Assembly: GCA_016208495.1 (NCBI GenBank)
Contig: JACQXX010000118.1
Span: 1 to 64,000 of the forward strand
Length of the DNA: 64,000 nucleotides
Source: Acidobacteriota bacterium
GTDB lineage: Bacteria; Acidobacteriota; Blastocatellia; Chloracidobacteriales; Chloracidobacteriaceae
Direction of reading: 5' to 3'
The position numbers and the translations under genes were made by a program. Each line of letters opens with the position of its first letter. Positions within the stretch are counted from its first letter, which is position 1. Shown piece after piece: positions 1 through 64,000 of the stretch. The notes under the pieces were generated by a model. That model was not told the DNA's origin. It ran no database searches and was given only the letters and a program-made list of their open reading frames with translations.

Positions 1-22
1 ACAAATTTGTTTATTTTAAACC

Positions 23-166
23 CTTGTCACTTTGTCAAAAAGTCACCTTGTCACCTTGTCACCCTGTCCCCTTGTCACTTTGTCAAAAAGTCACCTTGTC
101 ACCTTGTCACCTTGTCACTTTGTCACCTTGTCACCTTGTCACTTTGTCACCTTGTCACTTTGTCAG
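23..166. repeat. Octamer tandem array (TCACCTTG/TCACTTTG)
   Basis: About 18 head-to-tail copies of an 8-bp unit, mostly TCACCTTG or TCACTTTG, with a few degenerate units and two identical AAAAAG interruptions that define a larger repeat. The array runs into the end of the alpha-2-macroglobulin-like gene: its TGA stop at 163-165 lies inside the last unit. There are no spacers, so this is not a CRISPR array. It resembles the other 7-8 bp arrays in this window; if it has an inverted partner, that lies beyond the left edge. Confidence 0.9.
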
Positions 167-3100
167 ATCAAGTCACGCAGGGCTCGTAAAGCTCGACTGA
201 CCAGGGATGTTCCAAGACCAGTGTCAGCCGGAGTGACGGTGACCGTGAGCAATCCGGGGCTTCCGGCGCGTTCTTCTTCAAACATATTTCTGACACAGAC
301 GGCAAAATGCTGCGGAGCAATGTTTCCCTGGCTGTCCACGGTGATTGAAGTCGCCGCCAGCGGCACCACAAGTTCATCTTTTTCGCGAAAGTCGAGCGAG
401 AACAATTTCACCTGTCCGCCTCCGATCAACCGCGAGAGTGATTCCGGCAAACACACCCACAGCAAATCGCCGGTTTTATAGCCTCCTTCGAGCTTGACGC
501 GCAAATCAATGGCATCACCCACCACAAACTGACGGCCTGGGCGGCCATTTTTTTCCAGCGAAATCCGCAAGGGAAGGCCCGCATCAAAGGTGCTCCAGTT
601 TTCCTCGACCAGACGGGTTACTTCGACCGCCACCACCCCATCAACTGCCTCAATGGATTCGATTTCTTCAGCCAGTTCAATAGCCTGAGCGGTGGGGATT
701 TCCCGGCGATTGATTTTGACAGTGGCACTATTGCCGATAACACGAGCTGCTTTTAACTCTGCCATCAAGGCAATGGCCGCGACTGAATCAACGGTTGAAT
801 AAAGCGAGCCCTGGTCATTGAGTTGATTGACGATAGTGTTGGCCAGCTTCAACGCCTGATGCCAATCGGTCCCACCGCCGCTCCGAAAAAGCGTGGCGGC
901 GGCATAGGCGGATTCAGATCGTTCTAAAACCGCGCCGTAGCAATAGGGGTTCATCGGTAGATCAGTGATTTTTCCTTCTGAAACGCGCTTCCGTACGTAA
1001 TCCAGGGCTTTTCCCTGGACGGTGTTATCTAAGTTGAACCGCATCACATTGTAAGCCTCTTCGCTGGATTTGGCGGTTTCAAGCGGCCAGTCCAACCGAT
1101 AGGCTTTGGCGGCATCGGTGGCCATTTTTAGACCTTTTTCAATTCCTTGACTGAGCGGTTTGCTCACGTTGTTCCCAGTGCGGAGAAGATCAAGATTAAA
1201 CAGATACCGCGCGGCTTTGGGTCCATAGTAGTCGTGAGGGCTGTTTGGTGATTCCGGGTACATTTTAAACCCACGCCCAGGCAGCCACATTGATTCCTCG
1301 CGCCGAATCCCAGCCAGGATAATGGCTTCCGCTTTTTCGCGCTGAGAGCTGTTGCCATTGGCCAGGGCATACATTCCACAGGCAGCAAGAAGCTTGGCGG
1401 CGGTTTGTTCGCAACAGGCATGACCGTAATCCGCCGTTGCTTCGACCAGTGCGGTGAACGGTTTATCCAATCCCGGTAGAATGCGCATGGAGAGAATGCC
1501 AATGTCTTCCGTCCGGCTCAATGAGTTTCCAGGTTCTAAAAAGACCAGCGAACGAGTGAGCCGACGAAACACTCCGGGTGCATCCACCTGCTGTCGAGCC
1601 GTTTCAATGCTTTCGGTTGAAAGTTGCTGGAGTGTGGCGGTATACACGCCCGGACCAGTAAGGAACGTCACTTCGCCGCTTTGGACTTCTAAAACTTCAT
1701 CTGGTTGAAGTGCTTTCCCGCCAAATGCCAGCGGAACGGGAACGCCATTGCAGCGAACCTGAACCTGGACGTTTCCGGCTGTCGCTCCAAAATTGAGATG
1801 ACCGATAGCCGTATCTTCCGGATGAACAAATGCTGGAAGAGAAAAGGACAGATATGGATCCTTTTTGGCCTGAAATCGGCTTTCCGTGGCTTCCCAATCA
1901 AGTCCGGAGATGACAAAGGCTTCGACGATATAATCGGCAAACACATCTGGAAGTAAGAGCGTCAGGCTGGCCTTTCCCTGAACGACCGGTACCAGCCCGG
2001 CAAAGAGCACTTCGGGTTCTTTTTGAAGGCCAGCCGGTTCTGAATCAGGTTCGGCGCCAGATTCCGCTCCGGCCATCAATGTGGCCGTTCCAATGTCCTC
2101 GAATACATCCGAAGTCATGGTTTGAAACTGGCCAGTGTGCATCATTCCGCCGGGTGGCGCTGGTGCTGGTCTTGCTTGTGGCATCGGCATAAAGGGCGGC
2201 ATGGCCTGCGATATAACGGGTGGAGGGTTGGGAATTCCTGCCCGATACAATTTTTCAGTTCCGTAGGATTGAGCTAAATAAGCCAGTGTTTTCTCGGGTG
2301 TTCCGACCATCAGTTCTTTGCCGGTTGTTTCGACAAACGTCTTGATTCCACCAGCCAGCCGACCGAGCGGTGTATCGCCGCTTAACAACCTGGCGTCCTT
2401 GACGATCATATAGAGTGCGCTGGGGTTGAGCGTTTCGGTTGTGACATGAATGGTGATATCCGTTCCTGGTTCGCACTGCAATGGAAGGAGAATCTCTGGG
2501 GAAAGCTCAACCGGTGCCAGCGTGGCTGCCCAGCCTTCCCAGGGTTTTTCATTTACAAACGCCCCAATCGCCAGCAGACCGACCGGTCCCGGCATTTCAA
2601 ATTCAAGCGTGGTCGTCCGGGTAATTTCAGCATAGGTGAACTCGCGGATGCCCCTTGCCTTGAGCCATTCATAAGGTTCATACCCTTGAAGCGATTTCAG
2701 ATCTTCATCCGTTGCCAGATGGTGAAAATCAGTCCAGCCATCCTCAATTGATTGCCGCAATGCCGCAACCGCACGGGCCTTTTGTCCTTGTCGGGCATAA
2801 CAGCAAGCGGCAAAGTAGGCATAAAACGGATGCGGTTTTTCAAATTGGGCCCGCGCCCGTTCAAAAATAGCCACCGAATCAGAAAAATACCCATCTTTGA
2901 ACAGTGCTTCGCCGCGTTGATACGGTTCATCAGTGGCACCCGGATAGGGTGCCGTTTCCGGGTTGACGGCGTCTGGTCGAGGTTTTGGAAATGTCGGGTC
3001 AATGACCAGCACGGTGAGGGCCTGGACTCGCCCCAGAACCGTCAGGCGGGCACGATAGGTATCTACGCGCTCAAGGGCAAACGGCGAAGTTGACTGAGCC

Positions 3101-4008
3101 CCCTCTTCAAGAAAAATCCCTCGAACCAGCCGCGAGCCCTCAACCGGAAGGAGCGACCCGCTGATTTCAGTCCCAAGTTTGGAAAAGGCGGTTGACTGGC
3201 GTTCGCTGGCCCGGCTTCCGACAATCGGAAGCGTCGCGGTTTTGCCTGGGTCGGCAACCAGTTGGACGTTAATGGTGTGTGGACCATTGCCGGTGAGCGC
3301 AAACGATCCCTTGACTTTGCCTTGCTCCGCACGAGCCGTGATTTTAGCCAGTCGCCGATTTTGCTCCATCAATTCAAGCGCGACATCGCCTTCAACCGGC
3401 GTTCCAAAGCTTTCCAGGTTCAGGACAAATGAAAACTGATTGTTGCCCGAAAACTTCTTGTGGTGAAAGGCTGCGGTGAGTGGTGACAACCGGTATTCCG
3501 CCACGGTGAACGAACACCCGGCGGTGTCAGCGGCTGTTCCTTCAAACGCCGCTTCATACGATCCAACCGGAAGGTCGCGCAATTGAAAGGTTGCTTCTCC
3601 GTGGTCACCCAACTGAACCGTGTGCCGGGAAAATTCACGCTCGTCCACCGAGACCACCAGATTGGCTGACGACCGTGGCGCCAGTGGATTGAGTGCCAGC
3701 AAGTTGACGGTATCGTGTTCAGTTCGGTAAATCGCCTTGTCGCAGGTCACGACGGCCAGATTCAGATCCGGCAGAGTGAAGGGTTTAATTTCCGCACCAC
3801 CAAGCTGGATAGGATGTGTTCCAGCCAGCGAAACAACCCGTGGTGGCACAACTCCACTGCCAGCCAGGAGCCTGGCAATCCACCCGAGTGTTGGATGTTC
3901 CCAGGTCTTTGGGGTCAGAAAGGCAAAGATATTTCCGACGACAATTTCCTTTCCAATTGACTGGGCCGTGTTCCAATCAAGAATTGATGTGCGGCTTGCA
4001 AGCGACAT
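163..4008 (-). CDS. Alpha-2-macroglobulin-like protein with TPR-like insert, no signal peptide
   Basis: A protein of about 1281 residues with macroglobulin-type beta domains in the N-terminal half, a helical TPR-like segment near residues 370-440, a Pro/Met-rich linker near 600-630, and a C-terminal alpha-alpha-barrel-like region holding HACCEQT near residue 863. This matches the C-x-E-Q thioester motif of complement/alpha-2-macroglobulin proteins, with a Cys in the x position. Such proteins trap proteases; bacterial ones are normally periplasmic lipoproteins, but no signal peptide or lipobox is visible here, so the location is uncertain. I place the start at 4008 because a strong GGAGGT lies 9 bases upstream; an upstream ATG at 4032 is possible. 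The gene ends inside the octamer array. Family placement is good, function is inferred. Confidence 0.75.
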   Translation of the reverse strand: MSLASRTSILDWNTAQSIGKEIVVGNIFAFLTPKTWEHPTLGWIARLLAGSGVVPPRVVSLAGTHPIQLGGAEIKPFTLPDLNLAVVTCDKAIYRTEHDTVNLLALNPLAPRSSANLVVSVDEREFSRHTVQLGDHGEATFQLRDLPVGSYEAAFEGTAADTAGCSFTVAEYRLSPLTAAFHHKKFSGNNQFSFVLNLESFGTPVEGDVALELMEQNRRLAKITARAEQGKVKGSFALTGNGPHTINVQLVADPGKTATLPIVGSRASERQSTAFSKLGTEISGSLLPVEGSRLVRGIFLEEGAQSTSPFALERVDTYRARLTVLGRVQALTVLVIDPTFPKPRPDAVNPETAPYPGATDEPYQRGEALFKDGYFSDSVAIFERARAQFEKPHPFYAYFAACCYARQGQKARAVAALRQSIEDGWTDFHHLATDEDLKSLQGYEPYEWLKARGIREFTYAEITRTTTLEFEMPGPVGLLAIGAFVNEKPWEGWAATLAPVELSPEILLPLQCEPGTDITIHVTTETLNPSALYMIVKDARLLSGDTPLGRLAGGIKTFVETTGKELMVGTPEKTLAYLAQSYGTEKLYRAGIPNPPPVISQAMPPFMPMPQARPAPAPPGGMMHTGQFQTMTSDVFEDIGTATLMAGAESGAEPDSEPAGLQKEPEVLFAGLVPVVQGKASLTLLLPDVFADYIVEAFVISGLDWEATESRFQAKKDPYLSFSLPAFVHPEDTAIGHLNFGATAGNVQVQVRCNGVPVPLAFGGKALQPDEVLEVQSGEVTFLTGPGVYTATLQQLSTESIETARQQVDAPGVFRRLTRSLVFLEPGNSLSRTEDIGILSMRILPGLDKPFTALVEATADYGHACCEQTAAKLLAACGMYALANGNSSQREKAEAIILAGIRREESMWLPGRGFKMYPESPNSPHDYYGPKAARYLFNLDLLRTGNNVSKPLSQGIEKGLKMATDAAKAYRLDWPLETAKSSEEAYNVMRFNLDNTVQGKALDYVRKRVSEGKITDLPMNPYCYGAVLERSESAYAAATLFRSGGGTDWHQALKLANTIVNQLNDQGSLYSTVDSVAAIALMAELKAARVIGNSATVKINRREIPTAQAIELAEEIESIEAVDGVVAVEVTRLVEENWSTFDAGLPLRISLEKNGRPGRQFVVGDAIDLRVKLEGGYKTGDLLWVCLPESLSRLIGGGQVKLFSLDFREKDELVVPLAATSITVDSQGNIAPQHFAVCVRNMFEEERAGSPGLLTVTVTPADTGLGTSLVSRALRALRDLI

Positions 4009-4299
4009 AGCGGCGATACCTCCGTGAAGCATGAGTTATGAATTATAAATTATGAAAAACACAAACGCTTATGAATCAAACAGATAGCTTTGATAGAACC
4101 CCCAAAGTCCATTCTCAATGAGCAGCCTGATTGGCCCGGTTCATCATTCATTATTCGTCAGTAGTCTTTGTTGGAGATTATGGTTCACCGGGCCGGGATT
4201 TGGCCATAGGTTCTTTTGGGAATTTGGTCGCTATTCAGTTTTGATGTGATTGTGCTAAAACCACAACCAGACTTTCGCAAGATGAATCAGGAGGGTGCG

Positions 4300-4980
4300 A
4301 TGGTAGCAGTTTACAAACCAAAATCGCCCGAATTGCTGTCTGGTGACCAGTGCATCACGCTCCACGGAGTGACGGTTGAAACCTACCGCAAGCTCTCTTC
4401 AGAATTAGGAGATCGTTCCCGGCCACGGCTATTTTATTGTGAAGGAAGCTTAGAACTTGTGAGCCCATCACCACGCCATGAATCACTGGTTGAGTTTTTA
4501 AGATCATTGGTTCGGATTTGTGCCCGACTTTTTAAAAAGAAAGTGTATGGTTTTGGCTCAATGACGTTGGAGCGGGCCGATGGACAGGCTGGCGGAGAGC
4601 CCGACGCCGTGTTTTACCTTGGTCAATCCACTTCACTCCATCTGGCAACCCGATTTCGTCCAGGAGTTGATCCAGCCCCAGATTTGGTGGTTGAAGTGGA
4701 TTTGAGCAGTTCTTCCCAGGAAAAAGTCAAAGAAGCCGGATTGTATGCCCAGCTCCAAATTCCTGAAATCTGGAAGTATAGAGAGGGCAATGAGTTGCAG
4801 ATTTTGATCTTCCAGGAAGGGAAATATATTGAGCAAACCACCAGTCATCATTTTCCGGATGTCGCGTGTGAGTTGTTGCGTCAGGCGCTTAACCTTCACG
4901 ATACAAAAGATCCTGAGACCGGGCTTCAGTGGTTTGAAAAACAACTTAAGCACATGGTTCGTGAGAAGAAGAAACAATGA
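4300..4980 (+). CDS. Uma2 family (DUF820) putative restriction-fold endonuclease
   Basis: The 226-residue protein has the Uma2/DUF820 pattern: a helical N-terminus starting with VTVETYRKL, FYCEGSLELVSPSP, HESLVEFL, then GEPDAVFYL and PDLVVEVDLSSSS, which contribute the Asp/Glu residues of a PD-(D/E)XK-like fold, and a C-terminal ...KYREGNEL strand. The family is very abundant in cyanobacteria and other environmental bacteria and its substrate is unknown. The start at 4300 is preferred because AGGAGG lies 5 bases upstream; in-frame ATGs at 4216 and 4282 lack this. The stop overlaps the next start (ATGA), so the two genes are probably translated together. Confidence 0.75.
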   Translation: MVAVYKPKSPELLSGDQCITLHGVTVETYRKLSSELGDRSRPRLFYCEGSLELVSPSPRHESLVEFLRSLVRICARLFKKKVYGFGSMTLERADGQAGGEPDAVFYLGQSTSLHLATRFRPGVDPAPDLVVEVDLSSSSQEKVKEAGLYAQLQIPEIWKYREGNELQILIFQEGKYIEQTTSHHFPDVACELLRQALNLHDTKDPETGLQWFEKQLKHMVREKKKQ

Positions 4981-5540
4981 GTGGGATGTCGCGAACAACT
5001 CGTGGTGAGAGAATGGAAAAGCTCTTCGCTTCTGAAAGCCGCTATCCAGCCGGATTTGCCAGGTTCGATGTGTTGGGAATATCCCAAAGTTTCAGGCTTG
5101 GACACGTTTCTGATTTCACGGAAGCTATCGAACAGGTTGCCGCTCGGCTCAATCGGAAGCCCCGTGAAATAGACGCTCACGGGTATGAAACAGAACTCAT
5201 TGCCGCCGTTTGCAATCCTGAACAAACCCAATATGCCTGGGTGGAATATCGGTTTCGAGAGCTGGAAACCAGGGTGGATATCCAGTTTTATCTTCGGGAG
5301 GTAAAAGACGGCAATCTGGTAACTGACTGGATCATTGAAACCTACAATCCCTTTTTTGGATGTCAGGTGCAGTACCTTGCCTGGCACGAAGATCGAATCG
5401 TGGTGATCTACCTGGAAAAGCACCACGTCTACGTGGCCTGGTTGCGCCATGGAAAACTGATTCAGCGATTGAAAATCAACCACGAATGGCAAATCTGTGA
5501 TGGGATGTTACTGACTTTGGGTTCAAAATTCCGGCTGTAG
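4977..5540 (+). CDS. Unrecognised protein coupled to the Uma2 gene
   Basis: A 187-residue protein of mixed alpha/beta character with no signal peptide or membrane segment. It starts in the ATGA overlap with the upstream Uma2-type gene, behind a purine-rich stretch, which supports expression as a pair. The middle is rich in aromatic residues and charged strands (EYRFREL, DWIIETYNP, WHEDRIVVIYL). I do not recognise the family. An alternative start lies 12 codons in (MEKLF). Confidence 0.5.
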   Translation: MSGMSRTTRGERMEKLFASESRYPAGFARFDVLGISQSFRLGHVSDFTEAIEQVAARLNRKPREIDAHGYETELIAAVCNPEQTQYAWVEYRFRELETRVDIQFYLREVKDGNLVTDWIIETYNPFFGCQVQYLAWHEDRIVVIYLEKHHVYVAWLRHGKLIQRLKINHEWQICDGMLLTLGSKFRL

Positions 5541-5558
5541 GCGGTTTTGTTCAGAGTT

Positions 5559-5572
5559 CCGCCTTCAGGCGG
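5559..5572. terminator. Small GC hairpin between convergent genes
   Basis: CCGCC-TTCA-GGCGG forms a 5-bp stem between the converging genes ending at 5540 (+) and 5565 (-), overlapping the last codon of the latter. No T-run follows on either strand, so intrinsic termination is only a possibility. Confidence 0.3.
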
Positions 5573-6020
5573 GTATTGGATTTGGTTGAAGCTGCAAAAT
5601 CGTTTGTAAGAATCCTTTCACGATTGTGCCTTCACGCCACAAATTCCGAAGCGCCAGCCCCGTCAGGATGAATGAAATGCCAATCAGTGTCATCCACCCC
5701 AGATTGGTCAGTGGCGGCGGCATATCAGACCAACCTGTATTGGAGTTGTCGGTGAAGAACAGGTTGAAAACCTGATTGAGCCTGGCCCAGTTCAAAAAGA
5801 TAACCCTGCATCCCAGCAGTTTTGGATTCCAAATTGTCAGGAGTGGAATAAGCCCAAAATCCAGAAATCCATACCAGAGCCAGCCGACTGAAAGACCTGC
5901 CAGAATTACTTTCCGAAATGTGTGACCGAGAAAAGCCAGAGTTTTCCAGGAATAGAGTTTCGGTTGGTTGAAAACGTATTGATTTGCTGACACGGTATCC
6001 TCCACAAAACCAATCAACAT
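5565..6020 (-). CDS. Small hypothetical membrane protein
   Basis: About 151 residues with two to three hydrophobic segments: one near VILAGLSVGWLWYGF continuing to LIPLLTIW, and one near the C-terminus around WMTLIGISFILTGLAL. The N-terminus is probably cytoplasmic. A longer version starting at a TTG codon at 6068 is possible; neither start has a good ribosome-binding site. The family is not recognised and the neighbours give no hint of a role. Confidence 0.45.
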   Translation of the reverse strand: MLIGFVEDTVSANQYVFNQPKLYSWKTLAFLGHTFRKVILAGLSVGWLWYGFLDFGLIPLLTIWNPKLLGCRVIFLNWARLNQVFNLFFTDNSNTGWSDMPPPLTNLGWMTLIGISFILTGLALRNLWREGTIVKGFLQTILQLQPNPIPA

Positions 6021-6119
6021 TGGACTTTTGGCCCAGGAAGACACCTGATTGTGTTGGTCAGTTCCCAAAAGAAATCAAACCGATCTCCCAAACCCAAATA
6101 CCTTTTCATCAGTCCAAGG

Positions 6120-6205
6120 ATGGGTTGGATTTTGTAAGTATTTGAATTTTCGTGGTTTTCGTGGTTTTCGTGGTTAAAATCGTCCTGGGATTTTCGGTAA
6201 GGTAC
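6120..6205. repeat. Dispersed spacer repeat (TTTTCGTGG units)
   Basis: Three consecutive 9-bp units of TTTTCGTGG (6147-6176) are followed by GATTTTCGGTAAGGTACGCAT. The inverted version of both parts, TAAGTACCTTACCGAAAAT then TTTTAACCACGAAACACACG, recurs at about 17828-17890, and a related CGTGTATTTCGTGG string lies near 38270-38295. This is a non-coding dispersed repeat seen at gene ends. Confidence 0.55.
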
Positions 6206-6215
6206 GCATCACCTT

Positions 6216-6851
6216 TCAGTGTTCAAAGTCATAACAGTACACATCGTCGGGCAGCGTCCCAGGTTTAACCAGGGTAAGTTCCTGCAAGTACCCGGTGTGC
6301 AGGTCATACACCCAGCCGTGGAGGTATGGCCGCTGGTCGGTCTTCCAGGCCATTTGAATGATCGAAGTTCTGACCAGATTTCGCACCTGCTCTTCGACAT
6401 TGAGTTCAACCAGTCGCCGCCAGCGCTGGTCTTTGGTGGGAAGGGCGTTGAGTTCGTCCCGGTACAGGTGATACACATCCTTGATGTTATGCAGCCAGGT
6501 GTTGATCAAGCCCAGGTTTTGATGCGACATCGCGCTTTTGACGCCTCCGCAGCCATAATGCCCGCAAATGATGACGTGTTTGACTTTGAGCACATCCACG
6601 GCATATTGCAGCACGCTGAGCAAATTCAAGTCCGAATGAACCACCAGATTGGCCACGTTACGATGAACAAACAGGTCTCCGGGGCCGGTTCCAGTGATAT
6701 CTTCCGCCGGGACACGGCTGTCTGAGCATCCAATCCACAAATACTCAGGTTTTTGTTCGTCTTTGAGCCGCAGGAAATAATCGGGCCGCAGATCCAGTTT
6801 TTCCTTCACCCAGGCTTTATTCGCCAGCAGGAGTTTCTTGTATTCTTCCAT
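6216..6851 (-). CDS. can: Beta-class carbonic anhydrase
   Basis: The 211-residue protein carries both hallmarks of beta-carbonic anhydrases: IGCSDSR near residues 38-44 (zinc Cys, and the Asp-Arg dyad) and GHYGCGG near 96-102 (zinc His and Cys), plus HRNVANLV. It interconverts CO2 and bicarbonate in the cytoplasm. The start at 6851 is chosen because GGAGG lies 6 bases upstream; this overlaps the end of the SulP gene by 35 bp, so the pair is translationally linked. SulP plus carbonic anhydrase is a known pairing for bicarbonate uptake and pH or inorganic-carbon balance. Its length is typical. Confidence 0.92.
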
Positions 6852-8454
6852 TCGATCCTCCAAAAAGTTTCATCCACGCAAGCTGCGGGGGAATTTTTGA
6901 ATCGAGATTCTTTTTCTCAATCGTGATATTTCGGTATTTGGCCAGTTCTTCAAATTCGGCAATTACTTCATAAATGTCCTGGTCAATGTAGAGCGATTTG
7001 GTCGCGTCCAGGATCAGGATGACGTCGTTTGGGATTTTGGTCAGTTGTTCTTTGAGTTCAGCTTTGTTGACAAAGGTCATGTCTTTGTTAAAGCGGATCA
7101 GGTAGTAATTGTCCTGATTGACACACGTCATGGCTGAGTGATGGTTGGCTCGAATGACAAAAAAGAGCCCGAAGAAAAACCCAATCGTGATTCCCACCAA
7201 CAAATCCGTGAACACAATTGCCACGATGGTAATGATAAACGGAATGAATTGCTCGCTTCCTTGACGATACATCTCCTTGAAAACACTGACGTTGGCCAGC
7301 TTATACCCAACAACGAACAAAATAGCCGCCAGGCAGGCGAGCGGAATTCGATTGAGGAGCGTTGGGATCAATAACACGGCTCCAAACAAGAGGATCCCGT
7401 GGAAGATCGTCGCCATCCGGGTTCGGCTCCCGGCATAGACATTGGTTGACGTCCGAATCACCACCGAGGTAATGGGCAAACCGCCGAGCATTCCAGACGC
7501 CATATTGCCGATGCCCTGGGCCATCAACTCGCGATTAGTGTTTGAAATGCGCTTGAAGGGGTCAATTTTGTCAGCAGCCTCAATCGCCACCAGCGTTTCA
7601 AGACTGCCCACCGCCGCAAAGGTGATTGCCAGGGTGTACACCTCAGGGTTGGTCAGGGCTGACAAGCTGGGAAGGGTGAACTGATTAAAAAAAGTGCTCA
7701 GACTGGTTGCCACCGGCAATGAGACCAGATGACCATCCTCAGCCCGTAAATAAAACCCGGCAAAGTAAATCCGACACACCTCGTTGATCAATGTGCCGAT
7801 ACCCACCACCAGCAATGGGGCGGGCACCAGGCCCAGAACCCGATTTTGTTTGAAAAACGGTTGTTCCCAAAGTAGAAGAATCGCCAGCGAAACCACGGCG
7901 ATGACCACTGCTTCCGGGTTAAAGGTGAAAACTGAATGAAGAATCGCAACCAGGGTATTTTCATCGCCCACTCCCTGAAGGAACCCGAAATCTCCGATAT
8001 AATCCCGATCTTGTCCCAGCGCATGCGGGATTTGCTTGAGAATAATGACAATTCCGATAGCCGCGAGCATTCCCTTGATGACGGAGGTCGGCACGTAGTC
8101 TCCGATTCTGCCACCCCGAAACAGCCCAAAGATAATTTGAAGAATTCCTGATAACACGACCACAGTCAAAAAGGCTTTGAAACTGCCGCTTGATTTGATG
8201 CCGCCAGCCACCATCACCGCCAGACCGGCAGCCGGTCCGCTGACGCTGATTTCCGAGCCGGAGAGCATTCCCACCACCAGTCCTCCGACAATGCCGGCAA
8301 TCACGCCTGAAAACAGCGGTGCGCCAGAAGCCAGGGCAATTCCAAGACACAACGGCAGGGCCACGAGAAAGACAACCAGTCCGCCAGGCAGGTCATAGTG
8401 GAGATTTGGTTTCAAGTGGCCTTCGAACAAAATCGGATTCTGTGGTTTCACCAT
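6817..8454 (-). CDS. SulP family anion (probable bicarbonate) transporter
   Basis: A 545-residue inner-membrane protein with about 10-12 hydrophobic segments. The SulP signature region lies near the N-terminus ([20 protein letters not shown] and [17 protein letters not shown]), and a C-terminal STAS-like domain holds [17 protein letters not shown]. SulP proteins carry sulfate, bicarbonate or other anions; the overlapping carbonic anhydrase gene favours bicarbonate. The start at ATG 8454 gives a normal N-terminus; a GTG at 8520 would add 22 residues. No regulatory site is evident upstream. Confidence 0.88.
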
Positions 8455-8684
8455 ACTGTTTGGCCGTTTCCCCTTTCCGGTTACTAAAAAAGGCTGTCGG
8501 TCTCCTTTGCAGTTGATCACAGCCCCAAATATCGCTGAACTTTTGAAAACTCCGCTAACTTACAGGTCTTTGCTCAATTCGACCAGCCTTTCTCGGTTGT
8601 GAAGGTCTGTCACTCATCGTGATTTTGAACCGGGTAGAGCCGGATCTCATTGTGGGCAAAAGGAGGTTGAGCAACAGTTTGCCA

Positions 8685-9029
8685 CTATTCCGCATAAACG
8701 GGACACCCCGGAAGATCCTCCGGAAGTCGTTGGACCACACATTCCCAGCCGTCCATCTCTTCATCAATTTCAAAGGCATATCCGTGATTGGTCCCAACCT
8801 CAATGCAGATCAGATCAACCGCCCACAGGTCACGTTTGAATGCCAGAAGATAGGTAATGTCTTGCCATTCAATCACGGTTTCTTGCTCGATTTTGCCATT
8901 GACCGCGCGAGTCTTCCAAAGCTGATGTGGAGTGCAAATGATTGAAAACGTAGGAGATGGCTGCGGGTCTCGAAATCGCGCCAGGATGTGTGAAAGCCAG
9001 GTTGGTTTGGGTTCTGGCGGGTTGTTCAT
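8685..9029 (-). CDS. Small unrecognised acidic protein
   Basis: A 114-residue soluble protein with a good AGGAGGG ribosome-binding site 7-8 bases before its ATG. It contains a strand-rich core (EWQDITYLLAFKRDLW, DLICIEVG) and ends in a Trp-rich piece (DGWECVVQRLP). It lies 18 bp downstream of another small acidic protein on the same strand, so the two are probably co-transcribed. The size and composition recall immunity-type proteins, but I see no family signature. Confidence 0.55.
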   Translation of the reverse strand: MNNPPEPKPTWLSHILARFRDPQPSPTFSIICTPHQLWKTRAVNGKIEQETVIEWQDITYLLAFKRDLWAVDLICIEVGTNHGYAFEIDEEMDGWECVVQRLPEDLPGCPVYAE

Positions 9030-9047
9030 CGGGGAACCCTCCTGTCA

Positions 9048-9491
9048 TCAGGGGAAATCAAGGTCAGGGCCGATGATTCGAAACAGTTGAGCACTGCGCT
9101 TTGGATGAAGTTGATCAAAGTCAGCCCACCACGAACCGGGTTTGACGAGGAACAAATGGGTGTCAGAGTTGAAGCTCAGTTCAAACAACCGGAGTTCGTA
9201 CTCGTCTTGAAGAATATCATTGATTGCCCGCAGGCAAATATAACGGTCTTTCAGGCTGAAGCTCAACCCAAGCAGCCGTTCCTTTTCTTTATACTGGATC
9301 TGGATGTCGTCGTTGCCCATCCATTCAAAGGAAATTTTGTATGGAGCAATAACCTGGTTGATCGACCTGATGATTTCCTCTTCTTCTTCGCGCCAATCCA
9401 CCATCACGGCTTCAGGAGATTCTTCAATCAATTCCCAGAGAATTTCTTCATCATCCGAGAAAAATCGTTCGTCAAAATGGGTGTTCGTCAT
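9048..9491 (-). CDS. Small unrecognised acidic protein
   Basis: About 147 residues with a very acidic N-terminus (DERFFSDDEEILWELIEE) followed by alternating strands and helices, ending in GPDLDFP. I use the ATG at 9491; an in-frame ATG at 9551 would lengthen it by 20 residues, and neither start has a clear Shine-Dalgarno sequence. Probably co-transcribed with the gene ending at 8685. Function unknown; acidic composition would fit an inhibitor or immunity protein, which is only inference. Confidence 0.5.
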   Translation of the reverse strand: MTNTHFDERFFSDDEEILWELIEESPEAVMVDWREEEEEIIRSINQVIAPYKISFEWMGNDDIQIQYKEKERLLGLSFSLKDRYICLRAINDILQDEYELRLFELSFNSDTHLFLVKPGSWWADFDQLHPKRSAQLFRIIGPDLDFP

Positions 9492-9543
9492 ATTTGAGAG
9501 GTAATGAGTGGATATCAAGGTTTTGCGACTGTTGGGTGTTTTT

Positions 9544-10108
9544 TCATTCATCCCCAAATCGAAACCAATCTGATTCGACTATATTTGGGTATGACGGCAG
9601 GTTTCCTATTTCCCAAGATTTTCCATACACAAAAATTACCAATTTGTACTTCCATTTCGTTGAAATCGTTGAAGCTGGCTCCGGCAACTTTTGAGAATCC
9701 TTTGAAGCGTCAGTTCCGTTCCTTCGAACATTAATCCCGGCGGTGCGTCGGTAAAAACAAGGTTGGCCGTTTTGTGGCACAGACCCGGAGACTGCTACCT
9801 GGAGTTCCCCTCCTGGTTTTATTTCAACTGGTGGATCGTTGAAGGCGGCTGTCCAACACGTACCGGTAACCGGCCAACAATCCTCAGTTTTTGATAACCG
9901 GTTGAATGTCTTGAATCCGGGCGTATCGGTCCTGAAGGGGTTTAAACCCGATTTTCGGTACAATCTTGTTTTTGATAACCGGTTGAAGATCTTGAATCTG
10001 GGTGTATTGCTCCTGAAGGGGTTTAACCCCGATTTCATGCGGTGCCATCGGTTGGGGAGATTGGCCAAAGGGCAAAATCAAACAAATTAGCATGAGAAGG
10101 GTAACCAT
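9544..10108 (-). pseudogene. Probable frameshifted small secreted protein with internal duplication
   Basis: Reading begins at 10108 with a hydrophobic signal-like N-terminus (MVTLLMLICLILPFG) and runs through two copies of a roughly 28-residue unit (IGVKPLQEQYTQIQDLQPV and IGFKPLQDRYARIQDIQPV) to a stop at 9884. Another frame open from 10068 to 9544 continues for about 110 codons beyond that stop with protein-like sequence (PPVEIKPGGELQVAVSG). A single frameshift near 9890-9950 would join export signal, repeats and C-terminal domain. It may be a decayed gene, a sequencing error, or two overlapping ORFs. Confidence 0.35.
9890..10040. repeat. Direct duplication of a roughly 80-bp segment
   Basis: Two similar segments (about 9892-9960 and 9970-10040) share TTTTTGATAACCGGTTGAA followed by TCTTGAATC, and CTGAAGGGGTTTAA. 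They encode the two repeat units of the small secreted protein. The copies keep more nucleotide identity than coding need would require, which suggests a recent duplication. Confidence 0.7.
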
Positions 10109-10314
10109 AGTCTTTTTCCTCTATGAAATTTTGAAATCGAAACGGTACGAAGGCAAAAGCGAAATGCCTCAGGATTCATAACTGGTTTTGTTCTTCTGCC
10201 TCAACCTCTACAAAGTAAATGACATCCAGGAGCACAAACCGATGAAACCACCATGGACCGCCTTTTTGAATCGCTCCAATAGATTTTATTTTGAGTCCTC
10301 GACTTGTCACTAAC

Positions 10315-10681
10315 CTTAGTACAAGTCCCCATAAAAGGGGTATGAAATTCGATCACTCGCTGGGGAAAAATTGGTTTTCGCCCGGATGGGCGCTGGAAAG
10401 TAGCCGGTGGCAAGTGTCGCTTTGGACATGCGGCCACCGGAAAGAATCGCCCGTGAGGTGCGCGCCCGGATGGGCGCTGGAGGTGTGGTTCGGTCACTTT
10501 TCCTTTGGAGTTTCAGTCACTCGCTCACGATTCTGGTTCCAGCGCCCATCCGGGCGCGAACGATTGGCGGCCTGGATTCCGGTGGGTGTGCCTCAAAGCC
10601 GGCTGCCCACCGGCTACTGTCCACCGCCCATCCGGGCGAAAACCGAAATTCCATCCCTTATTTATGAGCACTTGTACTTAG
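10315..10681. mobile_element. 367-bp MITE-like element with terminal inverted repeats and nested REP palindromes
   Basis: The ends CTTAGTACAAGT (10315-10326) and ACTTGTACTTAG (10670-10681) are inverted repeats with one mismatch, and the complementarity continues imperfectly for about 30 bp. Inside, two forward copies of CGCCCGGATGGGCGCTGG (10380-10396, 10463-10480) face two inverted copies (10538-10555, 10624-10637), and AGTAGCCGGTGGC (10400-10412) faces its inverse near 10604-10618. No convincing ORF and no target-site duplication are visible. It looks like a non-autonomous element or a composite REP cluster. Confidence 0.6.
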
Positions 10682-10701
10682 TCCAGAAATGAAGCATAAA
10701 T

Positions 10702-10738
10702 CAAGAGTTCCGACTCAAGGCGGAACTCTTGACTTTTT
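10702..10738 (+). terminator. Strong hairpin with T-run
   Basis: CAAGAGTTCCG (10702-10712) and CGGAACTCTTG (10721-10731) form a perfect 11-bp stem with an 8-base loop, followed by ACTTTTT. As a Rho-independent terminator it points rightwards, yet no plus-strand gene ends nearby; it lies 100 bp past the end of the minus-strand gene at 10837. It could block transcription coming out of the neighbouring 367-bp element. Confidence 0.6.
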
Positions 10739-10836
10739 CCCACTCAATTGAAGTTGCTCTATACTTCAAATCGCCATCTTTTTGAGTCTTTTTGAGTTTG
10801 AAATCGAGAAATCACTCAAACGAAGAATGGCTGCAT

Positions 10837-11469
10837 TCAAGCCGCTTGCAATGTAAATCCAGGGGCAGCAACTCCTGGCCACAATTCATATTGGACTTCT
10901 GGTTCTTGAGTGCCACCATGTCTTGGACTTGAAGGAAGTCCAATTGCTCGCGCCGCCGCAATACTCAGCTCGCCGATCTTACGAGATGGCCCTTTGTCGG
11001 CAACCACGCATTCAACAGACTGACCTCTCCAGGTAACTCGTGCTTTACAACCTCGGACTATGCCCGATGTCCCCTGAACGATCAGGCGTGGCACAACAAT
11101 GTAGGGCACGGTTTCGGAGTCTACATACGCCGCAGGATCGCTTGGTAATTTTCCAGGGTGGCGATACCAGGTCATTGAGGCAATGATCCCGCCGGAAAAA
11201 ATTTTTGGTTCATTATCCACATCCAAAATCACAATACTCCGTGCCCAGGGTTCGGCACAAATAACTTTTCCATGAACAATTTTCATGCCGCCGTTTGCAA
11301 GCAATTCGGTTCCGGAATTATCTTCCTTGTAGGCAGCCGGGGCGCCATTTTGCCCATTTGCGCCATCGGCGTCTATGTCGGCATCCGCAAGAAAAAAAAC
11401 TCTTCCATCGTCATCTTCGGTGATGGTGCAGGAATACCCTTCATTCGTAATCGTGCCTATCGTGCGCAT
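10837..11469 (-). CDS. GH75 chitosanase-like protein, no signal peptide
   Basis: The 210-residue protein shows the pattern I associate with fungal-type chitosanases of glycoside hydrolase family 75: an acidic DADIDADG followed by NGAPAAYKEDNSGTELLANGG, a middle block ending in YIVVPRL, then CVVADKGPSRKIGELSIAAA and a C-terminal YELWPG. The DADxDADG segment would carry the catalytic or metal-binding acidic residues. There is no signal peptide although the usual substrate is extracellular. A strong AGGAGGAG precedes the ATG. It is the last gene of a same-strand group of four. Assignment from motif memory only. Confidence 0.55.
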   Translation of the reverse strand: MRTIGTITNEGYSCTITEDDDGRVFFLADADIDADGANGQNGAPAAYKEDNSGTELLANGGMKIVHGKVICAEPWARSIVILDVDNEPKIFSGGIIASMTWYRHPGKLPSDPAAYVDSETVPYIVVPRLIVQGTSGIVRGCKARVTWRGQSVECVVADKGPSRKIGELSIAAARAIGLPSSPRHGGTQEPEVQYELWPGVAAPGFTLQAA

Positions 11470-11533
11470 ACGTTCTCCTCCTGATTATTTCAGCCGGTTT
11501 ATCTTCATTTGCAATCCTGACAACAATCAATGG

Positions 11534-12487
11534 TTAAGCCAGTTTATAGCCAAGTTGAATGCCAGAATTTGTCATGACCAGGAATTCGTGAATATCGTAG
11601 GGGTGTGTGCCTCCATTGAAGATGTGCTTGAGCAAATCAAAAAAATGTGCCAGCGCCTTACCATTTTCATCAAGGTCCGCATCCAGAATGGTTTGGCGAC
11701 CTCCCTGGTGATCTTCCACCCTGGAAAGTGTTAACTGCAGGTTCGCATGGGCTTCAAAGGATTTGAGGCTTATCATTTCCAGAATTCGGAGGTCTCCAGG
11801 AATGTTCTTCCGGTGCAGGCTGGGATCGGCAGGTTGGTATATATTTCCAAACAATTTGATGGATCGGTTGACCTCGGCCCACATGTCATCTCGTACAACA
11901 GCCACGAATCGCTCTCTTCCAAGGGTCAGAATTTGTTGGACAAATGAAAACCATGCCGGCTGGTCAAGCGTCGGCTCAATTGGCTCCCTCATTTTATAAT
12001 AAAGATTCAGAAGAGCTGTTTTCGCCAGCCGGGCATCGGTATCATTGAGCCCATCAAAGGTGTCACCCGTAACCAATCCAAGGTTTGAGGAACTTCCCTT
12101 TTGAACCAATTGAACCGAAGGCGAGTTTTTTAGGACTTCCTTCAGCAGGTCAAATTCTGGAGGAAGTTCCATCCATTTCACAAATTTGGCCTTCCAGGTT
12201 TCAGGATCCCTCACGACCCGATATTCTTTTTCAACCGGCGATGTACCAGGAAGCATCAGGATACTCGTTTGGAAATCGCGGTATCGTGACGGCGCGATAT
12301 CCAGGCGAATATTCCCGACTTGTGGAAAAGCAGGCAACTCAAATAGTTGAGCTGACGGAAACGAAATCACGTGGGAATTTCCAATTTGGCGATTGTCTGG
12401 CTGGAAAAACTTCACTCCAACCTGATCGTGAATCGGCTTTCTTTCAACGCCCATCAGTTTGATTTTCAAAAACCCTGTATTTCCCAT
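11534..12487 (-). CDS. Unrecognised protein in hydrolase cluster
   Basis: 317 residues with a good AAAGGAGG site before the start. The first 110 residues look like a beta-sandwich (LKIKLMGVERKPI, VKFFQPDN, IRLDIAPSRY), the rest is mainly helical, and the C-terminus carries DADLDENG then HIFNGGTHPYDIHEFL. The DADxDENG string resembles the acidic motif of the adjacent GH75-like protein, so calcium binding is conceivable. No signal peptide, no membrane segment. I do not recognise the family; by position it may work with the PhoD-like and subtilisin-like neighbours. Confidence 0.5.
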   Translation of the reverse strand: MGNTGFLKIKLMGVERKPIHDQVGVKFFQPDNRQIGNSHVISFPSAQLFELPAFPQVGNIRLDIAPSRYRDFQTSILMLPGTSPVEKEYRVVRDPETWKAKFVKWMELPPEFDLLKEVLKNSPSVQLVQKGSSSNLGLVTGDTFDGLNDTDARLAKTALLNLYYKMREPIEPTLDQPAWFSFVQQILTLGRERFVAVVRDDMWAEVNRSIKLFGNIYQPADPSLHRKNIPGDLRILEMISLKSFEAHANLQLTLSRVEDHQGGRQTILDADLDENGKALAHFFDLLKHIFNGGTHPYDIHEFLVMTNSGIQLGYKLA

Positions 12488-12547
12488 CCCTGGCCTCCTT
12501 TGGATTCTGGTTTTGCATGATGGAAACCGCTGCTTTTCTAAACAGCT

Positions 12548-13912
12548 TTAAAACTTTGAATAACTTGGGCGTGAGGGGAACGAATAACGGATGATTTCTT
12601 TGACATCGGAGAGTGCAGAAGAGCTTTTTTTAGCCCTCTTTCCAACCCAGGTCACGGTGGGCACCCCCAGAACGGCTCCATTTTGATCTCTTGGGTATTT
12701 GACCTCAAACAAGCCATACTGACGACGCTCCCCGATACCACCCCCAGCGGTTCCGTCTTCGTGTCCAATGCTGTAATCGCCTCCTTTTTCCGAAGCCGGG
12801 CTCTCCAGCGCCGCCGCCTGAAAAACGGGGAACCCGCCCTGGTTTCCTTGTGAATCAGGTGTGGTATAGGTGTGGTGCGACCCATCGTCAATTGCCAGCA
12901 TGTGAGCATCTCCACTGATCATGCAGACATTATTGATCTGGTTTTGCTTCACAAAATCAGCCAGTTCTTTGCGCTCAACGGCATACCCAGCCCAGAAATC
13001 CAGCCCATTTTCAGGGTCTCCGATCCAGGGCACAGAGTTGGCCCAAATAATCAGATCTTTAGATTTTCCTTCAAGCAACTTATTTTTTAACCAAAGTTTT
13101 TGGTTCCTTCCCAAGATGGTTTTTCCAGTTCCGCCTGAGGAATTGCGCGATGTTTTATTGAACCGGGTATCGGTCAACAAAAACATGACATTTCCAATCT
13201 GGAATGACTGAAACAAACCATCACTTGGGCTGGCAAATTCGTGATGAGGGACATAGATCGAGTAGGCTTCGAGCGCGGTTTTTCGAGCAGAACGTGATTC
13301 GTCACTGGCGTCTCCTTCAGCGTTGTTTCCAAGAAAGTCGTGATCATCCCATCCATAAACAACCGGAAGTTTTTGAAACAGCGCTTTGATTTCCTTGCGT
13401 GAGAGGACGCTGTCATATTTCTTGAAACGGCCCGGAATATCCCGCTCGTGGATGTCATAATATAAATCACCGAGATGCGCAAAAAATAACAAACCAGGTT
13501 CTTGTGTGATGGCGGCATACGCTTCAGGTGCAGGGGAATGGAAGAACCAATCGCTCTTTGAACAACTTGAGAAAGCAAACCGAAAATCTGTTTGCGTCCC
13601 AGGTTCAGGAAAAGTTTGAAAGGCTCCCCCAGTGCCTTCCTGAGCTGCCCTTCCATCAAAGCGGAAGTTGTAAAAATATTGGGTGTTTGGGCGCAAATTA
13701 CTCAACCGGAAGGTCAAAATCCGGTACTGGTAATCTGGGTTCACCCAAATCGAAAAAGGGTTCACCGATTGAAAAGTATGAAAGTCCGAGGCTTCTGAAA
13801 TGATGATTTCAGCACGTTGGACATTTCGCATCACACTCAGTTTGATGGTTGCCCCAGTCTCTGTAACCGCACCGCACCAGGGCCCAGCATTGATTCTTGA
13901 TGCTTCACTCAT
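12548..13912 (-). CDS. PhoD-like metallophosphoesterase
   Basis: 454 residues. An N-terminal fibronectin-like domain (to about 110, with LSNLRPNTQYFYNF) precedes a metallophosphatase domain with HLGDLYYDIH (near 146-155), YGWDDHDFLGNNA (near 185-197), LTDTRFN and SGDAHMLAIDDG (near 333). These are the metal ligands of PhoD-type phosphatase/phosphodiesterases. Classical PhoD is exported by the Tat pathway, but this protein begins directly with MSEASRINAGPW and lacks any signal, as do its neighbours. AAGGAGGA precedes the start. Substrate unknown; related proteins act on phosphomono- or diesters such as teichoic acid or phospholipids. Confidence 0.8.
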   Translation of the reverse strand: MSEASRINAGPWCGAVTETGATIKLSVMRNVQRAEIIISEASDFHTFQSVNPFSIWVNPDYQYRILTFRLSNLRPNTQYFYNFRFDGRAAQEGTGGAFQTFPEPGTQTDFRFAFSSCSKSDWFFHSPAPEAYAAITQEPGLLFFAHLGDLYYDIHERDIPGRFKKYDSVLSRKEIKALFQKLPVVYGWDDHDFLGNNAEGDASDESRSARKTALEAYSIYVPHHEFASPSDGLFQSFQIGNVMFLLTDTRFNKTSRNSSGGTGKTILGRNQKLWLKNKLLEGKSKDLIIWANSVPWIGDPENGLDFWAGYAVERKELADFVKQNQINNVCMISGDAHMLAIDDGSHHTYTTPDSQGNQGGFPVFQAAALESPASEKGGDYSIGHEDGTAGGGIGERRQYGLFEVKYPRDQNGAVLGVPTVTWVGKRAKKSSSALSDVKEIIRYSFPSRPSYSKF

Positions 13913-13962
13913 AGTTCCTCCTTGAGAAGAATTTTCCGTTGCAGAAATGAATGACCCCTGCC

Positions 13963-16668
13963 TTACAGGAGCGTTGCGAGAGCTGATGAGACTCCCTTCT
14001 GGCGAAGCTTTTGGCGAGTTGCTTCCAGCGGTTGGGCGTGGATGGGTTCGACTTCAAAAACCGCCGAACGAATTGAATGGGATTGAGCCAGTTGATTTCG
14101 AAACTCCCGGAAGAGAGGCGGCGTGGTTGCAAGATGAAAAGCCAGTTCCTGTCCAACCTGGTTCAGGTGACGACTCAAATCTGAAGGTGGGACGCCAAGT
14201 AATTCAGCCAGAGAGGAGTGCAAGACCTCTGGTGGACTATCCTCAAAAAGGTGGCGAAACGTCGCTTCACCGCCGGTATCAACTGGCATCATTGAATTGA
14301 AGTGGAGGGCTGCATTGGGAAGATCCACCGGCAACGCTGCCGCCAGGACCTGGTCAGCCTGGATAATTCCGGCACCATATTGGTTTTGATCCCATTCAGG
14401 TGGGTGAACGCAGCTTTTCCGGAGTATCTGGTTAAAAACGAACGAAAGCTTTTCCTGGCCATACCGGGCAATCAGGTTGTCCCGACCATGAAATGAAAGC
14501 CACAGCGCTGCAATTCCAGCCACATGAGTGACGGCAAATGAGGTGCCGGATCCACGTCCGGTGGAAAATCCAGTGAGATCCCCTGATTGATGTTGAACGG
14601 TGGCTCTCCAAACAGATTCGCCTGGGGCTGAGACATCCACCTTGTCACCATGGGAGGATCCACGCCATGGCCTGTTTTCAACATTGGTTGCGGCCACTCC
14701 GATCACTTCATCATAGGCTGCGGGCCAGGCAACAAACCCGACGTAATTGCCCGCAGCCGCACAGAGAATGACGCCATGCCGTTGGGCATAGCGGACTGCC
14801 TGGTGGATACGCCAGTTGCCAAGTCCTCCCATGCTGATGGAAATGACATGGGCTCCCTGGTTCACGGCATATTCAATGGCTTTGGCCAGCTTGAATATAT
14901 CAGTCAACAAGACCACCGTATTTGAAACCCGGAGTGGAATGATCTTACTTCCAGGCGCGACCCCAATGACATCAACTTCATTTGGCAGAACCGATTGGCG
15001 AGGGCTGACAATGACGCTTGCGGTTCCAGTCCCGTGGCCTGGATGAAATCCGTCGAGCTGGTCGCGGGCATCCTGGATGTTCTCTTTGAAGTTAAACCCC
15101 TGGTCTGGAATCAAGTTGGCAAGAATTTGGGGATGATCAGTAAATCCAGTATCTGGGTGACCAATCACAACTCCCTGACCGGGGGTTTTTCCTTCGGGAA
15201 ACATTGCCCATGCCTTCGGCGCCTGGATTGCGTTCACGCTCCAATCAGATTGTTCACTTCCAGGTTTGTGTTCTTCGCCTCCAAAGGCTGAGAGCATGCG
15301 GGCTTCAGGTTCGGGCTCGGTTAAATCCGGTTCATTCAGCGTTGGAAGTTCAGGAATAATGAATTGGGGTTCGACATACACAAAACCAGGCTGGGAGCGA
15401 AGATGGTAGGTCCGTTCCCAGGCGGCTTCCGGGGAAAGAAATACTGTTGGGTGAGTCACATCAAATTGTTTTTCTGAATCGCCGAACCGTTCGGCTTGCC
15501 AGCCGAATTCAAATTCTTGATTAAATAGCTCAGCGACATCACCAGGCCCCTTCGATGTGGCCATTTCCACCGAAAAACCAGTGAATCGAACAAAACAGGG
15601 GGAGTCTGGCAGATCAAACAGATCAACAATGAGGCTGTCATTTCCGACTTTTCGCAATCGGGAGGGAGAATCATAAGTCACCAGGACTGAGGTGCAATTG
15701 CTGGAAGTCGAAAAGATGGTAAGTCCTTCAGCCCGGTCGGTTCCAGCCAGGATTCCTTCGCCATGAGGGATTTCAAACAGTTTCCCTGGGGTCGTCAGAC
15801 TCTCATGGTCAACCAGTAAGGCATTTTTCCACCGAAACACGGCGATAGTGCCATCCATTTCCATGGTTGGACCAGCAAGGATGAGCAAATCATCATTCTG
15901 AAAACACAGGTCACGAACGCCCATCCCTCGCAGGTCAACAAAATGTTTGCGATACGTTTGGCCTTCCGGTGCAATTTCTTTCAATATCAATTGTGACGGA
16001 ATCTCAGGATCTGACTCAACCTGGATTTCAAGGATGACGGCCCACCCACGTAGGACCGGGCCACGCAACCCAATAAACACCCGCGAGCCTGAAACGGCCA
16101 ACCCTTCGATGTCAAACCCATTGTCTTTACTGGGGATCTTGAGGAATAAGCCCAAATGTTTATCCTGATTTAAAGTATCGAGAAAAACATTGCCGTCTTT
16201 GCGGGCCTTGATTTGTGCGGCTCTCAGTTGTGGATGCGACTCCGGATGTTCTTTTTTCAATTCGCCATTGATAAGTGGAATTCTGGCCAGGATGTAACGA
16301 TTTCCATCTTTCTCATTACCTTTGGCAAGATTCGCAATGTTTTGGGCTTCATCAAATTTATCAAGTTTTACTTTTTCACGTTTCAGGCTATGAGAGCCGA
16401 TCAACCAGAGATAGCCTCCATTGTAATCCATTCCTTCCAAATCAATCTCACTGTTTTCAGTGTCTGGTAGTTCAATATAGTCTCTGAGCGGTTTGGTCAC
16501 ATACCCGTCAAAAACTGAATTCTCTGAGATTGTGAGTCGTTCAACGCTGGTTTTTTCATCTGAGGCTACCCAAAGGAATTGATCAGCCTTGACGACGGCT
16601 GACAGGTTTTTCAGGAGTTTTTTATCCTTGGCGAGTTTGAGCGTGATGGATTGGCGGCGGTTTGACAT
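13963..16668 (-). CDS. DUF3616-subtilisin (S8) fusion protease
   Basis: 901 residues in two parts. Residues 1 to about 340 match a DUF3616-type beta-propeller-like region (DIEGLAVSGSRVFIGLRGP). After a propeptide-like stretch (SQPGFVYVEPQF) comes a subtilase domain with Asp in HPDTGF (near 504), His in GHGTGTAS (near 544) and Ser in GTSFAVTHVAG (near 710; GTSFA rather than the usual GTSMA). The triad is intact, so it should be an active serine protease. A C-terminal segment of about 130 residues follows. There is no signal peptide. It heads the four-gene minus-strand group. Fusion of DUF3616 to a protease is the unusual point. Confidence 0.8.
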   Translation of the reverse strand: MSNRRQSITLKLAKDKKLLKNLSAVVKADQFLWVASDEKTSVERLTISENSVFDGYVTKPLRDYIELPDTENSEIDLEGMDYNGGYLWLIGSHSLKREKVKLDKFDEAQNIANLAKGNEKDGNRYILARIPLINGELKKEHPESHPQLRAAQIKARKDGNVFLDTLNQDKHLGLFLKIPSKDNGFDIEGLAVSGSRVFIGLRGPVLRGWAVILEIQVESDPEIPSQLILKEIAPEGQTYRKHFVDLRGMGVRDLCFQNDDLLILAGPTMEMDGTIAVFRWKNALLVDHESLTTPGKLFEIPHGEGILAGTDRAEGLTIFSTSSNCTSVLVTYDSPSRLRKVGNDSLIVDLFDLPDSPCFVRFTGFSVEMATSKGPGDVAELFNQEFEFGWQAERFGDSEKQFDVTHPTVFLSPEAAWERTYHLRSQPGFVYVEPQFIIPELPTLNEPDLTEPEPEARMLSAFGGEEHKPGSEQSDWSVNAIQAPKAWAMFPEGKTPGQGVVIGHPDTGFTDHPQILANLIPDQGFNFKENIQDARDQLDGFHPGHGTGTASVIVSPRQSVLPNEVDVIGVAPGSKIIPLRVSNTVVLLTDIFKLAKAIEYAVNQGAHVISISMGGLGNWRIHQAVRYAQRHGVILCAAAGNYVGFVAWPAAYDEVIGVAATNVENRPWRGSSHGDKVDVSAPGESVWRATVQHQSGDLTGFSTGRGSGTSFAVTHVAGIAALWLSFHGRDNLIARYGQEKLSFVFNQILRKSCVHPPEWDQNQYGAGIIQADQVLAAALPVDLPNAALHFNSMMPVDTGGEATFRHLFEDSPPEVLHSSLAELLGVPPSDLSRHLNQVGQELAFHLATTPPLFREFRNQLAQSHSIRSAVFEVEPIHAQPLEATRQKLRQKGVSSALATLL

Positions 16669-16944
16669 AGTCGGACTCCGTGTTATCTTGGAAAATACAG
16701 GGTTTGTCAGTCAAAACAAGTCGGTATCAGGGGGATTGAATTAGGCTCTTCTCCTCCTGATTGCAGCACAAAGATGGGGATTCCCAAAGCTTATCGGTCA
16801 CCTTCAACGGAAAGTGGATGGGGAGTTCGCCTGGGTAAACGGCACTGAGTTTGGAAAATACTCTCTACAATTTGATAAGCGGATTTCTGAAGTATTGTGG
16901 TTCACAACTTCTGAGAATTTTCGGCAAGGCACGCATTTTTATTT

Positions 16945-17586
16945 TCAAAATCTGATTTTGTCAGTTACTTCAGTGAGCCAGGTGAGATACCAGTCCATGA
17001 ATTTCATGCGGGGTTTACCATCTTTCTGTAATGGATATAACCCTTTATGATCTGTCCGATCATCGCACCAAATATTCCCCCGCTCAGGACCAGTAATGAT
17101 GAGCCATTGGCGATATGCACAGCCAAGGTGGCAGATGGGAATTGCTCCATTGATATGGTTTGGGTTGAAATAATTTGCTTCGAATGCGGTCACTTGTCTT
17201 TCGAGTTCATCGTCATCTTCGAGGTCATAGTCAGGTTCTTCCTGAAGATCATTCCAGGCTTCCGTATGTGGGAAGGGAAGAGCCAAAATACCCACGAAGC
17301 CGTCATTTTCCTTCCATTTCGCATATCTCCATCCATTATCCATTTCGCCAAGTTTGAACAACCCATAAGCTGGGCCGGCTCCTCCGTTTCCAACGTGCAA
17401 GAGGAAATCGCGGTATTCTTCAGGTAACGAAACTTGGTGGTGCTGCTCAAACTCCTGAATTTCTTGTTCGGTCAGAACTGGGTGGAGTTTGAATTGATGT
17501 TCCTCGGCACCAAAAACCTGGGGGCTCGGTCTCCGTGTAGCAAGAGTGGAAATAGTTTTTTTGATTTGTATGTGGTGAATATTCAT
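16945..17586 (-). CDS. SMI1/KNR4 (SUKH) family protein
   Basis: 213 residues using the ATG at 17586. The SUKH-type signature is clear: LTEQEIQEFEQHHQVSLPEEY then FLLHVGNGGAGPAYGLFKL, an acidic EEPDYDLEDDDELE region, and a C-terminal GNIWCDDRTDHKGLYPL followed by FMDWYLTWL. SUKH proteins are often immunity proteins against contact-dependent or polymorphic toxins, but a toxin gene is not seen here. The frame stays open upstream to 17823 through a dispersed repeat, giving 79 extra residues I regard as spurious. No obvious ribosome-binding site is visible. Confidence 0.75.
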   Translation of the reverse strand: MNIHHIQIKKTISTLATRRPSPQVFGAEEHQFKLHPVLTEQEIQEFEQHHQVSLPEEYRDFLLHVGNGGAGPAYGLFKLGEMDNGWRYAKWKENDGFVGILALPFPHTEAWNDLQEEPDYDLEDDDELERQVTAFEANYFNPNHINGAIPICHLGCAYRQWLIITGPERGNIWCDDRTDHKGLYPLQKDGKPRMKFMDWYLTWLTEVTDKIRF

Positions 17587-17693
17587 ATTTGGGCGCACCA
17601 CCGAATTTCGGTCCGATTCGTTTCGCATCCAGATGGGGGCTGGACGATGAGTTTGGTTTGGTATCCACCGGTTCACCGATGCGTTTGAAACGT

Positions 17694-17770
17694 TGGTCCA
17701 GCGCCCATCCGGGTGCGAACGTGCCTGTCCCTGGATTCCGATGGGTGCGCCAAAGCAGGCTTCCACACCG
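17694..17770. repeat. Copy of REP-type unit CCAGCGCCCATCCGGG
   Basis: GGTCCAGCGCCCATCCGGGTG and the following CCTGGATTCCGATGGGTGCG...CACACCGG are homologous to 10534-10613, the right half of the 367-bp element. The unit contains the short palindrome CGCCC-n4-GGGCG with one change. Confidence 0.7.
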
Positions 17771-17943
17771 GATTTTGTGTTAGGCCAAGTCGGTGTTAAA
17801 AATAAAGGGCTTGTCAGTACCACCCGTGTGATAAGTACCTTACCGAAAATTTCCAGACATTTTAACCACGAAACACACGAACGACACGAAAAGAATCAAA
17901 CACTTACCAAACCCAATATCTCAGGAAACTTATGACAAGGTAC

Positions 17944-18049
17944 TTACCACTTTGGAATGAAGTGATCGTATTAGAGAATAGTCAAGTAATTCAATAAATT
18001 GAAGTTAGTGAACTACTGACTACGATCTACTGACTACAAACTGGTATAA
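17944..18049. mobile_element. MITE-like element, copy 1 (about 106 bp)
   Basis: Begins TTACCACTTTGGAATG and ends CAAACTGGTATAA, imperfect terminal inverted repeats. The interior has an inverted pair of heptamer arrays: TAGTCAAGTAATTCA on the left, GAACTACTGACTACGATC and another TACTGACTAC on the right. It matches the element at 31041-31148 over nearly its whole length. Confidence 0.75.
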
Positions 18050-18102
18050 GCGGGTGGGATTGGAAGCCAGTCGGCCCACCCACTGATGCAGGTGGTACTG
18101 AC

Positions 18103-18207
18103 TCACTGGCGTTTTTGATTTGTCTCCGACACAAAATCCGGTAGAAGCAGTAACACCAGTTGTTCGAGTTCGGTGACAAAACTGGGAAACAGTTCGTTGA
18201 CGGTCAT
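18103..18207 (-). other. Tiny ORF, possible gene remnant
   Basis: A 34-codon ORF (MTVNELFPSFVTELEQLV..., ending NQKRQ) with a leucine-rich helix. It sits between a complete MITE-like element and a half-element. It may be the preserved 5' end of a gene cut by repeat insertion; no ribosome-binding site supports translation. Confidence 0.2.
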
Positions 18208-18302
18208 ACCAATTTGCAATGGAATCTTCACATTATGCAAAGGCTAAAATATTGAAAATATTGTATTTCTCTTAGCCCTTAGCCCGATACCCTCAGCCCC
18301 AG
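18204..18302. repeat. Half copy of the MITE-like family
   Basis: Starts with CATACCAATTTGCAATGG, the left end of the family seen at 31041, and contains an array of CCTTAGCCC/CCTCAGCCC units (18275-18300). No TGGTATAA right end follows, so it is truncated or diverged. Confidence 0.45.
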
Positions 18303-18325
18303 ACGTCAAGCCGGAGCACTCCATA

Positions 18326-19186
18326 TTATTTCAAATAAAAATAAATCCCCTCGGCGCGGTAGCGGTACATTTTTGTCAGCGTTGGATTGTGGGCAAATTT
18401 AGGGCTTGCCCCAATGGTTTTATTGGCATCCAGCAAGACCACCTGACCGTCGCGCACCACGTAATCAAACTTTCCATAGTCAAAATTCATTTGCTGCCGC
18501 AATTCAATAATTTGCGGGTGTGGCTCGACTGATTCGGCGCGAATTTGGGTCTTCCCATTCACAATCGGTTGCGGAGAAGACAATCGAGCACAGGTCAAAC
18601 GGTCACCTAAAAAATGAAAGTTGAAAATCTGGTACAGCCCATCTTCGATTTGGGGTAGAAATTGCTCGATGATGACTTGTGGGTTGTCACGAAATTTTTG
18701 TGGAACGTCATTCAGGCTTGGAAAAATCGGATAGTCCATCGGCGCCTGAAATGGTGAGACATCCGGCAGCAAACCATGCTGGCCAAGCCATTTTCGGAGC
18801 CGGACCACCTGTCGCGGAATGCCACTTTGCGAAAGAAGTCGCTCTGGAACTCCGGCAAAGTTCAGATTTGATTTGACGATGACCGGGCCCTGATAGCCGT
18901 CTCCCGCTTTGACCAGATAGCGACTATAGGATGATTTGCGAACATCAGCTAACCCAGCATTAAGGGCAACCGGATACTGGCGAGCAAATTCCAGATATTC
19001 GTTTGGAACCACTGATAAATCAATATGAACAATCAACACATCAGCCGGGACAAAAGTATCAACCCCGTAAATTTCAATCACTTCCAAACCATCGTTCTTC
19101 CAGAACTCCGCCAGCAGGTCAATGGTGTAAGGAACTCGCCAGCCGCGATTTTTTTCATGAAAAAGTATGGCAATTCGTGATTTCAT
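18326..19186 (-). CDS. ATP-grasp-like protein, paralogue A
   Basis: 286 residues. Starts SRIAILFHE, then IYGVDTFVPADVLIVHIDLS, VIVKSNLNFAG, EQFLPQ and a C-terminal FDYGKFDYVVRDGQVVLLDANKTIG. The Lys of IVKSNLN and the acidic/Asn residues of the last motif are placed as in ATP-grasp ligases, which couple ATP hydrolysis to C-N bond formation. The substrate is unknown. It lies 38 bp downstream of a clear paralogue on the same strand, so the pair arose by tandem duplication and is probably one operon. Fold assignment is by motif layout only. Confidence 0.55.
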   Translation of the reverse strand: MKSRIAILFHEKNRGWRVPYTIDLLAEFWKNDGLEVIEIYGVDTFVPADVLIVHIDLSVVPNEYLEFARQYPVALNAGLADVRKSSYSRYLVKAGDGYQGPVIVKSNLNFAGVPERLLSQSGIPRQVVRLRKWLGQHGLLPDVSPFQAPMDYPIFPSLNDVPQKFRDNPQVIIEQFLPQIEDGLYQIFNFHFLGDRLTCARLSSPQPIVNGKTQIRAESVEPHPQIIELRQQMNFDYGKFDYVVRDGQVVLLDANKTIGASPKFAHNPTLTKMYRYRAEGIYFYLK

Positions 19187-19224
19187 AGAACGATTGAATG
19201 CTGGTTTGGCCCACTGAAAAGAAA

Positions 19225-20091
19225 CTATCCAAGATAAAAATGAATTCCGGCGGCCAGGGTTTTGTAGAACCGGGCCAGTTCCGGCGTCCGTTGGAAAACT
19301 TTGCGGCTGTCACCAACGGTTTTATTGATGTCAATAATTACAACTTTCCCCTCGTGGAACACATAGTCAATCTTCCCATAATCAAGATGAACATCAGCGA
19401 ACTGTTCAAGAACTTCAGAATCCGGATCAACATAGTCAATGCGTTGATAGGTTCTACCGTTGACAATCGGGTGATGTCCCAGCAGGCGGGTCCCAGTCCG
19501 CAGGTTCCCTAGAACATACAGGTTATGGATGCAATACAATTCTTCCTGCCGGCAAGTGAAAAACTTTTCAACCACGACGTCAGGATTGTTGAACAAGGAT
19601 CTCGGAACATCCTCTATCCGATCAAAGATTTGATACTCCAGGTTTGATTGAAACACAGATGACTTCTTCAGAAATGGGAAGATCCGATGTTGGAGGCGTT
19701 TCAACCAAAAAGAAGATTGGCGGAGCTGAGCTTCTTTCAGTTTTCGTTCGGGTGCTCCGGCATAGTTCAAATTGGATTTCACAATCACCGGTCCGACATA
19801 AAGATCACCGGACTTTACTAAGTTGCGGCTGACGGTCGTTTTTCGAATGTCAGTCAACCCGGTATTGAGCGCAACCGGATATTGCCGGGCAAAGTCGAGA
19901 TATTCTGGCGGGACAACTGAAAGATCAATATGAAGTATCACGACGTCTGCCGGGACAACTCTGTCAACACCATATATTTCAATGACTTCCATTCCTTCTT
20001 CTCGCCAGAGTTCAGCCAGTTCGTCAATCATGTACTGTGATGAGCGATCATACTGAAACTCATGAAAAAGGATGACGATTCGTTTTTTCAT
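19225..20091 (-). CDS. ATP-grasp-like protein, paralogue B
   Basis: 288 residues, the upstream member of the tandem pair. It shares with the downstream copy the blocks LFHE, EVIEIYGVD, PADV, HIDLSVVPPEYLDFARQYP, VIVKSNLNYAGAPE, a receptor-like insert, and DYGKIDYVFHEGKVVIIDINKTVG near the end. The central region (residues 125-165) is the most divergent, which would fit a changed partner or substrate. No signal peptide. The role is unknown, and an amino-acid or peptide ligase activity is only one possibility. Confidence 0.55.
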   Translation of the reverse strand: MKKRIVILFHEFQYDRSSQYMIDELAELWREEGMEVIEIYGVDRVVPADVVILHIDLSVVPPEYLDFARQYPVALNTGLTDIRKTTVSRNLVKSGDLYVGPVIVKSNLNYAGAPERKLKEAQLRQSSFWLKRLQHRIFPFLKKSSVFQSNLEYQIFDRIEDVPRSLFNNPDVVVEKFFTCRQEELYCIHNLYVLGNLRTGTRLLGHHPIVNGRTYQRIDYVDPDSEVLEQFADVHLDYGKIDYVFHEGKVVIIDINKTVGDSRKVFQRTPELARFYKTLAAGIHFYLG

Positions 20092-20185
20092 AGAAATTCT
20101 GAGATGTTGAGAACCTCAATCACCTCAATTGCGCTGGTTTGTCAGAGATCAATCAGAAAATCAATAACCCGCCTGTCCATAAGAT

Positions 20186-20959
20186 TTACCAGGCGGTGGC
20201 GCCACCATCTACGACCAGCACCTGGCCAACCACAAAATCCGAAGCACGAGAGGCTAAAAACAAGACGGCGCCTTTGAGTTCATTTTCCTGACCGACGCGA
20301 CCCAACGGCGTGGCGGTTTCGACTTCTTCCTGATGTTCAGAAAGTAAGGCTTCGGTCATTCGGGTTGGGAAAAAGCCCGGCGCCACCGCATTGACATAAA
20401 TTCCTTTGGGGGCCCACTTCACCGCCAGATCACGCGACATACTGATCATGGCGCCTTTGCTCGCATTGTATCCAACCGCGTCCATCACTGCCGCAGACGA
20501 ACCAGCCAGACCGGCCACCGAAGCAATATTGACGATTTTTCCACCGCCCACCTTGAGCATTTCCGGATAGACCGCCTGGGCCATCAGAAAGGCACCGGTT
20601 ACATTGACCGTCATCACCTGATTCCAGCGGTCAAGCGACATGGTTTCCGCCGGGGCTTTCCAGGTAATTCCGGCGTTGTTGATTAAAATATCCACCCGGC
20701 CAAAGCGTTCGACCGTCTGGGCAACCACGTGTCTGGCATGCTCGGGATTGGTGACATCACAGGCCAGCGCCAGTGCGTCAATGCCAGCATTGGTTAATTC
20801 TTCAAGGGTTGGATCCAGCCATTGTTGCCGCCGGGCGGTAATCACGACCTTGGCGCCGGCTTCGCCCAGACCGAATGCGATTTCCCGTCCCAGCCCACGT
20901 GAACCGCCAGTCACAATGGCCACTTTTCCTGTCAAATCAAAAAGTTCTTTTACGTGCAT
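20186..20959 (-). CDS. Short-chain dehydrogenase/reductase
   Basis: 257 residues from the ATG at 20959, which has AAAGGAA 6-7 bases upstream; a longer in-frame start at 21031 would run through a dispersed repeat. Classical SDR features: TGGSRGLG near residues 15-22 for NAD(P) binding, NNAG near 95, the Ser of NIASVAG, and YNASK near 164-168, with a C-terminal VVDGGATAW. The sequence type is that of gluconate 5-dehydrogenase/3-oxoacyl reductase-like enzymes. The substrate cannot be assigned. It lies 81 bp downstream of the uup-like gene. Confidence 0.88.
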   Translation of the reverse strand: MHVKELFDLTGKVAIVTGGSRGLGREIAFGLGEAGAKVVITARRQQWLDPTLEELTNAGIDALALACDVTNPEHARHVVAQTVERFGRVDILINNAGITWKAPAETMSLDRWNQVMTVNVTGAFLMAQAVYPEMLKVGGGKIVNIASVAGLAGSSAAVMDAVGYNASKGAMISMSRDLAVKWAPKGIYVNAVAPGFFPTRMTEALLSEHQEEVETATPLGRVGQENELKGAVLFLASRASDFVVGQVLVVDGGATAW

Positions 20960-21002
20960 GTCAATTCCTTTCAACAAGTACCAAAGTTTTGAGAGCCTTA
21001 TT

Positions 21003-21042
21003 TTTTCACCACGGAGGGCACAGAGGAACACAGAGGAAAATC
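21003..21042. repeat. CACGGAGG/ACACAGAGG dispersed repeat
   Basis: TTCACCACGGAGGGCACAGA followed by GGAACACAGAGGAAAAT fills the gap between the ABC-F gene and the SDR gene and touches the ABC-F stop. Strings of this kind recur between genes in many bacterial genomes. Confidence 0.5.
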
Positions 21043-22960
21043 AACCGGCCTGCTGGCGTTTTTCTTCCAGTTCCATCCAGCGTTCGAGGCTGGTTTCAAG
21101 ATCCTGGTTGATGCCGGCCAGTTCGTCGGTAAGGTCAGAAAGCAACTGGTAGTCGCTTTCAATCCCGAACTCGGCTGGCTGGCTGAGTTTCGTTTCAATC
21201 TCAACCTTTTTTTGCTCAAGCGTGGCAATCTCTTTTTCAAGCGCGGCCAGTTCCAGCTTTTCCTTATAAGACAGTCCTGGTTTCGGCGTCTTTTTCGGCT
21301 GGGGATTGGCGGCCTGGGCTTCGGCTTTTTGGGATTTTGCCTTGTCTTCTTCCTGGAGCGATTTCAGTTGCGTGTACAGGCTATAGTTTCCAGCATGGTT
21401 GACAACCTCTCCGTTGCCTTCAAACACCAGCATCGAGGTGGCCACTTTATCCAGGAAAAAGCGGTCGTGAGTGACGAACAGCACACACCCGGCAAAGGAA
21501 TTGAGCAGTTCTTCGACCCACTGCATGGTGTCAATGTCGAGGTCGTTGGTGGGTTCGTCAAGTACAAGCAAGTTGGCTTCCAGCAGGAGCAATTTAGCCA
21601 GTTTGAGCCGGGTCTTTTCGCCGCCGCTTAACGAACAAACCGGAACATCGAGCCGCTCATTGGCAAACTTAAAGTCGCTCAGGTAAGACCGCACATTGCG
21701 AAATTCGCCGTTCACTTTCACAAATTCAGCATTTTCGGAAATGAATTTCCAAATGGTGTCTGGGGTCTCCAGTTCATCCCGGTCCTGTGAAAAATACGCG
21801 ATCCGGGTGTTTTTGCCGTGGATGACCTCGCCGGATGCGGGTTCGGCTTGTTTGAGCAAAACCCTCAGGAGCGAAGTCTTCCCGCACCCATTTGGCCCAA
21901 GCAATGCCACGCGTTCACCTTTTTTCAGAATGAAGTCCAGCTTGTTGACCAGCGTCCGGTCTTCAATTTTTACGGTCAATTGCCGGGTTTCCAGGATTGT
22001 ATTGCCCAGGTTTTTTTGAATCGCGTAATGGGCTGAAAGATTGAGTTCGGCTTCGCGCCGGGCCTGTTCGCGGAGTTCGAGCACAGAGTTGATTCGATGT
22101 TTGGATTTGGTGCCGCGGGCCCGCACGCCCCGGCGGAGCCAGGCTTCTTCACGTCGCAACAGGTTGAGCAATTTGGCGTGTGACCGGGCTTCCTGGGCTT
22201 CGGTCTCTGCCCGGGCCATCAGGTAATCAGAATAGCCGCCCTTATAGCCAATTGCTTTGCCGCCGGAGAGTTCAACCATCCGATCCACAATGTTATCAAG
22301 GAAATACCGGTCGTGGGTGATCAACAACAGCGAACCTGGGTACGTGTCGAGATACTGTTCCAGCCAGGAAATCGTGGTCGCATCCAGGTGGTTGGTGGGT
22401 TCGTCAAGTACGAGCAGATCCGGATTGCGCAGGAAGGCACAGGCCAGCGCGACGCGTTTGCGTTCGCCACCGCTGAGTTCTCCCATCCGTTTCTGGTCAT
22501 CTGGAATATCAAGGTACCCGCGCAACATATCGAGCCGGTGCTGATATTGCCAGCCGCCGAGGTGCTCTAACCGGTGTTCGATTTCATCGTGAGCTGCCTG
22601 GAGCTTGAGAAATTCGGTTTCGTTGGTGGTGGCGGCCATTTGTTCAGTAATTGCCTGATAATCGGCGATGACTTGCTGGATTTCGACCAGGCTGGCGGCC
22701 AGGGTATCGTGGATGGTGGCAGTTGGGTCAAACTGGGGTTCCTGGGGAAGCACACCGACGGAAATGCCTCGCCGGAGCGAAACAACCCCCGAATCAGGCT
22801 CAACTTCGCCGGAAATCATATTAAAGAGCGTGGTTTTTCCGCTGCCATTGGCGCCAATGATGGCAACCCGTTCACCGAGATTGATGGCGAGGGAAACTTT
22901 ATCGAGGACGGGTTGTAACCCGAAGGATTTGGTAACTTGTGTAATGCTGAGGATATTCAT
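21041..22960 (-). CDS. uup: ABC-F ATPase, Uup type
   Basis: 639 residues with two ABC ATPase domains and no membrane segments. First Walker A GANGSGKTT at residues 36-44, signature LSGGERKRVALACAF, Walker B LLVLDEPTNHLD; the linker follows; second Walker A GPNGCGKTS near 354, LSGGEKTRLKLAKLL, LLVLDEPTNDLD. A Lys/Pro-rich stretch (QPKKTPKPGLSYKEKLEL) leads to a C-terminal coiled coil of about 75 residues, the DNA- or RNA-binding domain typical of Uup. Members act on the ribosome or on DNA-repair intermediates. Full length. Confidence 0.85.
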   Translation of the reverse strand: MNILSITQVTKSFGLQPVLDKVSLAINLGERVAIIGANGSGKTTLFNMISGEVEPDSGVVSLRRGISVGVLPQEPQFDPTATIHDTLAASLVEIQQVIADYQAITEQMAATTNETEFLKLQAAHDEIEHRLEHLGGWQYQHRLDMLRGYLDIPDDQKRMGELSGGERKRVALACAFLRNPDLLVLDEPTNHLDATTISWLEQYLDTYPGSLLLITHDRYFLDNIVDRMVELSGGKAIGYKGGYSDYLMARAETEAQEARSHAKLLNLLRREEAWLRRGVRARGTKSKHRINSVLELREQARREAELNLSAHYAIQKNLGNTILETRQLTVKIEDRTLVNKLDFILKKGERVALLGPNGCGKTSLLRVLLKQAEPASGEVIHGKNTRIAYFSQDRDELETPDTIWKFISENAEFVKVNGEFRNVRSYLSDFKFANERLDVPVCSLSGGEKTRLKLAKLLLLEANLLVLDEPTNDLDIDTMQWVEELLNSFAGCVLFVTHDRFFLDKVATSMLVFEGNGEVVNHAGNYSLYTQLKSLQEEDKAKSQKAEAQAANPQPKKTPKPGLSYKEKLELAALEKEIATLEQKKVEIETKLSQPAEFGIESDYQLLSDLTDELAGINQDLETSLERWMELEEKRQQAG

Positions 22961-23106
22961 TTTTGAATTGGCTTATTTGAAGAGGTTGCGACAATATAGC
23001 CATCCATTCCCCAAATATCAAAAAAAGATACCTTTGGAGTGCGGTCTCCTTGACGCCGATTTGATCTTGAGCGGCTTGAGGCGACATCTCTGAACTCGAA
23101 AAAGAT

Positions 23107-23880
23107 ATGAAAATGCGCATCATCGCGATTGCAAACCAAAAAGGTGGCTCGGCGAAAACCACCACCACGATCAATCTTGGAGCCGCGCTGGCGCTCCAGA
23201 AAAAACGGGTGCTGCTCGTTGATATGGACCCGCAAGGCCATCTGGCTGAAGGATTTGGGATTCCAGCAGAGTCCATCGAGAAAGACATATCGCTGGTCCT
23301 GGAAAAAAAAGCCAAACTGGCTGAGGTCATTCAAAATCTGCGTCCAAAACTTGACCTGGCGCCCTCAAATATTTTGCTTTCCCAGACCGAAGCGGTCCTG
23401 TTCACCAAAACTCGGCGTGAAGATCGCCTGAAAGCTGCCCTCCAGCAGTTGAACCAGGAATATGATTTTGTGCTGATTGATTGCCCGCCGTCGCTTGGGT
23501 TGCTCACGGTCAACTGTCTGGCAGCCGCCCAGGAAGTTTTGATTACGATGGCGGCAGAATATTACGCCCTGCTCGGCGTTGGCCTGCTGCTCAACACCCT
23601 TGAAGACCTTCGGGAAGAACTCAACCCCGATCTGAAAATTCTGGGAATCGTTGCCACTCGGGTGACTCGGACGACCCATTCCCGCGATGTGCTCTCACAC
23701 GTCGAAGAAAACCTCACCTCACGGGCCCGGTTACTGAAAACCCAGGTCAAAGAACAGGTTGCCTTACGAAATTGTGCTCTTTCAGGCCAAACAATCTTTG
23801 AATTTGCTCCCGATTCCGAAGCTGCCCAGAGTTACACTGCCCTGGCCAAAGAAGTCATTAAAGAGCGAGTAGCGAGATAG
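23107..23880 (+). CDS. ParA/Soj-like ATPase
   Basis: 257 residues. The deviant Walker A is KGGSAKTTTT at residues 12-21: both lysines of KGGxxKTT are kept but the Gly before the second Lys is Ala. DMDPQGHLAEGFG follows, then DFVLIDCPPSLGLLTVNCL and a C-terminal QSYTALAKEV. ParA proteins position chromosomes, plasmids or protein complexes; no parB-like gene lies beside it, so it may position something else. It is transcribed away from the uup gene. Its last codons, including the TAG stop, are part of a TAGCGAGA repeat array. Confidence 0.85.
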   Translation: MKMRIIAIANQKGGSAKTTTTINLGAALALQKKRVLLVDMDPQGHLAEGFGIPAESIEKDISLVLEKKAKLAEVIQNLRPKLDLAPSNILLSQTEAVLFTKTRREDRLKAALQQLNQEYDFVLIDCPPSLGLLTVNCLAAAQEVLITMAAEYYALLGVGLLLNTLEDLREELNPDLKILGIVATRVTRTTHSRDVLSHVEENLTSRARLLKTQVKEQVALRNCALSGQTIFEFAPDSEAAQSYTALAKEVIKERVAR

Positions 23881-24000
23881 CGAGATAGCGAGTGCCATGG
23901 GCCTGTGAATTAACTTTTTCATCCTGTAAGGATTCCTCTGGCTTTTTCTGACTACTCGCCACGCGTTATCTCACTATTCGCTTTATACTTCGCTACTTCA
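23864..24000. repeat. Inverted pair of short tandem arrays (AGCGAGAT type)
   Basis: The left array (23864-23894) has about four units of AGCGAGAT/AGCGAGT and provides the last codons and stop of the ParA-like gene. The right array (23951-24000) has the complementary TATCTCACTATTCGCT... units ending CGCTACTTCA. The 56-bp spacer is unrelated. The transcript could fold into a long imperfect hairpin, which might act as a terminator. Confidence 0.7.
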
Positions 24001-24265
24001 CTCTGATTGGCATAGCCTTTTCAATCAATTCTGAATAGTATTGGCGCGGCGCAACTAGCGGTTGTCAAACGCTTCACTCATTCAACCGCCGTTTCAATCT
24101 CACACAACCTACTTCACAAAATAGCCTCCCTTGCACCCATGCTTTTTGAACCTCGGTCCGTCCTGGTGACTGTCGTGGCTGTGCATTTTAAGTCGCACCG
24201 TATCAGTTCTTTGGTACAACCACGCCGTGTGGGCGCTGGAGGAGTTTTGTTCATCGAGGATTTGC
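24001..24265. other. Intergenic region before the aldo/keto reductase
   Basis: No gene seen. Includes GCGTGGTTGTACC-like mixed sequence and a GTGTGGGCGCTGGAGG string near 24226 that faintly resembles the REP unit. No convincing promoter hexamers were recognised. Confidence 0.4.
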
Positions 24266-25297
24266 ATGAAATTCAACCGACTTGGAAATACAGGATTGAA
24301 GGTCTCTGAAGTTTGCCTTGGGGCAATGACCTTTGGCTCAAATTTTTACACCATTGCCCAGGTTGATCAGGCTGGGGCCGATGAAATGGTCAAGGCTGCG
24401 ATTGAAGGCGGTGTGAACTTTTTCGACACCGCCGATATTTATTCCTATGGTGAATCTGAAACAGTTTTAGGCCAGGCCCTGCGCAACACGGGGCTTGGTC
24501 GGGATAAATACCTGATTGCATCCAAAGTTCGAGCCGGAATGAGCGAAGGCGCCATCACCGGCACCAGCGACCACAACAACGTTGGGTTATCTCGTCACCA
24601 CATTTTATCTTCAGTTGAAGGCAGTCTGCGGCGGTTGGGAACTGACTACATTGATCTGTATCAGGTTCACGGCTGGGACATTGCCACGCCGCTCGAAGAA
24701 ACCCTGCGGGCGTTGGAAGATCTGGTCCGTCAGGGGAAAGTTCGGTATCTGGGATGCTCGAATTTTGCCGCCCGGCATCTGGCCAAGGCGCTGGTTCTGG
24801 CTGGCGAGCGTGGGTGGGACCGCTTTGTGTCGCTCCAGACTTATTATTCGCTGGTGGCGCGCGACATCGAGCACGAATTGCTTCCACTGTGCCGTGAAGA
24901 AGGTGTCGGGGTATTGCCCTGGTCGCCGCTTTCAGGTGGGTTTTTAACTGGGAAATATCGTCGTGAAGGCGTGGTCGAAACCGGTGGCCGACGAACCCGT
25001 GGGGCCTTCCCTCCAATTGATGAAGAACGCGGGTATGATGCTGTTGAAGCCCTCGACGCCATTGCCAAAGACCGAGGGGTGACCATTGCCCAGGTGGCCC
25101 TGGCGTGGATCCTGGCCCAGAAGGGGATTACTTCGGTGATCATCGGGGCCAACAAAATGTCACAACTCAACGACAACTTAAAAGCGATTGAAATTCAATT
25201 GACTTCTGAGGAACTTGCCACGTTGTCAGCCACCACGCAACCACCAACCCAATATCCAGGGTGGATGTACATCCATCAAAATCAAAATCGTCTGTAA
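24266..25297 (+). CDS. Aldo/keto reductase
   Basis: 343 residues from ATG 24266, preceded by CGAGGA. A TIM-barrel oxidoreductase with the AKR pattern: MKFNRLGNTGLKVSEVCLG at the start, FDTADIYSYGESE (catalytic Asp54 and Tyr59), ASKVR (Lys), YQVHGWD (His), SLQTYYSLVARD, and IIGANKMSQLNDN near the end for NADPH binding. This subgroup resembles YajO/Tas-like general stress or sugar-aldehyde reductases. It uses NADPH to reduce aldehydes or ketones in the cytoplasm. Stands alone, 186 bp upstream of the kinase gene. Confidence 0.9.
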   Translation: MKFNRLGNTGLKVSEVCLGAMTFGSNFYTIAQVDQAGADEMVKAAIEGGVNFFDTADIYSYGESETVLGQALRNTGLGRDKYLIASKVRAGMSEGAITGTSDHNNVGLSRHHILSSVEGSLRRLGTDYIDLYQVHGWDIATPLEETLRALEDLVRQGKVRYLGCSNFAARHLAKALVLAGERGWDRFVSLQTYYSLVARDIEHELLPLCREEGVGVLPWSPLSGGFLTGKYRREGVVETGGRRTRGAFPPIDEERGYDAVEALDAIAKDRGVTIAQVALAWILAQKGITSVIIGANKMSQLNDNLKAIEIQLTSEELATLSATTQPPTQYPGWMYIHQNQNRL

Positions 25298-25481
25298 CTG
25301 AAAATGGTCAACCGTCAGTGAAATTTGTGGTGAGTAGGAATCTGAACAACCCCAGTCAGGTGTAGCAACGAAAAATTCCAGCCTCGATTCAAAGAACTGC
25401 CTCAGGTGGAATATCACTTGCTTATCAGGTTTTACAACAGAGTAAGATTGAATTGACGGTTGACCAAAAGGAGAACAACAG

Positions 25482-27575
25482 ATGATCGGGAAAATGATCG
25501 CACAGTACCGCATCGTCGAAGCGCTTGGAAAAGGCGGCATGGGCACGGTGTATAAGGCCCAGGACACCCAGTTAAATCGGACGGTGGTGCTCAAGCTTCT
25601 GTCCCAAAATCTGCTGGGGAATGATAAAGCCCGAAGCCGATTTTTGCGCGAGGCCCGACTCGCCTCAGCGCTGGATCACCCGAACATCTGTACCATCTAT
25701 GAGATCCAGGAAACCGGCGGCTATTACTACATTGCCATGCAATACATCGAGGGGCAGACGCTGAAGCAGGCCATTAATCGGCGACCATTGTCTAATTCGA
25801 CCTTTCTGTCCATTGCCTTGCAAGTCGCCGATGCCCTGGCGAGCGCCCATGATCGAGGTGTGATCCATCGGGACATCAAACCTCAAAATATCATGATTAC
25901 CCCGCGCGGACAGGCCAAAGTTCTTGATTTTGGTCTGGCGAAAAATATCAATGAATCAAACGGCCCTGCTTCGGGAGCAATGGTGAGCGGAGATTTAACG
26001 GACCAGGGAAAAACGCTGGGGACGCCTTCCTACATGTCTCCGGAACAGGCCCGGTGCGAACGACTTGACCGCAGATCCGATATCTTTTCATTTGGCACGG
26101 TGCTTTACGAAATGATCACGGGCCAGAAAGCGTTTGCCGGCAGCAATACCGTTGACATTATGTATGGGGTTTGCAATCAGGAGCCAAAGCCGATTGCTGA
26201 TTTGAACCCCAAGGCCGGTCCTGGATTTCAGGAATTACTGGCCCGGGCCATGGCCAAAGATCCAAATCGCCGGTATCAATCCATGCAGGCGCTCATTACT
26301 GATTTGAAGCACATTACGGCAACGACTGGAGGTCGGGTTGGGATTCCCGATGGTCTGCATCAGCCATTTGCGCCGGTGGTCCGGGCTGGAGGTTGGATGG
26401 ATCGCCTGGTGCCGCCAGCCATTCGACGGGTGTTTTTCAAAAGCAGCGCCAGTGGGTCGGCTGAACTGCCACCCCAACGCGATTCGAGCCAGCAACTCCT
26501 CCCCAGCAGCGAATCACGGTCAGCCCAGGGGCCTGACTTTTCGATTCACGATGATTTCCCACTGATTCCCGGTCAGCACAAAACCCTGGCGGTCCTTCCG
26601 TTTCGAAATCTGGGTGGCTCCATTGATGAAAGCGCACGCGTCTCGCTTCTGGAAGCGTTGATCATCGAATTGACCAAGTTTAAATCGCTCACCATTCGCC
26701 CAACGAGCATGGTGTTGCAATACCTTGAAGAAGAAACCAATCCCACCGAAGTCGGTCGCAATCTGGGTGTGGATGCGGTCTTACTTGGAAGTTGCCTGGG
26801 TTCAGTCAATCGGCTGCGGGTCACGACCCAATTGATTGATATCATAACCGGAAACATTCTTTGGGCTGGCAAAATTGATGTAAATAATAATGATCCCATC
26901 AGGTTACTGGATCAGATGTGTCAGCGAATTGTGAGTGAATTAAGCAAGAAGGCAGCCGGTTCGGCATTTGACCTGCTGACTGATGAAGATCAGGACGTGC
27001 GGATGGATGCGATTTCGGCGCTCAAGTTTTCCAACGATCCCAAAGCGATTGAAGCCCTGGCCGAAGCCCTCAAAGACCGAAGCCAGTTGGTCAAAGCCGC
27101 CGCCGCCGATGCGCTGGCCTGTTTCGGACGCCGGGCAACGCCGATTTTGTCACTCGAAATTGAAGATGCCCTGGCTCGTCAGGATATGGGCACCGCCCGG
27201 TATGGTGTCCAGGCTGCGGGTCGGATCCAGAGTAGTGAACTGGTGCCGATTTTGCTCGAAGCCCTGGTTTCGGATGATAGCTTTGTGGCCAGCGAGGCCG
27301 CCCTGGCACTCGGCAATATTCGCGACCAGCGGGCGTGCTCGGATCTGGTTGAAGCCCTGTCCAGAGCCGATGCCAACATCCGATTTGCAGCCGTTCAGGC
27401 CCTGGGGCTGATTGCGGATCCGCAATCGCTGGCGCCACTGGAAAACCGGCTTCGTCAGGATGAAGACGAGGGAGTCCAGGCCAAAGCCCTCTGGGCCATC
27501 AATCGAATCCGCCGCAAACCCTTTGGAACCCAGACCTTTACCATTGTTCACACACCATTGCTCCAGCGGCATTGA
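25482..27575 (+). CDS. Ser/Thr kinase - TolB-N-like - HEAT-repeat fusion protein
   Basis: 697 residues in three parts. Kinase domain (about 9-275): GKGGMGTVY, Lys38 in VVLKLL, HRDIKPQN near 129, DFGLAKN near 148 and SPEQA; all catalytic residues are present. After a Ser/Gln-rich linker, residues about 365-490 (LAVLPFRNLGG through QLIDIITGNILWAGKIDV) resemble the TolB N-terminal/FlgO-like domain that follows kinases or regulators in Acidobacteriota. Residues 495-690 form about five HEAT repeats (VRMDAISAL, VKAAAADALA, VASEAALALGNI, IRFAAVQALGLI, VQAKALWAI). No membrane span, so it is a cytoplasmic sensor kinase; HEAT repeats probably bind partners. AAAGGAG lies upstream of the ATG. Confidence 0.85.
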   Translation: MIGKMIAQYRIVEALGKGGMGTVYKAQDTQLNRTVVLKLLSQNLLGNDKARSRFLREARLASALDHPNICTIYEIQETGGYYYIAMQYIEGQTLKQAINRRPLSNSTFLSIALQVADALASAHDRGVIHRDIKPQNIMITPRGQAKVLDFGLAKNINESNGPASGAMVSGDLTDQGKTLGTPSYMSPEQARCERLDRRSDIFSFGTVLYEMITGQKAFAGSNTVDIMYGVCNQEPKPIADLNPKAGPGFQELLARAMAKDPNRRYQSMQALITDLKHITATTGGRVGIPDGLHQPFAPVVRAGGWMDRLVPPAIRRVFFKSSASGSAELPPQRDSSQQLLPSSESRSAQGPDFSIHDDFPLIPGQHKTLAVLPFRNLGGSIDESARVSLLEALIIELTKFKSLTIRPTSMVLQYLEEETNPTEVGRNLGVDAVLLGSCLGSVNRLRVTTQLIDIITGNILWAGKIDVNNNDPIRLLDQMCQRIVSELSKKAAGSAFDLLTDEDQDVRMDAISALKFSNDPKAIEALAEALKDRSQLVKAAAADALACFGRRATPILSLEIEDALARQDMGTARYGVQAAGRIQSSELVPILLEALVSDDSFVASEAALALGNIRDQRACSDLVEALSRADANIRFAAVQALGLIADPQSLAPLENRLRQDEDEGVQAKALWAINRIRRKPFGTQTFTIVHTPLLQRH

Positions 27576-27581
27576 TTGGCC

Positions 27582-28041
27582 GAATGAAGAATTGAAGAAT
27601 GAAGAATGAAGAATTGCCTAAATTTTGCCCAAAAGTAGGAACACCTTACTCAAAGATCAGTACCGACCAGGTCGCGGCGGCGCCCGTAAACAAGAAGTGA
27701 CCAGATCATTGAGTTGAATCAAATTTCACCCAAATCGAGCCTTCGCGATGACGAAACTGACTTCCACCCTATCCTTTATGTCCTTTGATTGGGGCTCAAT
27801 CAACCATCTGGATGACTAAAACTGAGGAAGGGATCGGTATTTTGGGCGAAATTTACGGAATGAAGAATGAAGAATGAAACGGGGAATGAGAGTGCTCAGC
27901 TTCTGTGAAGACACAAACAATTCCATATTTTTTCTTCCGACTAGAAAAAATCCACGACGGTCCGTGGTGGAATTCGATACTATATAAAAGTTCAAGTCAC
28001 GAACGGTTTTCAATTCTTCATTTTCAATTCTTCATTCTTCC
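27582..28041. repeat. GAATGAAGAAT arrays in direct and inverted orientation
   Basis: The left array (27582-27616, GAATGAAGAATTGAAGAATG...) and a middle direct copy (27858-27880) face an inverted array (28011-28041, CAATTCTTCATTTTCAATTC...) that ends just before the ROK start region. A further inverted pair, AAATTTTGCCCAAAA (27621-27635) and ATTTTGGGCGAAATTT (27838-27853), is nested inside. The rest of this 480-bp gap shows no gene. Confidence 0.7.
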
Positions 28042-28056
28042 CAGGGGACGATTACC

Positions 28057-29034
28057 ATGACTTCTTCCGTGCTCTATGTCGGAGCCGATATCGGGCGCTC
28101 GACGCGGGTGGCGCTGGTGGATGACCAGGGGGCAATTCATCGTCAAACCCGTGTCCCAACTGAAACCAGGAGTGCCCGTGCCCTGGTCACCGGGCTCATT
28201 CAGGTCATCAATCAAATGAAGGAACATGCCCACTCGCCGGTTCAGTCAGTCGGAATTGGGTTGCCGGGACTGGTTGATTACCGTACCCAACACATCGAAG
28301 TTTTGACCAATTTTGTCAATATCTCAGCCATCAACCTGTTTGAAGAACTGCAGCGTGCCCTGAATCTCCCGGTTTTGTTTGATAACGACGCCAATATGGC
28401 TGCCTACGCCGAGTGGAAATGCGGGGCGGCAAAGGGTGCCGATGATGTCCTTTACATTTCATTGGGACGCGGAATTGGGAGTGCCTTGATTTTAGGTGGT
28501 CAGCTCCAGCGCGGAGTCAGAGGTTTTGCCGGTGAGTTCGGCCACCAAAAAATTGGCGGAACCGACACCCTTGAGTGCAGTTGCGGGGCTTCCGGGTGTC
28601 TGGAAACCGTGGCGTCGGGGCCAAATATCGTTCGTCGGACGCGGGAAAAATTGTTTACGTCGCCTTTATTTTCCCAATCTATCCTGGTTGATAAAATGCG
28701 TGGTCGCCTGACCTGTGATGATGTGGTCAAAGCCGCGATTGCCAATGATGAACTCTCGCGGACGGTTTTGATTGAAACCGCCAGCTATCTCGGGATGGCC
28801 GTGGCCAACGCGGTCAATTTGCTGAATGTGGAAAAAGTTATTTTGGGTGGTCCGGTGATGGCGGCGGGTGAATTTTTGCTTGATTTTATTCGGGATGAAG
28901 TTTCCAAACTGGCCTTTACTCCACTTTTTGCGTCCTGCCAGATTCATATCGGTCAACTGGGTGACGATGCTGGCGAAATCGGGGCTGCGTTGATGGCACG
29001 GGATTTCACCAGGGGGCAGGCGGCTACGAATTGA
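28057..29034 (+). CDS. ROK family sugar kinase/regulator
   Basis: 325 residues with no DNA-binding domain, so an enzyme rather than a repressor. GADIGRSTRVALVD gives the phosphate-binding loop; IGLPGLVD and FDNDANMAAYAE (catalytic Asp region) follow, then EFGHQKIGG with CSCGASGCLE, the zinc-binding motif typical of ROK glucokinases. ROK kinases phosphorylate glucose, N-acetylglucosamine or related sugars in the cytoplasm. AGGGGA precedes the ATG. The 3' end overlaps the convergent histidine kinase gene by 11 bp. Confidence 0.88.
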   Translation: MTSSVLYVGADIGRSTRVALVDDQGAIHRQTRVPTETRSARALVTGLIQVINQMKEHAHSPVQSVGIGLPGLVDYRTQHIEVLTNFVNISAINLFEELQRALNLPVLFDNDANMAAYAEWKCGAAKGADDVLYISLGRGIGSALILGGQLQRGVRGFAGEFGHQKIGGTDTLECSCGASGCLETVASGPNIVRRTREKLFTSPLFSQSILVDKMRGRLTCDDVVKAAIANDELSRTVLIETASYLGMAVANAVNLLNVEKVILGGPVMAAGEFLLDFIRDEVSKLAFTPLFASCQIHIGQLGDDAGEIGAALMARDFTRGQAATN

Positions 29035-31009
29035 TCCGGATTCGAATCCACACCCAGTCACTCGATTTGAAAATTCGAAAATCAGCCTGCCTGACCTGAC
29101 CTTTCGCCAATCGGGTTTGGACATTGCTCAACCCAATCCCGGTTCCTTCTTCAAACATCGTCCGATCTACTGTTGAAACCCACCGGCCTGTATTGGCTAT
29201 CCTCAACTCCAATCTTTTTTTGCGATACCGGGCCGAGATGCGAATCACAAGCGGCCTGGGGCTGGTTTGCATTCCGTATTTAATTGCGTTTTCCACCAGC
29301 GGTTGGATGAGAAATGTCGGTAATTGAGCCTTTTCCGAATCTGGCGAAATATCAAACTGAATTTCAAGCCGATCCTCGAACCTGACCTGCTGTAATTCCA
29401 GGTAATGGCGAATCGCTTTGACTTCGTCCTTTAACGGCACCAGCGTGATATCGGTGGTTTGAAGCGAATAGCGGAGAAATTCCGACAATCCGGTGACCAT
29501 TTGAAAGGTTCGTTTCGGGTCAATAAACGCCAGAACCCCAATTGAATTCAGCACATTAAACAGAAAATGCGGGTTGAGTTGATACCGTAGCATTTGAAGT
29601 TGTGCCTGTTGGGCATGGGTTCGGGCTTCGAGTTCGCGTTCACGTACCAGTCGGTTTTCATCGTGCAAAAGTGCGTTGGCTGCAGCCAGTTGATGGTTGG
29701 CGTCAGCCAGCTCAAGCGTGCGTTGTTCGACTTTGGCTTCCAAATGTCGGTTGAGGGCATCGAGTTCAGCATTTATTCGGCTAAATCGGGTTGAGAGCGA
29801 AATCAGCATGCTCACAACCAGTGCGAGAAACCCAATTGGACCAGGCGGATAAGCCGAGAAGTAGCCCTCAAGCGAAGCAATCATAAAGATTTGGGAGATA
29901 ATCACCCCGAGAATCCCAAGGCTGATAATCTGGGCGTCAGTGTTTCCTTGCCACGCTTTCTTCAAAACCACAGTTGAAAACCAGATTCCCCAAATCAGCG
30001 GGAAGCTCAATGACACCCTGGTAAATTGGGTCATGACAATCGGAGGATAGACCACCACCAGCACCACGCACCCCAGCAGCAGTCGCTGGATACTTCGAAC
30101 CCATTTGTTTCTTCCGGTTCCAAACAGACTATCGGCAAATTCAAACCCGAAAATAATGGCGAAGAACGAGCCCACACGGGTTCCCGCCATCAATTTCTCA
30201 ACTGAAAAATATTCAGCCGGCCACAATGAAATACTGATCGCAACCAGGGAGATTGAAAACGTAATCAGTGCAAACCAAAGATATTCTTTGAGTTGTCGCC
30301 GTTGAGCAAACAACAAAAGGTGATACAAACCGACCAGGGCAATGAGGCTCGCCACAAAAAGTCTCGGAACATCCTGAAGCAGATCGTGTTGAATCCCGGT
30401 TTGCGCGTCCAGCGACAGGTAGGCGAAATCCCCAATCCGACAGGTTGGGGCTGGAAAAGTCCGCCATCGGTAAAAGGCTTTGGCAAAGGGTTTTTCCCAC
30501 CGGGTTCGCAGGGCAATGACAACTGTTCCTGAGGGATCAACGATTTCCGAGGATAGGGGAAAGATGGTGGTTGTGGGGACAGAGGTCTGACCGGATGGGG
30601 AATATTTGCCGACCTGCCCAACCTTTTTCCCATTCACAAACACTTCATATCCACTAAAGGTCACCGGACTCAGCGCCAGTCCGCAGTTTGATTCAAAATA
30701 AGCTGGATTGATTTGAAGCGTAACTCGATACCAGCCGACGTGGGCGTATTGCGAATGTTCTTCTTGAATCCAGGCTTTCGAAATATTGATTGGTTCCCAC
30801 GCGGAATCATCAAATTCAGGCTTTGCCCAGTCTGGGTTATCGCCTGGGCTCATTTTCCAGATTGACGGAAGAGTGAAGACCGAAGTTGGGGATTGGGCAG
30901 GAATTACGTGCGCGAAAAGCAGCAGCGGTGATCCCCAAAGCAGTATCACCATCAGACACCATCTCATAAGGAAACTATTGTAGTTTAAGGAGTTAAAGTA
31001 GTTCCTCAT
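29024..31009 (-). CDS. 7TM-DISM sensor histidine kinase, LytS type
   Basis: 661 residues. A signal-like N-terminus, then an extracytoplasmic jelly-roll sensor (about 35-190, with WYRVTLQI and GYEVFVNGKKVGQVG), a seven-helix membrane block (about 205-400), a coiled coil (about 410-470), and a His_kinase domain with QLNPHFLFNVLNSIG (phospho-acceptor His). The ATPase part shows IQPLVENAIKYG and GTGIGLSNVQTRL. The sensor resembles carbohydrate-binding domains, so a sugar ligand is possible. The LytTR-type regulator gene lies upstream on the same strand, 136 bp away with a MITE-like element between them. Confidence 0.88.
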   Translation of the reverse strand: MRNYFNSLNYNSFLMRWCLMVILLWGSPLLLFAHVIPAQSPTSVFTLPSIWKMSPGDNPDWAKPEFDDSAWEPINISKAWIQEEHSQYAHVGWYRVTLQINPAYFESNCGLALSPVTFSGYEVFVNGKKVGQVGKYSPSGQTSVPTTTIFPLSSEIVDPSGTVVIALRTRWEKPFAKAFYRWRTFPAPTCRIGDFAYLSLDAQTGIQHDLLQDVPRLFVASLIALVGLYHLLLFAQRRQLKEYLWFALITFSISLVAISISLWPAEYFSVEKLMAGTRVGSFFAIIFGFEFADSLFGTGRNKWVRSIQRLLLGCVVLVVVYPPIVMTQFTRVSLSFPLIWGIWFSTVVLKKAWQGNTDAQIISLGILGVIISQIFMIASLEGYFSAYPPGPIGFLALVVSMLISLSTRFSRINAELDALNRHLEAKVEQRTLELADANHQLAAANALLHDENRLVRERELEARTHAQQAQLQMLRYQLNPHFLFNVLNSIGVLAFIDPKRTFQMVTGLSEFLRYSLQTTDITLVPLKDEVKAIRHYLELQQVRFEDRLEIQFDISPDSEKAQLPTFLIQPLVENAIKYGMQTSPRPLVIRISARYRKKRLELRIANTGRWVSTVDRTMFEEGTGIGLSNVQTRLAKGQVRQADFRIFKSSDWVWIRIRINS

Positions 31010-31040
31010 GAGAATGGAATATATTAGGAGAGAAGGGAGC

Positions 31041-31148
31041 TTATACCATTTTGCAATGGAATCCCCGCATTAGAAAATAGTCAAGTAGTTCAATCAAAAG
31101 AAGTTGATGAACTACTGACTACGAACTACTGACTACAAACTGGTATTA
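31041..31148. mobile_element. MITE-like element, copy 2 (about 108 bp)
   Basis: Ends TTATACCATTTTGCAATGG and CAAACTGGTATTA form imperfect terminal inverted repeats. Left inner array TAGTCAAGTAGTTCA and right inner arrays GAACTACTGACTAC (twice) are inverted heptamers. The last three bases, TTA, are the TAA stop codon of the response regulator gene, so the insertion defines that protein's C-terminus. Confidence 0.78.
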
Positions 31149-31895
31149 TCGAATTTGTTCCCGCAGGACCGAGAGAAACCGTCGTCCCATTGGAAACGGT
31201 TTTTCAGCTCCACGCAAAAAAACGCAGTATGAAGAGTTCGGTGATCGCTCAACCCGGTCTACATAATCAAGATTGACAATGATTGAGCGATGAACCCGCA
31301 AAAAATGGCGGCTTGGCAGCCGTTCTTCCCACTCGGTCATGGATTTGCGAACAAATGCCCGCCGCCCATCAGTGGTGATGACATGCGAATAATCGCGCTC
31401 AGCCTGGATGACCTGGATGTGGTTGATTTTGACGAATTGTTGCCGCTGGCCTGAGGCGAGAAAGACGGCGTCGTCATAGGTGAATTTACTGGAATCGGGG
31501 GCGGCACCAGCGTTGGGGTCAGAACCTGAATCAGATGGTGGGGTATCAAGACGAGCCAGGGTTTGGGCCAGCCGTTCGGGTGAAACAGGTTTGAGCAGGT
31601 AATCGAGGGCATTGACTTCAAAGGCGCGAATGGCAAATGAATCGTAGGCAGTCACAAAAACGATCTTGAACGTTCCATCAATCCGATTCAACAGGTCAAA
31701 TCCAATTCCATCAGGCATTTGAATATCGAGGAACACAACTTCGGGCGATGTTTTCCGAATAACTTCGGCGGCTTCCGGCACGGAGGCGGCTTCACCCACA
31801 ATCTGAACGTGTGGGTGATCGGCCAGAAGCATCCGGAGCGCCATTCGCGCCAGACGTTCATCATCCACAATGACGGCTGTGATTGGTCGGGGCAT
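31146..31895 (-). CDS. LytTR-family response regulator
   Basis: 249 residues from ATG 31895 (GCAGGTG upstream). The receiver domain has VDDERLAR, phospho-acceptor Asp in VFLDIQMPDG, VTAYDSFAIRAFEVNALDYLLKP; an Ala/Asp/Pro-rich linker follows; the LytTR DNA-binding domain shows INHIQVIQAERDYSHVITTDG, SFRHFLRVHRS-like FLRVHRSIIVNLDYV and a basic C-terminus. LytTR domains bind imperfect direct repeats upstream of target genes. It is upstream of, and probably co-transcribed with, the 7TM sensor kinase. The stop codon lies in a MITE-like end. Confidence 0.9.
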   Translation of the reverse strand: MPRPITAVIVDDERLARMALRMLLADHPHVQIVGEAASVPEAAEVIRKTSPEVVFLDIQMPDGIGFDLLNRIDGTFKIVFVTAYDSFAIRAFEVNALDYLLKPVSPERLAQTLARLDTPPSDSGSDPNAGAAPDSSKFTYDDAVFLASGQRQQFVKINHIQVIQAERDYSHVITTDGRRAFVRKSMTEWEERLPSRHFLRVHRSIIVNLDYVDRVERSPNSSYCVFLRGAEKPFPMGRRFLSVLREQIR

Positions 31896-31917
31896 TGGTA
31901 CACCTGCAAAATCTAAG

Positions 31918-32055
31918 AGTTCGGGGTTTCGGGTTTCAGGGTTTTGGGGAACTTGAATTATAAATAGTTTCACGTGGGGCAGGACTGAAATTTGAGAAAG
32001 ACATTATGGCTGATGAATCATGTTTCGAAAACCCCGAACCCTGAACCCTGCTAAT
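31918..32055. repeat. Inverted heptamer arrays upstream of the response regulator
   Basis: The left array (31918-31951) contains GTTCGGGGTTTCGGGTTTCA and GGGTTTTGGGG; the right array (32025-32052) contains CGAAAACCCCGAACCCTGAA and CCCTG, its complement. The 73-bp spacer is unrelated. The pair lies directly upstream of the regulator start, where its promoter is expected. A further small hairpin ACCCAC-n6-GTGGGT is at 32136-32153. Confidence 0.7.
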
Positions 32056-32189
32056 CCCCCCGGATTTTGTGGGGTAAGCTCAAAAATGAGTCCAAAAGCC
32101 CTAAAAATGGCCTGTTTTGAGCTGTTTTACCTGTTACCCACAAAAACGTGGGTTAGCTAAGTCATTTGTTTTCAATAGAACCCTAAACC

Positions 32190-32930
32190 ATGTACAAATC
32201 ACCGCTTCTCGTCTTTGTCGCAACTGATCAGGAATTTCAGGCACTCTCATCAATGCTTGGGCAATGGAACCCGGAAAAAGTGAGGCCACAACGGGGAACC
32301 GGCTGGCTGGCTGGATATCAGATTGACCTGGTCCAGACTGGAATGGGGCCGGAAAATGCAGCCCATCGGTCACGAACAATTTTAAAGCACCATCCGGCTC
32401 GAACCGTCTTGATGTGCGGGATTGCCGGGGCCCTTTCATCGGAATGTCAGGTCGGTGATGCGGTACTGTATACCCACTGCCGTGCTTCCGCTCAGCCAGA
32501 TATTCAGATTAAAACCACTTCTTCTATAACTGAGTCAATAGTTTCCAGCCTTGAGACTGGTTTAATTCGGACATTTCAAGGTGCAGGTGTGACTTTGCCC
32601 AGAGTGGTGTGTCGCGCAAGTGAGAAAGTACAGATCGGAAGTGAATATCGAGCACTGGCAATTGATATGGAAAGTTTTTTCGTGGTGGAAAATGCGCTCC
32701 GGGCAAATCGGCAGGTCGCCGTGCTGCGTATCATCAGCGATGATACCCGGCATGATTTGCCTGATTTCAATCAGGCGATAAACAACCAGGGACACATCAA
32801 TCACCTCAAAATGGCGTTGGTTTTAAGCCGGACTCCACTCCGGACGCTGGCTTTCGCCAGAAGTCTCCACGTTTCAATGACTCAACTTGGGAAGGCATTT
32901 CAACTCGCACTGAGTGCGAATCTTTTGTAA
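32190..32930 (+). CDS. Nucleoside phosphorylase superfamily protein (MTA/SAH nucleosidase-like)
   Basis: 246 residues of the PNP/UDP fold: FVATDQEFQAL at the start, VQTGMGPENAAH (phosphate or ribose site), VLMCGIAGALSSECQVGDAVLYT, and ALAIDMESFFVVENA with the Met-Glu that binds ribose, followed by RIISDDTRHDLPDF containing the Asp used on the purine base. Related enzymes split MTA/SAH or futalosine, or act in hopanoid side-chain formation (HpnG). Nothing nearby selects among these. Single-gene unit, no signal peptide. Confidence 0.75.
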   Translation: MYKSPLLVFVATDQEFQALSSMLGQWNPEKVRPQRGTGWLAGYQIDLVQTGMGPENAAHRSRTILKHHPARTVLMCGIAGALSSECQVGDAVLYTHCRASAQPDIQIKTTSSITESIVSSLETGLIRTFQGAGVTLPRVVCRASEKVQIGSEYRALAIDMESFFVVENALRANRQVAVLRIISDDTRHDLPDFNQAINNQGHINHLKMALVLSRTPLRTLAFARSLHVSMTQLGKAFQLALSANLL

Positions 32931-33045
32931 AATGCCGCGTTTCTGTTTCGGCAGTTGTTTTGGAAGAAGTCAAGGGGGACCAAATTCAATTTCTGACCAG
33001 GGTTCACCTGATTGACTTTTTGCAGGCTCGCACCACCCATCTACT

Positions 33046-35643
33046 ATGAAAACAAAATTATCTGTTCTTTTGTTGAAAGCTCTTTTGAAAAACCGTTCTT
33101 TGACCTCAAAGGTCATCGCCCTGGCTGGACTTGTTTCGATCCTGTCAGGGATTGCCGCTCCATTTGGAAATCAGGTCCTGGCTGATGAATCACCTCAAAT
33201 TGACAAGGGCGGCGTAAAAGTCCAGGTTATTGACCTCAAAGACCTCCCGGTTCCAAATGCGACCATCACCGTCAAACTCATCAAAAACCAGGCCGGTGTC
33301 GAAGTCGCCAACCAAACTCCATACCAAAAAATCACCAACGACAAAGGCGAAGCCATCATTCCAGAGCTGGCGCCCGGCATGTATTACCTCACCATTGAAG
33401 CTGAAGGCTATCAACCTTTAAACGAACCCGAAGTTGAGGTGATGGCTGGGGCCATTTCGACGCTTTCAATCCAGATGCCGCCGAAAATTACTTCGGAAGA
33501 CACGGTTGAAGTTCGCGCCGAATCCGACAAGTTGATTGAGCAGGCAGCAGCCCCGCAGGCCCAGGTCACAACGCAAATCATTCGCACGGCACCCTTGCTG
33601 AGCCGAACGTTTGACGCCGCGCTGCCGATTGTCCCCAATGTCATCCGCGACCCGAACGGGAAAATCAGCATTAAAGGCGGTCGTGAAGATCAGAGCGCGT
33701 TGCTGGTCAACAATGCCGACTCGACCGATCCGGCTACTGGAAATTTCGCCCTGAGTATCCCGCTCGAATCCATTGAACAAGTCAAAGTTTTTACCAACCC
33801 ATATCTTCCTGAATATGGACGGTTTACCGGCGGCGTGACCAAAGTGGAAACCAAGCGTGGCGGTGAAAAGTGGAAGGCTGAAGTCTATGATTTCTTTCCC
33901 GAACCACGATTTCGCGGCGGTAAGCTCTTTGGTTTGGCGAACTTCTCGCCTCGGTTACATTTCGAAGGCCCGATTCTGAAAGACAAACTCTATTTTTCGC
34001 AGGGCCTGGAATATGACGTAGACAAAAAACCGGTTCGTGGACTGGCCTCGCCCAACAACGAGATCATCCGCAAAGTTGGCCGGAGTTTTTCTCAGTTTGA
34101 TTATCTTGTCTCTCCGAATCAGACACTGACGGCCACCATCAATTTTTCAAAAGGTGTTTACAAGCACATTGGGCTGGATTTCTTCACGCCACAAACCGCC
34201 GCGCCTGATCGTCGCCCAACTGATCTGACCGTGGCTTTGATTGATCGCTTAACTCTGTCAAACGGATCACTGCTCGAAACCATTTTCTCCTACAAGCGGC
34301 TTGACACGCGGATCGAAGGCAAAGGACTTGATCCGCTGGTTTTGACTCCGAGTGTTCGTGAGGGAAACTACTTTCACTTTGATGATCGGCTAACGGAACG
34401 CTATCAACTTCGATCCACCAATGAATTTGCTCCGATTACGGCGGCTGGTGTCCACCGTGTCAAACTTGGTGCTGATTTCAACTACACCCGGAACAATTCG
34501 CTCACCATAAACCAGCCGGTTTCAGTCACCCGCATGGACGGCACATTGGCCCAGTTGATTGAATTTACACAGCCTGGGAATTTACGGTCTTACAATTTTG
34601 AACTGGCGGCCTTTGCCCAGGACCAGTGGATGATCAACCCCAAATTGAGCCTGGACTATGGGTTCCGGGCAGAAGCAGTTCGGGCCACGGCTGGGATCAA
34701 TATTTCACCTCGGGTTTCACTTTCCTACTCACCAACTGAAAGTGGAAATACCGTCTTTCGCGCCGGAGTTGGGTTGTTTTATGACAAGATTCCGCTCAAC
34801 GCCCTGACCTTTACCAATGCGCCAATGCAGACGGTGACCACGTATGCTGCCGATGGCACCACCGTGGTTGATTCGTCCCGGTTCTTCCAAAACGTGCTGG
34901 CCGCGCGTCCAAATGGAAAACCGAACAGCGGAGTTGATTTTGCGGCACCACGCAATGTGACCTACAACCTGGAATTGAACCGGCGAGTGACTCAAAACAT
35001 TTTGTTGAAGCTGGCTTATCTGGATAGCAAGACTGACAACGACCTGTATGTTTCGCCGGTGACCACTGACACGGGGAACCAGATTGTACTCAACAACAAC
35101 GGACGTGGGCGGTATCGTTCACTTGAGGCCACCGTCAACGTCAAGATGAATCCAGCCCGTGAACTTACCTTTTCGTACATCCGCAGCCGTGCGCGAGGCG
35201 AGCTGAACAACTTCGGCAGCTATTTCGGTGATTTCCCCGACCCGGTTATTCGGCCTAATGAATACTCGCAACTGGTTTCCGATGCGCCAAACCGGTTTCT
35301 GGTGCGGGGCAGTCTCAAGCTCCCTTACGGCCTGACGGTTGCCCCAATCTTTGATGTCCACACCGGGTTCCCCTATTCAGTGCGTGATGAACTGCAAAAC
35401 TACGTTGGCCAGCGCAATAGCGACAATACCCGGTTCCCGCGCTTTGCGTCGCTGGATGTGGCTGTGACTAAAGAATTTAAGGTCATGGAGAAATACACGG
35501 CGCAGTTTACAGTCACCATCTTTAACGCCACCAACCACTTCAACCCACGCAACGTGTTTGCCAATATCAACGGGCCTGAATTTGGGACCTTCTTCGCCAA
35601 TTACCGGCGGTTTTACCGACTTGATTTTGGGTTTAACTGGTAA
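33046..35643 (+). CDS. TonB-dependent outer-membrane protein with carboxypeptidase-regulatory-like domain
   Basis: 865 residues. After a long signal peptide (hydrophobic core near 22-45) comes a CarboxypepD_reg/SpaA-like beta domain (about 55-145, VKVQVIDLKDLPVPNATITV through PGMYYLTIEAEGY), a plug domain (about 150-275, with ISIKGGREDQSALLVNN and LPEYGRFTGGVTKVETKRGG) and a beta-barrel with FAQDQWMINPKLSLDYGFR, ending YRRFYRLDFGFNW with the terminal aromatic residue expected for BAM insertion. No clear TonB box. This Oar-like type is greatly expanded in Acidobacteriota; ligands are mostly unknown. No SusD partner nearby. Confidence 0.88.
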   Translation: MKTKLSVLLLKALLKNRSLTSKVIALAGLVSILSGIAAPFGNQVLADESPQIDKGGVKVQVIDLKDLPVPNATITVKLIKNQAGVEVANQTPYQKITNDKGEAIIPELAPGMYYLTIEAEGYQPLNEPEVEVMAGAISTLSIQMPPKITSEDTVEVRAESDKLIEQAAAPQAQVTTQIIRTAPLLSRTFDAALPIVPNVIRDPNGKISIKGGREDQSALLVNNADSTDPATGNFALSIPLESIEQVKVFTNPYLPEYGRFTGGVTKVETKRGGEKWKAEVYDFFPEPRFRGGKLFGLANFSPRLHFEGPILKDKLYFSQGLEYDVDKKPVRGLASPNNEIIRKVGRSFSQFDYLVSPNQTLTATINFSKGVYKHIGLDFFTPQTAAPDRRPTDLTVALIDRLTLSNGSLLETIFSYKRLDTRIEGKGLDPLVLTPSVREGNYFHFDDRLTERYQLRSTNEFAPITAAGVHRVKLGADFNYTRNNSLTINQPVSVTRMDGTLAQLIEFTQPGNLRSYNFELAAFAQDQWMINPKLSLDYGFRAEAVRATAGINISPRVSLSYSPTESGNTVFRAGVGLFYDKIPLNALTFTNAPMQTVTTYAADGTTVVDSSRFFQNVLAARPNGKPNSGVDFAAPRNVTYNLELNRRVTQNILLKLAYLDSKTDNDLYVSPVTTDTGNQIVLNNNGRGRYRSLEATVNVKMNPARELTFSYIRSRARGELNNFGSYFGDFPDPVIRPNEYSQLVSDAPNRFLVRGSLKLPYGLTVAPIFDVHTGFPYSVRDELQNYVGQRNSDNTRFPRFASLDVAVTKEFKVMEKYTAQFTVTIFNATNHFNPRNVFANINGPEFGTFFANYRRFYRLDFGFNW

Positions 35644-35697
35644 GAAATTGTGCAATCAGGATGCACCCCCAGACGATTCTTTGAGGAAGCCCAGATT

Positions 35698-35913
35698 ATG
35701 AGATTTACCTGCATTATAGAGCGTGAAGGCAACGGTTTTGTTTCACTCTGTCCCGAACTCGACATTGCCAGCCAGGGTGAAACGATAGAGGAAGCTCGAT
35801 CAAATCTAGGTGAAGCCATCTCGCTGTTTTTTGAATGTGCTCACCCAGACGAAATCCAAAACCGGGTTCATTCTGAAATATTTATTACACAAGTTGAGGT
35901 GCCAGTTGGGTAA
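35698..35913 (+). CDS. hicB: HicB-family antitoxin
   Basis: 71 residues from ATG 35698 (an in-frame start at 35650 would add 16 residues). The HicB fold is visible: FTCIIEREGNGFVSLCPELDIASQG then TIEEARSNLGEAISLFFE. HicB binds and neutralises the HicA mRNA interferase and usually represses the operon; this short form lacks a C-terminal DNA-binding domain. It overlaps by 8 bp the start of a HicA-like gene that carries a nonsense codon. Confidence 0.82.
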   Translation: MRFTCIIEREGNGFVSLCPELDIASQGETIEEARSNLGEAISLFFECAHPDEIQNRVHSEIFITQVEVPVG

Positions 35914-36133
35914 GCTCGGAACTTTCTCTGGCCGTGATGTTTGTAGAATTTTAGCTCAATGAGGATTTGTTGAAATCCGTCAACGTGGCAGCCATATCGT
36001 GATGCAAAAACAGGTTGGAGAGGGATCAACCATAACCGTTCCAATTCCAAATCATTCGGAACTTCGGATTGGTACGTTGCAATCAATTATCCGTCAATCA
36101 GGGGTTCCGAAGTCGGAATTTGAAAAGAACTGA
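35906..36133 (+). pseudogene. hicA: HicA-family toxin gene with in-frame TGA
   Basis: Reading from TTG 35906, inside the end of hicB, gives GKLGTFSGRDVCRILAQ, then TGA at 35960-35962, then GFVEIRQRGSHIVMQKQ and on to a stop at 36131-36133, 76 codons in all. This is the full length of HicA/YcfA-type toxins (usual pattern SGRDVvriL..lGF..vRQRGSH), with the catalytic His of RGSH retained. The TGA replaces the codon just before GF, where Leu or a charged residue is normal, so one base change would restore the frame. Most likely an inactivated toxin kept beside its antitoxin. Confidence 0.8.
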
Positions 36134-36200
36134 TCGCAACCCCACAGTGTTCAATATCATGGTCTGGACTTTTTACCCAAGTTCAGACCATTTTACATCT

Positions 36201-38255
36201 ATGACCTTTTCAACCAACCCCACTGCTCTTCATCGCACTTCGACCTTCCTTCGACTTGGTGTAGACACCGGCGGCACATTTACCGATTTTGTTTTGCTTG
36301 AAGGAGCGGCCCTTCGGGTTCATAAAGTCAGTTCAACCCCTGATGACCCGTCGCGGGCAATTCTCCAGGGCGTTGTTGACCTGCTCGGGAAAAGTTCTGA
36401 AAACTGCATAACAGTTGATCTGGTGCATGGTTCAACCGTGGCCACCAATGCCTTGCTGGAACGGAAAGGGGCCGCGGTGGCGCTCATTACGACGGCAGGG
36501 TTTGAAGATGTCTTGTTGATTGGTCGTCAGACCCGTCCCGAACTCTACAATTTTTTCGTTAAACCCCGGCAACCCCTCATTCAAACCGGTTGTGTTATTG
36601 GTCTCAAGGAACGGCTGACGGCAGATGGTTCAATTCTGGAACCGCTTGATGAATCAACCTTTTCTGACGTCGCCACAACCCTGCGTTCCTGGGGTGTGGA
36701 ATCGGTGGCGGTGTGTTTGCTTCACGCCTATCGCAACCCGGTCCATGAACGCAAAGTCCTGGAATATCTTGAAACTGAAGGGTTTCTGGTCTCAGCCTCG
36801 CATCGGATTTTGCCTGAATATCGGGAATTTGAGCGGTGTTCGACCACGGTGGTCAACGCCTATGTCCGCCCCGTTATGTCGCGCTATTTGACTTCGCTGG
36901 AAACCAAACTGGGGGCGCTTGAAACGGCTGATGCTCCAGCCTTGCGAATCATGCAGTCTAACGGAGGCACAATTTCGGCAGCCACGGCCCGCACCGCTGC
37001 GGTTCAGACGATTTTATCTGGTCCCGCCGGCGGCGCCGTCGGAGCGCGCGAAGTGGCACGGCTGGCCGGGTTTGGACAGGTGATTGGGTTTGATATGGGG
37101 GGAACTTCAACTGATGTGACCCTGATTGATGGCGAACTCTCGCGCACGATGGAATCCGTGGTCGGAGATTTCCCGGTGCGGCTGCCAATTATTGATATTC
37201 ATACCGTTGGCGCCGGAGGCGGTTCAATTGCTTATGTTGACACTGGCGGGGCGCTTCGGGTTGGACCTCAGAGCGCCGGCGCCAACCCCGGCCCGATTTG
37301 TTATGGTCGCGGCACTGAACTGACCGTTACCGACGCCAATTTGTTGCTTGGGCGACTCGACCCGGAGCGCTTTTTTGGCGGGCGAATGAAACTTGACCTG
37401 GAGCGGGTTCGCCACTACGCCGATGCGTTTGCCAAAAAGCTTGGTATTTCCATTCCGGAACTGGCGGAAGGGATTATTCGCATTGCCAATGCCAATATGG
37501 AGCGGGCCATTCGAGTGGTCTCAGTTCAGCGTGGATATGACCCGCGTCAGTTTGCGTTGATGGCCTTCGGCGGCGCGGGTGGAATGCATGCCTGTCAGGT
37601 GGCGGAATCACTGGAAATGCCGACTGTGATTGTGCCACGACTGGCCGGAGTGTTATCGGCACTGGGCATGCTCTTTGCCGATGTAGTGAAAGATTTCTCG
37701 CAAACGCTCCTGGTACCAGCCCAGGCAATACCATTTTCAGACCTTGAACGTCGCTTCCATCCGTTGATTGATCAGGCCCGACACGTTTTGACTGATGAAG
37801 GGTTTACCTCGGAAAAACAGGCGTTTGAACTTGTGCTTGATCTTCGCTACACAGGGCAATCGTATGAATTGACCATTTCATTGTCCAAAGCCTTTGAAGC
37901 AGACTTTCATGCAGCGCACGCCAGAACCTATGGCTATGCCAATCCAGAACGCGAAGTCGAAATTGTGAATCTCCGGCTCAAAGCGGTTGGATTGACCTCA
38001 AAACCGGTCTTACCACAAGTAACTGAAATACAAGAATTTATTGCTGAACCTTCGGGCTTTGGGACTGCTTATTTCGGTGGCAAGCGAGTCAAAACCGCGA
38101 TTTTTGACCAGCCTGCGCTTTTAGCCGGAGCCACTGGTCGCGGCCCAGCTTTGATCACCGGACCGGAAACTACGATTGTGATTCCCCCAAAATTTTCATT
38201 TCGGGTTGATGGGTTTGGGAACGTGATTCTCGAAGCCGTGAAGAAATCGGGCTGA
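36201..38255 (+). CDS. Hydantoinase/oxoprolinase subunit A-like protein
   Basis: 684 residues from ATG 36201. N-terminal GVDTGGTFTDFVLLEG (actin-like ATPase loop), VHGSTVATNALLERKGA, TTAGFEDVLLIGRQ, GFDMGGTSTDVTLIDG and HTVGAGGGSIAYVD are hallmarks of HyuA, the ATP-binding subunit of N-methylhydantoinase and 5-oxoprolinase. These enzymes open five-membered cyclic imides using ATP and normally need a HyuB subunit; no hyuB gene follows, so the partner is elsewhere or the protein acts alone. Upstream in-frame ATGs (36069, 36159) overlap the hicA remnant and are unlikely. Confidence 0.85.
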   Translation: MTFSTNPTALHRTSTFLRLGVDTGGTFTDFVLLEGAALRVHKVSSTPDDPSRAILQGVVDLLGKSSENCITVDLVHGSTVATNALLERKGAAVALITTAGFEDVLLIGRQTRPELYNFFVKPRQPLIQTGCVIGLKERLTADGSILEPLDESTFSDVATTLRSWGVESVAVCLLHAYRNPVHERKVLEYLETEGFLVSASHRILPEYREFERCSTTVVNAYVRPVMSRYLTSLETKLGALETADAPALRIMQSNGGTISAATARTAAVQTILSGPAGGAVGAREVARLAGFGQVIGFDMGGTSTDVTLIDGELSRTMESVVGDFPVRLPIIDIHTVGAGGGSIAYVDTGGALRVGPQSAGANPGPICYGRGTELTVTDANLLLGRLDPERFFGGRMKLDLERVRHYADAFAKKLGISIPELAEGIIRIANANMERAIRVVSVQRGYDPRQFALMAFGGAGGMHACQVAESLEMPTVIVPRLAGVLSALGMLFADVVKDFSQTLLVPAQAIPFSDLERRFHPLIDQARHVLTDEGFTSEKQAFELVLDLRYTGQSYELTISLSKAFEADFHAAHARTYGYANPEREVEIVNLRLKAVGLTSKPVLPQVTEIQEFIAEPSGFGTAYFGGKRVKTAIFDQPALLAGATGRGPALITGPETTIVIPPKFSFRVDGFGNVILEAVKKSG

Positions 38256-38332
38256 GGGTTTTATATTTCTGTGTGTTTCGTGTATTTCGTGGTGGCTGTA
38301 TTCGAAACTCGATATTCAAAAAGAGGTGAGCT

Positions 38333-38827
38333 ATGGCGATTCGTCGAATTGAACCTGGTCCAGGGCAGGAATCGGTGTGGGATTACCCACGTCCACCACG
38401 ATTGGAAGCTTCATCAAAACACATTCAGGTTTATTTCAACGGCGTACTGATTGCCGATTCACTCCGGAGCCAGCGGGTGCTTGAAACGAGTCATCCGCCG
38501 ACGTGGTACATTCCGATGGATGACGTGAAAATGGAATATTTGTCGTTATCGCCCAAGGGTTCTTTCTGCGAATGGAAAGGGCAGGCGGTGTACTACACGG
38601 TGAATGTGGATGGCGTCGAGGCCCGCGATGCGGTGTGGAGCTATCCCCACCCGACACCATCCTTTTCCGGAATCAAGAACTATCTGGCTTTTTACCCAGG
38701 CCGGATGGAAGCCTGTCTGGTTGACGGAGAGCGTGTCCAGGCCCAGGCAGGGGATTTTTATGGTGGCTGGATCACCAGCGAAATCGTCGGTCCGTTTAAA
38801 GGCGAGCCTGGAACGTGGGGATGGTAA
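38333..38827 (+). CDS. DUF427 domain protein
   Basis: 164 residues, a good match by eye to DUF427: PRPPRLEASSKHIQVYFNG, VLETSHPPTWYIP, CEWKGQAVYYTV, AVWSYPHPTPSF, AFYPGRMEACLVDGERV and FYGGWITSEIVGPFKG. The family forms a small beta-tent fold; its activity is undetermined. GAGGTGAG lies 6-7 bases before the ATG. It follows the hyuA-like gene on the same strand with a 77-bp gap that includes a CGTGTATTTCGTGG dispersed repeat, so co-transcription is uncertain. Confidence 0.85.
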   Translation: MAIRRIEPGPGQESVWDYPRPPRLEASSKHIQVYFNGVLIADSLRSQRVLETSHPPTWYIPMDDVKMEYLSLSPKGSFCEWKGQAVYYTVNVDGVEARDAVWSYPHPTPSFSGIKNYLAFYPGRMEACLVDGERVQAQAGDFYGGWITSEIVGPFKGEPGTWGW

Positions 38828-39045
38828 TGACCCCAGGGCTTGGTGCTTAGGGCTTGGGGCCATAAGCGCCAGGATAAGGTTTTAGGCTCGCAGGGTCGTC
38901 GTGTAATAGCCGTGGTGCGCAGCCCACGGTCGCGGCCACGACGGGATCCAAACCCGACACGAGCGTCGTTCAACACCAACGGAAAAGACACGGGGTTTCT
39001 TATCCTGGCGCCTATGGGGCTTGGGGCTAAAGGGTAAAGAACGTG
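38828..39045. repeat. Inverted-repeat element with GTCGTCGTGTAATAGCC core
   Basis: ATAAGCGCCAGGATAAG (38862-38878) and CTTATCCTGGCGCCTAT (38999-39015) are inverted with one mismatch; GGGCTTGGGG strings flank both sides. The core (38880-38970), GGGTCGTCGTGTAATAGCCG then TGGTGCGCAGCCCACGGTC, is related to GGGTCGGTGTGTGATAGCCG and GGGTGCGACAGCCCCCGGTC found twice inside the NRPS gene at 57714-57865. Confidence 0.75.
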
Positions 39046-39092
39046 GTTAAAGCATCGCTATCAGCCAGGTGGTTCCCGCGCCAGGATCCTGG

Positions 39093-39201
39093 TTATACCA
39101 TTTTGTAATGAACATCTGGCAGTAGCAATATAGCTAAATTACTGAAAAAGTTTGACTTCCCTGAACTCTGAACCCTGAACCCTAAACCCTGACTGGTATT
39201 A
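39093..39201. mobile_element. MITE-like element, copy 3 (about 109 bp)
   Basis: Ends TTATACCATTTTGTAATG and GACTGGTATTA match copy 2 at both termini, but the interior is different and carries CTGAACCCTGAACCCTAAAC heptamers on the right side only. The final TTA (39199-39201) is the stop codon of the neighbouring hydrolase gene, exactly as copy 2 ends the response regulator gene. Confidence 0.7.
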
Positions 39202-40176
39202 TTTGAGCCAGTCAGCCGCTGCCGTTGCGGCTGCCGCACTGTGCAAAATTCCATCGTGGCTTTCACCTTCAATAACAACGGTTTTTCCGTTTGGATGGAG
39301 GCTGACCACGGCAGCAAACTGGTCAGCCTGAAAGGCTTCATCATTTTTGCCGACTATCACCAGCAATGGCTTATCATCGGCGGTCAGTGCCGATTTGTAG
39401 TCATCCGGAGCCATGCTTACCATGGCTCGGTAACTGTAAGCATTGATCGGAGCCTCAGCCGGAACATTAAAGAACAGCGTTTTCTTTGCATTAAGAAATT
39501 TGACGCCACAGCTATTGAGCATCAGCAACCCAATGATGCGCGGCAGGTGCAGCTTGATGGGAGCTTCAAATTGGGCGGATAGTTTGTCTGCTGGTTCGGT
39601 GCGCATGGTTGGGGAATTGGAACCTAGATGTGGCGCGAACAAAAGATAGCCGTCCACTGCTGGTGACTTACGAGCGGCGGCATATCGCATGGCAATCCCT
39701 CCACCCATCGAGTGACCCGCCAAAATGATCTGGCCACCTTTGTGCTGCCGAATCGCGGCAATGACATCAGCCACATCATCTTCATACTGACTGAGATAGG
39801 AAATATCACCTCGAATGCCTTCTGAGTCACCGTGTCCACGAAGGTCAAGGGCAACGACTTCTGCTTTTGTTTCAGCGTGAAGGTGGCGACAGAGTTCGAG
39901 ACCTTCCAGGCTGTTGCTCAAAACCCCGTGAAGAAAAACCAGCGTCACCGGGCTTTCGGATGCAAATTGGCGGCTTTGCAGGCGGACGCCATCGCGCATG
40001 CGAAACCAGTGAATTTCTCCATCACTGGAAGAAATCACCGGTTTGTCAGTTGATTGACCCGCTGGATGGGTAAATTTCGGCTCCGGCCAATACACCAGGG
40101 CCAGTGCGGCCAGAAACCAGGCGACAACCAGACTGAGCGCCGCCAGTGAAAGATAGCGAATGATTTTCTTGAACAT
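39199..40176 (-). CDS. Membrane-anchored alpha/beta hydrolase
   Basis: 325 residues from ATG 40176 (CGGAG upstream). An N-terminal membrane anchor (about 5-30) is followed by a serine-hydrolase fold: VFLHGVLSNSLEGLEL (oxyanion region), LDLRGHGDSEG, the nucleophile elbow GHSMGGGIAMRYAA, an acidic residue in IVGKNDEAFQ and a terminal ESHDGILH with the catalytic His. The type resembles monoacylglycerol lipases, probably facing the periplasm. It is the third gene of a sigma factor/membrane protein/hydrolase group; the stop codon lies within a MITE-like end. Confidence 0.8.
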   Translation of the reverse strand: MFKKIIRYLSLAALSLVVAWFLAALALVYWPEPKFTHPAGQSTDKPVISSSDGEIHWFRMRDGVRLQSRQFASESPVTLVFLHGVLSNSLEGLELCRHLHAETKAEVVALDLRGHGDSEGIRGDISYLSQYEDDVADVIAAIRQHKGGQIILAGHSMGGGIAMRYAAARKSPAVDGYLLFAPHLGSNSPTMRTEPADKLSAQFEAPIKLHLPRIIGLLMLNSCGVKFLNAKKTLFFNVPAEAPINAYSYRAMVSMAPDDYKSALTADDKPLLVIVGKNDEAFQADQFAAVVSLHPNGKTVVIEGESHDGILHSAAAATAAADWLK

Positions 40177-40318
40177 GATGTTTCTCCGATGAAATTTTGA
40201 CAAAGCACAGCCTGACCTCCTCCTGTTTGGGGAAGTGAGAAATAAAGGGCAGGTTGTGCTCTGGGGAAAGTTTGGTGAAGCCGGAGCCTTCAACTCCGGC
40301 CAGGGCAGAGGCGGAGGG

Positions 40319-40993
40319 CTACTTTCCGGTGGATTCGTTTTCGAAGTCGGAAAGGGTGGAGAGAACCCCAAGTGCCTGATTGAGGTTGTTTCCGGCCAGG
40401 TCGTTCATCAGCTTTTGAATCCAGGGGATATGTGCCATCCGGTGGCCATATCGTTTGGAAACCCAGATCCCTAACACGACAACCGCAAGGCCAAAGATGA
40501 AATTGGCGGCCATCCAGGTCAGGTCAAACGTCGCATAGGCATTTACGCCGAGCCCTCGAAAAACCACAATCAGCAGCGGTGTCCACAGGAGCGGTGCCAG
40601 CAAAAAAGTCCACTGTGTTGCGCGAATCCGGTGAATGCGGAGGGTTTCCAGTCTTTTCTGAATGGTCAGAACCGGGGCGGAAAAATCCATCTGGTTAAGC
40701 GTTACCAACTGGTAAATACACGAACCCATTAGACCAATGGCGGCAACGTGGAGCGTCAATCCCGGAATGAAAAATGCCGGCTCATGCCAGTGATTAGCCA
40801 AAAATGAACCTACCACCAGAACTACTGGAATGGTGAGCAACACCTCGACCCAAATGAAAAACGACAGTCGCTGCAACGCTGATTTGGTCTTCTCCAGTTT
40901 GCCCTGGCGGAGCACCTCAGTGTTGAGCCGGATGCTGGTTTCCAGTTTTTTATCAAGCGTTGCCCATTGACGTTGCAAATCTTCAAAATTCAT
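40319..40993 (-). CDS. Four-TM membrane protein following an ECF sigma gene
   Basis: 224 residues with a cytoplasmic helical N-terminus (about 1-45) and four hydrophobic segments (about 47-70, 77-100, 130-155, 163-185). It starts 15 bp after the sigma factor stop, so it is almost certainly co-transcribed. Position suggests an anti-sigma role, but the HxxxCxxC zinc motif of common anti-sigma domains is absent. The family is not recognised. Confidence 0.6.
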   Translation of the reverse strand: MNFEDLQRQWATLDKKLETSIRLNTEVLRQGKLEKTKSALQRLSFFIWVEVLLTIPVVLVVGSFLANHWHEPAFFIPGLTLHVAAIGLMGSCIYQLVTLNQMDFSAPVLTIQKRLETLRIHRIRATQWTFLLAPLLWTPLLIVVFRGLGVNAYATFDLTWMAANFIFGLAVVVLGIWVSKRYGHRMAHIPWIQKLMNDLAGNNLNQALGVLSTLSDFENESTGK

Positions 40994-41008
40994 AGTGTCT
41001 CCTTACTG

Positions 41009-41524
41009 TTACACCTTTTCCGTTGCGTCGAAATCACGTTGCAATTTCTGTTTGATTCGGTTGATTTTGGTGGCGACGTTGGTGGTTGAAATGCCAAGGA
41101 CCGCCGCCATTTCCTCGTGGCTGTATCCGTCGAGATAGAGCAGGATGAGCGCCCGGCTCAGTTCGTCCATTTGATTGATAAGCTGGTTGAGCCGTCGGAG
41201 GTCATCACCGGCTTCTTCCATGGCACGATCTGCCACGGCCAGATCAAAGACAAAGTCCTCAATCGGCACCGTATCGTGAAGGCGGCTGCGTTCGCTTCGA
41301 TAAAAGGAAATCGCCACATTCATGGCAATCCGGTACATCCAGGTCGAAAACCGGCATCGCCCGTCGAAGCGATCAAAGGAACGCCAAAGCTGGATCACAA
41401 TTTCCTGAATCACGTCGTGGCGGTCTTCGCGGTTTGGACAATAGGCATTGGCCACTTTGTAGAGGATTCTCTTGTGTTCTTCGACAAGTGCCAGAAACCT
41501 GTCATGGGTTGCGGTTGCGGTCAT
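41009..41524 (-). CDS. ECF-type RNA polymerase sigma factor
   Basis: 171 residues from ATG 41524. Region 2 shows NAYCPNREDRHDVIQEIVIQLW (core binding) and FSTWMYRIAMNVAISFYR (-10 recognition); region 4 shows LINQMDELSRALILLYLDGY, SHEEMAAVLGISTTNVATKI and RIKQKLQRD (-35 recognition helix). No regions 1 or 3, as usual for ECF factors. It is followed by a membrane protein gene with a 15-bp gap and then a hydrolase gene. A weak start site; upstream in-frame codons to 41599 are unlikely. Confidence 0.88.
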   Translation of the reverse strand: MTATATHDRFLALVEEHKRILYKVANAYCPNREDRHDVIQEIVIQLWRSFDRFDGRCRFSTWMYRIAMNVAISFYRSERSRLHDTVPIEDFVFDLAVADRAMEEAGDDLRRLNQLINQMDELSRALILLYLDGYSHEEMAAVLGISTTNVATKINRIKQKLQRDFDATEKV

Positions 41525-41973
41525 AGAGTTCGGTTCGCGTTCGGAAAAAATCAAAATTCGTCTTTGCTCTATGATTCGCTGGGGAAATGAAAAAATCACA
41601 GGTAGGTGAAAAAAATCCTGTTTTTAAGGCAGGAATGAATATAGGGCGACTGGAGCACGGGAAAGGTGAGCCTCTTTTGGGCTATGGGCTTTCGGGAAAA
41701 CCAGTCGCTCTAAATGATTGAGCTGGTTGCTTTTGCGAGGTAATGATTTGAAAGTGGTCCAATCCAGTACCGAAACTGTATCAGGCATCGAGTCCGTGAC
41801 AAAATTTTCAATCCATACCCCTTTATTGAGCCGATAAGTGAAAAAATTTTATGTAATGGATTTGAAGGTTGGAGCACTACACGGGTGAGTAACTCACGTT
41901 CTTGCAATTCAATCCTACAAAACCGTCCACGCGGATTTGTTCACTTATGAATTACCTTCAGGGAGAATACAGT
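41525..41973. other. Divergent promoter region with inverted repeats
   Basis: The 449 bp between the divergent sigma factor and SBBP genes hold no gene. Notable are GCGACTGG (41646-41653) with its perfect inverse CCAGTCGC (41701-41708), and the palindrome GTGAGT-A-ACTCAC (41885-41897), 77 bp upstream of the SBBP start, which could be a dimeric-protein operator. An A/T-rich stretch (41828-41850) may hold a promoter. Confidence 0.4.
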
Positions 41974-44652
41974 ATGAAATTTCAGAGAGAACACGCCTCT
42001 CTTCGACTCTTTTTGGCCCTCACGCTGGTCTCCAGCCTGGGTTTTTCAGTACCAGCAACCCAGTTTGCATCAACTCATCACGAACAAGCTAAACCCCTTT
42101 TCTTATCTCAATCACTCAAAGCCTCACACCCTAAAGCAAGCACAGACTTTGGGCAACTCCCATTGTACTTTGAACCGAATCGTGGTCAGACCGACAAAAA
42201 CGTAAAATTTTTATCCAGACAGCCTCAGTCAACATTATTTTTGACCGATACCGAGGCCGTGCTGGTCTTCTCGAAATCCAGGAAACCCAAAATAAAACCT
42301 TTTGCCACAGAGAATTATCTGGCTCCATCAGCTTCAGAACCGATGGAAGCAGATGTGGTACGGATGCAAATTGTGGGAGCAAACCCAAATTCAGTGATTA
42401 CGGGACTCAACGAGACACCAGCCAAAGTCAATTATTATGTTGGCAGCAACCCGACGAAATGGCAGGTAGGTGTTCCGACCTACAGCCGGGTAGCATACAA
42501 AGGGATCTATCCAGGAATTGATATGATCTATTACGACCAGCAGGGGCAGCTTGAGTTTGATTTTGTGGTTGCTCCTGGGACAGATCCAAATGTAATTCGT
42601 CTGAATTGGACTGGTGCCCAAAAGGTTGAAGTTGACAGGGCAGGTAATTTGCTGCTGGACATCAATGGAAGAACCATCGTGCAACACGCTCCCTTGATTT
42701 ATCAGCAATCGGAAACGGGTCGAGTCGAAGTGGTTGGCCGCTATAGTGTGGAAACTGGGAAAACAGCGGACAGTCATCAAATTGGATTTGTGGTGGGGAA
42801 CTATGACACCCGGAACCCATTGGTGATTGACCCGGTTTTAACGTATTCAACTTATCTTGGCGGAAGTGCTGAAGACAAAGGATATAGCATTGCGGTTGAC
42901 AGTCAGGGGCAGGCCCACGTTTTCGGACGGACCTACTCAACCAATTTTCCAACCCAAAATGCCCTTTCTGGCACGCTGAGCGGGTCGCTTGATGCGTTTG
43001 TAACGAAGTTGAATGCAGCAGGGAATGGTTTGATTTTCTCAACGTATTTGGGCGGTTCGGCTGGTGAAGCAACGGGCGAAGGAGGAATTACGCTCGATAA
43101 TTCGGGAAATGTGATTGTGGCTTCAAATACCAGTTCCTCAAATTTCCCAACAACGTTGTCTTACACAATTCAAGGCGCCGGGATCAATGACCTGTTTATC
43201 TCAAAGTTGAATGCCTCGGGGGCCATGGTTGATTCAGCCGTATTGGGCGGAGTTGGTGAAGATTATGCCCATGCCGTTGCTGCGGATACCCAGGGAAATA
43301 TTTTTGTTACCGGAAATACAACCTCAAATCTGGAATCCGGAGGGAGCTTGCAGTCTCCGCATGCCTATCTATTGAAATTTATCAGCAGCGGTGGCAACAG
43401 CCAGGTAAAAATGATCGGGAACGCAACCTCCGCTTATCAGGAATATGGGTACGGTGTGGCTGTAACTTCTGGTGGTGTGATTTTTGTGGTTGGTACGACC
43501 GATGATCCAAATTTCCCACTGCTCAACCCCTACCAAAATGTTTACCAGGGTGTCTCAGATGGGTTTGTGGCAGCTTATACCCTGGTGACACCGCCGCCAA
43601 ACCCAAGGCCAAAGCCTCCGGTTCTCACCCGACAATACTCAACTTATCTGGGTGGCAGCGGTCCGAATGGTGAAGGTGCGTTTGCGGTAACCGTTGATAG
43701 CACCGGCGCGGCATACGTGACGGGAACAACAACGTCCGTGGATTTCCCAACTGTAAACCCTTTTCTTACAAGTGGTAGCAGCTTCCTGACAAAAATTACC
43801 GGGTATGGGACGAGCGGTGTGGCCTATTCAACCTATCTCGATCTCAACTCGGGCAAAGGCGTGGCGCTTGACAGCAATGGTGCTGCCTTTGTGTGTGGTG
43901 GGATTTCAGTTGTCGGTGTGCGAAAAATCAATCCGACCGGGAGTGGTTTTGATTACTCATTCACGGTCGGGGACGGAGAAGGCAAAGCGATTGCCGTTGA
44001 CAGCAATGGTGATGCCTATGTAACTGGAAATACAAATTCAACGTCTTTCCCAACTGTGAATGCCTTTCAGGGTTCATACCAGGGAGGAACAAGTGACGCT
44101 TTTGTCTCAAAGATTTCCCCAAATACTCCATCAGCAACCGTGAGCCAGTTTTATCCAGTTGCATCCTACACAGGGAAGACTTTGACCATCACTGGAACAA
44201 ATTTTGCGCCGGGAACACAGGTGTATTTCGGTGGAACCCGGATGATTGCGGCAACGACAACCTATGTGAATTCAACCACGCTCCAGGTCGTGGTTCCAGC
44301 TTCAAGCTCTGGAATCGGTAATGTGAACGGATACCTGACAATCCAGGTGCCAGGGTTGTCAACGATTACTACGCTTGGGATACCGGCAAATGCTCCAAAC
44401 CCAGGGAATCCATCCGCTACGTTCCCAGAATTTGTATTGTGGGGAGACACGACCTTGAATGGGGTGGTTGGGACAAACGATCTCACTCTGGTGAATGCTT
44501 ACATACAGGGTCAGGTCAGCTTTAATGCCAATCAATTGTTGGCCGGAGACGTTGATCCGCTCAATGGGAATAGCAGTCGTGGTGACGGGGCGGTCAATTC
44601 TTCAGATGCTGCCTTCCTCCAGCTTGTATTGCAAGGAAGCGCATCCTTCTAA
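41974..44652 (+). CDS. Secreted SBBP beta-propeller protein with dockerin-like C-terminus
   Basis: 892 residues from ATG 41974 (AGGGAG upstream). A signal peptide is followed by a domain with FEPNRGQTDKNVKFLSR, NYYVGSNPTKW and YPGIDMIYYDQQGQLEFDF, typical of SBBP proteins of Acidobacteriota. Then come at least seven repeats of the type YSTYLGG...GxAxVTGTTxSxxFPT, which build a beta-propeller. An IPT/TIG-like domain (about 735-820) precedes a C-terminal pair of dockerin-like motifs (LWGDTTLNGVVGTNDLTLVN and AGDVDPLN...GDGAVNSSDAAFLQ). Likely cell-surface or extracellular; function unknown. Confidence 0.85.
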   Translation: MKFQREHASLRLFLALTLVSSLGFSVPATQFASTHHEQAKPLFLSQSLKASHPKASTDFGQLPLYFEPNRGQTDKNVKFLSRQPQSTLFLTDTEAVLVFSKSRKPKIKPFATENYLAPSASEPMEADVVRMQIVGANPNSVITGLNETPAKVNYYVGSNPTKWQVGVPTYSRVAYKGIYPGIDMIYYDQQGQLEFDFVVAPGTDPNVIRLNWTGAQKVEVDRAGNLLLDINGRTIVQHAPLIYQQSETGRVEVVGRYSVETGKTADSHQIGFVVGNYDTRNPLVIDPVLTYSTYLGGSAEDKGYSIAVDSQGQAHVFGRTYSTNFPTQNALSGTLSGSLDAFVTKLNAAGNGLIFSTYLGGSAGEATGEGGITLDNSGNVIVASNTSSSNFPTTLSYTIQGAGINDLFISKLNASGAMVDSAVLGGVGEDYAHAVAADTQGNIFVTGNTTSNLESGGSLQSPHAYLLKFISSGGNSQVKMIGNATSAYQEYGYGVAVTSGGVIFVVGTTDDPNFPLLNPYQNVYQGVSDGFVAAYTLVTPPPNPRPKPPVLTRQYSTYLGGSGPNGEGAFAVTVDSTGAAYVTGTTTSVDFPTVNPFLTSGSSFLTKITGYGTSGVAYSTYLDLNSGKGVALDSNGAAFVCGGISVVGVRKINPTGSGFDYSFTVGDGEGKAIAVDSNGDAYVTGNTNSTSFPTVNAFQGSYQGGTSDAFVSKISPNTPSATVSQFYPVASYTGKTLTITGTNFAPGTQVYFGGTRMIAATTTYVNSTTLQVVVPASSSGIGNVNGYLTIQVPGLSTITTLGIPANAPNPGNPSATFPEFVLWGDTTLNGVVGTNDLTLVNAYIQGQVSFNANQLLAGDVDPLNGNSSRGDGAVNSSDAAFLQLVLQGSASF

Positions 44653-44686
44653 CTTTTCAATTCGGAACAACTGACACACGTTAAGG

Positions 44687-44727
44687 CCAACTCCTACTGA
44701 TTTGATGAGTGGGAGTTGGTTTCATTT
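44687..44727 (+). terminator. Probable Rho-independent terminator of the SBBP gene
   Basis: CCAACTCCTACT (44687-44698) pairs with AGTGGGAGTTGG (44708-44719) with one mismatch and a 9-base loop, followed by TTTCATTT. It lies 35 bp after the SBBP stop. Confidence 0.75.
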
Positions 44728-45028
44728 ACAATAAAACTTAAAAGGTGGACGGTCTTTGTATTTTTCCCAAACGACAAAGGTTTTGGCATATTTGTCGCCT
44801 AATCGGGCGCCATTTCGGAGCAAAAGACCCTCAACAAGAATCATAAATGGTATCAGGAAGACAATATTGCGTTGGAGCGATGAAGAAACGTCGCCTGGAG
44901 TTCGGAATTGCTTGTCGTACACTTTTAAGCCAAATAGGGATTTTCCAGGTGATGTTGGTCAAGAGTTCCTTTTCACACATTGGACAAAGTTCATCTGGTA
45001 GCTGGGTTTCGCTCATATTTGGTACCAT
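44722..45028 (-). pseudogene. Probable frameshifted gene: Cys-motif N-terminus plus membrane segment
   Basis: The upstream frame (from 45028, or ATG at 45016) encodes SETQLPDELCPMCEKELLTN, a CxxC motif suggesting a zinc ribbon. A second frame then gives GKSLFGLKVYDKQFRTPGD, a hydrophobic segment NIVFLIPFMILVEGLLL and a basic end FKFYCK, stopping at 44722. A one-base shift at the A-run near 44950 would fuse them into one protein of about 100 residues. It lies 28 bp downstream of the membrane protein gene at 45056, in the same direction. Confidence 0.45.
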
Positions 45029-45055
45029 AGGCTTTCCTCTTCACTTGGTGATCAA

Positions 45056-45808
45056 TCAGGCGTTGAGTTGCAGCCGTGTTTTTCGACCTTCAAAGTGTTT
45101 CCGAAAAGTAGTAATTGGCCAGGTCAATCCCCAGGCTGCCCAGATGGCACCTTTCAGGGTTAATTTTTGATGATGGTCTCGGGTTCGATAAAAATACCCC
45201 TGCTTAATCCGTCCTTCTGACCAATCAGCTTCAAATTGTTCCCATGCCTCGACCTCAAAGCCTGGTGGAGGCGCAATCCCTTTTGAATCCTGAGGAGAAA
45301 CCAGGTTCACGTGTTGACAATGTTTTTTATAAAGTTCCTGGATATCTCGAATTTTAGGGAGCTGAACTCCATGCCCCCCAGGTATTGAAGGAAGCCATAA
45401 CCCCAGCGTTTCCAAATTACTTGTGACTACAAACTCACCTGAACTTAAATGTGTTACAAATTGTGTGTAACTTTGCTGTTCATTTACCACGCCCAGTGCT
45501 TTTGTAATCATTACTGTAACGAGTGCCAAATCTCCAGTTTGTCTGTTGACAAGCATCGTCAGGTACCCCGAGGTTATTTTGATTGATAGTTGGAGGCGAT
45601 CCACGACTGTAAACCCTTCAAACCCTAATTTAAACTCAACGTTTCTTATATATTCTTGAGCCTGGGTTGGGAAGTCTTCAATATTTCTCTTTTGGAATTT
45701 AATCTGGATTGGAAGTTTGATGATCCATTTGACTGCGATTGGCCCAAAAATAAAAATGGCTAACTCCAGGAAGAGCCATATAGACAATAAATCTAGCAAC
45801 ATAAACAT
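45056..45808 (-). CDS. Hypothetical membrane-anchored protein
   Basis: 250 residues with one or two hydrophobic segments at the N-terminus (about 2-30), a cytoplasmic alpha/beta middle part (KLGFEGFTVVDRLQLSIKI, GYLTMLVNRQTGDLALVTVMI, QSYTQFVTHLSSGEFVVTS) and a short hydrophobic stretch near the end (LTLKGAIWAAWGLTWPI). A His/Lys-rich loop CQHVNLVSPQD precedes the Trp-rich C-terminal part. The family is not recognised. It probably shares a transcript with the disrupted small gene downstream. Confidence 0.6.
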   Translation of the reverse strand: MFMLLDLLSIWLFLELAIFIFGPIAVKWIIKLPIQIKFQKRNIEDFPTQAQEYIRNVEFKLGFEGFTVVDRLQLSIKITSGYLTMLVNRQTGDLALVTVMITKALGVVNEQQSYTQFVTHLSSGEFVVTSNLETLGLWLPSIPGGHGVQLPKIRDIQELYKKHCQHVNLVSPQDSKGIAPPPGFEVEAWEQFEADWSEGRIKQGYFYRTRDHHQKLTLKGAIWAAWGLTWPITTFRKHFEGRKTRLQLNA

Positions 45809-46122
45809 TTACATCCCTCCGACATGATCTTGAGTGGCACAAATTCATGATGTACAGCTACAGAAAATGGCGTGAAAAAGCGAAGAATTCATCGCTGCTG
45901 AAAAGCCATATCCTGGATTGTCATCGAATGGCCTCCATCATAAAGACAAAGAGAACTGGGCGCAATAATTTCTTTTTTTGGGTGATATGCACCTGGATGG
46001 CAGGTAGAAGCAGAAGGTTGAACGATTAAAATCCTTGTGTTTCGCTGAACTTTGAACCCTCATTGGTATAAGTTGATCCAACCTGTTCGAAAACAACAAC
46101 TGAAGAACGAAGGATTTTCTGC
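45809..46122. other. Intergenic region with repeat remnant
   Basis: About 314 bp with no supported gene. Near 46047-46068 the string GAACTTTGAACCCTCATTGGTATAA looks like the right end of the MITE-like family (heptamers then TTGGTATAA), but no left end was found. Confidence 0.4.
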
Positions 46123-47052
46123 CTACTTGCCCTTTACCAGCTTCCCGATGACGCTCACCCCAGCCAGGATCAATGCCCCGGCGATGATGCCAATGACCGC
46201 ATCCAGCAGCGTGGGGGTGATTTTGGCCAAAGTCCCTCCAACTGCTGGAATGCTGTGGGCGTGATGCTCCACGATATGAATCAGGTCGTGTGAACCGGGA
46301 ATACCGTGGACCAGAATGCCTCCGCCAACCAGAAACATCGCGGCGGTGCCGGCAATCGAGAGTCCTTTCATCAGGTACGGAGCGCCAAGCAAAATCCATT
46401 GCCCAAGGCGACGCTGAATTGTCCCGGATTGGTTGTTCAAATAGAGTCCCGCGTCGTCAAGTTTTACAATGCCTCCGACCAGTCCGTAAACGCCAACTGT
46501 CATGATCAGTGCAATTCCGACCAGAACCGCGACCTGGGTGCCAAAAGTAACTTTTTCGACTGTTCCCAATGTAATGGCAATGATTTCAGCCGACAAAATA
46601 AAGTCTGTCCGAACGGCGCCGGCGATTTTTTCTTTTTCCATCGCCACCATATCTACGGCGGGGTCAGCCAGGGCCGTGATGTGTTCGGTGTGGTGCGCTT
46701 CGTCCTCAGCATGACTGTGGAGAAACTTATGCGCCAGTTTTTCAAATCCTTCAAAACAGAGGTATCCGCCACCAATCATCAGAAGCGGCGTGATGCCCCA
46801 CGGAGCAAAGGCGCTGATGGCCAGCGCCGCCGGCACCAAAATCGCCTTATTTTTGAGCGAACCAACGGCCACGGCCCACACCACGGCCAGTTCGCGGTCG
46901 GCATGGACTCCGGTAACCTGCTGGGCATTGAGTGCCAGGTCATCACCTAACACACCGGCGGTTTTTTGGGCCGCGACTTTGGTCATCACCGAAATATCGT
47001 CAAGTACCGAAGCAATGTCATCAATCAGGGCTAACAGGCTAGTTCCGGCCAT
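46123..47052 (-). CDS. DUF808 family inner-membrane protein (YedI-like)
   Basis: 309 residues from ATG 47052, which has AAGGAA 8 bases upstream; a longer frame to 47145 seems unlikely. The start [69 protein letters not shown] and [15 protein letters not shown] are typical of DUF808. About eight hydrophobic segments and a His-rich loop ([13 protein letters not shown]) are visible; the His residues might bind metal. The cellular role of this widespread family is not established. Confidence 0.87.
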
Positions 47053-47274
47053 TGGATAAGTTCCTTTGCTGATAAGATAAAAAACTGAATGAAAAGGAGT
47101 GTATGCAAAGGCCGTCAAAAAAACATGGATTTTGCCAATGGTCAAGCCAGGTTGGGGCGGAAGAAGGCGGGCTGAAGAATTGGTTTTCTTTCATCCCTCA
47201 TCCTTCATCCCTCATCCCTTCCTGTGCCCTGAGCTTGCGAAACTTCCGCCCGAAGTCTTCCGCCCTCAAAATGG

Positions 47275-47793
47275 TTATTGCATTGGTTTTCCATCAAGTG
47301 TGGAAGTTTCTTCAATGGTGGTACTGGCCTTCATCTTCCATCCATCTTCGGTATCAACCCAGTGATCTTTCGAAACTGTGACCACGACCAGTTCGTGTGG
47401 TTTTCCATCGGGGCCAGTAATGGTTCCTTTGAGCGTTTGTTTCACGGTTGCAACGAGTGTTGTGGCATCGTCACCTTCTTCAACTTTTTCAACTTTGCTC
47501 ACTGACTCGTGGACGGTTTGCAGGGCGGAAAACATTTGTTCCGTCAATTGCAGGGTTTGCTTATTGGTGAAAGATCTTCCATCTTTGGATTGAAACTTGA
47601 AATCTTCGGTTATAACTGAGGCCATGGCCTCAATTTTTTTATCTTTAATGGCCTTATCGAGTTCAGAATAATGCGCTTGGATTTCTTTCGCTTCTTCTTG
47701 AACTGGTGCTGCCTGGACAAAAAGCGGCGCAAAGAACAGAAAGAACGCGGTGAGGAACAACATTGGTCGGCGTGTAATTTTCAGTGTGTGCAT
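47275..47793 (-). CDS. Secreted NTF2-like (DUF4440/SnoaL type) protein
   Basis: 172 residues from ATG 47793. A signal peptide (about 1-30, RRPMLFLTAFFLFFAPLFVQAA) precedes a cone-shaped NTF2-like domain: YSELDKAIKDKKIEAMASVITEDFKFQSKDG, TNKQTLQLTEQMF, and strands ending in HWVDTEDGWKMKASTTIEE. Such proteins are small enzymes or ligand-binding proteins in the periplasm. It lies 82 bp downstream of the NRPS gene on the same strand and could be the last gene of that operon, but a link to the peptide is unproven. Confidence 0.7.
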   Translation of the reverse strand: MHTLKITRRPMLFLTAFFLFFAPLFVQAAPVQEEAKEIQAHYSELDKAIKDKKIEAMASVITEDFKFQSKDGRSFTNKQTLQLTEQMFSALQTVHESVSKVEKVEEGDDATTLVATVKQTLKGTITGPDGKPHELVVVTVSKDHWVDTEDGWKMKASTTIEETSTLDGKPMQ

Positions 47794-47875
47794 AGGTGCG
47801 GATGACTCCTTGTGAGTTGTGACGTTTGGTTTCCTTGAAGCAAACAGGGGTAGTGAGAAATTCATTTGATTGATT

Positions 47876-64000
<16,125 letters not shown>

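What the first reader, a model, noticed from the sequence alone, without database searches (positions are those of the whole stretch)
10837..16668. Cluster of hydrolases without signal peptides (chitosanase-like, phosphatase, protease)
Three families that usually act outside the cytoplasm (GH75, PhoD, subtilisin) are encoded side by side with one unrecognised protein, and all begin without an export signal. Good ribosome-binding sites fix the starts, so missed signals are unlikely. They may be cargo of a one-step secretion or contractile injection system, or act in lysis or intracellular turnover. The unrecognised 11534 gene shares a DADxDxxG motif with the GH75-like protein.
Basis: partly seen in the sequence, partly recalled or inferred. 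Interest (0 to 1): 0.6.

Follow-up and report, generated by a model that had tools for sequence, protein, structure and literature searches.

The report
Leaderless lytic-enzyme operon with unnamed partner
A soil-type bacterium carries a tight operon of protein-, phosphate- and chitosan-degrading enzymes that lack the usual export tags, together with an unnamed protein that in other Acidobacteriota keeps turning up beside a changing set of similar enzymes, which points to an undescribed enzyme-payload system.

Summary
Four same-strand genes (gaps 51-65 nt, good RBSs, closed upstream frames) encode DUF3616+subtilase, a PhoD-like phosphatase, an unrecognised 317-aa protein and a GH75 chitosanase-like protein; none has a Sec/Tat-type N-terminus. 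The shared DADxDxxG is the GH75 acidic motif, unrelated to the DxDxD of the 317-aa protein.

The 317-aa protein is the finding. Its family is absent from Pfam, NCBIfam and PHROGs: a transthyretin/CnaB-like domain plus a C-terminal domain with no confident PDB match, holding 17 near-invariant polar residues. It is patchy (24/396 Acidobacteriota) but sits next to changing, mostly leaderless degradative enzymes: GMC oxidoreductases (9 loci, 0.2 expected), PhoD (3, 0.03 expected), subtilases, DUF3616, GH19, GH108, amidase-caspase, papain, metallopeptidase, SGNH. PhoD, DUF3616 and S8 recur with it; GH75 does not, and its closest relatives found are in soil phages.

Delivery is unproven. The genome has T6SS genes and an eCIS locus, neither linked to the operon; the eCIS cargo motif is absent. 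Family presence correlates with phage-type sheath genes (10/24, 2.7 expected) but not with TssC. Best reading: a non-Sec-released antagonistic or lytic enzyme payload, about 45%.

The parts
13963..16668 (-). DUF3616 (res. ~21-349) + subtilase S8 (res. ~497-727, motifs HPDTG, GHGTGTAS, GTSFAV), 901 aa, leaderless; stretch before the protease (~res. 415-440) looks like an I9-type propeptide end
12548..13912 (-). PhoD-like phosphatase/phosphodiesterase, 454 aa, leaderless; homologues adjoin the U317 gene in two other Acidobacteriota genomes
11534..12487 (-). U317: member of an unnamed family; N-terminal transthyretin/CnaB-like domain (1-99) and a C-terminal domain (100-317) with near-invariant N161, R193, H225, S240, K242, N249, Q251, T253, D269, D271, D273, H281, T294, H295, H300
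10837..11469 (-). GH75 chitosanase-like (V-Csn type), 210 aa, leaderless; nearest relatives found are in soil phage contigs
10701..10732 (.). perfect 12-bp inverted repeat downstream of the last gene, terminator-like (reported on the + strand; tail on the - strand less T-rich)
16945..17823 (-). SUKH-1 (SMI1/KNR4) domain protein upstream of the operon; membership of the unit uncertain

Best explanation
The operon is one instance of a patchily distributed 'U317 island' of Acidobacteriota: a constant leaderless protein (U317) encoded beside a changing set of leaderless degradative enzymes that attack proteins, phosphoesters, lipids/sterols and cell-wall glycans. Shown: operon structure, lack of leaders, recurrence with different enzymes, intact S8 and GH75 catalytic motifs. 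Inferred: the enzymes act outside the producing cytoplasm as an antagonistic or lytic payload, leaving by a non-Sec route (lysis-type release or a contractile particle), and U317 takes part as an enzyme of the set or a ligand-binding subunit through its invariant polar cluster. GH75 was added to this copy, probably from a phage.
For: Adjacency far above chance: GMC oxidoreductase within two genes of U317 in 9 of ~62 loci (expected 0.18, P 5e-13; 0.5 expected at the highest genome rate), PhoD adjacent in 3 (expected 0.03, P 4e-6) (loci treated as independent). PhoD, DUF3616 and U317 recur together in L114; a 49%-identical S8 with the same tail plus GMC and U317 in L056. Other operonic partners: amidase_2 - alpha/beta-hydrolase-like - caspase fusion, papain-hydrolase fusion, HExxH metallopeptidase, GH19 (2), GH108, patatin, SGNH. 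Of 30 partners, all but one SGNH protein with a leader and one membrane protein lack a leader-like N-terminus; 0 of 40 U317 rows has one. U317 genes occur in two viral contigs with terminase-type neighbours. Sheath-gene co-occurrence.
Against: No secretion or injection gene was recognised beside any U317 gene examined; many U317 genes stand alone between housekeeping genes. Cargo motifs for the eCIS, RTX and PAAR routes are absent. The sheath correlation may reflect genome size or shared ancestry and includes prophage sheaths. Caspase and STAND/TIR-type neighbours (L029, L023) equally fit a cytoplasmic suicide role. No protein here has been assayed, and leaders were judged by a heuristic.
Confidence: 0.45

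Rival explanations
1. Cytoplasmic conflict/suicide module: the leaderless hydrolases are held inactive and digest the cell's own polymers on phage attack or damage, U317 acting as sensor or regulator.
For: U317 is fused to the C-terminus of a STAND-type NTPase with a TM segment in L023, near a TIR-like ORF; partner L029 is an amidase-caspase fusion, and PADLOC lists caspase and subtilase hits; a possible propeptide in the S8 protein.
Against: GH75, GH19, GH108 and amidase have no substrate in the cytosol; most loci have no STAND, TIR or caspase gene recognised; the phage copies of U317 do not fit host suicide easily.
Confidence: 0.22
2. Loose collection: U317 is a mobile gene of unrelated function that hitch-hikes in variable islands with other mobile degradative genes, without a shared mechanism.
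For: Patchy distribution, many solitary copies, GH75 private to this genome in the sample, dispersed repeats on both sides of the operon.
Against: The partners are not random mobile genes but repeatedly the same enzyme classes, same strand and short gaps, far above background.
Confidence: 0.2
3. eCIS cargo: the enzymes are loaded into the eCIS particle encoded on C64.
For: Sheath-type genes enriched in U317-positive genomes; the genome has an eCIS-like locus with sheath, tube-like and baseplate-like ORFs.
Against: Different contig, not within ten genes of the core; the N-terminal motif of that locus's ORFs is absent from all four proteins; no DUF4157.
Confidence: 0.1

Closest known systems
GH75 chitosanase V-Csn of a soil virus (PDB 7TVL; PMC9485262)
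   Same: Homologous over most of the window protein; conserved D/E pair (D148/E157) and the IDADGA motif; leaderless relatives in phage contigs
   Different: Here in a bacterial operon with protease, phosphatase and U317; an insertion after the DADIDADG motif; substrate untested
PhoD alkaline phosphatase (PDB 2YEQ)
   Same: Homologous catalytic domain
   Different: No leader; belongs to a leaderless subgroup found next to U317
Subtilase S8 family (mycosin-like by NCBIfam score, below cut-off)
   Same: Intact Asp/His/Ser motifs and a possible propeptide
   Different: Fused behind DUF3616, leaderless, own C-terminal tail
eCIS-associated toxins (PMC11297309)
   Same: Leaderless proteins including peptidases and hydrolases; phylum-level co-occurrence with sheath genes
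   Different: Not within ten genes of the eCIS core, no DUF4157, no N-terminal motif of the local eCIS ORFs
T6SS effector sets with adaptors (DUF4123, Eag/DUF1795; from general knowledge)
   Same: Constant partner next to varied lytic enzymes; very weak fold resemblance of the U317 C-domain to SciW/EagT6 (Foldseek E 0.02, Z about 3)
   Different: No VgrG/Hcp/PAAR neighbours recognised, no TssC co-occurrence; the fold match is not significant

Membership tests
GH75 chitosanase | sequence homology to a characterised GH75 enzyme | tested here: met
   phmmer to V-Csn E 2.6e-13, query residues 38-200
GH75 chitosanase | conserved acidic pair D148/E157 and N-terminal Asp motif | tested here: met
   ADKGP (from 157), IGELS (from 165), DADIDADG (from 29); the D34/D36 match is read from the motif, outside the printed alignment
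GH75 chitosanase | hydrolysis of chitosan | not testable with these tools
   needs an assay
PhoD phosphatase | PF09423 domain over cut-off | tested here: met
   95 bits, cut-off 27
PhoD phosphatase | export signal (Tat) of classical PhoD | tested here: not met
   closed upstream frame, no twin-Arg motif
Subtilase S8 | catalytic Asp, His, Ser motifs | tested here: met
   HPDTG, GHGTGTAS, GTSFAV
eCIS cargo | N-terminal motif shared by local eCIS ORFs, or DUF4157 | tested here: not met
   motif on three C64 ORFs, absent from the four proteins; no DUF4157 hit
eCIS cargo | encoded within ten genes of the eCIS core | tested here: not met
   eCIS on C64, operon on C118; draft assembly, and published toxins meet this in 88%, not all
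T6SS effector | fusion to or adjacency with VgrG, Hcp or PAAR | tested here: not met
   no such Pfam hit in the operon proteins or in the other window genes scanned; nearest Hcp-like ORF about 63 kb away
Type I (RTX) secretion substrate | C-terminal GGxGxD repeats | tested here: not met
   none in any of the four
Phage lysis enzyme (for GH75) | position beside holin/spanin in phages | tested here: inconclusive
   holin- or spanin-like ORFs upstream in L066 and L069 judged by eye, not in all relatives
Known fold for the U317 C-domain | significant PDB match | tested here: inconclusive
   no Foldseek hit at E<=0.001; best Z 4.0

The most novel reading that the evidence does not exclude
U317 defines a new enzyme or ligand-binding fold that is the constant core of a previously undescribed, leader-independent enzyme-payload system of Acidobacteriota and their phages, with interchangeable lytic and oxidative enzymes as cargo.
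Probability: 0.3. Interest if true: 0.8.

Novelty: new variant of a known kind. Interest (0 to 1): 0.55.

Why it matters
Acidobacteriota are among the commonest soil bacteria, yet their weapons and lysis systems are poorly known. A single marker gene (U317) that finds islands of leaderless proteases, phosphatases, chitosanase, peptidoglycan hydrolases and oxidases gives a handle on how these bacteria release or inject enzymes without the Sec pathway. The C-terminal domain, with 17 near-invariant polar residues and no significant structural relative found, is a good target for a new enzyme activity. The phage origin suggested for the GH75 gene shows such sets can be restocked from viruses.

Tried and rejected
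(1) Missed leaders: rejected by closed upstream frames. (2) DADxDxxG as a shared family motif: rejected, it is the GH75 acidic motif. (3) T4-lysozyme-like helix hit of the U317 profile (E 0.03 over ~40 residues, repeated over many lysozyme entries): treated as chance. (4) SleC match of U317: covers only the N-terminal sandwich (Z 10.5, residues 1-98). (5) SciW/EagT6 and class A beta-lactamase resemblance of the C-domain: Z 2-3, not usable. (6) Viral relatives of the PhoD and S8 proteins: none found by the pattern scan. (7) GH75 and phage-type U317 in the annotated phage collection: no match. (8) A conserved four-gene unit: rejected because GH75 is private in the sample. (9) Literature on DUF3616 or such islands: nothing relevant found.

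Full report
Setting. The window lies on contig C118 of an 8.4-Mb draft genome (177 contigs, 99% complete).

Observation. Four minus-strand ORFs follow each other at 51, 61 and 65 nt. RBSs of the AGGAGG type stand before GH75, U317 and PhoD, and a weaker CGGAG before S8. The frames upstream of the start codons are closed after 5, 20, 47 and 14 codons and contain no ATG, GTG or TTG. The N-termini are hydrophilic (maximum Kyte-Doolittle 0.8-1.2, versus 2.5-2.9 for apparent leaders of the same genome). No twin-Arg, double-Gly or RTX motif was found.

The known parts. The 901-aa protein is DUF3616 followed by a subtilase with intact Asp, His and Ser motifs; a stretch ending in PGFVYVEPQF resembles the end of an I9 propeptide (inference from sequence). 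The 454-aa protein has a PhoD domain related to the solved alkaline phosphatase D 2YEQ (E 4e-16). The 210-aa protein does not match Pfam GH75 but matches the soil-viral chitosanase V-Csn (7TVL, E 2.6e-13), with the D148/E157 pair conserved. V-Csn's D34 and D36 are proposed to have substrate-binding and catalytic roles in PMC9485262; the window's DADIDADG is that motif.

The unknown part. The 317-aa protein (U317) has no Pfam, NCBIfam or PHROGs hit. Forty family rows were aligned (A2). The AlphaFold model is confident (pLDDT 91, pTM 0.89). Residues 1-99 form a transthyretin/CnaB-like sandwich (VIA Z about 9-10 to several such domains). Residues 101-317 modelled alone (pLDDT 91.5) give no Foldseek match at E<=0.001 and a best Z of 4.0; this does not prove a new fold. 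Of 27 columns conserved in at least 36 of 40 sequences, 26 are in the C-domain and 17 of those are polar. From the DSSP strands 234-243, 249-258 and 264-273, simple hairpin register puts N249 opposite D273, Q251 opposite D271 and T253 opposite D269, so the polar residues would line one face (inference; coordinates could not be inspected). That pattern suits an active site or metal site better than a mere scaffold.

Distribution. U317 is found in 24 of 396 Acidobacteriota genomes, in 37 genome-contig loci and in two viral contigs, L061 and L062; L061 has terminase- and portal-like neighbours (read by eye). Two fetched records carry other labels (Acidimicrobiia, Bifidobacterium MAGs), possibly misbinned.

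Neighbours. For 57 loci the operonic neighbours were listed and representative ones scanned. They include GMC oxidoreductases (L020, L022, L037, L038, L050, L051, L052, L056, L058), PhoD (L016, L114), DUF3616 (L017, L114), S8 (L016, L051, L056), GH19 (L027, L108), GH108 (L035), amidase_2-hydrolase-caspase (L029), an HExxH metallopeptidase (L029, L051; by eye), papain-hydrolase (L057), metallophosphoesterase (L022, L038; L030 convergent; L054 by eye), patatin (L016), class-3 lipase and haem peroxidase (L021, two to three genes away) and SGNH (L015, L116). Background rates from 55 genomes are 3.2 GMC and 1.05 PhoD genes per genome. Expected adjacency is 0.18 and 0.03 against 9 and 3 observed. 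The test treats loci as independent; the L022/L050/L051/L056 GMC genes are close relatives of each other, but five others are not. In G021 the only PhoD gene detected in the genome is the one next to U317. Many U317 genes have no enzyme beside them, which weakens a strict unit.

Co-conservation of the four. PhoD of the window has a close homologue (E 1e-138) next to U317 in L114, with DUF3616 two genes further on the other strand; the S8 domain and tail of the window protein have a 49%-identical homologue in L056 beside GMC and U317. GH75 has no comparable homologue in the 396 sampled Acidobacteriota genomes (best other E 4e-5, about 70 residues), but has 48-60% identical relatives in five viral contigs and a 35% one in a sixth. 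Acquisition from a phage is the simplest reading.

Machines. TssC lies at C118:78.7 kb with TssB- and Hcp-like ORFs; TssK is near the end of C57. A sheath-type gene on C64 sits in an eCIS-like locus; three following ORFs share an N-terminal QLQLxxxLNQSPxxxAQxK motif which none of the four proteins has. Across 396 genomes, U317 co-occurs with PF04984 sheath in 10 of 24 (2.7 expected, p 8e-5; 7 of 17 for strong hits, p 0.001) and with TssC in 6 of 24 (3.9 expected, p 0.17). Genome size and ancestry were not controlled.

Conclusion. The three enzymes are known kinds; the interest lies in U317 and its repeated association with leaderless enzymes. A payload released without Sec is the best-supported reading at about 0.45; cytoplasmic suicide (0.22), hitch-hiking (0.2) and strict eCIS cargo (0.1) remain open.

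Noticed in passing
window 10373-10644 and 17697-17744: A dispersed repeat with core CGCCCATCCGGGCGC lies on both sides of the operon in inverted orientation; a similar peptide signature appears in L073 about 6252-6629, so it may be a genome-wide repeat.
   Followed up: partly
window 16945-17823, 9048-9557, 8685-9029: SUKH-1 protein and small genes (one weakly DUF6630-like) flank the operon; SUKH proteins are immunity proteins elsewhere.
   Followed up: partly
L077 14203-19900: eCIS-locus ORFs on C64 share an N-terminal QLQLxxxLNQSPxxxAQxK motif, possibly a loading signal.
   Followed up: partly
L023 1-2901: U317 domain fused behind a STAND-type NTPase with a TM segment; SLATT-like and TIR-like ORFs downstream, judged by eye.
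   Followed up: partly
L029 4855-7788: Single leaderless protein with amidase_2 at the start, a hydrolase-like middle and a caspase domain at the end.
   Followed up: no
L066 and L069, about 9.2-10.6 kb: Phage GH75 genes stand after holin- or spanin-like ORFs, so some 'auxiliary' viral chitosanases may belong to lysis cassettes.
   Followed up: no
window 47876-63949 and L073 1-2487: Very large ORF (5357 aa in the window, continuing past it) that looks NRPS-like by eye, between the operon and the TssB/TssC/Hcp genes.
   Followed up: no
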